From Candidatus Bathyarchaeota archaeon (GTDB lineage Archaea > Thermoproteota > Bathyarchaeia > Bathyarchaeales > DTEX01), in the NCBI GenBank assembly GCA_018396655.1, contig JAGTQF010000010.1:1-38869 (forward strand): 38,869 nucleotides of DNA, in the 5' to 3' direction. Shown here piece after piece: positions 1-38,869 of the stretch. Numbering within the stretch: position 1 is the first letter of the stretch; the number at the start of each line of letters is the position of its first letter. Below the pieces are notes generated by a model. It saw nothing but the letters and a program-made list of their open reading frames with translations, was not told the origin of the DNA and searched no databases. A program made the position numbers and the translations under genes.

Positions 1-794
1 ATGACGTTATGTGCCGGCTAATACAGGATGACTCTATTATTCACGCACTCGAGAGATGGAATAGGCTATCGGCGCTAACATTGGCTTCATGCATACTCTT
101 TGGTGGCTTCATGGGTCTCCTAGACGATTGGGCAGATATTAGATGGCGGTACAAAGCCTTTCTACCGCTCATAGCAGCCCTACCACTAATTATTCTCCGT
201 GAGGGCGAAACTTCCATGAGCACATATTTCTGGGGGAAAATTGACTTTGGACCACTATATTACTTCCTAATAGTTCCGCTAATAGTCACAATAACAACCA
301 ACACCGTCAATCAGCTCGGCGGATTGAATGGTTTGGAATCCATATGCCCATCAATAATCCTAACGGGCATGCTCATCGTTTCAATAGTTCATAGGCGTGA
401 GGCATGGTCCCTCCTCTGTATTCCATTAGCCATTTCATGGCTACTCGCCTACTATAATTTTAGGGGGAAGATTTTTATTGGGAATACCGGTTCCTTTGCG
501 CTTGGAATAACTTTGGCGTCATATGCCATTATAGCCAATGTAGAGCAGACCCTAGCCATATCAATAATCCCCTACATACTCAATTCATCACTAGTCTTAA
601 TCAACGCATTATTTCTGAAGCGGAGGGCTAGGCTTGAAATGGATGGGTTAATACTTAAGGCAAGCCATAGAAGAAGCCTCCTAACCTTAATAGCCTACTA
701 CCACCCAACAACGGAGCGAAAACTAGTTCTATTAGTGTCATCGCTCTTCACACTCACGACCACGATCGCCATACTAGTATCCATAGCCCGCTAG
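1..794 (+). CDS. UDP-GlcNAc/undecaprenyl- or dolichyl-phosphate GlcNAc-1-phosphate transferase-like membrane protein (MraY/glycosyltransferase 4 family), 5' truncated by window edge
   Basis: Frame is open to the window edge; multiple TM segments; motifs LLDDWADIRWRYK, NTVNQLGGLNGLE and GKIFIGNTGSFALG typical of the PNPT family. Confidence 0.85.
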   Translation, partial: DVMCRLIQDDSIIHALERWNRLSALTLASCILFGGFMGLLDDWADIRWRYKAFLPLIAALPLIILREGETSMSTYFWGKIDFGPLYYFLIVPLIVTITTNTVNQLGGLNGLESICPSIILTGMLIVSIVHRREAWSLLCIPLAISWLLAYYNFRGKIFIGNTGSFALGITLASYAIIANVEQTLAISIIPYILNSSLVLINALFLKRRARLEMDGLILKASHRRSLLTLIAYYHPTTERKLVLLVSSLFTLTTTIAILVSIAR

Positions 795-808
795 GAAGGA
801 GAAAAGAC

Positions 809-1789
809 ATGAGAATATGGTATGATGCATGCACGGGAAAACACGTACGATACGGAGCAGCCATAACAAAGCGCCTAGAGGAGAAAGGGCACGAAATAAT
901 ATTCACGACAAGAAAGCATCCAGACACTCTACCATTGGCGAGACACCTAAACCTAAAAGTTGAAGTAATAGGAAAATATGACCCGAGAACTTCATATACA
1001 AGGCTTTATGAGGGCTTAAAGAGGCAGTTAAAGTTCTCTAAGATTTTTATGGAGGACCCACCCAACTACGCAATCTGCCATGGTTCTGTTGACCTCTGTC
1101 GAGTTGCCTTTGGTCTTGGTGTTCCGATAATCTGCACATTTGATACCCCGCATGCGGATGCGGTAAACAGGTTGACGGTTCCGCTTGCGAGCATTGTTGT
1201 TGCATCAAAAGCTATTCCTCAAGAGATTATCCGAAGTTATGGTGCGAAACGCATAATTCAATTTGACGGTGTGGATGAGGTTGCGTGGATGAGGAATTTT
1301 AAGCCACTTATGAATTTTGATTTTAAGAGACCCCTCATAGTTGTTAGAGAGAGCGAAATTAAAGCGGCATATGCTGAAGGAATCGCGGATGTAACGGAGA
1401 GGATTGCTAGAGGTCTTACTTCACTGGGGCAAGTGATATATTTAAGTAGGTATAGTAAAAAGCGGAGGCGGGAGCTAATTGTTCCTAAGGGTTTCATTGA
1501 TTCAGCTAGTTTAGCTGCTCAAGCCGATTTAGTAGTCAGCGTAGGTGGAACAATAGCGAGGGAGGCAGCATTATCCGGCACACCAAGCATAGTAATCGAT
1601 GTTTTCGGCAAAATACACGTAAATGAATATTTAGCCAGTAGGGGTTTTCCAATATTCATCACGAAGCCGGAAGATGCTTTAAGAGATGCAAAGAAATATT
1701 TGGGGATGCGGTTCGATGTTAAAACTCTTCTCATGGAGCTTGAGAACCCGGTGGATGTAATTGAGAATATAATCGAGGAGAAATATTAG
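809..1789 (+). CDS. DUF354 domain-containing (glycosyltransferase-like) protein
   Basis: 326 aa; N-terminal MRIWYDACTGKHV..GAAITKRLEEKGHEIIFTTRKH and C-terminal GGTIAREAALSGTPSIVIDVFGK typical of archaeal DUF354. Confidence 0.8.
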   Translation: MRIWYDACTGKHVRYGAAITKRLEEKGHEIIFTTRKHPDTLPLARHLNLKVEVIGKYDPRTSYTRLYEGLKRQLKFSKIFMEDPPNYAICHGSVDLCRVAFGLGVPIICTFDTPHADAVNRLTVPLASIVVASKAIPQEIIRSYGAKRIIQFDGVDEVAWMRNFKPLMNFDFKRPLIVVRESEIKAAYAEGIADVTERIARGLTSLGQVIYLSRYSKKRRRELIVPKGFIDSASLAAQADLVVSVGGTIAREAALSGTPSIVIDVFGKIHVNEYLASRGFPIFITKPEDALRDAKKYLGMRFDVKTLLMELENPVDVIENIIEEKY

Positions 1790-2373
1790 GTTTCTCCAGC
1801 AAACGTTCTCCTTTTATTCTCATACTCCTCTCTTCTCATAAAGGCTCTTGCTGGTATACCCCTAACTACTGTTCTTGAATCAACATTTCTTGTAACAACG
1901 CTTCCAGCAGCTATAACGGCTCCATCACCTATCACTATATTAGGCATTATTATTGCTCCACCACCAATTATAACATCATCCCCTATTACCGGAGGCGTTA
2001 CACGTTTACTCACGGGATACTTATCATTTAGGATAGTTACATTCGGCCCTATGAAAACGTTGTTTCCTATCTCGCAGCCATTTGAGATTGTTACATGCGC
2101 CTGAATATTGCAGCCTCTCCCTATCTTAACGTCTCTGCCTATATCACAGAAGCTTCCAATTTTCGTTCCATTACCCACTATAGTATTATCGCCTATCACA
2201 ACATAATTCCATATAACCACGCCAGCACCCAACCTAACATTGCTCCCCAATACTACACCGACACCAAACTTAGGCTTTAATCCCTCCAAACAACTACACC
2301 CATAAACACCTATTCCCAATAAGAATAAAAAAATATTCCCGAGGGGGTTAAGCATATATGCTCCATAAAACAA
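1786..2373 (-). CDS. left-handed beta-helix (hexapeptide repeat) acyltransferase
   Basis: Repeated [IV]GxxxxIG hexapeptides; C-terminal GAGSVVTRNVDSRTVVRGIPAR motif; true start may be internal. Confidence 0.85.
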   Translation of the reverse strand: MFYGAYMLNPLGNIFLFLLGIGVYGCSCLEGLKPKFGVGVVLGSNVRLGAGVVIWNYVVIGDNTIVGNGTKIGSFCDIGRDVKIGRGCNIQAHVTISNGCEIGNNVFIGPNVTILNDKYPVSKRVTPPVIGDDVIIGGGAIIMPNIVIGDGAVIAAGSVVTRNVDSRTVVRGIPARAFMRREEYENKRRTFAGET

Positions 2374-2389
2374 GTTAATCTATAAGGGT

Positions 2390-2812
2390 TTGGAGACAAA
2401 ACTTCTCATGGTTAGGGTTGAGGCCTTAAATTGGTTTAGGGAGGCTGTTGCCGATTTTGAGAGGGCTAAGAGGGCTATTAGGGATAGGGATTGGGCTTTA
2501 GCGGCGTTCATGTGCCAGCAGACTTGCGAGAAAGCTTTTAAGGCTGTTTATATTGGGGTTTTAAGGGCTAGACCCCCTAGAGGACATGATTTGGTTATGC
2601 TTTATAGGGGTTTGTCTACAATTCTTAGGGTCAGCGAGAGTATCATCGGAAGAATCCCAGAGGTTTCACAGTATTATACGGTTGCGAGGTATCCTAATGC
2701 TGGGCTCGAGGTTCCCTCGGAGAGCATCTCTGAGGAGCAGGCTAAGAGGGCCCTTGAGGTTGCTGAGGAGGTCATTAGGATTGTTAGAGAGGTTATCGAG
2801 GGAGCTCCCTAA
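2390..2812 (+). CDS. HEPN domain protein (toxin component of HEPN/MNT module)
   Basis: 140 aa (TTG start, or ATG at 2408); AAFMCQQTCEKAFKAVYIGVLRARPPRGHDLVMLY is a typical HEPN core. Confidence 0.88.
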   Translation: METKLLMVRVEALNWFREAVADFERAKRAIRDRDWALAAFMCQQTCEKAFKAVYIGVLRARPPRGHDLVMLYRGLSTILRVSESIIGRIPEVSQYYTVARYPNAGLEVPSESISEEQAKRALEVAEEVIRIVREVIEGAP

Positions 2813-3116
2813 AAGCGTATTAGATGCAATAAAAATTTTCCTAGAAAATTTAGTTAGGGAGGTTGGTGAGGCTGAAGTCTACTTATTTGGGAGCTATGCG
2901 AGGGGAGACTGGATTGAGAACAGCGACATAGACCTAATAGTTATTTCATCAAGGTTTAGGGGTATGCGCATGCATGAGAGAATGAGCGTGCTAAGAAGAA
3001 TCGCACCGGACACACATGCATTTGAGATATTCGCTTATACGCCTGAAGAGTTTGAGATAATGAAGCATAGTGTTATAATTGGAGACGCGATGGAATACTG
3101 GATAAAAATTCTATAG
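2781..3116 (+). CDS. MNT-type nucleotidyltransferase (antitoxin component of HEPN/MNT module)
   Basis: GSYARGDWIENSDIDLIV is the minimal NTase motif. The listed ORF starts at 2586, but TTG 2781 preceded by GAGGAGGT at about 8 nt is a better start; overlaps HEPN by about 32 nt. Confidence 0.85.
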   Translation: MLERLSRELPKSVLDAIKIFLENLVREVGEAEVYLFGSYARGDWIENSDIDLIVISSRFRGMRMHERMSVLRRIAPDTHAFEIFAYTPEEFEIMKHSVIIGDAMEYWIKIL

Positions 3117-3154
3117 TCCTAGTCCTACTATAGCTGTGGTGGTGAAGGACAACG

Positions 3155-4738
3155 TTATTGTGAAGGTATCTCTATTACTGTTGCAGAGTGTGCCGGAAAG
3201 GTATACGTGAAATTCTCGTCGACTTTTATGCTAGGTTTTTCTTCAACCTTTACGTTATCCTTATTCTCCCTACTATTATATGCATTTATATCTTTAGCGT
3301 TCAGCTCAAAAACTCGCCCTCTCCTCTCTGGAATGAAGTCTTTAAGGCTAATCAGACATTCGATATCCATATCCCTATGCGCATTAACAACCGCAATAAA
3401 GAGGGTTCTTTCATCCTCACTCAGAGTTGCACTAGCATCTAAATACGGAATATTATTAAATGATACCTCCGGCTCCCAGCCTCCGCCACCAGCCTTTATA
3501 TCCAGACTATAGGCTTCAGAGTCAACATGTGTAAGGACCGCAATCTTACCCGTATGATTGACGTAGAGATTAAATGCGTGGTATCCAGCCTCGAGAACCA
3601 GAGTATCCCTATAGGCTGTTAGTGGCGAATGGAACATCTCCCGCCCCCTCCTCATTATAACCCTCTCACGATCATGTATTAGGGGGAACATGCAGGCTAT
3701 CTTAAGGGACTTTGCGTGCCTCTGGAAGACATTTAGAATTCTACATATGCCTAACGCATCTTTGAGAGAGTGGCAGCCTGAAATGTTCCATTCATCGAAG
3801 GATATTCCTATCTCTCTTTCGGTTGGCCGACGGGGTATTGCGAATACTTCTTCACCTAACCCCCTCGCCCTATAAATGGCTCGGGCAACATTGATTGTAT
3901 CCTCAACAACCTTTAGTTCCTCCTCTGCAAAGACTGGACACGCAAGGATTCGGTAGTAGTTTTCCTCTTCGCTCTGAGTTAGCAGCCCAAAGAAATATTC
4001 GTGCACTGAAATATTGTCTATTAGGTCGATGAGACTGGTCAGCACTGTAAGGTTCCACTCAGGACTAGCCCTTAATGTATGGCCTACAGCCGTCAAATTT
4101 ATGTTGGGATCAACTCTCCTCATGAGTTTAGCGAAGTCTCTTGCTTTCCATGCATATTCCTTTGCGGGAAGATTTCCTATTTGGAAGTCCCCCCACATCT
4201 CATTCCCCAAACTCCAATATTTAACATTGTAGGGTTCTGGACGGCCATGTCTCTCCCTCAATCTGGCATAATACGTTTTGCCCCTGCGATTGCAATACTC
4301 AACCCATCTAGCAGCTTCTATAGCGGTTCCAGAACCAGCATTTACAGTTATAAACGGCTCCGCACCAATCAGCCTACAAAACTCTATAAACTCATCGGTT
4401 CCAAAACGATTAATTTCCTCAGCTCCCCAGGCAAGATCGTATAGCGTTGGGCGCTCATCTCTAAGTCCGATACCATCTAGCCAATTATATCCGGAAGCAA
4501 AGTTTCCGCCAGGCCACCTTAATATTGGCACTTTTATTCTTCTACATGCTTCAATTACATCTTTACGGAAGCCTCTATCGTCTGATAGGGGGCTGCTTTC
4601 ATCAAAGATTGCTCCGTAAATTAGTCCAGGGATATGCTCAATGTTGAATCCATATATATTTTGGCTGATCTCACCAATCCGCATCCCAGCATATATATTT
4701 ATTCGGCTCTTATCAGACAAAATCTCCCAACCCTCCAC
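3155..4738 (-). CDS. alpha-L-arabinofuranosidase (GH51 family)
   Basis: 527 aa; motifs RWPGGNFASGYNW, YWSLGNEMWG and SFDEWN typical of GH51. Confidence 0.9.
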   Translation of the reverse strand: MEGWEILSDKSRINIYAGMRIGEISQNIYGFNIEHIPGLIYGAIFDESSPLSDDRGFRKDVIEACRRIKVPILRWPGGNFASGYNWLDGIGLRDERPTLYDLAWGAEEINRFGTDEFIEFCRLIGAEPFITVNAGSGTAIEAARWVEYCNRRGKTYYARLRERHGRPEPYNVKYWSLGNEMWGDFQIGNLPAKEYAWKARDFAKLMRRVDPNINLTAVGHTLRASPEWNLTVLTSLIDLIDNISVHEYFFGLLTQSEEENYYRILACPVFAEEELKVVEDTINVARAIYRARGLGEEVFAIPRRPTEREIGISFDEWNISGCHSLKDALGICRILNVFQRHAKSLKIACMFPLIHDRERVIMRRGREMFHSPLTAYRDTLVLEAGYHAFNLYVNHTGKIAVLTHVDSEAYSLDIKAGGGGWEPEVSFNNIPYLDASATLSEDERTLFIAVVNAHRDMDIECLISLKDFIPERRGRVFELNAKDINAYNSRENKDNVKVEEKPSIKVDENFTYTFPAHSATVIEIPSQ

Positions 4739-4816
4739 CCTCGCGATATGAAATCAATAATGCATAGAAATTAAGGGTATTTTTGTTTTTGCAGATTTAA
4801 GGGGCCGATAAAAGTA

Positions 4817-5854
4817 TTACTTAATTTCTGCCCTCCACTTTTCCCAAGAGCTTACAAGCTCATCTTTGATATATACATCCTTAATCTCCTCAATACTTCC
4901 ATCTCTTCTATGAAGTATTACTAGACTTTCCGAGGGCTCGATAACTTTACCTATTATCGAGGCTTTAATACCTCTGCTTTCAAGCGCGTTAATCGCAGCC
5001 TTCACCTTTTCCCATGGTATAGTCGCAATTAATGTGCCTGAACTTATAAGCCTAAGTGGGTCTATCCCTAAAGCCCTACTTATAATTATCGTCTCCTCGG
5101 CTAGGGGCACTTTCTCCTCCCATACTTCAATGGTCTTCTTTGAAGCGTAGGCAATCTCAGCTAGTCCACCCAATAGGCCACCCTCTGTTGGGTCATGCAT
5201 TGAGGAGACTAAACCATTTTCAGAAAGGGTTAGAGCTTCCTTAACCACACTGATGCGCTTTATGAAGCCGCTTCCCCTTTCGATAATGCTCTTCGGTACA
5301 CCTCTCTTGATAAGTAACTCCCTAAAGTCTGTGGATAATATTGCTGTGCCCTCAACAGCCGCCACCTTACTCATTAGAACCATATCGCCAACTCCAGCTC
5401 CCCCAGTAGTAACATATCTGTTTCTATCGGCAACTCCAATAGCCGTCATAGATATCATTGGTCTGTCAAGCCCCGGAGTAAACTCTGAATGACCTCCAAC
5501 AATCATCGCGTCCACCTCCTTAGCGGCCGAATCCATTTGGGATGTTATCTTATCTATGAGATTGATGCTTAAGTTCTCGGGGAGATATAACACTGAGAGG
5601 AGCCAGCGTGGTCTTACGCCTCTAACAGCCAAATCATTGCTTGTTATATGAACCGCTAACCAACCTATATATTCAACAGCGCTTGTTATGGGGTCAACGT
5701 GGGCAACAAGCACCCTACCATCCCCAAGGTCTATCACGGCAGCATCTTCACCGAGAGAGGGACCTATGATAACTGAGGGGTCTACTCTCCCAACTCTGCT
5801 AAATATAAATTTTGCAAGTAAATCAGGGGGCAGCTTACCAACCATGTACTTCAA
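4817..5854 (-). CDS. AIR synthase-related / HypE-like (PurM superfamily) protein
   Basis: GPSLGEDAAVIDLGDGRVLVAHVDPIT, HITSNDLAVRGVRPRWLLSVLYLP and MHDPTEGGLLGGLAEIA motifs. Confidence 0.85.
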   Translation of the reverse strand: MKYMVGKLPPDLLAKFIFSRVGRVDPSVIIGPSLGEDAAVIDLGDGRVLVAHVDPITSAVEYIGWLAVHITSNDLAVRGVRPRWLLSVLYLPENLSINLIDKITSQMDSAAKEVDAMIVGGHSEFTPGLDRPMISMTAIGVADRNRYVTTGGAGVGDMVLMSKVAAVEGTAILSTDFRELLIKRGVPKSIIERGSGFIKRISVVKEALTLSENGLVSSMHDPTEGGLLGGLAEIAYASKKTIEVWEEKVPLAEETIIISRALGIDPLRLISSGTLIATIPWEKVKAAINALESRGIKASIIGKVIEPSESLVILHRRDGSIEEIKDVYIKDELVSSWEKWRAEIK

Positions 5855-5873
5855 TCCCCAGATATCACTTTAC

Positions 5874-5902
5874 TAGAGGGGCAGGATGAAGAAGCCCCTC
5901 TA
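5874..5902. promoter_or_regulatory. 9-bp perfect inverted repeat upstream of HypE-like gene
   Basis: TAGAGGGGC-AGGATGAAGAA-GCCCCTCTA, read directly; ends 20 nt before the 5854 start. Confidence 0.5.
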
Positions 5903-6210
5903 TGAGGTCGATTATTCTTCTCGTCTTAAACATATATTCTTTGCTTAAACTTCCAATAAAGGCTAAAAACATTAAGTGACGTGAATCTCAGGATTTAATC
6001 CAAATGCAAATTATAGGGCTTTACGATTTCGATGAACCATCGATTTAGGCATGATTCGCATAATTCTCGCTAAGGCTTTGCTCATCATTAATAGAGCAAT
6101 TATTAAGCGTGTGCAAATATATGCGGGAAGGAGTTTATACCATTATTTCTTTCTGACAATTCTAAAAAGGATGGGATATAGAGAAGATGGGAATCGCAGT
6201 GGCGGACTGA

Positions 6211-7440
6211 TTAGCACTTTCTTTTTGCTGCCTCTTCCAGCGCCACTACGCCCGGCAGTTTTCTGCCCATTAGAAACTCTATTAGGGCTCCTCCGGCAGT
6301 GCTTATGTAGCCCATTTTATCTGCCAGTCCTAGGCTTTGGACCGCTGCTATGCTATGTCCTCCACCTATTAGTGAGAAGGCTTTTGAGGATGCCATTGCT
6401 TCGAATAGCGCTTTTGTTCCCTTTCTAAACTCTTCTTTCTCGAATACGCCTGGTGGACCGCTGAACACTATTGACTTAGCCTTCATGATTAAATCGGTGT
6501 ATTTTTCAATCGTTTTTGCTCCAATATCATATATCGGATAGTCTGTTGGTAGCTCTTCTAGCGTTATTTCTTTCCTCCTGCCCTCAACCTCGATGGCTAA
6601 ATCAATAGGCGTCTCAATTCTATTAGGATACTTGTCCATTAGCTCCTTTATTCCGGGGGCAAGCTCGAGCAGCTTATTCTTTTCAAGAAGCTCCATGTTC
6701 GGTTTGCCAAGATTATATCCCTTAGCTACCAAGAATAGATGCCCGGTTACCCCGGCTGTTAAAACGTAGTCTGCAATATTATTATCCAACACGTACTTCG
6801 ATATTCTTAGGGAGTCATCAGCTTTAGCCCCACCAAGTATATAGATGCATGGTTTCTCAGGGTTTTCCATAACCCTACTGAGCGCCTTCAGCTCCTTCTC
6901 CATTATTCTTCCAGCAGCGCTTGGAAGAAAAACTGTGAAGCCAACTATGGATGCATGGCTTCTATGAGCCGCTGCAAAAGCATCATTCACAAATAAGTCT
7001 GCGAGCGACGCGAGATTAGCAACAAGCTCTGATTTCGCATGCTCCTCGGGTGGTGCATCCTTAGCCTCTCTGGGAAAGCTCCTAACATTATCTAAGACGA
7101 GTATCTCGCCACTCTTAAGCTCCCTTATGGCCTTCTTTGCCTTCTCACCATAAACATCATCCACGAACTTAACGGGTTTGCCCAAAATCCTCTCGAGTAT
7201 CTGAGCATGTTGCTCTAGGGGTATGAAATCTGGGTCTCCTGGCCTACCTTGATGGGCTAATATGACGACTTTAGCACCCCTCTCAGATAGCTCCTTTATT
7301 GTTGTTTCTCCATGCGCTCTAATTCTCGTATCATCAATAATCTTTTTTGTCTGCGGGTCAACTGGCGAGTTAAAGTCAACCCTAACCAAAACAACCTTAT
7401 CTTTAACATCAAAATCGTCAAGGGTTAGAAATTTTGGCAT
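6211..7440 (-). CDS. pgk: phosphoglycerate kinase
   Basis: VLVRVDFNSPVDP, DDTRIRAH, LAHQGRPGD, NDAFAAAHRSHASIVGF and GGGHSIAAV motifs. Confidence 0.97.
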   Translation of the reverse strand: MPKFLTLDDFDVKDKVVLVRVDFNSPVDPQTKKIIDDTRIRAHGETTIKELSERGAKVVILAHQGRPGDPDFIPLEQHAQILERILGKPVKFVDDVYGEKAKKAIRELKSGEILVLDNVRSFPREAKDAPPEEHAKSELVANLASLADLFVNDAFAAAHRSHASIVGFTVFLPSAAGRIMEKELKALSRVMENPEKPCIYILGGAKADDSLRISKYVLDNNIADYVLTAGVTGHLFLVAKGYNLGKPNMELLEKNKLLELAPGIKELMDKYPNRIETPIDLAIEVEGRRKEITLEELPTDYPIYDIGAKTIEKYTDLIMKAKSIVFSGPPGVFEKEEFRKGTKALFEAMASSKAFSLIGGGHSIAAVQSLGLADKMGYISTAGGALIEFLMGRKLPGVVALEEAAKRKC

Positions 7441-7523
7441 ATCTAATCCTCCTCTTTCTCACTCAAATAATAAAAACATGTTTGGAAAAAATAAGATTTT
7501 GGATTTGACGCCCATTATTTGTT

Positions 7524-8558
<1,035 letters not shown>

Positions 8559-8638
8559 TCAATTATTCTAAAACCACTCCCTATTTATTACTTTTTCTTG
8601 ATAAAAGAGTGTCTTCTCTCCAACAGCTGGATTTGAAA

Positions 8639-9028
8639 CTAGAGATGCATAACCTCTAAGCCTAGATTTTCTAGAAGCCCAGCTATGAAGCGTCTATGGC
8701 AATATTTAACGTTCCTTTCTTTACACATTAAGGCGACGGTTTCCTCCCCGATTAAATTAAGGAGCATATTGAAACCCTCCCTAAACTTAGGTGTCTCCAC
8801 GTACCTTTCATATCCTCCCCTTACAAACCCGCCTAAACTATCACCTAAGAAAATGTATTTTATCCCGTTCTCTTCCACTATTCTCCTTAGGTTTTCCCTG
8901 GTGAAATCTGGGTCTTTGCTTCTTGGAAAGCGCCTAACATCTACAATAACGGTGACGCCATGCTCTTTCAGGACATTAATAAACTCCATAATTCTTCTTC
9001 CAGCATACCCTATAGTATAAATCTTCAT
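8639..9028 (-). CDS. DUF488 domain-containing protein
   Basis: MKIYTIGYAGR..FINVLKEHGVTVIVDVRRFPRSKDPDF and MCKERNVKYCHRRFIA motifs. Confidence 0.9.
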   Translation of the reverse strand: MKIYTIGYAGRRIMEFINVLKEHGVTVIVDVRRFPRSKDPDFTRENLRRIVEENGIKYIFLGDSLGGFVRGGYERYVETPKFREGFNMLLNLIGEETVALMCKERNVKYCHRRFIAGLLENLGLEVMHL

Positions 9029-9154
9029 CGAGCTCGCCAGTTTTCCTTTAACTCCTTATCTGAATTTTAATAATAGCGCCCTTTCATATCTTCTTATGGC
9101 AAAGAATTTATTTTTATAATTGTAGATTTCCATTAATTCACTGGAGGAGAAAGA

Positions 9155-10048
9155 TTGAAGATTGTGGGTGGACCAAGCTCAATCGACTTGGCCCGTAAGA
9201 TAAGCGAGATGCTAGCTTTCCCATTAGTTAATATCAGGATGAAGCGTTTTCCAGACGGCGAATTCTACGTTAAATTCGAAGAGAATATTGCCGGGGAGAA
9301 CCTCTTAATCGTGCAGAGCTTATATCCGCCCCAGGATATTCACGCCATGGAATTATTTCTGATTCTTCATACAGCGAGGGACCTTGGCGCTGAAACTATT
9401 AGGGTTTTTGTGCCCTATTTAGCCTACAGCCGACAGGATGAGCGATATTTGGAGGGAGAGTGTTTAAGCGCAGCTATGATAGCTGAGATAATTGAGAGTC
9501 TCGGCGCTGATTCCCTCTACACGATTGATGTACATAATGAGAATGTCCTGAAAATGTATAAGATTCCAGTCTATAATCTTACGGCGTCTGGTGAACTCGC
9601 TAGATACTTTGCTAAAAAGACTCTTGAGAGACCACTAGTAGTGGCGCCAGACGATGAGGATTTGGCAAAAAGGAGGGCTGCATACGCTGCCAGAGTGCTT
9701 GGAGCCGACTGGGATGCTCTTGAGAAACGGAGAGACCGTTATACTGGTGAGATAGTAACTTTCGCGAAGGACTTGAATGCCCGTGGAAGGGATGCGATAA
9801 TAATTGATGACATAATAAGCACGGGTAAAACAACAGCCAACGCTGCTAAAATACTCAGGGAGCAGGGTGCAAAAAGAATATTTGTTGGGGTCTCCCATGC
9901 TCTACTCCTAGGAGATTCTATTAGGCTTATAATGGAAAGTGGTGTTGAAGAGATTGTGGGAACTGACAGTGTTGTAAATGATTATGCCAAGGTTTCAGTA
10001 GCCCCGATACTTGCTAGGGCGTTGAGGGGAGATATAGAGCAAGTTTAA
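9155..10048 (+). CDS. prs: ribose-phosphate pyrophosphokinase
   Basis: TTG start with GGAGGAG SD; RMKRFPDGEFYVKF, YLAYSRQDER and AIIIDDIISTGKTTANAA motifs. Confidence 0.96.
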   Translation: MKIVGGPSSIDLARKISEMLAFPLVNIRMKRFPDGEFYVKFEENIAGENLLIVQSLYPPQDIHAMELFLILHTARDLGAETIRVFVPYLAYSRQDERYLEGECLSAAMIAEIIESLGADSLYTIDVHNENVLKMYKIPVYNLTASGELARYFAKKTLERPLVVAPDDEDLAKRRAAYAARVLGADWDALEKRRDRYTGEIVTFAKDLNARGRDAIIIDDIISTGKTTANAAKILREQGAKRIFVGVSHALLLGDSIRLIMESGVEEIVGTDSVVNDYAKVSVAPILARALRGDIEQV

Positions 10049-10105
10049 TACATCCATACTAATCCCCTACAATGATATCTCACTATCATCTTGATAATCC
10101 CCTAT

Positions 10106-10234
10106 CTAGGATGAAAACATTCTTTTTTCCACCGTAAATTCGTCACCCTCGTTGATGCCAAGTGCGTCACGAACATCTTTTGAGAGAATAATATATTCCT
10201 TCTTGCTAATTTTCCGCTCTGCCCTAAGGTCATT
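10106..10234 (-). pseudogene. AbrB/SpoVT-type DNA-binding domain remnant
   Basis: Manual minus-strand translation NDLRAERKISKKEYIILSKDVRDALGINEGDEFTVEKRMFSS*; resembles the AbrB swapped-hairpin motif; no ATG/GTG/TTG start in this frame downstream of the in-frame upstream stop. Confidence 0.45.
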
Positions 10235-10291
10235 TAATTAAAAGTTTTTAAGCGTCTTTGTCATGCTTATTTTAGGGGAGGGGACGACTTT

Positions 10292-10600
10292 ATGTCACAT
10301 GGAAGAAAGCGTAAGAAGAGCTTTATGGATGAAATTTTCAGCGGCTCTATTATTGATGAATTTGAGAGACTGTTTAGCGAGTTTTCCAGCGGTGAGGTTG
10401 CTGGTGGATACTCCATAAGTGTTGTTCAGACGCCAGAGGGAACAGTAGTTAGGGCTAGGGTTGGGAAAGATGTGGACGTAAACGAGCTGAGGAGGAGGCT
10501 TGAGCGGCAGTATCCGGGTGCAAGGATTGAGATTGAGGGTGGAAGACGGGAACCGCTTATAAGGGAGATATCAACAAGGGAGATTGAGGAGAAGGGCTAG
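10292..10600 (+). CDS. conserved hypothetical protein
   Basis: 102 aa ATG ORF; coherent acidic/basic composition with VVQTPEGTVVRARVGKDVDVNELRRRLERQYPGA; no overlapping alternative. Confidence 0.65.
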   Translation: MSHGRKRKKSFMDEIFSGSIIDEFERLFSEFSSGEVAGGYSISVVQTPEGTVVRARVGKDVDVNELRRRLERQYPGARIEIEGGRREPLIREISTREIEEKG

Positions 10601-10621
10601 CATAGAAATTAAGGCATAAGG

Positions 10622-11209
10622 TTATGCTTTAGCTTCGGTTTTTAGAAGCAGGTCTATTAGTTTTTTTTGGTCTACTTCAGCTCTTGTTCTCCACCCAAGG
10701 TATATTTGCCTATTCTCATCTTCAACCAAGTATCCTAGCCTTATGAATTTGTTTAGGTCTATGTCTACGCGCCACTCCGGTATCTTACTCCTCAATAGTT
10801 CTTCTAGCTCTTTTCTCTCAACCTTTCCTCCCTTGGATGTTATGTATGCTATTGATGTGCATAGTGCCGCTAGGTCGTCTATGCGCCAGCCAACCATCTT
10901 GGCTTCTTCAGCTCTTAAATTCTCTTTTAATGTTATATAGAATCTTGCTTTATCATATTGCTCAAGCGTCGGGTTTTCCGGCGGATTGGCTTCTTCCTCA
11001 AAGACTATTTTAACCGTTAATCCTATCCTGTCAAGATATTCATTTAGGAGGTTTATGACTTTTGGGTAGTCTGAGCCAACCTTCCTTCGTAACTCCCAGC
11101 CTTTTGCTCCAGGAATCGAGTGCCTTTTATAGAAGAGAAGCTGCGCTGCCTTTCTCATCTTCGCTATGTAATAGGCTTTTCTCCCAGTGCTTTTCGATTC
11201 TTTCTCCAT
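10622..11209 (-). CDS. tandem winged-helix KITE protein, Nse3/MAGE-like (putative SMC complex subunit)
   Basis: Two winged-helix-like segments (RKAAQLLFYKRHSIPGAKGWELRRKV.. and DLAALCTSIAYITSKGGKVERKELEELL..) ending in LVEDENRQIYLGWRTRAEVD, similar to the MAGE/Nse3 Y-x-W-G-x-R-A element. GTG start at 11218 or, better, ATG 11209 with GAGGAG SD. Confidence 0.6.
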   Translation of the reverse strand: MEKESKSTGRKAYYIAKMRKAAQLLFYKRHSIPGAKGWELRRKVGSDYPKVINLLNEYLDRIGLTVKIVFEEEANPPENPTLEQYDKARFYITLKENLRAEEAKMVGWRIDDLAALCTSIAYITSKGGKVERKELEELLRSKIPEWRVDIDLNKFIRLGYLVEDENRQIYLGWRTRAEVDQKKLIDLLLKTEAKA

Positions 11210-12033
11210 TTCATCCACTCCTCGAAGCTTATTGGTATTGGGAATGATATAAGTTCGGCATCTTCCTTAGGTGAGGGCTTTTCATTGGGCAATATAAATA
11301 TCTCATCTTCTAGGATGTGCACCTCTAGTCTTGCATATCCATACGTTATTAGGAAACTCGTTAGGTAGGCCCTTCTCACGGTCTCTTCGTATGTCTCTGA
11401 ACCTATAAAGTCCCAGTATTTGATTCGCCCATACTTAGAGGCTGCTCCCTTAAGCTCCAGCCACATCTTCTCTAGCTCGGAGGCGAAGGATTCGCCCGAC
11501 AATATTCCTTCCTTAATCACTTCCTCTTTAGCGATTCTCTGGGCTTCAGTCTTTATATAGCCTATTCTCTGCCATCTCTCGCTTATTGGCGGTAGCTCGC
11601 TCCAGTATTTTAATGCTTCACGAAAACCCTCGATGGTCAATTGCTCAAACTCCACAATTGGACGCCATGTCTCAAGGAATATTTCAGCCATCTTCTCTCT
11701 TGGTAAGCTGCGAATTTTCTCCTCTATTAAAAATGGGTCTCTATAAAGCGCTGTTGCCCTACTCTTAACCCATTCACCCTGCATCTTAACGACTGACGCT
11801 ATGTGGTTTAGGGCTTCGGTATCTAGGCATAAGTCTTCAATACTCTCCCGCATTGGGAAAAATTCCCTAACAGCCCTAATCAGGTCTTCAACATCAACAA
11901 GATATGGGTCTAAACCCTTAATCTCAACAGACCTGCATAATTCAATTATTTTCAGGAGTTCTTCCCTAGCCTCCTTAACGCTCTTCCGCCTTTCATTCCC
12001 TCCCAATAATCTCTCCCCACCCATGTTAATCAA
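11164..12033 (-). CDS. uncharacterised protein, candidate kleisin subunit of the adjacent SMC-like ATPase
   Basis: 289 aa; lies between SMC and KITE genes with overlaps on both sides; N-terminal LLKIIELCRSVEIKGLDPYLVDVEDLIRAVREFF and C-terminal AELISFPIPISFEEWMKW are compatible with kleisin N/C domains. Confidence 0.5.
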   Translation of the reverse strand: MINMGGERLLGGNERRKSVKEAREELLKIIELCRSVEIKGLDPYLVDVEDLIRAVREFFPMRESIEDLCLDTEALNHIASVVKMQGEWVKSRATALYRDPFLIEEKIRSLPREKMAEIFLETWRPIVEFEQLTIEGFREALKYWSELPPISERWQRIGYIKTEAQRIAKEEVIKEGILSGESFASELEKMWLELKGAASKYGRIKYWDFIGSETYEETVRRAYLTSFLITYGYARLEVHILEDEIFILPNEKPSPKEDAELISFPIPISFEEWMKWRKNRKALGEKPIT

Positions 12034-14075
12034 ACAACTTCTCGAATTAATGATTTCCCATCAACATTTTGAACCGTTATTACGTGGACATCTTTGCCCT
12101 CAAAGAACATTTGGTTGGGCGTTATCGCAATATATTGTACACCCTCATTTTTAACGGCTGATATAAGCATGTTTGCTATAACCTCCCTATTCCTTGGGTC
12201 CATGTGGACATCATACTCATCTACGGCTCTGAAGGGTGATTTTATATGCTTTTGGAGAGCCAGTAGGAAAGCCATAGTCGCCGTGCTTCTCTCCCCTCCA
12301 CTCTGGGAATAAATGTTTAGTGGGACGGGTTGTGAACCCTTAAACCCAACATAAATCTCCAATCCAGCAGCCTCAATATCATTCTCATTAATTAGTCGCA
12401 CAAATCCCGAGCCGGCGACATGTGAGAGTATATTCTGATACTCTGTGTTCACGCTTTCCAATAGATTTTTGATGACGCCCCTCCATTCCTCCATCCTAAC
12501 TCTAATCTCTCTTAAGGTTTTCTCGCGGTTTTCAGCCGCAATCCGAGCCCTCTCCTTAAGCTCAAGGTACAGCTTTGAATAGGATTCATACATCTTCTCA
12601 ACATCCTCCGAAATATCCGCCATAGCCATTAAGCGCCCATCTATAATTCGGATTTCATCCAATATCTCCTCCGGACTCCTTAGAGTAGCTACTCTCGACC
12701 CCTTCTCCTCAGCCCTCTTAACAGCCTCCCCCAAACTTGAGAGAGAAGCGCTTAGATTCTTCTCTAGGATTTCAATCTCGCTCAGTAACTCGCTCCTTTG
12801 ATAGGAGAGAAGAGCCAATTTAACTTTATCCTCAATGAGGACATTTATTAAATCATTAAGTCTCCTCTCAACTTTGAACATCTCATCCTTCACGTCCAAA
12901 AGGCTAGTCTCTATATTCGCGAGTTTAATGCTTGAAATTTCGGCTAAATCCTCAACCTCGCCAATTCTAGACTTTAAGGTGTCAAAGAGTCTACTTAGGT
13001 TTTCAATGGCGTTCGCCGTCTCCAGCCACCTTGATTTAGCCCCCTCACTTATAATGTTTGGCTCGATTTCGCCCTTATCTATTGTGACAGCGAATCTTAG
13101 AATATCTCTTATATTTCTCTCGCCCTCATTAAGCAGCCCCTTTAAACTATCCATTATTTCATGGTATCTGGAGAACTCAACGTTATATTTCGCCCTCTCC
13201 CTCTCAAGCGATATCCTTTCTTCAAGGAGACTGCGCCATTCATCTCTGAGACTGGATATCTCCGCCTCAATTGACTTTAGTGAGGACTCACGCTCCCTAA
13301 TTGAGGACTCGATACTCTCCAGCTCAGTCTTTTTCACATTGACCTCCCGCCTAATCCTATTGGCCTCATCTTCTCTTCTAGATACCTCAGCCCAAGCTAA
13401 CTCACGCTCTAAGAAGCGCCTTTTTAAGGTGAGCTGCTTCTTCTCCTGATAGCGCTCATATTGCTCACGCCAGTAGCTGAGCGTCTGCTCAGCGGATTCA
13501 AGCATCTTATTGAGTGATTCTTCCTGGCTTATTAACCGGCTAAGCTTATTCTGCGCCTCAAGGACATTCTTACGGTAAGATTCAAGCCCAACGGCAGATT
13601 CAACGAGCCTAAGCTTCTCCTGAGGAGACAGTAGAATAAACTGCTCAGCCATATCCTGATGCATTATTATAAGCATATTATCTGGGTCAACATTGAAGCG
13701 TGACAGAAGCCTTAGCACATCGGCTTTGCTAGCGGCAGCGCCATCAATCTCAAACCAATATTTACCATCCCGCCTCAAAACCCTAGTTAAATAAATCTGG
13801 TCCTTATTGATTTTATGAATTGGACGCCTACCACCAACCCTAGAATTGTTCAGAACTATTGTTACTCGCCCAATATCCTTACCCCACCTTATTAGGTCGC
13901 TAAGCCTCTTAGAGCGCTCAGTATAAGATTGACCTAAAGCAACAGATATACCCAAAAGAATCGATGATTTACCAGAACCATTTGGGCCGCAAATCACATT
14001 AACACCTGGCCTAAGCGGTATCCTAGCGTATTCATAAGACATGAAGTTCTCGAGGATAATCTCTGATATCAACAT
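12030..14075 (-). CDS. compact SMC-family ATPase, Smc5/Smc6-like
   Basis: Walker A GPNGSGKSSIL; FNVDPDNMLIIMHQDMAEQFILLSPQEK; long heptad coiled coil; signature SQSGGERSTATMAFLLALQ; Walker B PFRAVDEYDVHMDPRNR; QYIAITPNQ. Confidence 0.85.
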   Translation of the reverse strand: MLISEIILENFMSYEYARIPLRPGVNVICGPNGSGKSSILLGISVALGQSYTERSKRLSDLIRWGKDIGRVTIVLNNSRVGGRRPIHKINKDQIYLTRVLRRDGKYWFEIDGAAASKADVLRLLSRFNVDPDNMLIIMHQDMAEQFILLSPQEKLRLVESAVGLESYRKNVLEAQNKLSRLISQEESLNKMLESAEQTLSYWREQYERYQEKKQLTLKRRFLERELAWAEVSRREDEANRIRREVNVKKTELESIESSIRERESSLKSIEAEISSLRDEWRSLLEERISLERERAKYNVEFSRYHEIMDSLKGLLNEGERNIRDILRFAVTIDKGEIEPNIISEGAKSRWLETANAIENLSRLFDTLKSRIGEVEDLAEISSIKLANIETSLLDVKDEMFKVERRLNDLINVLIEDKVKLALLSYQRSELLSEIEILEKNLSASLSSLGEAVKRAEEKGSRVATLRSPEEILDEIRIIDGRLMAMADISEDVEKMYESYSKLYLELKERARIAAENREKTLREIRVRMEEWRGVIKNLLESVNTEYQNILSHVAGSGFVRLINENDIEAAGLEIYVGFKGSQPVPLNIYSQSGGERSTATMAFLLALQKHIKSPFRAVDEYDVHMDPRNREVIANMLISAVKNEGVQYIAITPNQMFFEGKDVHVITVQNVDGKSLIREVV

Positions 14076-14240
14076 CCTTTAGCCCTCTCGAGACAATATA
14101 ATGAGCTAACCCTTTTTATTTAAGGATATTCTATGGCATTCTCAATTAAAATCGCTCACGATCAGAATTTCTTAAAGCATTTTCTAGCAAAAATTATTCA
14201 GATTTAATCGGCTAAATTGCATTGATTTTAGGAAACATGC

Positions 14241-14336
14241 CTTAATCATAAACTCAAACCCGCAGATAAGAGAAGCCTTCTTTTCACCCATAATGATTGG
14301 GTGGTGATTAAGAGTAGAGGGATTTTGATCTGCGGG
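14241..14336. repeat. interleaved inverted repeats at the 3' end of the transglutaminase-like gene
   Basis: CCCGCAGAT (14259-14267)/ATCTGCGGG (14328-14336); CACCCA (14285-14290)/TGGGTG (14298-14303); CTTAATCA (14241-14248)/TGATTAAG (14305-14312). Confidence 0.6.
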
Positions 14337-15385
14337 GGATTCTGAGACTTCACCTCCCACATCACACTCTCCCTACAAATATAAAATCCATTGGATTCCA
14401 GGAACTCTTTTACACCCCTAATCTCTGCAATATAGTCTGTAACCGTAATATTCATGTATTGAAAAGTGTAATACTGCATTACCGCCGAATATAATATTGC
14501 GTTCAACTGGTCTGTTCTCAGGAGCACACTGCTAACACATGTTGGGTCAACCGGTAACCAGCCCCATGGTGGAATATAAATTATTGCCCAGCCATGCCAG
14601 CTCACACCATCTTCCCTAAGAGATAAATGCTTAGACCAAAGGTATGAACTTTGGTTATGATGAGGTACATAGATACAGCCAAGCTGCAGATAAGCTGGTA
14701 TACCAACAATTCGACAGAGAGTAATTAATAAATTAGATTGGTCATCGCAGTCACCTAAACCTGAGGAGAATGTTTCGATAGGATATTTTGGTATTTCCGA
14801 TGGCGCATACAATATGTTGGATGCAATCCATCTAATAATCCATCTGATAATAGTTAAGACTTTTGTTTCTGTGCCTACTATTCGCCGAGCTTCATTTTCT
14901 AAAATGGATAGGTTGGACTGCCAAAAAGATGTGGGTCCACAATATTTTCTCTTTAAATCTTCGGGAATATCGTTTAGTGTTCCCGACGAGGTTTCTGAGA
15001 GAGTGGGTAAATGCCGCCTCTTAAAAACCATCTTATAAGTGGCGCTATAACTTATCCTTTCGCCCGGCAGCAACCTTTCCTTCATGAGATTAAGCAATAT
15101 TATGGGGTTTCCATTCGCATCTGAGTTAAATCTCTCGATTGAATGAGATGTATTGACTAAATAAACTGTTTGCCAACTATTATTCATAAATAAACCTATC
15201 ATTCCATCACTTTCCCTCAAAAACCACACATTTTCACCTTTATTCTCATAGGTTACTTTAATTACCAGCATGAATACCCTATCTCTCTCGCCTTCCACTT
15301 TAAGCCAATGTAGCAGGAAAGCTGCTGAAATCAAAATTACGGCAATAGTTATGAAGCGATTTCGAAGTTTAATTGCATCTTTCAT
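14246..15385 (-). CDS. transglutaminase-like domain protein with N-terminal TM anchor
   Basis: GLGDCDDQSNLLITLCRIVGIPAYLQLG, HGWAIIYIPPWGWLPVDPT; N-terminal hydrophobic ITIAVILISAAFLL. Confidence 0.88.
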   Translation of the reverse strand: MKDAIKLRNRFITIAVILISAAFLLHWLKVEGERDRVFMLVIKVTYENKGENVWFLRESDGMIGLFMNNSWQTVYLVNTSHSIERFNSDANGNPIILLNLMKERLLPGERISYSATYKMVFKRRHLPTLSETSSGTLNDIPEDLKRKYCGPTSFWQSNLSILENEARRIVGTETKVLTIIRWIIRWIASNILYAPSEIPKYPIETFSSGLGDCDDQSNLLITLCRIVGIPAYLQLGCIYVPHHNQSSYLWSKHLSLREDGVSWHGWAIIYIPPWGWLPVDPTCVSSVLLRTDQLNAILYSAVMQYYTFQYMNITVTDYIAEIRGVKEFLESNGFYICRESVMWEVKSQNPPQIKIPLLLITTQSLWVKRRLLLSAGLSL

Positions 15386-15522
15386 GAACTCTAACTCTCT
15401 ACCAAGTATTCGAGATGTTCACGCTGGTGATAAGGTAACTCAATTAAATAAATATAATCCTTCCTTTGTCATGGAATATAAATGTTGTTTGGGTTGGGGA
15501 TTTAGGGTTGCTTGGTATTGAG

Positions 15523-17046
15523 CTATTTTAGATGCAGCACGTAAATGTTCATGTAATCCTCATAAACTGTTGCTTGGTATCCAGCCCTTCTAATCTCTTC
15601 CATCGATAGCCTAAGCCAATATCCAAATGAGCCGCTTAAAGTATTATCTGGGTCGATTGAGCTTAATCCGCTGTAACCCTTTCTCTTCGCAACCTCAAGA
15701 AGAATATATTTCGCAGCCCAATAATCTAAGGCGACCGGGTCTGTACTAGCAGCTATGATGTTGACTCTAGTAGCGTCATTATAGGATGTTCTCGGCCCAC
15801 CGCGTGGTATAGCATTAACCCATATAGCATCAACTATATTTAGAGTTGAAAATCTAGTCTCAACCATTTCAGTTCCCATACCGCCTGTGCCCACAGTATT
15901 GTGTGCTCTAGCGCCAAGATTAGCCGTAAGCTTATCTGAGACAACGCCCATGTAATGCTTTACACATGCAGTGACACCATAGATGCTGTGGGTCTTTAAA
16001 ACTGGGAAATTAATCACCTTAAGTTTCTCGCCATCATATGTTCTATTTTCTTGGCTCCATATCCCATACTTAAAACTTATGTATGTGCCAAAGACGGTCC
16101 TAAACTTTGGATATGATACCATTATTCCTGTTCTAGGGTTTTTGGTGGCATTAACCACGTAACCATCCTCCAAGTCGCCCTCAAAATACTCGCTAACCAT
16201 CTTTGTGGTAATCTTATCCCAAAGGTATGCGGAAACCCTATATCCCCTCCTAGCAAATGAGTCTACAACGCTCTGAATTGACTGTGAAATATTTTCAGCA
16301 TTATTTCTACTCCAACTGAAGCTTCCACCAGAACCAGCCGAACCATACTGCGCCTGCCCATTATCAGCTACAACTATCTCACCGATAAATCCATCTGGGT
16401 GATTGAGAATAGCCTGAATAAGCGCCTTCACGAGGTCTGTGTTTGTTCCTCCCCTCTCATCCCATTGGCTATTTACCTTAATTATGACGACCTCATCCCT
16501 AGCGATTAAGCCATTTGGACCCCTATTTAACCCATACTCGGGAGACTTATAAAATAATAGTCCGTGCTCACCCATTAAGTCAATAATCTTGAGGATTCCT
16601 TCATCATCACCCCTAGTGCCATTTACAACGAATATACTTGAAGATGGCTCAAACTTAGCCAGCTTACTCTCAATTGTCAATCCAATCTCCTTCCCCGCTT
16701 CCCTTCTCATCAATATAAATATGCCCCATGTTGCTAATGAACCGCCAATAATTATAAGCGTAACTAATATTGGAAAAAGCCTCCTCAAGTTAATCTGCCT
16801 ATAAATTTTCTGGTGCAAGAGCTGGAGAAAAGGAAGAACATATATAGTTAACCAGAGGTAGCTGTTTGCCAGAGCCGCCCTCTGGCAGGGATAATTTATT
16901 CTTGAGGGTTTCGTTCCAGTCCTATAAATAAACCATAACAGACTAAATAGACCTATTATAAATGGGCTATAACGCAGTTCACGCAACTTCCTATATACCT
17001 TCGAAAAGAACATCTCCACAACCATCCCACGAAGAAGCGAAACCAA
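15523..17046 (-). CDS. DUF362 domain-containing membrane-anchored protein
   Basis: DGFIGEIVVADNGQ, VINFPVLKTHSIYGVTACVKHYMGVVSDKL and ASTDPVALDYWAAKYI are DUF362 motifs; N-terminal TM segments. Confidence 0.85.
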   Translation of the reverse strand: MVSLLRGMVVEMFFSKVYRKLRELRYSPFIIGLFSLLWFIYRTGTKPSRINYPCQRAALANSYLWLTIYVLPFLQLLHQKIYRQINLRRLFPILVTLIIIGGSLATWGIFILMRREAGKEIGLTIESKLAKFEPSSSIFVVNGTRGDDEGILKIIDLMGEHGLLFYKSPEYGLNRGPNGLIARDEVVIIKVNSQWDERGGTNTDLVKALIQAILNHPDGFIGEIVVADNGQAQYGSAGSGGSFSWSRNNAENISQSIQSVVDSFARRGYRVSAYLWDKITTKMVSEYFEGDLEDGYVVNATKNPRTGIMVSYPKFRTVFGTYISFKYGIWSQENRTYDGEKLKVINFPVLKTHSIYGVTACVKHYMGVVSDKLTANLGARAHNTVGTGGMGTEMVETRFSTLNIVDAIWVNAIPRGGPRTSYNDATRVNIIAASTDPVALDYWAAKYILLEVAKRKGYSGLSSIDPDNTLSGSFGYWLRLSMEEIRRAGYQATVYEDYMNIYVLHLK

Positions 17047-17266
17047 TATACCACTATAAGTTCATCAATTAAAAGATTTCGTCTCAGGATATAACTACTA
17101 AAAAATAATTCGATAATGCATTATAACTCTGCGAGAAACTCGATGATTTATATAAGCCTTTGAAAAAATCAGGTTTAAGCGGCCAACTATGTGGGTTGAA
17201 GGTAATCCGCCTGTAAACCCGGGACTACAAGAGAAACTTTAGTATCATTTCATAATATATCTTCTT

Positions 17267-17689
17267 TCACTTAACTCTCATGATAGTGCTAGCTGATAAT
17301 ACTGTATTTTCTGGGTAGAATGGGTAGAAGGCGGGAGTCATTACTAAAGAACATTTCACTTGGTATTCTCCAGACTTCAACCCTCCGGGTTTTTCAATGA
17401 AAACGCGAATTATCTCACCATATCCCCACCATAACTCGGGGATTGTGGAGACATTCTTAAGAGATATTCTATTTCTTCTTAGAATAAAGGTGATTTTTTC
17501 TGGGTCGATTCTCTCCCCATTCACAATGAGAGAGAAGCCTTTTATTGATGAGAGGGGTTGCGCTGTATAGAGTGGATTACCTAGTTCAAATTGAAATCCA
17601 TCTATTTGACCATCACCATTTAAATCAACGTTTTCTATTTCTCTAGTTGGAAGTAAGAGGAGAGCCGCTACCCGTTGAACGTCCCTCAT
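17267..17689 (-). CDS. DUF6379 / C-glycoside deglycosidase beta-subunit-like protein
   Basis: QFELGNPLYTAQPLSSIKGFSLIVNGERIDPEKITFILRRNR..WWGYGEIIRVFIEKPGGLKSGEYQVKCSLVMTPAFYPF matches the remembered pattern of this family. Confidence 0.6.
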   Translation of the reverse strand: MRDVQRVAALLLLPTREIENVDLNGDGQIDGFQFELGNPLYTAQPLSSIKGFSLIVNGERIDPEKITFILRRNRISLKNVSTIPELWWGYGEIIRVFIEKPGGLKSGEYQVKCSLVMTPAFYPFYPENTVLSASTIMRVK

Positions 17690-17914
17690 GAACTCCTTAA
17701 AATTTTCTTTGGATGTAAAGTGTTTTTCCTGCCAAACGTTATAAGGAATTTTGTGAAGGCTTGTCTAGAAGATAAGAGACCAAGAACCACCGGTGAAGAT
17801 GGTCTACTCATCATGCAGATCATGGAAATGTCATACTTGTCAGCGAAGCTTGGAAGAGAAGTAGCATATGAAGAATATATAAGGAATACAAAACATATGA
17901 TTCTAAGTCTCTAG
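17675..17914 (+). pseudogene. truncated C-terminal fragment of a Gfo/Idh/MocA-family oxidoreductase
   Basis: NFVKACLEDKRPRTTGEDGLLIMQIMEMSYLSAKLGREV is typical of the Gfo/Idh/MocA C-terminus; no N-terminal Rossmann domain upstream. Confidence 0.6.
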
Positions 17915-17950
17915 CAATCTGGGTGATTGTGGTTACAGACACGTATCTAA

Positions 17951-17981
17951 TAAACTTCTATAAACTTCTTTAGAAGAAGTT
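17951..17981. repeat. direct repeat plus hairpin
   Basis: TAAACTTCTA-TAAACTTCTT tandem repeat; AACTTCTT-TAG-AAGAAGTT perfect 8-bp dyad. Confidence 0.6.
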
Positions 17982-18248
17982 CATATATTAACTAGGGAAT
18001 TAAATCCCTTGAGAGGAGGAGAGGCTAGTCAAAAAGATAGGGAGGTATCATTTAAAATTAATCTTTCTTCGGAGCAATATTAAGAAGGCTGTCTAGGTCC
18101 CTTTTTAGCCCGTGTGCCGCCATGCGCTAGCACTTTCACATACACTTTCTATGAGCGAATCGGTGTTATTTGCATTATTTTTTGCAATAAATATTTTGTT
18201 TCCTAAAGGTGAACCTTAAATTAATCCAAGAGATACAGAGGCTTAGAG

Positions 18249-19469
18249 GTGCTAACTCAGTTGAGTGAGTTCAGCTTTGTCCATATCGCTGATGTTCACT
18301 TGGGCTATGAGCAGTATAATCTCAGCGAGAGGCGAGATGATTTTGATAGAGCCTTTATGGAGGCTGTCGATAAAATTATGGCGCTGAAGCCAAACTTCGT
18401 GATTATAGCCGGAGACCTATTTCACCATGCCAGACCCTTAAACATAACCCTAGAGAGGGCTATAAGGAATTTTAGGAGGCTGAAAGAGGCGAATATACCG
18501 GTTCTGGTTGTTGATGGCTCGCATGATGCTGCTCCAAATACCTTAACAAGCACAATACTTAATCCCCTTGACAGCGCCGGGCTAATATATTATCTGCCGA
18601 GACATGAGAATGCATGCTGGGAGAATGAGTATTGCTACGTGTATGGAATCCCAAACTTTAGAACTAGAGAGAGAACTGAGAAGCAACTGCCAGCTTTTTA
18701 TGAACTGAAGAAACCTACACCCCGCAAGGATAAATTTAACATATTTGTCTTCCACATGGCCCTAGACATGCCGGAAATAACAAAATTTTATCCTAGAATA
18801 GCTGCTGAAGCTTCACCAGCCCTAATACCGGAAGGCTTCAATTATTATGCTGGTGGACACATACACTTACCACTACAAATCCAATTTAGGAATGGAGTAT
18901 TAGCCTACAGCGGCTCAACCGAAACCGTGAGCTATGAGGATGCCTATGCTGAGAAAGGCTTCTATTACGTTGAAGTTGACAAGAGATTTGAGGTTAAGGT
19001 AAGCCGCATAAACATTGAGGGCACGAGGAAATTTAAGGTTGTTGAAAGGGATTGCAGTGGTCTATCCCCTCATGAGATAACGGAGCTGGCTGAAAAAATC
19101 GTTAGAGAAGCTGACGAAGAGGGTGCCGTCATAGTTCCGGTCCTAAAGGGTATGCTGCCAGCTGGCTCAACTAGGGGGGAGATTGATTTGGCAAGAATTA
19201 GAGGAGCGGCTGAGAAGGCTCTAGCAGTGCACCCAGTTCTTCTTCTTAGGGAGGAGGAGATCCCCGAGGAGATTATAAAGAGCATATTTGAGGGTGAGAT
19301 AAAAGATTTGAGGGTTAAATCATACGAGTATTTTCTCCAATTCTTTATGCAACGCTATAGCCGTGAGGAGGCTGAGAAAAGGGCTAGAGTGGCCTTAGAC
19401 TTAATGCAATACCTGGTGAGGGGGGATGAGGATAAAGTTAGGGAGGTTCTGGAGGGTTTGATTAAATGA
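18249..19469 (+). CDS. mre11: Mre11-like DNA repair exonuclease
   Basis: FVHIADVHLGYEQY, VIIAGDLFHHARP, DGSHDA and YYAGGHIHLP phosphodiesterase motifs; start/stop overlap with rad50. Confidence 0.93.
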   Translation: MLTQLSEFSFVHIADVHLGYEQYNLSERRDDFDRAFMEAVDKIMALKPNFVIIAGDLFHHARPLNITLERAIRNFRRLKEANIPVLVVDGSHDAAPNTLTSTILNPLDSAGLIYYLPRHENACWENEYCYVYGIPNFRTRERTEKQLPAFYELKKPTPRKDKFNIFVFHMALDMPEITKFYPRIAAEASPALIPEGFNYYAGGHIHLPLQIQFRNGVLAYSGSTETVSYEDAYAEKGFYYVEVDKRFEVKVSRINIEGTRKFKVVERDCSGLSPHEITELAEKIVREADEEGAVIVPVLKGMLPAGSTRGEIDLARIRGAAEKALAVHPVLLLREEEIPEEIIKSIFEGEIKDLRVKSYEYFLQFFMQRYSREEAEKRARVALDLMQYLVRGDEDKVREVLEGLIK

Positions 19470-21550
19470 AGATAGATAGCATATTCATTGAGAACATGAG
19501 GTCTCACGTTAAAACTTACATAAAATTCTCGAAGGGATTCAACTGTCTAGTGGGCGGGTTAGGCGCCGGAAAATCTAGCATACTATATGCAATAGACTTC
19601 GCATTATTTGGGGAACCCCTAAGCAGAAGTTACGACTACCTATTACGTGAGGGGACGGATATTGGCAGAGTTGCACTGAAATTTATAGAAAACGGGAAAG
19701 AATACACCATTTGGAGGGGGCTTAGGAGGCGCGGTGAAAGAATAAGCCAAGACCCTGAGCAACTCAAGCTCTTCGAGGGGAGCAAGCTTTTAGCCGAGAT
19801 GAAAAGCGATGCGGTGTCAGAGCAGCTGAAGTCGATAATTGGGGTGGATAGGGAGATATTCCGCGATATAATCTGGGTTAGGCAGGAGAAGCTTAAGGAG
19901 ATATTGGATATTATGCCAGCAGAAAGACAGAGGAGACTAGACCAGCTATTCGGAATATCAGACTATGATATCTCATGGGCAAACTTAAGACCAGTCCAGA
20001 GATGGTATGAGGGTGAAAGAGAGACGCTAGAGCGGGACCCAGACGTCATTGGCGTAAAGGATATGCAGAGCAAATATGACGAGGCTGTCAAGGAACTCTC
20101 AATAAGGGAGGCTGAGCTTGAAGAGGCACATCGAAGCCTATACGAGGCTGAGTTAAAGCTTAAGGAGGCTTCCTCAAGGCTTGAGGGGCTTATGGAGATG
20201 CGCCGAAAAAGTGAGGAGATGAGGAATGAGGAAGCCGATTTAAAGTCCAAGATTGGAAGTCTTGAGAGCATATGTGCCAGGCTGATGAACGAGATTAGAG
20301 AGAGAAGAGCGAAGATAAACGATTTAGAAACGCGCCTAGAAGCTTTAAACGCTCAGGAGAAGAATGTTAGGCGGAGGCTTGCCGATTTAGGTTTGTCAGA
20401 GAATATGTCCCTAGAAGACCTTCAATCTTATATCGACAGTATTATTGTGCAAATCTCAAGCATACGTGGTGAGGAAGAGAACGTTAGGGGAGAAATTAGA
20501 AGGGCAACGCAGAGAATATCTAATTTAGTTAAAGAGAGCAGGTGCCCACTGTGTCTCCAAAACCTCTTGTCCGAATATAAAGATAAGCTAATGAAGCAAC
20601 TCAATGAGGAAATCTCCAGCTATAGGCAGCAGCTAAGCGAGCTAGAGAGGAGCGCTAAGGAGCTAGAGCATCTAAGAAGCATCCTCTTCGCAGCCCTCAC
20701 CAGCCTACAATCAATCCTTCCAAAACGGGAGGAGCTAACTAGACAGCTCAGGGATGAGGAACAGCAGCTCAAAAGAGCGGTGGAGGAATTGAATGCAAAA
20801 AAAGAGGAGATTGAAATATTAAAGAGTCGCCTAACCGACTTAAAATCCAAGATTGCTGAATTCGATTATTCAAAACTTGAGGAGGCTCAGAGGCTATATA
20901 GTGAGACTTTAGAGAGATACTCGAACCTAAAGTATAAGGTTCAGAATTTAGAGAGCCAAAAGAATGAGATTATAAGTAGGCTTGAGGGACTAAAAATCCG
21001 GTTAGATATAGCCCAAAAGAAGATTGAGCGCTTAGAGAAAATTAGGGAGATACTGGTGTTCATTGAGGAGACTAGACAGGCGTATAAGAGTATACAGCCA
21101 AAGATAAGAGGAGATTTTGTAAAGTATCTTGAGAGAATCGTCCAGCAGATAATGGATGAGCTCATTGGCTCGGAGGGGGAGCTCTTCACCATCAAGATTG
21201 ACGAGAATTATACGCCAATAATTGAGGGTGAGGATGGGCGAGAGAGAAGTGCATCTAATCTCTCTGGAGGCGAGAGGACTTTTCTCGCACTCGCATATAG
21301 GTTGGGCATTGGCCAGCTTATAATGCATCTGAAGTCTGGACGCGGATTAAGCATATTGCTCCTAGATGAGCCGACGGAGAGCCTGGGTAGAGAGGATGGT
21401 TCAATAGATAGGTTAGCGGAGATGTTATCACGCCTAAAAACAATCGAGCAGATAATAGCGGTAACGCACAGCGAAGCCTTCGCCGAAAAAGCTGACCAAG
21501 TAATAAGGGTTGAGAAAAGAGATGGAAAGAGCGTAGTCTTAACGGAGTAA
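19466..21550 (+). CDS. rad50: Rad50 DNA repair ATPase
   Basis: Walker A GGLGAGKSSIL; zinc-hook ESRCPLCLQNL; signature NLSGGERTFLALAYRL; ILLLDEPTESL. Confidence 0.95.
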   Translation: MKIDSIFIENMRSHVKTYIKFSKGFNCLVGGLGAGKSSILYAIDFALFGEPLSRSYDYLLREGTDIGRVALKFIENGKEYTIWRGLRRRGERISQDPEQLKLFEGSKLLAEMKSDAVSEQLKSIIGVDREIFRDIIWVRQEKLKEILDIMPAERQRRLDQLFGISDYDISWANLRPVQRWYEGERETLERDPDVIGVKDMQSKYDEAVKELSIREAELEEAHRSLYEAELKLKEASSRLEGLMEMRRKSEEMRNEEADLKSKIGSLESICARLMNEIRERRAKINDLETRLEALNAQEKNVRRRLADLGLSENMSLEDLQSYIDSIIVQISSIRGEEENVRGEIRRATQRISNLVKESRCPLCLQNLLSEYKDKLMKQLNEEISSYRQQLSELERSAKELEHLRSILFAALTSLQSILPKREELTRQLRDEEQQLKRAVEELNAKKEEIEILKSRLTDLKSKIAEFDYSKLEEAQRLYSETLERYSNLKYKVQNLESQKNEIISRLEGLKIRLDIAQKKIERLEKIREILVFIEETRQAYKSIQPKIRGDFVKYLERIVQQIMDELIGSEGELFTIKIDENYTPIIEGEDGRERSASNLSGGERTFLALAYRLGIGQLIMHLKSGRGLSILLLDEPTESLGREDGSIDRLAEMLSRLKTIEQIIAVTHSEAFAEKADQVIRVEKRDGKSVVLTE

Positions 21551-21552
21551 AT

Positions 21553-22512
21553 ATGCCTTTAATTCCGCATTATATTTTAGGCCTCATTGGATGGAGGATG
21601 ATGAGAATGATTAAGGTTGGTTGTTGCGGCTACCCAGTTTCACAGGCCAAATACTACGAAACCTTTAAGCTGGTTGAGTTAAACAGTACATTTTATAGGT
21701 ATCCAAGCCCCAGAACTGCTGAGAACTGGCGGAAGAGAGCTCCAGAGGATTTTGAATTCACCGTGAAAGCCCATCAAGATATAAGCCACAAATATAAGTT
21801 GAAGATTGAGAGAGCGGCGGAGCCTTTTGAGAAAGTTAAACAGATATGTCGCATATTAAAGGCGAAGATTATACTTATCCAGACGCCAGCGTCCTTTAGC
21901 ATAAAAAATCTTGAGGATGCAAAAAAGTTCTTTAGCGGAATTAACCGCGAAGATTTCATTCTTGTTTGGGAAACGCGGGGACCCTCATGGGAGAGCGATG
22001 AGGGGCTTAGAAGCCTTAAGGGGATTCTAAGCGAACTGGATGTAACGCATGTAACCGACCCATTAAGGCTCATGCCAACCTATACATCTAGACTAGTATA
22101 TTTCCGTCTTCACGGATTAGGTGAGCGCATGTACTACTACCAGTATACAAATGACGAACTAAGAAGGATTTATGAAATCGTCAGAGGGTTTGAGGGGCTG
22201 GAGATGGGCGCCTACGTCCTCTTTAACAATCTATCCATGTTTGAGGATGCAAGACGCTTCGCCTTCTTTATGAAAAATGGATACTTTCCGCCATTAACCG
22301 GAGAATTCGGCATAGAATCTGTTCAGCGCATTCTTAATGCGGTCCGCTATCCAACGACGAAAAACGCGTTAATCGATAGGGTTGGCTGGAGACTTATCGA
22401 GTTTGAGGATGGAAGGCAGGTTAGGCTCAGTAAATTAATGGCTAATATATCGGCAAAAACCTATAAGAACCCCGAGGAAATCATGAGCGAGCTAAAAGCA
22501 AGCCTTGCTTAA
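21553..22512 (+). CDS. DUF72 domain-containing protein
   Basis: IKVGCCGYPVS..YYETFKLVELNSTFYRYPSPRTAENWRKRAPEDFEFTVKAHQDISH; true start may be an internal ATG. Confidence 0.92.
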   Translation: MPLIPHYILGLIGWRMMRMIKVGCCGYPVSQAKYYETFKLVELNSTFYRYPSPRTAENWRKRAPEDFEFTVKAHQDISHKYKLKIERAAEPFEKVKQICRILKAKIILIQTPASFSIKNLEDAKKFFSGINREDFILVWETRGPSWESDEGLRSLKGILSELDVTHVTDPLRLMPTYTSRLVYFRLHGLGERMYYYQYTNDELRRIYEIVRGFEGLEMGAYVLFNNLSMFEDARRFAFFMKNGYFPPLTGEFGIESVQRILNAVRYPTTKNALIDRVGWRLIEFEDGRQVRLSKLMANISAKTYKNPEEIMSELKASLA

Positions 22513-22574
22513 AGCTCTTCCAGAACATAAGAGATAAATAATTAAGGTTTCAGAGAATAATTTGGGGTGAGTTT

Positions 22575-22961
22575 TTGGGATTAGGTATCTCAATCGAGAC
22601 TGTTATGAGAAGACCTCCAGTCACAGCGTTATTTTCTGACAATGTCTCATTAGTTATTGAAAAGATGATTTCAAACAATATTGGTGCCGTCATAGTTATG
22701 AGCGGCGGTAACCCGGTTGGAATAGTAACCGAGAGGGATATTCTCGAGAGGGTTGTTAGGGCGGGTAAAGACCCGAATAAAACCAGAGCTGAGGAGATAA
22801 TGTCATCCCCACTAATATCGATTGAGGCGGATAAAACAGTAAAAGACGCATTGATTCTAATGCGTGATAAGAAAATAAGAAGGCTTGGAGTTACGAGGAG
22901 AGAGAGGCTTATAGGTATAGTAACTGAGAGAAGATTGCTTGATGCATTAGCATCATACTAA
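22575..22961 (+). CDS. tandem CBS domain protein
   Basis: Two CBS repeats: IGAVIVMSGGNPVGIVTERDIL and IRRLGVTRRERLIGIVTERRLL; TTG start. Confidence 0.93.
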   Translation: MGLGISIETVMRRPPVTALFSDNVSLVIEKMISNNIGAVIVMSGGNPVGIVTERDILERVVRAGKDPNKTRAEEIMSSPLISIEADKTVKDALILMRDKKIRRLGVTRRERLIGIVTERRLLDALASY

Positions 22962-23005
22962 ATAATCTTCATCCCCCATTTTTTCTTACACAGGAGGTTA
23001 TTGGA

Positions 23006-24283
23006 ATGAACAGTATTAAACCCGGCTATAGTCCTGAGAACCTAAAGGTCATAATCCCAGTTGGCGGTATAGCCAAGAGACTTCTCCCACTCACAGCTGA
23101 GGTGTCTAAGGCATGTATTAGGCTTGTTAATCTCCCGCTTATAGAAATATCGCTCCTAACATTAGCTAAGCAGGGAGTTAAAAACTTCATTTTCGGCGTG
23201 AAAGGTTACACAAATTACAGGAGCTTGCATGACCACTTCGAGTCGGGTGTAGGATTTTCGGCAAGATATGGCATTACTCCAAGGGTTCACATAAAATATC
23301 AACCAAATGTGGACGACTGTGGAAGCGCAGACTCAGCCCGCATAAATATCGAGTATTATGATATTAGGGACCCCGTCTTCGCAGTTCAAGGAGACAATAT
23401 ATTTGACGTAAATTTGATGGACATGCTGAAATTTCATTGCGAGAAAAATGCCTTCCTAACAATCGGGCTTATGCCAGTTCCAGACGTCACTGGATATGGA
23501 ATCGCTAAGATTGATAAAGATATGCGTATATCGGAATTCGTTGAGAAGCCAAGTCCTAAAGAGGCTCCATCTAATCTGGCTAACACCGGACTTTATTTGT
23601 TTAGTCCGGAGGTTAGGGAGGTCTTTAAAGAGACCAGAGTTCAAGAAATGATATTTAAGAAGAAGCGATTAGACTTCGGCTATGACTTTATACCATATCT
23701 TATAGAGACTGGGCGTCCAGTCTATGGATACATTTTAAGCGGAGTATGGTATGATGTCGGGACACCAGAAAGGTACCTAGAGGCTATGGATGGGATATTG
23801 CATGGTAAACTGAAAGCTCTCCAGGATTTCGGGGGCAGAATATTCGAGAATACAAACATATGGATACAGGGCGAGAGCCCAGAGGCCCTCCGGAGAAGGG
23901 ATGAAATCGTAAGAAAAATTAAGGATGGCAGAATAGAGGTTGAGGGACCTGTCTTAATTGGTAGACACTGCGAAATTTCTGATGGTGTCAGAATAGTTAA
24001 TTCATGCATAGACAATTATACTAGGATAGGAAGGAATGTAGTTATAGAGAACTCAGCCATAATGGATAGGGTCATAGTCGGCAATAATGCTGAGATAAAA
24101 AATAGCATTATTGGGAGGCATTGTATCATAAATTCAAGCCAAATAGAGAGAACCAAAATACACGATGTATCCGTTATAGCAGATGATGTGATAATTGATG
24201 ATGGATGCGAGATAGCGTCAACGAAAATTTATCCACACAAACACTTACATAAACAATCAGTTCGAGGAGCGATTATCACTTAA
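23006..24283 (+). CDS. sugar-phosphate nucleotidyltransferase with C-terminal LbH repeats
   Basis: VIIPVGGIAKRLLPLTAEVSKACIRLVNLPLIE; VWYDVGTPERYLEAM; C-terminal hexapeptide repeats. Confidence 0.9.
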   Translation: MNSIKPGYSPENLKVIIPVGGIAKRLLPLTAEVSKACIRLVNLPLIEISLLTLAKQGVKNFIFGVKGYTNYRSLHDHFESGVGFSARYGITPRVHIKYQPNVDDCGSADSARINIEYYDIRDPVFAVQGDNIFDVNLMDMLKFHCEKNAFLTIGLMPVPDVTGYGIAKIDKDMRISEFVEKPSPKEAPSNLANTGLYLFSPEVREVFKETRVQEMIFKKKRLDFGYDFIPYLIETGRPVYGYILSGVWYDVGTPERYLEAMDGILHGKLKALQDFGGRIFENTNIWIQGESPEALRRRDEIVRKIKDGRIEVEGPVLIGRHCEISDGVRIVNSCIDNYTRIGRNVVIENSAIMDRVIVGNNAEIKNSIIGRHCIINSSQIERTKIHDVSVIADDVIIDDGCEIASTKIYPHKHLHKQSVRGAIIT

Positions 24284-24337
24284 GCTGAGTAAAAATAAAT
24301 GGATTATTGAAAACATTTGCATCCTTAGCGCCTATTA

Positions 24338-24550
24338 TTAAGGTAGATAGGCATATATTAGGCAGCATACGATGGCTAAGAGAGCGCCTACGAGACCCCA
24401 TGCAGCCCATTCTGAAGCAAAAATCTGTGGAAAAGCCTCTATTAAAAGTGGCAGAGCCCTAGAATACACGATATTAGCTGCAACGCCCAGCATAAATCCA
24501 ATGAGCCCTATCACAAAGAGAGTTAAAGCCATCTTTGACCTATGGCCCAT
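24338..24550 (-). CDS. small two-TM membrane protein of unknown function
   Basis: 70 aa, two hydrophobic helices; SD-like GAGGTGGAG upstream; 24 nt downstream of the CdvB-like gene. Confidence 0.65.
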   Translation of the reverse strand: MGHRSKMALTLFVIGLIGFMLGVAANIVYSRALPLLIEAFPQIFASEWAAWGLVGALLAIVCCLIYAYLP

Positions 24551-24574
24551 AAAAACTCCACCTCAGTACATTTT

Positions 24575-25216
24575 TTAACCGAACTTCTCACCCTCAGCCT
24601 CAGCAGCCTTCGATGCAACCAGCTCTGGGAACTTCGATTTCATCCTTTCCTCAGCAACCAAAGCGGCCTCTTCAATTATCTTCTGAGCCTCCTCGCTTGT
24701 TGGCTCAAAATCGAAGCTTGAGCCTACGGCTTGACCTGACTCAATCATTATTTCATCAAGCATTGTCATTATCGTATTTAGTTCGTGCTCAGCATTTGGC
24801 ATTATACCAACTATGCCAGAGCGCACATCCCTCAAAATCTCAAGGGCTGGCCCTATAACTGATGCGGCATTGCCAAGATGTGTAATTGTTCCAAGCCTTA
24901 ATGCCACCCTCTCAAGAGCTAACCTAGCATTTGACATAAGGTTTATGGTCTTCCTGAGCTCAGCAAGCTCATTAGCATAAACCGTTGCTCTTTTCATGTC
25001 ATGTTCAGAGTAGGCGTCAACAACTTTAGAGAATAACGATTTGTCTCTTTGAGCCATACTATTTATTGCATTCTCAAGCGCCTGGGCCTGAGCCTCTATG
25101 CGCTTAATGGCTAACGACAGCTTATATTTTAATGGTTGCTGCGGTCTAACTACACCCACAACTTTATCCATTACATTGTTGCTTGTTCCTTCCCATTCCT
25201 TACTAAACTTTGACAT
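24575..25216 (-). CDS. ESCRT-III/Snf7-family protein (CdvB-like)
   Basis: LSLAIKRIEAQAQALENAINSMAQRDKSLFSKVVDAYSEHDMKRATVYANELAELRKTINLM..ARLALERVALRLGTI..G is the CdvB/Snf7 pattern; no obvious C-terminal winged helix. Confidence 0.88.
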   Translation of the reverse strand: MSKFSKEWEGTSNNVMDKVVGVVRPQQPLKYKLSLAIKRIEAQAQALENAINSMAQRDKSLFSKVVDAYSEHDMKRATVYANELAELRKTINLMSNARLALERVALRLGTITHLGNAASVIGPALEILRDVRSGIVGIMPNAEHELNTIMTMLDEIMIESGQAVGSSFDFEPTSEEAQKIIEEAALVAEERMKSKFPELVASKAAEAEGEKFG

Positions 25217-25373
25217 TCAACATCACGAAACATCTCTGAGGGACCAGATTATATTTGAGCCTTCTTATCATTGACATATCTATTCACTTGATATGCTAAA
25301 CTCTTCTCTTTCAGGTAGGAGCATAATTATTCATTCAAAAATGGCATAGTTAGCGCTTAGAGGGAAACTCGAT

Positions 25374-26111
25374 TTAAATGAGCGACTTAAGCTTTCTGAG
25401 CTGAATGAGAGGAGGAATCTCATTAATTCGCTCAATTTCAATCCTATCCCACATTATCCCTTTAGGCCTCTCGCCTGCATCATTTATTCTAATGACCTTA
25501 GTGGGCGTTATTATTGCATCAACTATAAGATCATATACATCTTTGGGAACAAAATCAACTACCTGAATATCATGAACTGTTGTAAATATGGGTGTTTTCT
25601 CATCAACAACGCCCAGCTCGCGCAGTATTCCGTACTCTATTTCACTGTATCCGCCACCCTTGCCAACCCTAACCCCATCTTTAGAGACGGCTACGGAGCC
25701 AGCGACAATTAAATCCACGTTAGGTATTTCATCGATGCTGCATATCTCACCGTACTTGAAGGCGCCGCGTATTGATGAGGCATCCTCATAAGCTCTTTTA
25801 GGTATTTTTCTCGGTTCGAGAAGCAAGAAGCCTGAGCTGAGTCTGGGCGTAGGCATTAGGAGAGTTTTCCCATTTAGGAGGGCTAAGAATCTAACCATTC
25901 TTTGTGGTGAGTCCGGATTAACCTTGATAACTTTAGCCCGCTTAAACTCCCATTGTTCAGCTAGCTTTTGTGCAGCAATATTCGAGCCAACGAAATTTGG
26001 TATTCTACCATAAACTGGCTTAGGAAATCTTGATATGCCAGTCTCCTCCATAAGCGCCCAAATCTTTCGGCGTATCTCCTCCTTGCTTAATTTTGGGGAA
26101 TCCGACAACAT
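25374..26111 (-). CDS. 5-formyltetrahydrofolate cyclo-ligase family protein
   Basis: FVGSNIAAQKLAEQWEFKRAKVIKVNPDSPQRMVRFLALLNGKTLLMPTPRL; GVRVGKGGGYSEIEYGIL. Confidence 0.85.
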   Translation of the reverse strand: MLSDSPKLSKEEIRRKIWALMEETGISRFPKPVYGRIPNFVGSNIAAQKLAEQWEFKRAKVIKVNPDSPQRMVRFLALLNGKTLLMPTPRLSSGFLLLEPRKIPKRAYEDASSIRGAFKYGEICSIDEIPNVDLIVAGSVAVSKDGVRVGKGGGYSEIEYGILRELGVVDEKTPIFTTVHDIQVVDFVPKDVYDLIVDAIITPTKVIRINDAGERPKGIMWDRIEIERINEIPPLIQLRKLKSLI

Positions 26112-26125
26112 AGGGCTACACAGAC

Positions 26126-27505
26126 TCAGCCCCTTAATATACCCTCAGACTTAAGCTCTCTCAGGGCTTCATTAAACCTCTCAATGGTTGTCTCAATATC
26201 TTTTCTAGTATGGGCAATTGACAATATGAACCTTGAACCCATTGGATGTACGCCTTTATTTATCAGCTCCTTCTCGATTATGCGCGTAATCTTTTGACTT
26301 TCTTCCCTCTTTTTCTGAAACCTAATATAGCTTTCGATATCCGAAACATTTAAATCCTCCGGGCTCAGCCCAAAACCTACATAAATTATTGATGGCGTCG
26401 TCCCCCACACTAAAGCATCAACACGATTATCCTCGATAACATCATTTAAACCCCGCCTCAGCATTTCACCCTTAAAATTTATTGATGGATGGACCCTTCC
26501 CTCAAGAATTAAACCCAAGCAAGCATTTCCAGCCGCTGCAGAAAGCGGATTAGCATTAAATGTTCCCGGATGAGCTATCCTTCTGCCTTCGGCCTTAAAC
26601 TCCAACAGACTTAGACATTCTCTCTTTCCAACAACAGCTCCGCCAGGAAAACCTCCGGCGAGAATTTTACCCAACGTTGAGAGGTCTGGTATTACGCCAT
26701 AGCGCTCCTGTGCTCCACCTGGAGCATCTCTAAACCCCGTGACAACCTCATCAAATATCAGGATTACACCGTTATCCTTCGTAATTTTCCTTAGGTTCTC
26801 GAGAAAACCCTTAGCTACTGGTATTAGCCCCATCGATGCGCCTCCAGGCTCAAGAATAACGCACGCAACATTGCCGCCCTCAATTACCCTCTCAACGGAT
26901 TCTATATCGTTTGGCAGTAAAGCAATAGTATATTGGCATACTTCAGGTGGAATGCCAACCGGATAGTCTCCTAATAGGAGGGATGAGTAACGGGGGTTAT
27001 AGTCAATTAATGTATAATCAAACCATCCGTGAAAGTGAGACATGAACTTTATGATGAACTTTTTTCCCGTGTAGGCTCTCGCTATCCGAATAGCCATCAT
27101 CGTCGCTTCAGTTCCAGAACTCGTGAACTCAACTAAGCCTTCACGTGCACACGGTATTAGACAAGTAACTTTTTCAGCCCACTGAATTTCAAGCTCATGT
27201 GAAGCCCCAAGATGAGTCCCCTTACGCACTTGTTCTATGGCCGCCTTAGTTACAATGGGATGGGCATGCCCCAAAATCAGCGCTCCATGCCCCATCCAAT
27301 AATCGATATATTCATTTCCATCAACATCCCATTTCCTAGAGCCTTTAGCCCTAACACAGTATATTGGCATAGGCTCGAAGTATCGTGAATCATGCGTCAC
27401 ACCCCTGGCAAAAACCCTCTTTGCTCTCCTATATAAGTCTAGGGATTTCAAGTGTTTCTTTAAATATTCATGGTCTATCTTATTCTTAAGACTCTCCGAA
27501 ATCAT
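26126..27505 (-). CDS. class III aminotransferase / glutamate-1-semialdehyde 2,1-aminomutase-like
   Basis: GATHDSRYFEP-type N-terminus; GHALILGHAHPIV, EFTSSGTEATMMAIRIAR, LIFDEVVTGFRDAPGGAQ, TLGKILAGGFPGGAVVG. Confidence 0.9.
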   Translation of the reverse strand: MISESLKNKIDHEYLKKHLKSLDLYRRAKRVFARGVTHDSRYFEPMPIYCVRAKGSRKWDVDGNEYIDYWMGHGALILGHAHPIVTKAAIEQVRKGTHLGASHELEIQWAEKVTCLIPCAREGLVEFTSSGTEATMMAIRIARAYTGKKFIIKFMSHFHGWFDYTLIDYNPRYSSLLLGDYPVGIPPEVCQYTIALLPNDIESVERVIEGGNVACVILEPGGASMGLIPVAKGFLENLRKITKDNGVILIFDEVVTGFRDAPGGAQERYGVIPDLSTLGKILAGGFPGGAVVGKRECLSLLEFKAEGRRIAHPGTFNANPLSAAAGNACLGLILEGRVHPSINFKGEMLRRGLNDVIEDNRVDALVWGTTPSIIYVGFGLSPEDLNVSDIESYIRFQKKREESQKITRIIEKELINKGVHPMGSRFILSIAHTRKDIETTIERFNEALRELKSEGILRG

Positions 27506-27674
27506 TTCTTAAACACTTCCAAACCGATTTTTCTCTACAATATCACCATGTTAAATAGTTTTTTAAAGTCCCTCCTAACCCATAGAAGGATGGGGATAAA
27601 AATCCCGAAAGGATGCAAGTATAACATTCAATCCATCCGTGTAAAAATTAGAGAATCAAGCGTGATAATGAACT

Positions 27675-28610
27675 ATGGTTGATGGAATATTCTTTGTTGG
27701 GCATGTCTCTATCGATGAAATTCAGAATGTGAATGGCTTTAATATTCAGCCTGGTGGAGCAGCACTCTATGCCGCTGTAGCTGCTAGAACACTCTTCGAA
27801 AAAGTCTATCTAATCTCGGTTGTAGGCGCGGATTATCCATTTTTAACAATTTTGGACATCTTTCCAAGACGGTACCTGAAAGTTTCAAAGATGCCATCAA
27901 CTAGATTCAGCATCAAATACAATGAGATGTGGGAAGCGAAGTATCTTATGGCTAAATATGGTTCTGGACTCAAAATATCACCATCACTAATACCAATAGA
28001 GAGTCTAGAGCCGGAGAGCATAGTGCACATATCACCACTTCCACCAACTAAAGTGAGGAGAATTGTCGAATCGATTAGGGAGAGGAAGCCTAAGACCAGG
28101 ATTTCTGTTAACACATGGATAGGATATATTAAAGGTGAGAATAAGAGCATCCTTAAGGAAATAGCCTCTGAAGTCGACTTCTTCATACTTAATGATTCCG
28201 AGGCGAAAGCTTTAACAGACACAAAAAGCCTATCAACAGCTCTAAAGCTTCTTAAATCCAAAATTCTGGTCGTAACCCTAGGCGATTTAGGAGCAATAAT
28301 AAGCAGCGAGGACGGAGACATACAAATGGTACCAGCACTAAGATTCCCCATAGAGAGGATTATAGACACAACGGGTGCTGGTGACACGTGGTGTGGCTCC
28401 TTTCTAGCAGCCTACAAGCAGACAAATGATTTAATGAAGGCTGTAACTGCAGCGTCGGTCATCTCAAGCATAAAATGTACTGGTTGGGGATTTAGTAAAC
28501 TCCTAAACTTAAGGTTTAAGGGAGTTGATAACATAATTGAATATATTATTGGGCTGAAAGAAGGTGGCGTGCAAAAGAAAATCTTAGATTATTTGATTAA
28601 GCAATCCTAG
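27675..28610 (+). CDS. PfkB-family carbohydrate kinase
   Basis: QPGGAALYAAVAARTL; C-terminal DTTGAGDTWCGSFLAAY. Confidence 0.92.
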   Translation: MVDGIFFVGHVSIDEIQNVNGFNIQPGGAALYAAVAARTLFEKVYLISVVGADYPFLTILDIFPRRYLKVSKMPSTRFSIKYNEMWEAKYLMAKYGSGLKISPSLIPIESLEPESIVHISPLPPTKVRRIVESIRERKPKTRISVNTWIGYIKGENKSILKEIASEVDFFILNDSEAKALTDTKSLSTALKLLKSKILVVTLGDLGAIISSEDGDIQMVPALRFPIERIIDTTGAGDTWCGSFLAAYKQTNDLMKAVTAASVISSIKCTGWGFSKLLNLRFKGVDNIIEYIIGLKEGGVQKKILDYLIKQS

Positions 28611-28675
28611 ATTTCCTTCTTTTTCTCAAGAGATGAGAAAACTTTAAAAATTCTAATTTTTCTCTCGCTAAAATA

Positions 28676-29917
28676 ATGATAGCAAGAAGCAACCTACCTG
28701 GATGGTTAGATAAAGATATTGTTCTTTTGGCATTGAGCATGTTTTTTAGGCGCGCATCTCAAGGTTTCCTTCAGATTGTACGCGCAATATATCTTGCAAT
28801 CATAGGCTTTGATCCTCTAACAATAGGGTTTATGACGGGCTTTGGTTCAGCAGTCAGCATAATTGAGTCCACATTATTCGGAGTATTATCAGATAGATAT
28901 GGCAGGAAACTTTTCCTTTTTATAGGCAATTTGATGTCCGTAGCTAGGTTTCTGCTCTATGCCTTAAGTAGAGATTTCTGGATTCTTTTAATAGCTCAGG
29001 GAATTGGCGCATTAGGCGAGGGTGAAGGTGCGGGTCAGCCAGTAGTCTCTGGATACATATCGGATAAAATAGTGGATGGAACTAAACGTACAAGAACCTT
29101 CAGCACATTAGCAATTACAAACGCTCTAGGTTCAACAATAGGGTCGCTTCTAGCAGCTCTTCCAGAGTTCTTTAAGAAAAATTTATCTCTTAATGAGGCT
29201 GACGCTTACATACTGCTTTTTTGGATCGGCTTCCTCTTCAATCTTATATCGCTTATCACTATAATATTGATTAGAGAGCCGAATACAGGTGAAAAACCGA
29301 GGAGACAATCTGTTAAATCCACTATTAAATCGCCCCAAGCAATAAGGGAGATAACTCTATATTCTCTCGTTAGGTCTACAGATGGGTTAGCAATGGGCTT
29401 CGTATCGTCTCTCGCTCCACTTTATCTCTATCTCAGGTTTAACGCTGACTCAGAAGATTTAGCACCAATCTATGCCGCAGCAAGATTTATACCCATATCT
29501 CTTTATCTGACAATGCCTCTACTCGTAGAGAGGTTCGGCTATGTAAAGCCGCTAATAGTTGCACGCGCAGCCTCAGGTCTATCGTCACTACTCATCGCAT
29601 TCGCATTGGACTTTAGACTAGCCAGCTCATCACTTATATTATACATGGTGCTTGTAGAGACAGTCATGCCTATAAGACAGGCTTTTGCTACGGAAATAGC
29701 AAGCGCATCAAGTGTGGGTTCGCTTGTAGGTATAAGTAACTCTCTTAGGACTCTTCTTAGGTCAATTACGCCTGTGGTAACAGGATTTTTCTTCCAAATA
29801 TCGCAATTTCATCTACCCTATATTTTGGGTTCATCACTTTTCTTCCTCAATTCGTTCCAATTCTACAAATTTTACTCAAAAAAAGGAGTCACAAGAGGGT
29901 TAATTGAAAGTGTGTAG
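28676..29917 (+). CDS. MFS transporter
   Basis: About 12 hydrophobic segments; FGVLSDRYGRKLFLFIGNLM MFS loop motif. Confidence 0.9.
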   Translation: MIARSNLPGWLDKDIVLLALSMFFRRASQGFLQIVRAIYLAIIGFDPLTIGFMTGFGSAVSIIESTLFGVLSDRYGRKLFLFIGNLMSVARFLLYALSRDFWILLIAQGIGALGEGEGAGQPVVSGYISDKIVDGTKRTRTFSTLAITNALGSTIGSLLAALPEFFKKNLSLNEADAYILLFWIGFLFNLISLITIILIREPNTGEKPRRQSVKSTIKSPQAIREITLYSLVRSTDGLAMGFVSSLAPLYLYLRFNADSEDLAPIYAAARFIPISLYLTMPLLVERFGYVKPLIVARAASGLSSLLIAFALDFRLASSSLILYMVLVETVMPIRQAFATEIASASSVGSLVGISNSLRTLLRSITPVVTGFFFQISQFHLPYILGSSLFFLNSFQFYKFYSKKGVTRGLIESV

Positions 29918-29941
29918 AATGCCCAACTTTTAAAGTATTCA

Positions 29942-31192
29942 CTATGCTAGTTCTTTAGGGCATTCAGGTATACGCAGAAAGGCTGGAACTAAAATTAAAA
30001 CGTCGGCCAAGAGTGGTAAAATAATGACAACCTCCCTGTATCCCATGTTCCAAAGAAAACCGCCGAGCAATGACCCAAGTGAACCTATGAAATCCAGTAG
30101 GCCGCTTATCCCCTGAACCCTCCCTCTCTTCTCCGGCGGAAAACTCTCCCAATACATTGTTATAAATGGTATAAAGCTTATACCACCTACCCCACTCATG
30201 CCCCCCGGCCCCATTAATCCCATAACCCCTAAAGCTCCCGCTGCGACGAGCGCGGCATGATTCGGCGCCCAAATTAGTAATAATGTACCGGCGTAAGTGA
30301 TTGGGCGGAGCATTAAGAAAACCTTCTTACGTCCGATAGAATCGGCTAGTTTGCCTGCGGGTATTTGTAATGGGAGCTGCGCTAATACGCTTAAGGTTCC
30401 CATGAGCCCCAAAATATATTGGTCAGCGCCTTTCACGTTAACAACCCATAATGGGACAAAGGGCATCGATATTGCTCCCAGACGCATAACGGCCATCGTA
30501 ACTAACCAATATTTGAGCTGCTTCTCACTCCTTATTAACTCCCTATAGCTTTCAACAAAGTCAAACTTTAATGGCATATTTTGTGAAAATGTCCTTTTTA
30601 TCTGCGGGGATTCAAGCATTACTAGGACGAATATCGTTGCTAAAAGGAAGGCTATTACCTGCACAAAATAAAGTGGTCTAATACCCTCCACACTTATTCC
30701 ACCAAAAGCAGAAACTACCATTGCAGCAGTATATGGAGCGAAGAGACTGGGTATAGCCCAGATTGTGCGTGAAAGGCTCATGGCCAGCGCTCTATTTCTG
30801 GAGTTTGTTGTTTCTATTATAATTATATCCGTCAGCGGCATTATGAGTGGCATACTAATTCTCATTAATATTATGGCTGGAATAAGCATCCACCAATTTA
30901 ATGCAGAGCTATATATGCTGGCGACCGCCACCGACAATATAAGCCCTAAAAGAAGCATCTTCTTAACACCAAACCTATCTATAAGCCAGCCTGCGGGAGC
31001 TGAAAAAATTGAGCTAACAACACCGCCTAAGCTCTCAAGAGAACCCAATTCTATTGGGCTGGCTCCCAAAGCTGTCGCGTAAAGCTGATTATACTGTGTT
31101 GAGAGATTCGACGACCAGGTCTGTAAGCCTATAGAGACCAACAAAACTTTAAATCTTTTATCCAAGCGCCTGAGGAAACCTGAAATCATCAT
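29942..31192 (-). CDS. MFS transporter
   Basis: SAPAGWLIDRFGVKKMLLLG and PAGKLADSIGRKKVFLM motifs; listed ORF start 31210 (GTG), but ATG 31192 has a GGAGG SD. Confidence 0.9.
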   Translation of the reverse strand: MMISGFLRRLDKRFKVLLVSIGLQTWSSNLSTQYNQLYATALGASPIELGSLESLGGVVSSIFSAPAGWLIDRFGVKKMLLLGLILSVAVASIYSSALNWWMLIPAIILMRISMPLIMPLTDIIIIETTNSRNRALAMSLSRTIWAIPSLFAPYTAAMVVSAFGGISVEGIRPLYFVQVIAFLLATIFVLVMLESPQIKRTFSQNMPLKFDFVESYRELIRSEKQLKYWLVTMAVMRLGAISMPFVPLWVVNVKGADQYILGLMGTLSVLAQLPLQIPAGKLADSIGRKKVFLMLRPITYAGTLLLIWAPNHAALVAAGALGVMGLMGPGGMSGVGGISFIPFITMYWESFPPEKRGRVQGISGLLDFIGSLGSLLGGFLWNMGYREVVIILPLLADVLILVPAFLRIPECPKELA

Positions 31193-31320
31193 GAAGCCCT
31201 CCAATAGCACATTGTTGCAAAATAGTTTCCTTCCTCTTATCAGCGACTTTATATCATCGTTGATAAAATCATCCTAAATATAAGTTTTGAGTGAGTGTGA
31301 GATGGGTGGAAGCTCTAAAT

Positions 31321-32556
31321 TTAAAGTGCGCGCTCAGTAGTTATGTCAATCATCCTCTGGATTTCCCTTTCGAGCTCTTTCGGCAACCCAAATATACTTA
31401 CGTCCATGAAACCTCTTACTATTAGGGCTTCAGCCTCACTTCTTGAAAAACCTCTAGCCATCAAATATTGAACTTGCTCTTCAGCTATTTTTCCAACGGC
31501 TGCTTCATGGGAGAGCTCAGCGCCCTGAACCTTAGCCATAAGCTCTGGAACGGCATAAATTATAGCTTTATCTGATAGAATCAGACCTCTACATTCCAGA
31601 TGGGCTTTTGTGTTACCGTGTTCCCCCTGAAGGAAACCTCTAGCATATATTTGCGCTTCATCAGTCGCTATGGCTCTAGATATTATCTCGCCCCTACAGC
31701 CCTCATTCTGTAGAACTATCTTTGAGCCAACATCAATATATGATGTGCCCGTTCCGTAAATGATTGTGTTAAATCTGGCGCGTGCATTCACGCCCCTACA
31801 ATATGCAACTGGATACATTTGTAGACTCTTAAGAGGCTTAAAGCACATATAATTGCTTATAAATACGCCATTATCCTCAATAAGCGCGCCAGACCTAGGT
31901 CTAGAATCAAAGTTCTGAGCCCAATTGTGAATCATTGTGAAGGTTAATTTGGCGTCCTCTTTAACGTAGAATTCCGTTATGCCTACATGTAGCCCGCGCT
32001 GAACGCTAGAGTGAAGTGTGCAGCCAGTTATTATCTGCGCTTCTGAACCTGGCTCAGCGATTATTATGTTATGAACATTCTGGTTTAAATTGTCGGTTGA
32101 AATAAATAAGCATGCCTGTAATGGCATTGTAACCTTCTGGTCCTCAAATATCCTAATAAAATATCCTTGGTCCCATGCCAGCTCCGCTAAAGCTGTATAC
32201 TTGTCCGTGTCTACGCTTACAATCTTCCACCAATAGTCCTTTAACCAATCATACTTTTCCAAAGCTTCTCTAGCGCTCATTATTTCAACTTTATCCTCAA
32301 ACAGACTTTGAACAGCTCTAAAGATGACCGAGTGGTCTATTTGGAAGAAAGATGCAGCCCTATTCTCCCGCTCCGGTAGGACACCCACTTCAAGAATCCT
32401 TTCTAGAATTTCCTTTGGGAGACTTGATATTGGACATGGTTCCCAATTCTTAGGCTGCCTAGAATATTGATTTACATCCAAATCTGGCCCGTAAGCCGCT
32501 GGCTTATTTATAGCTCGCAGCGCATCGTCTTTACTTGTGGACATTTCTCGCACCAC
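31321..32556 (-). CDS. sufB: Fe-S cluster assembly protein SufB/SufD family
   Basis: GCRGEIISRAIATDEAQIYARGFLQGEHGNTKAHLECRGLILSD and AELSHEAAVGKIAEEQVQYLMARGFSRSEAEALIVRGF; likely start ATG 32544. Confidence 0.9.
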   Translation of the reverse strand: MVREMSTSKDDALRAINKPAAYGPDLDVNQYSRQPKNWEPCPISSLPKEILERILEVGVLPERENRAASFFQIDHSVIFRAVQSLFEDKVEIMSAREALEKYDWLKDYWWKIVSVDTDKYTALAELAWDQGYFIRIFEDQKVTMPLQACLFISTDNLNQNVHNIIIAEPGSEAQIITGCTLHSSVQRGLHVGITEFYVKEDAKLTFTMIHNWAQNFDSRPRSGALIEDNGVFISNYMCFKPLKSLQMYPVAYCRGVNARARFNTIIYGTGTSYIDVGSKIVLQNEGCRGEIISRAIATDEAQIYARGFLQGEHGNTKAHLECRGLILSDKAIIYAVPELMAKVQGAELSHEAAVGKIAEEQVQYLMARGFSRSEAEALIVRGFMDVSIFGLPKELEREIQRMIDITTERAL

Positions 32557-33248
32557 GCATATCCTTCGTTAAGTATCTGACCTAAAATTTTTACTGGTGA
32601 ACCTGAGCAGACTATCGTGCCATTCATTAATACATGGGCCATATTCGCGTTAATATACTGAAGGATTACGCCCAAATGAGTTATTATTAAAGCCGAACGA
32701 CCATGAAGCGCATCATTAATTATTGTTCCTAAAATCCTCAGGTTTTCAACATCAACCCCAGAATCTGGCTCATCAAGTACTATAAAATCTCCATTTTGGG
32801 CCAAAACCTGAAGTATCTCGGATTTCTTGATTTCTCCGCCAGAAAATCCTAAATTTATGTCTCTCTCAAGAAAGCTTTGTGGAAACTTAACTTTCACAAG
32901 GAGCTCGCCGATTTTGTTCTCATCCGGCATAAGATAGCTTAATATTCTGCCAAGCTTAACTCCTCTAATCACTGGAGGATTCTGAAATGCCACGCTAATT
33001 CCCATCTTAACCCTTTCATTAGTTGGGAGACTGGTTATATCTATACCCTTAAATATAATTCTGCCAGAAACAATTTTATAGGCTGGAAAGCCTAGAAGCG
33101 CCATTATCAGCGAACTTTTTCCAGAACCATTAGGTCCAAAGAGAACATGCACCTCACCCTCTGGTATCTGCAAGTTAACATTATTAAGTATTCTTTTGCC
33201 AGAAACCTCGACACTTAGATTCTGAATTTCAAGTATACACTTAACCAT
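32508..33248 (-). CDS. sufC: Fe-S cluster assembly ATPase SufC
   Basis: FGPNGSGKSSLIMALLG; FQNPPVIRGVKL; NLGFSGGEIKKSEILQVL; VLDEPDSGVDVENL. Confidence 0.93.
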   Translation of the reverse strand: MVKCILEIQNLSVEVSGKRILNNVNLQIPEGEVHVLFGPNGSGKSSLIMALLGFPAYKIVSGRIIFKGIDITSLPTNERVKMGISVAFQNPPVIRGVKLGRILSYLMPDENKIGELLVKVKFPQSFLERDINLGFSGGEIKKSEILQVLAQNGDFIVLDEPDSGVDVENLRILGTIINDALHGRSALIITHLGVILQYINANMAHVLMNGTIVCSGSPVKILGQILNEGYAWCEKCPQVKTMRCEL

Positions 33249-33285
33249 GATAGCTCATCTTTTGTATTTGTGATACTGCAACTAA

Positions 33286-35079
33286 TTAACGTTTCCCCCC
33301 ACATAATGGTTCGCATTCGATTGCAGCCCTCTGTCTATTAATACCCCGAATTACTTCTGGATTAACCTTCGGTCTCCTATCGTAAGTGTATAATCCATTT
33401 GTTTCCTGTTCAATATCATAGAGCTGCGTGTAACAGAAGCCAGAGATAGCCTTATTAGAGAGTAGAGTCTCTGTTAATGCCTTGTATCTTAAAATGAACT
33501 CTTCAAGAGTTTTTGGTCTCTCACCATATCCCCAGCTTTCACCAGCTTTAGTCTCAAAAGGATTCCACCAGGTTCCACCATATTCGCTTACCATAAATGG
33601 TTGCCCCTCATAATCCATGTTTCTTAAAAGGTCTGTTGGGCGCCTAAAATCAAGTTGAATTTTCCCTCCCCCGCTTAAAATGGCATAGTGTTCTTTGAAG
33701 GATTCAGGATTCTGCTCGTAATCATGAACATCATATATGTCTATTTCTTTATCAACGTGCGTCCAACCACTGCAATCGATAATCAGCCTTGTAGGATCAA
33801 GCATTCTAGTTATACGCGTAACTCTTTGAATGAATTCTGCGCAGACTTTATCATCAGCGCGGATTGACCTTTCATTAAAGGGCGTCCATATGATGATTGA
33901 TGGATGATTAATATCTCTTCTCACAGTCTCAATCCATTCATCTAGCAGCGCCTCTCTAGCCAACGCATTAGTTAAATCAGCGCCCCAATCTGGAAATTCG
34001 CCAGCCACAAGATAACCTAGTTTATCCGCCCAGTATAAGAAGCGTGGCTCAAACACCTTTTGATGCAATCTGGCGCCGTCGAAACCCATATCCTTAGCTA
34101 ACTCTATATCGCGCCTTAAAGCTTCGTCGGATGGAGCAGTATAAATGCCATCCGGATAATATCCTTGGTCTAGGACAAATCTTAAAAAGCGCACTTCACC
34201 ATTAAGCAGAATTTTATTCCTAAATCTGCGTATTTCGCGTAGACCAATGTAAGATTTAACCTCATCCACAATTCCATCCTTACCAGTAATTTTAAGATTC
34301 AGCCCATATAAATATGGGTCCTCAGGAGACCATAGGTGTGCATCCGGAATCCTCATGTAAATATGGCTTATGGGCTTCAGAGAAAGAGCTTGAGCTTCAA
34401 CCACCACATTATTCCCTTCATAAACCTGAGCCGAAAGAGTATATTCGCCTTCGCCTCTCACATGAACGTCGATAAAGATGCCGCCGCTTTTCGGCTCAGT
34501 TATTATGCGAAAATACTCTATGTATTGATTTGGAACGGCTTCAAGCCAAACCGTTTGCCAGATTCCAGTTACGCGGGTGTAAAAGCAACTGTAAGATTTC
34601 AAGCGATGACTCTGTTTTCCAGTTGGCTGAAGACCGCTTCTACACTCATCTAGAGCCCAAACAACTATCTCATTATCCTCTGGCCTAACAAGTTTAGTTA
34701 TGTCGAATGTGAAGGGTGTGTATCCACCTTTATGAGTGCCAGCTTTATAGCCATTAATCCACACTGCCGCTCCGTAATCTACTGCGCCAAAATGAAGTAA
34801 GATGTGATTATCCAGCCATTGGTCTGGAATATCAAAGAAGCGCTTATACCAAACGGACTCCATGAAGTCTTTCTCACCAATGCCAGATAAGCTGCTTTCA
34901 GGAGGAAATGGCACAATTATTCTTCTAGAGAATTCTTTTCCGCTAAACCAGCCCTTCTCAAGTCCGCTCCTACTATTATCTATCTCAAATTGCCATTCAC
35001 CATTAAGGTTCATCCAGTTTTTTCTCTCAAAATCCGGTCTCGGATACTCCGGCCTTGGAATACTCAACCTCTCAACCAC
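33286..35079 (-). CDS. glycoside hydrolase family 2 protein (beta-galactosidase/glucuronidase-like)
   Basis: MNLNGEWQFEID; GYTPFTFDITKLV; FNERSIRADD; PFMVSEYGGTWWNPF. Confidence 0.9.
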   Translation of the reverse strand: MVERLSIPRPEYPRPDFERKNWMNLNGEWQFEIDNSRSGLEKGWFSGKEFSRRIIVPFPPESSLSGIGEKDFMESVWYKRFFDIPDQWLDNHILLHFGAVDYGAAVWINGYKAGTHKGGYTPFTFDITKLVRPEDNEIVVWALDECRSGLQPTGKQSHRLKSYSCFYTRVTGIWQTVWLEAVPNQYIEYFRIITEPKSGGIFIDVHVRGEGEYTLSAQVYEGNNVVVEAQALSLKPISHIYMRIPDAHLWSPEDPYLYGLNLKITGKDGIVDEVKSYIGLREIRRFRNKILLNGEVRFLRFVLDQGYYPDGIYTAPSDEALRRDIELAKDMGFDGARLHQKVFEPRFLYWADKLGYLVAGEFPDWGADLTNALAREALLDEWIETVRRDINHPSIIIWTPFNERSIRADDKVCAEFIQRVTRITRMLDPTRLIIDCSGWTHVDKEIDIYDVHDYEQNPESFKEHYAILSGGGKIQLDFRRPTDLLRNMDYEGQPFMVSEYGGTWWNPFETKAGESWGYGERPKTLEEFILRYKALTETLLSNKAISGFCYTQLYDIEQETNGLYTYDRRPKVNPEVIRGINRQRAAIECEPLCGGKR

Positions 35080-35091
35080 CCTTCAAATCTA

Positions 35092-35994
35092 CTATTGTCT
35101 CATATTACTAATCCTATGGAGATGTGAGAGAACTTCAAATATAATTTTAGCAGCACATATAGCTGTTATCCCACTACCATCATATGGCGGCGCAACCTCC
35201 ACAACATCAAAGCCCACTAAGCGCTGGTCACATAACCCTAATAGGACATCTAGAAGCGCACTTACTGATATACCCTCAGGCTCTGGATTTTGAACGGCCG
35301 GTGCAAAAGCAGGGTCCAGAACATCCATGTCTATAGTAACATATATTTTGTCATAAGTATCAAGAGAACTTTTAATCTCCTCGAGAACATCCTTTCTATC
35401 GGAGTTTAAGATCCGCTGTGAGGTTACACATATAATATTGTCTGTGTTAGCGACGTATTCGAGCTCCTCCTTGCATACGGCTCTAGTTCCAATCTCAATT
35501 ATTTTCCTTGGTTTTATCTCCTCATTTATTCTGCGCATGAACGTTGCATGACATAACCTCTCATCCATATATTCGCTCCTAAGGTCTAAGTGGGCGTCAA
35601 AGCTCACTAGAGCAAAATCACCCTTAATGCTCCTCACAGCCCCAAATGTTATTGTATGTTCCCCACCAATCATTACCGGCTTTTTCCCACTTTCAAATAT
35701 GTCCTCACAGACAAGCTTTATTCTTTTAAGCGTTTCAACAAGATTTCCGCTTACATGAAGATCTCCAGCGTCATGAACGCGCACTTCTTCAATATCAATT
35801 CCAGACCTAAAGCTGTAGGTTTCAATGTTAAGGGATGCTTCTCTAATTGCTGCTGGTGCAAATCTAGCTCCTACTCGATATGTGCTTGTAAAATCGAATG
35901 GAACACCAAAGAGCACATATTCTGCTTCCTTAAGGGTTCTCTGGAAACCGCTAAAAAACATCGTTGCTGATGTAAAGAGGTCTAGGTTTTTCAT
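35092..35994 (-). CDS. speB: agmatinase/arginase family ureohydrolase
   Basis: GGEHTITFGAVR; VSFDAHLDLRSEY; VTIDMDVLDPAFAPAVQNPEPEGIS. Confidence 0.88.
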   Translation of the reverse strand: MKNLDLFTSATMFFSGFQRTLKEAEYVLFGVPFDFTSTYRVGARFAPAAIREASLNIETYSFRSGIDIEEVRVHDAGDLHVSGNLVETLKRIKLVCEDIFESGKKPVMIGGEHTITFGAVRSIKGDFALVSFDAHLDLRSEYMDERLCHATFMRRINEEIKPRKIIEIGTRAVCKEELEYVANTDNIICVTSQRILNSDRKDVLEEIKSSLDTYDKIYVTIDMDVLDPAFAPAVQNPEPEGISVSALLDVLLGLCDQRLVGFDVVEVAPPYDGSGITAICAAKIIFEVLSHLHRISNMRQ

Positions 35995-36076
35995 ATTTCC
36001 AGTTTTCTCTATGAAGACTTATAAGCGTAAAGCAATTATAATCGTAAATATTCCTTCCTACAAGCATTCATTTAGA

Positions 36077-36472
36077 ATGGCTGAGATAAAAATGATCAAG
36101 GAGAGCGGCATAAGTGCTCCTACAATCTTATACGCTATATCAATATCCTATTTTGTCGTTGGCACCATATTACTGGCTATAATGGCGCTGTCAAAACATA
36201 ATCTCTTACCCCTCCACTTAGGGTTTGTGGGAGCCCTTAATATTGTTGCCTCCTATAGTTTAATCAAGGCAAGAAGATGGACACTTCATGTAGTGGTCTT
36301 TGTATCGCTGGTGAATCTTACATTTAGCTTTACAGCCTTAATCGCTATAGTCAACCTTTTCGGCCTGAGAGATATCCTGAGCATACTATTTCTGTTAGGC
36401 ATAAGCGCTTATGTAATACTCTCAGCTACTTCATTAGGATATGTAATTCGCGAAAGGAGCAAGTTTAGATAA
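36077..36472 (+). CDS. small membrane protein of unknown function
   Basis: Listed ORF begins at 35825 antisense to the agmatinase; ATG at 36077 gives a coherent 131-aa protein with about 4 TM segments. Confidence 0.65.
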   Translation: MAEIKMIKESGISAPTILYAISISYFVVGTILLAIMALSKHNLLPLHLGFVGALNIVASYSLIKARRWTLHVVVFVSLVNLTFSFTALIAIVNLFGLRDILSILFLLGISAYVILSATSLGYVIRERSKFR

Positions 36473-36488
36473 ATATTCCTGACCAAAA

Positions 36489-37145
36489 TTGATTTATTTT
36501 GGAAAGCCGAAAAGTATCTTTGGAGCGATTATGTATTCTATTATGAGGTTTCCGTCAAGATTTCAGAAGTTTGTTAGGGCGCCAGCTGAATGGCTCTGTG
36601 AGAAATTAGTGCAGGTTTTGGGTGAGATTTATAAGAAGAATGAAGGAGAGTTTATTTTTAAGTCTAGTATTAATAGTGGAACAGGTGTTACGCTTAAAGT
36701 GAGATTGATTCCAGAAGGCGACTTCAGCCTGATTGAATTTATCTTTGGTTATCGCATGTTTACTCTAGTTATACTTGTGGTCCTCATATTTTTCGTAGGA
36801 TTAAGTGTAGCTTCATCTTCGCTCTTTCCGCTTATTGGGCTGATAATTATACCTTTGTTAGCCCATAGAGCCAGCTCTAAAATAGATGGTTTTCTAGAGG
36901 AGATTAGCAAAATCCTAGTAGGCTTAGAGGGTGAGTATGCCCGCAAAAGACTTGCAGAGGAGAGAGCTAAGTGGCAAAGCAGCCCAAAAGATGTTGGTGA
37001 GCTATATAGAAGATTGTGTGAGAAGCACATTAAGATATGGGGGAATACATATGCGTTAGAATATAAAATCAGCGAGTATCAAAGACAAGGGCTGACAAGA
37101 GATGAGGCTATAAGAAAGACGGCTGATGAGGAGGGAATATTTTAG
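36489..37145 (+). CDS. membrane protein of unknown function
   Basis: 218 aa (TTG start or later ATG); central hydrophobic hairpin LVILVVLIFFVGL..LFPLIGLIIIPLLA; charged C-terminus. Confidence 0.65.
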   Translation: MIYFGKPKSIFGAIMYSIMRFPSRFQKFVRAPAEWLCEKLVQVLGEIYKKNEGEFIFKSSINSGTGVTLKVRLIPEGDFSLIEFIFGYRMFTLVILVVLIFFVGLSVASSSLFPLIGLIIIPLLAHRASSKIDGFLEEISKILVGLEGEYARKRLAEERAKWQSSPKDVGELYRRLCEKHIKIWGNTYALEYKISEYQRQGLTRDEAIRKTADEEGIF

Positions 37146-37828
37146 ACAGCTCTTTTCCGCACCCTTCCGCGATATTTAACATACGCTAATATGGTTATGG
37201 TGGTTGACCAGGCAGCAACATTCTGGCAAATCAAGTATTTCCACGTAACATTAAGCGTTGTGATTAGCTCGTTTAGGGGCTTAATTAACCCCCATAAACT
37301 ATTCCTAAAGGAGATGGCGAGGGGAGCGATGGCATTTATTAGTGATGAATTTATTTGTTTAGACGATTCAATTAAGCTCCTAAATAGGCCGCTACTCCAG
37401 TATAAGTTAGTTGCAAAGCCATAAAGGAAAAATGGGCACATCAACGCAAGCATAATGAAGGATAAGAAGCAAAACAGCAATATAGTGCTTAGAGCGCCCA
37501 AAAAAGTGGAATGCAGCAAACGGCCCCCAGCGGCTAAATCTAAAGATTTATCACTTATTCTCGCTTTAGCTCCTGCGGATGCCTTAAGCGGCACGGTAAA
37601 TAAGTTTCTCGTTAAGTGAAGCCAGCTCAGTAAGAGAATAAGGATTACATTTAATGGAATCAAAAGAAAGAGTATGATATTTAATGTTTCCAGCGGGGTT
37701 GTTGTATAAGTTAGGCCTTCTGAAATAAAAGACATTATTAATGTATATTGGATTATGACGGAAAAGATTATACATAAGACATGCATAACAAGTTTTCTCG
37801 CATCAAATCGTACCTTTAAGTATTTCAA
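37142..37828 (-). CDS. membrane protein of unknown function
   Basis: 228 aa with multiple TM segments; convergent with upstream gene, stop codons overlapping. Confidence 0.65.
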   Translation of the reverse strand: MKYLKVRFDARKLVMHVLCIIFSVIIQYTLIMSFISEGLTYTTTPLETLNIILFLLIPLNVILILLLSWLHLTRNLFTVPLKASAGAKARISDKSLDLAAGGRLLHSTFLGALSTILLFCFLSFIMLALMCPFFLYGFATNLYWSSGLFRSLIESSKQINSSLINAIAPLAISFRNSLWGLIKPLNELITTLNVTWKYLICQNVAAWSTTITILAYVKYRGRVRKRAV

Positions 37829-38046
37829 CGACCACTAGCCTCACTTGATTGCTCCATAGACAGATAAAATTAATCTTTCCATTAACTTAAAAATTTTCAA
37901 TGCCCATCTATCCACGGATAGCGGCATCATTGTTCAGTTAAAATTCAAAGAAAACATTTTTATGTGACACAATATGGGGGCAATAATGGAGCTTAAAGGA
38001 CGATGCAGTTATATACGGGAAACAGGAATAAAATAGCTAATCTAGG

Positions 38047-38124
38047 GCTCCGGTAGTATAGTCCGGTCAAGTATAGCGGCCTCTCGAGCCGCGGACCCGG
38101 GTTCAAATCCCGGCCGGAGCACCA
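38047..38124 (+). tRNA. tRNA-Glu (anticodon CTC), CCA encoded
   Basis: Acceptor GCTCCGG/CCGGAGC; anticodon stem GCGGC/GCCGC around loop CTCTCGA; T-arm CCGGG-TTCAAAT-CCCGG; discriminator A then CCA. Confidence 0.95.
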
Positions 38125-38394
38125 GCCTCTATGGTTCAAATTCTCTTTCCCTCCTTTTAAATCTGGAAATAATGAGTTCAGCGTGAAGAGTGAGATATAT
38201 GATTATGCTGAGAGACTTAAGCAGTATGGGCGGATTTCCATTCCATCTGGAAGAGCATTTACATTCTTCAATGACCAATACTGTCTCATAACATGCATGG
38301 CAAAAACTGGCATGAAGCCATGTCCATCGTTGCGAGCTTTAAGTCTCTATCAATTCAAGAAAATCCTAAATATACTAAAACTGAAATACTGAAT

Positions 38395-38760
38395 TCACAC
38401 ATCCTTTAGCTCTCCAATTTGAGGTAAATATTTTTTAATCTCACTCAGACGTGAATGGATCTCCTCTCTGACTTTATAGGGGATTATATAAGCTTTGATC
38501 TTCACAATTCCCTTATTCGCTCGCTTTATTAATCTAATATATTTGGCGTTGATTAAAGTTTCTTCCCATGTCTGCAACATCCCATGACCAGCTATGATGA
38601 CCTCTAATGAGGGATCATCCAGCAGTATTTGCATAGACCCTCTCTCAGCGGAGATGTCTATTAATCCTCGTTGCGCTTTGTTTAAGGATCCTTTAAAGTG
38701 TAAGCGGGTTTCGACAAGCGCATTCTCTTTACATGCAACTTCATCTCGAATGGAGAACCT
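38395..38760 (-). pseudogene. hypothetical protein, frame open upstream of the first ATG; possibly truncated or using an unusual start
   Basis: 79-aa ATG ORF (38395..38634) whose frame stays open for another 42 codons (RFSIRDEVACKENALVETRLHFKGSLNKAQRGLIDISAERGS) back to a TAG at 38763-38761, with no ATG/GTG/TTG. Confidence 0.4.
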
Positions 38761-38869
38761 CTAAAGGAAGACTATATCTATCCTGTTTATTGTCAATAGA
38801 ATCATTTGAAAGCCATCTTTACTCTTATAGTGCCTTAATAAACTCTCAACCGGTACCAATTACAAGACT

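Follow-up and report, generated by a model that had tools for sequence, protein, structure and literature searches.

We have analyzed a gene for a 195-residue protein that lies in a 38,869-nucleotide stretch of the genome of Candidatus Bathyarchaeota archaeon; this whole stretch is referred to here as the window. The question raised by the gene is whether archaea possess a relative of the MAGE/Nse3 proteins, the KITE subunits of the Smc5/6 complex, as was proposed in the original prediction from the sequence alone. Smc5/6 is the least understood of the eukaryotic SMC complexes. The adjoining genes for an SMC ATPase and a kleisin went unmentioned in that prediction. With these genes taken into account, the KITE is very probably a subunit of a complete, minimal SMC complex of the Smc5/6 type that members of the Thermoproteota encode in one operon. 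The likeness of the three proteins, SMC, kleisin and KITE, to Smc5/6, Nse4 and Nse3/Nse1, respectively, is seen both in sequence and in fold.

Organization of the locus

The interval 10622-11209, correctly delimited in the original prediction, is a real gene and is located on the minus strand. Its frame begins with an ATG at 11209 (an alternative GTG start is present at 11218) and ends with a TAA at 10624-10622; the plus strand across the same interval is rich in stop codons. The gene closes a run of three overlapping minus-strand genes, in the order SMC ATPase, kleisin and KITE (Table 1). The SMC gene runs with its stop codon 4 nt into the kleisin frame, which starts with TTG and has an in-frame ATG at 12024; the kleisin and KITE genes overlap by 46 nt.

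Table 1. Coordinates of the SMC, kleisin and KITE genes of the window and of their domains and motifs
Feature	Coordinates	Strand	Description
KITE gene	10622..11209	minus	195 aa; two winged helices in tandem; resembles MAGE/Nse3 and Nse1; one cysteine
KITE, second winged helix	10697..10882	minus	residues 110-171; part aligned by the MAGE model; GYL..DE...LGWR.RAEVD motif
KITE, first winged helix	10928..11164	minus	residues ~16-94; carries the most conserved motif of the family, PG[VA]KGWELR...G..Y
Kleisin gene, Nse4-like	11164..12033	minus	289 aa; helical domain at the N-terminus, its third helix long; winged helix at the C-terminus
Kleisin, C-terminal winged helix	11185..11421	minus	residues 205-283; matches Pfam Nse4_C
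SMC ATPase gene, Smc5/6-type	12030..14075	minus	681 aa; short arms; no recognisable hinge
SMC, Walker B PFRAVDE	12216..12236	minus	residues 614-620; PFRVVDE in yeast Smc5
SMC, ABC signature SQSGGER	12288..12308	minus	residues 590-596; QSGGER shared with yeast Smc5
SMC, Walker A GPNGSGKS	13965..13988	minus	residues 30-37

This organization is well conserved among relatives. The order SMC-kleisin-KITE on one strand is found at 74 of the 80 named Bathyarchaeota loci, and the overlap of kleisin and KITE genes is present at nearly all 80, with 34 nt as the commonest length. Most of 40 loci from across the phylum have the same arrangement; at a few of them the SMC gene is elsewhere or has been lost at the end of a contig. 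The neighbouring genes in relatives are of housekeeping type (rpoA, rpoB, a NusA-like gene, genes for ribosomal proteins), plus a helicase, and no defence island was seen among them.

Several other features of the surroundings can be recorded here. Within the window, a 102-aa gene without a family match (10292-10600, plus strand) is convergent with the KITE gene, the two being 21 bases apart. On the other side, genes for Mre11 (406 aa), a short zinc-hook Rad50 (694 aa) and a DUF72 protein form an apparent operon at 18249-22512 on the plus strand; the Mre11-Rad50 genes are thus separated from the Smc5/6-like operon by about 4 kb and lie on the opposite strand. A C-glycoside deglycosidase beta subunit (PF19906, 4e-18) is encoded at 17267-17689 on the minus strand. 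In relatives, a conserved gene of about 229 codons with no Pfam match, divergent from the SMC gene, lies upstream of the operon at 40 of 120 loci (for example L124:2281-3093, some 3 kb upstream from the start of the KITE gene). Some Bathyarchaeota carry the kleisin-KITE pair without an adjacent SMC gene (loci L112, L141, L145 and L147), and some metagenome-assembled genomes have two kleisin-KITE loci (L115/L126, L113/L145 and L150/L170), possibly as paralogous second sets. In family f22 the operon appears to be split: kleisin and KITE (L065) share a contig, and an SMC-like frame of 599 aa (G073:C17:32121-33746) is found on a different one.

Distribution of the KITE and kleisin genes

Orthologues of the KITE are present in 50 of the 61 genomes of the same order, mostly at 48-80% identity and near full length. 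Across the phylum a KITE profile matched in 159 of 400 genomes, and the 80 top matches in the named GTDB collection were all archaeal, Bathyarchaeia MAGs being among them. Both KITE and kleisin were found in 157 of the 400 genomes, and only one member of the pair in 10 (KITE in 2 and kleisin in 8, of which six had weak E-values of 1e-3 to 1e-5). The hypergeometric log10 P of this co-occurrence is about -98 for the 400 genomes, a value uncorrected for their shared ancestry. In the genome to which the window belongs, one SMC of the Smc5/6-type class and one such KITE were found.

The SMC ATPase

Complete orthologues of the SMC ATPase range between 567 and 691 aa. The ATPase motifs (GPNG.GKS, QSGGER and PFRAVDE) are invariant or nearly so among them; the invariant residues are K36 of Walker A, Q140, the GGER of the signature and D619-E620 of Walker B. 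Against the PDB, the window SMC matched Smc5 best (1.6e-33), followed by canonical archaeal Smc and Smc6. With a profile of 36 orthologues Smc5 (6e-69) and Smc6 (1e-66) came first, then canonical archaeal Smc (1e-52), Smc2 (7e-44) and Smc3 (2e-39). In a tree of head domains rooted with Rad50, in which yeast Smc5 is the one eukaryotic sequence, it groups as the sister of the 36 archaeal proteins with a UFBoot of 100. The archaeal group itself has a UFBoot of 89, and 11 canonical archaeal SMCs fall apart from Smc5 and these 36 proteins. On these comparisons the head domains are nearest to those of Smc5 and Smc6.

No SMC_hinge domain was found by Pfam in the window SMC or among the families listed for the 36 orthologues. 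In the shortest orthologues only about 180 residues, mostly coiled-coil-like, lie between the equivalents of residues 200 and 500 and join the arms, so that a canonical hinge would hardly fit. The CXXC zinc hook is likewise absent from the SMC. Identification of the protein as coalescin/Sph or as Rad50 was considered and rejected on the basis of its higher scores with SMC and Smc5/6 models, the missing zinc hook, and its kleisin and KITE partners.

The kleisin

The predicted structure of the kleisin has the architecture expected of this superfamily: a helical N-terminal domain (helices at residues 19-39, 48-61 and 65-96) that includes a long helix of the kind that meets the SMC neck, and a C-terminal winged helix. 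The sole Pfam match of the window kleisin is Nse4_C (PF08743), with a score of 16 bits where the cut-off is 26; this is nonetheless the best Nse4_C match in its own genome. Of 46 orthologues, 35 match Nse4_C (best 5.6e-9), and the next family matches 2. When 250 genomes were scanned with the Nse4_C model, matches above the curated cut-off were obtained in 10 genomes and always fell on the kleisin of an SMC-kleisin-KITE locus. A kleisin profile gave human EID3/NSMCE4B (4.9e-6) and yeast Nse4 (5.2e-6) as its leading PDB matches, and next the C-domains of ScpA (0.03-0.04) and a ScpA N-domain (0.054). The Foldseek ranking agrees: Nse4 is on top (2.2e-5 and 2.6e-4, yeast Nse4 first), followed by the C-terminal winged helices of ScpA and Scc1.

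The KITE and its relationship to MAGE/Nse3 and Nse1

The two winged-helix-like units perceived in the letters of the gene are borne out by AlphaFold2, which, with 45 orthologues, folds the KITE as tandem winged helices (mean pLDDT 88, pTM 0.76). Two features that characterize the KITE superfamily are present: tandem winged helices, in the AlphaFold2 model and in the Foldseek matches, and linkage to SMC and kleisin genes, in the operon. A RING is absent, judging from both sequence and model, since the protein has 195 residues with one cysteine and only helices beyond the second winged helix.

Each of 45 KITE orthologues was compared with 24,736 Pfam families. MAGE (PF01454) was the most-matched family (14 of 45 orthologues, best E-value 2.7e-4) and SMC_Nse1 (PF07574) the second (9 of 45, best 6.5e-4). 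Every other family matched at most 3 orthologues, and ScpB matched at most 1. This ranking, with MAGE and Nse1 in the lead and regulators at 3 of 45 or fewer, is the opposite of one in which unrelated winged-helix regulators come out on top and the MAGE and KITE families are non-significant. The orthologues' second winged helix aligns to positions 118-206 of PF01454. The window KITE itself has no MAGE match in Pfam, falling below the curated cut-off of PF01454; as a single query it gave nothing usable in Pfam, NCBIfam or the PDB, and KITE profiles of 16 or 45 sequences gave no matches in the PDB. When 250 genomes were scanned in all six frames for the MAGE model, at least 11 of the 12 best matches fell on the KITE gene, the twelfth coming from a genome (G284) with no listed KITE position for comparison. 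One KITE orthologue among the 250 genomes (in G098) exceeds the curated MAGE cut-off, and the model had no matches in 14 control genomes.

Comparison of the KITE model with 350,542 PDB chains by Foldseek placed MAGE-G1, Nse3, Nse1, Nse1 and MAGE-A4 first. These are the five PDB matches with E values of 0.001 or less: 5hvq_D (MAGE-G1) and 7dg2_C (Nse3), whose identities were confirmed, 5hvq_C and 7dg2_A, which the entry titles and chain lengths indicate to be Nse1 chains, and MAGE-A4. Lower-ranked matches include Smc5/6 chains, ScpB and MukE. Since the TM-scores are modest (0.38-0.58) and a viral cullin was matched at 7.5e-5 in a different library of viral models, where matches are mostly cullin and winged-helix noise and serve as a yardstick for chance, the fold match is not decisive by itself.

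The MAGE-like motifs noted originally at the end of the second unit and in its helix-turn were both recovered when the KITE profile was aligned with a MAGE/Nse3 profile. The alignment is colinear over residues 18-195, placing ALCTSIAYITSKGGKVERKELEELL opposite a 26-letter MAGE/Nse3 stretch and GYLVEDENRQIYLGWRTRAEVD opposite one of 27 letters, with a weak score. The archaeal YL.EDE...LYLGWR.RAEVD, conserved across the KITE family, aligns opposite the C-terminal MAGE motif YL.Y...Y.F.WGPR..E, again weakly. For the MAGE side hhalign was given five vertebrate sequences (human and frog Nse3 and MAGE-A/B), and the result, an E-value of 0.009 at a probability of 4.5%, is weak when taken alone; the ScpB of the same genome scored 0.0019, so that MAGE and ScpB are not separated. 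The case for MAGE/Nse1 likeness is carried by the comparisons made for the whole family and by the gene context, and the link of the window KITE to MAGE/Nse1 comes from its orthologues and its fold. Whether Nse3 or Nse1 is the nearer relative cannot be told. The idea of a prokaryotic relative of the MAGE fold is largely upheld: the Pfam matches of the orthologues, Foldseek and the operon context favour it, with the qualifications that the window protein falls short of the MAGE cut-off and that Nse3 is not separable from Nse1. We therefore use the label MAGE/Nse1-like KITE and not MAGE member, given that the protein misses this cut-off and has no Nse1 RING.

A canonical Smc-ScpA-ScpB operon in the same genome

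The same genome contains a canonical overlapping operon on another contig (C12, 30500-36200), with an SMC of 1,189 aa, ScpA and ScpB; the system in the window is therefore a second, distinct SMC-kleisin-KITE set. When 41 genomes of the phylum were probed with a canonical SMC, eight, belonging to families f20 (G063, G072, G080, G088 and G095) and f24 (G067, G090 and G097), had only weak matches, to short Smc5/6-like genes or Rad50-like frames. These eight genomes are 89-98% complete, and the Smc5/6-like set may be the sole SMC complex in them.

Alternative explanations

The three genes might form a genuine SMC-kleisin-KITE complex that is a divergent offshoot of Smc-ScpAB or a relative of MksBEF, its Smc5/6 likeness being of the general kind that kleisins and KITEs share. 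The matches of the kleisin profile to ScpA domains, those of the KITE model to ScpB and MukE, and the failure of hhalign to tell MAGE from ScpB are all consistent with such an origin. We nevertheless consider it unlikely: when the three proteins were tested one by one, an Smc5/6 subunit came out on top each time, the tree unites the SMC with yeast Smc5 at full UFBoot support (100), ScpB matched no more than 1 of 45 KITE orthologues, and the true Smc-ScpA-ScpB operon elsewhere in the genome is plainly different. That the operon is instead an anti-plasmid or anti-phage defence system resembling Wadjet or Lamassu is very unlikely. PADLOC models do match the SMC ATPase, although only generically, and in humans Smc5/6 takes part in antiviral immunity (PMC10586767), but no Jet or Mks model of PADLOC matches the kleisin or the KITE and no nuclease gene is conserved as part of the operon. 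The operon is also mostly single-copy, order-wide and set among housekeeping genes, and is neither patchy nor island-borne.

An ordinary winged-helix transcription factor, co-transcribed by chance with a repair operon, would share the fold of the 195-aa protein and could account for its weak matches to the regulators PaaX, TrmB and IclR. This explanation is highly improbable in view of the lead of MAGE and Nse1 over all regulator families among the 45 orthologues, the conservation of the kleisin overlap across the order and the co-occurrence of the pair across the phylum; the full-length tandem matches of the protein, moreover, are KITEs. Hardly credible, finally, is acquisition of the operon by gene transfer from a eukaryote to archaea, which would explain why the proteins specifically resemble eukaryotic subunits. 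In the tree, whose single eukaryotic sequence makes it only a partial test of nesting, the archaeal SMCs form one clade (UFBoot 89) with yeast Smc5 as its sister. The genes span dozens of archaeal families with deep divergence, and they are much shorter, single-copy and devoid of a recognisable hinge.

Proposed mechanism and ancestry

The Smc5/6-type reading thus remains preferred, and the complex is probably a simplified, homodimeric, DNA-clamping member of this type. Nse4 bridges the heads of Smc5/6, and Nse1-Nse3 shape the Nse4 linker (PMC7297730); Smc5/6 subunits are described in one account as clamping DNA (PMC9191643). By analogy, we infer the following assembly, stoichiometry, DNA clamping and cellular role for the archaeal proteins. 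Binding of ATP would engage the heads of two identical SMC subunits. A single kleisin would link the two in an asymmetric way: its helical domain would contact the neck of the first subunit, and its terminal winged helix the head of the second. The KITE would sit on the kleisin linker, probably as a dimer, and help to keep DNA on the engaged heads, as Nse1-Nse3 does in yeast. ATP binding and hydrolysis would then clamp DNA and move or compact it. The complex could serve in chromosome organisation, repair or both, beside the canonical Smc-ScpAB and, in some lineages, in its place.

There is about an even chance that the operon is the living counterpart of the ancestor of eukaryotic Smc5/6, with one SMC, one Nse4 and one KITE as before duplication, dimerisation without a canonical hinge, and a role as the sole SMC-kleisin complex of some lineages. 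The archaeal complex would then have preserved the state that preceded the duplications giving rise to Smc5/Smc6 and Nse1/Nse3, and its KITE would give the MAGE fold family a first homologue among prokaryotes. With a three-gene version in archaea, the origins of Smc5/6 and of MAGE could be tested directly, and it would emerge whether an SMC-kleisin motor can do without a canonical hinge. The complex is small and probably heat-stable, and would suit structural and single-molecule work.

Comparison with known systems

Archaea are described as having "SMC5/6-related" SMCs within the Smc5/6 clade in two articles (PMC9389158 and PMC10003631, citing Yoshinaga & Inagaki 2021). The SMC of the window, set beside this class by description, is very likely the same, being archaeal and of the Smc5/6 clade. 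PMC9389158 makes no mention of kleisins; PMC10003631 names only ScpA/MukF as prokaryotic kleisins and states that the origins of the partner proteins are little known beyond the Kite link. In the open literature, which leaves most subscription papers and bioRxiv preprints outside the search, we found no description of an archaeal Nse4-like kleisin or Nse3/Nse1-like KITE, and no paper combining "Nse4" and "Asgard". For Nse4 and Nse1/Nse3, the literature searched reports no relatives among prokaryotes apart from a general likeness to ScpA/ScpB. Thus the class of SMC5/6-related archaeal SMCs is already published, and for the Nse4-like kleisin and Nse3/Nse1-like KITE partners no report was found in this literature. 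They would add a KITE-bearing SMC complex to the archaea, where canonical Smc-ScpA has been argued to operate without a functional KITE (PMC7055376).

Among the SMC-superfamily ATPases that lack the canonical long-arm hinge architecture, coalescin/Sph (ASRP), Rad50 and arcadin-4 differ from the window SMC, which scores higher with SMC and Smc5/6 models, has no zinc hook and is accompanied by kleisin and KITE genes. MukBEF, MksBEF and Wadjet (JetABCD) are KITE-based SMC complexes too, and MukE is among the fold matches of the KITE, but the window kleisin and KITE match no Muk, Mks or Jet model and have no conserved nuclease neighbour. Smc-ScpA-ScpB shares the general architecture and the overlapping operon of SMC, kleisin and KITE and occurs in the same genome; it occupies a separate locus with a far longer SMC (1,189 aa), and Nse4 is a better match than ScpA for the window kleisin, as MAGE/Nse1 is than ScpB for the KITE. 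The eukaryotic Smc5/6 complex (Smc5, Smc6, Nse4, Nse1 and Nse3/MAGE) provides the best matches of all three archaeal proteins and shares the motifs QSGGER and PFR.VDE. Unlike it, the archaeal set has a single SMC and a single KITE where the eukaryotic complex has two of each, lacks a RING on its KITE, and is encoded in one operon with an SMC of 570-690 aa, short-armed and without a recognisable hinge, as compared with about 1,100 aa in eukaryotes.
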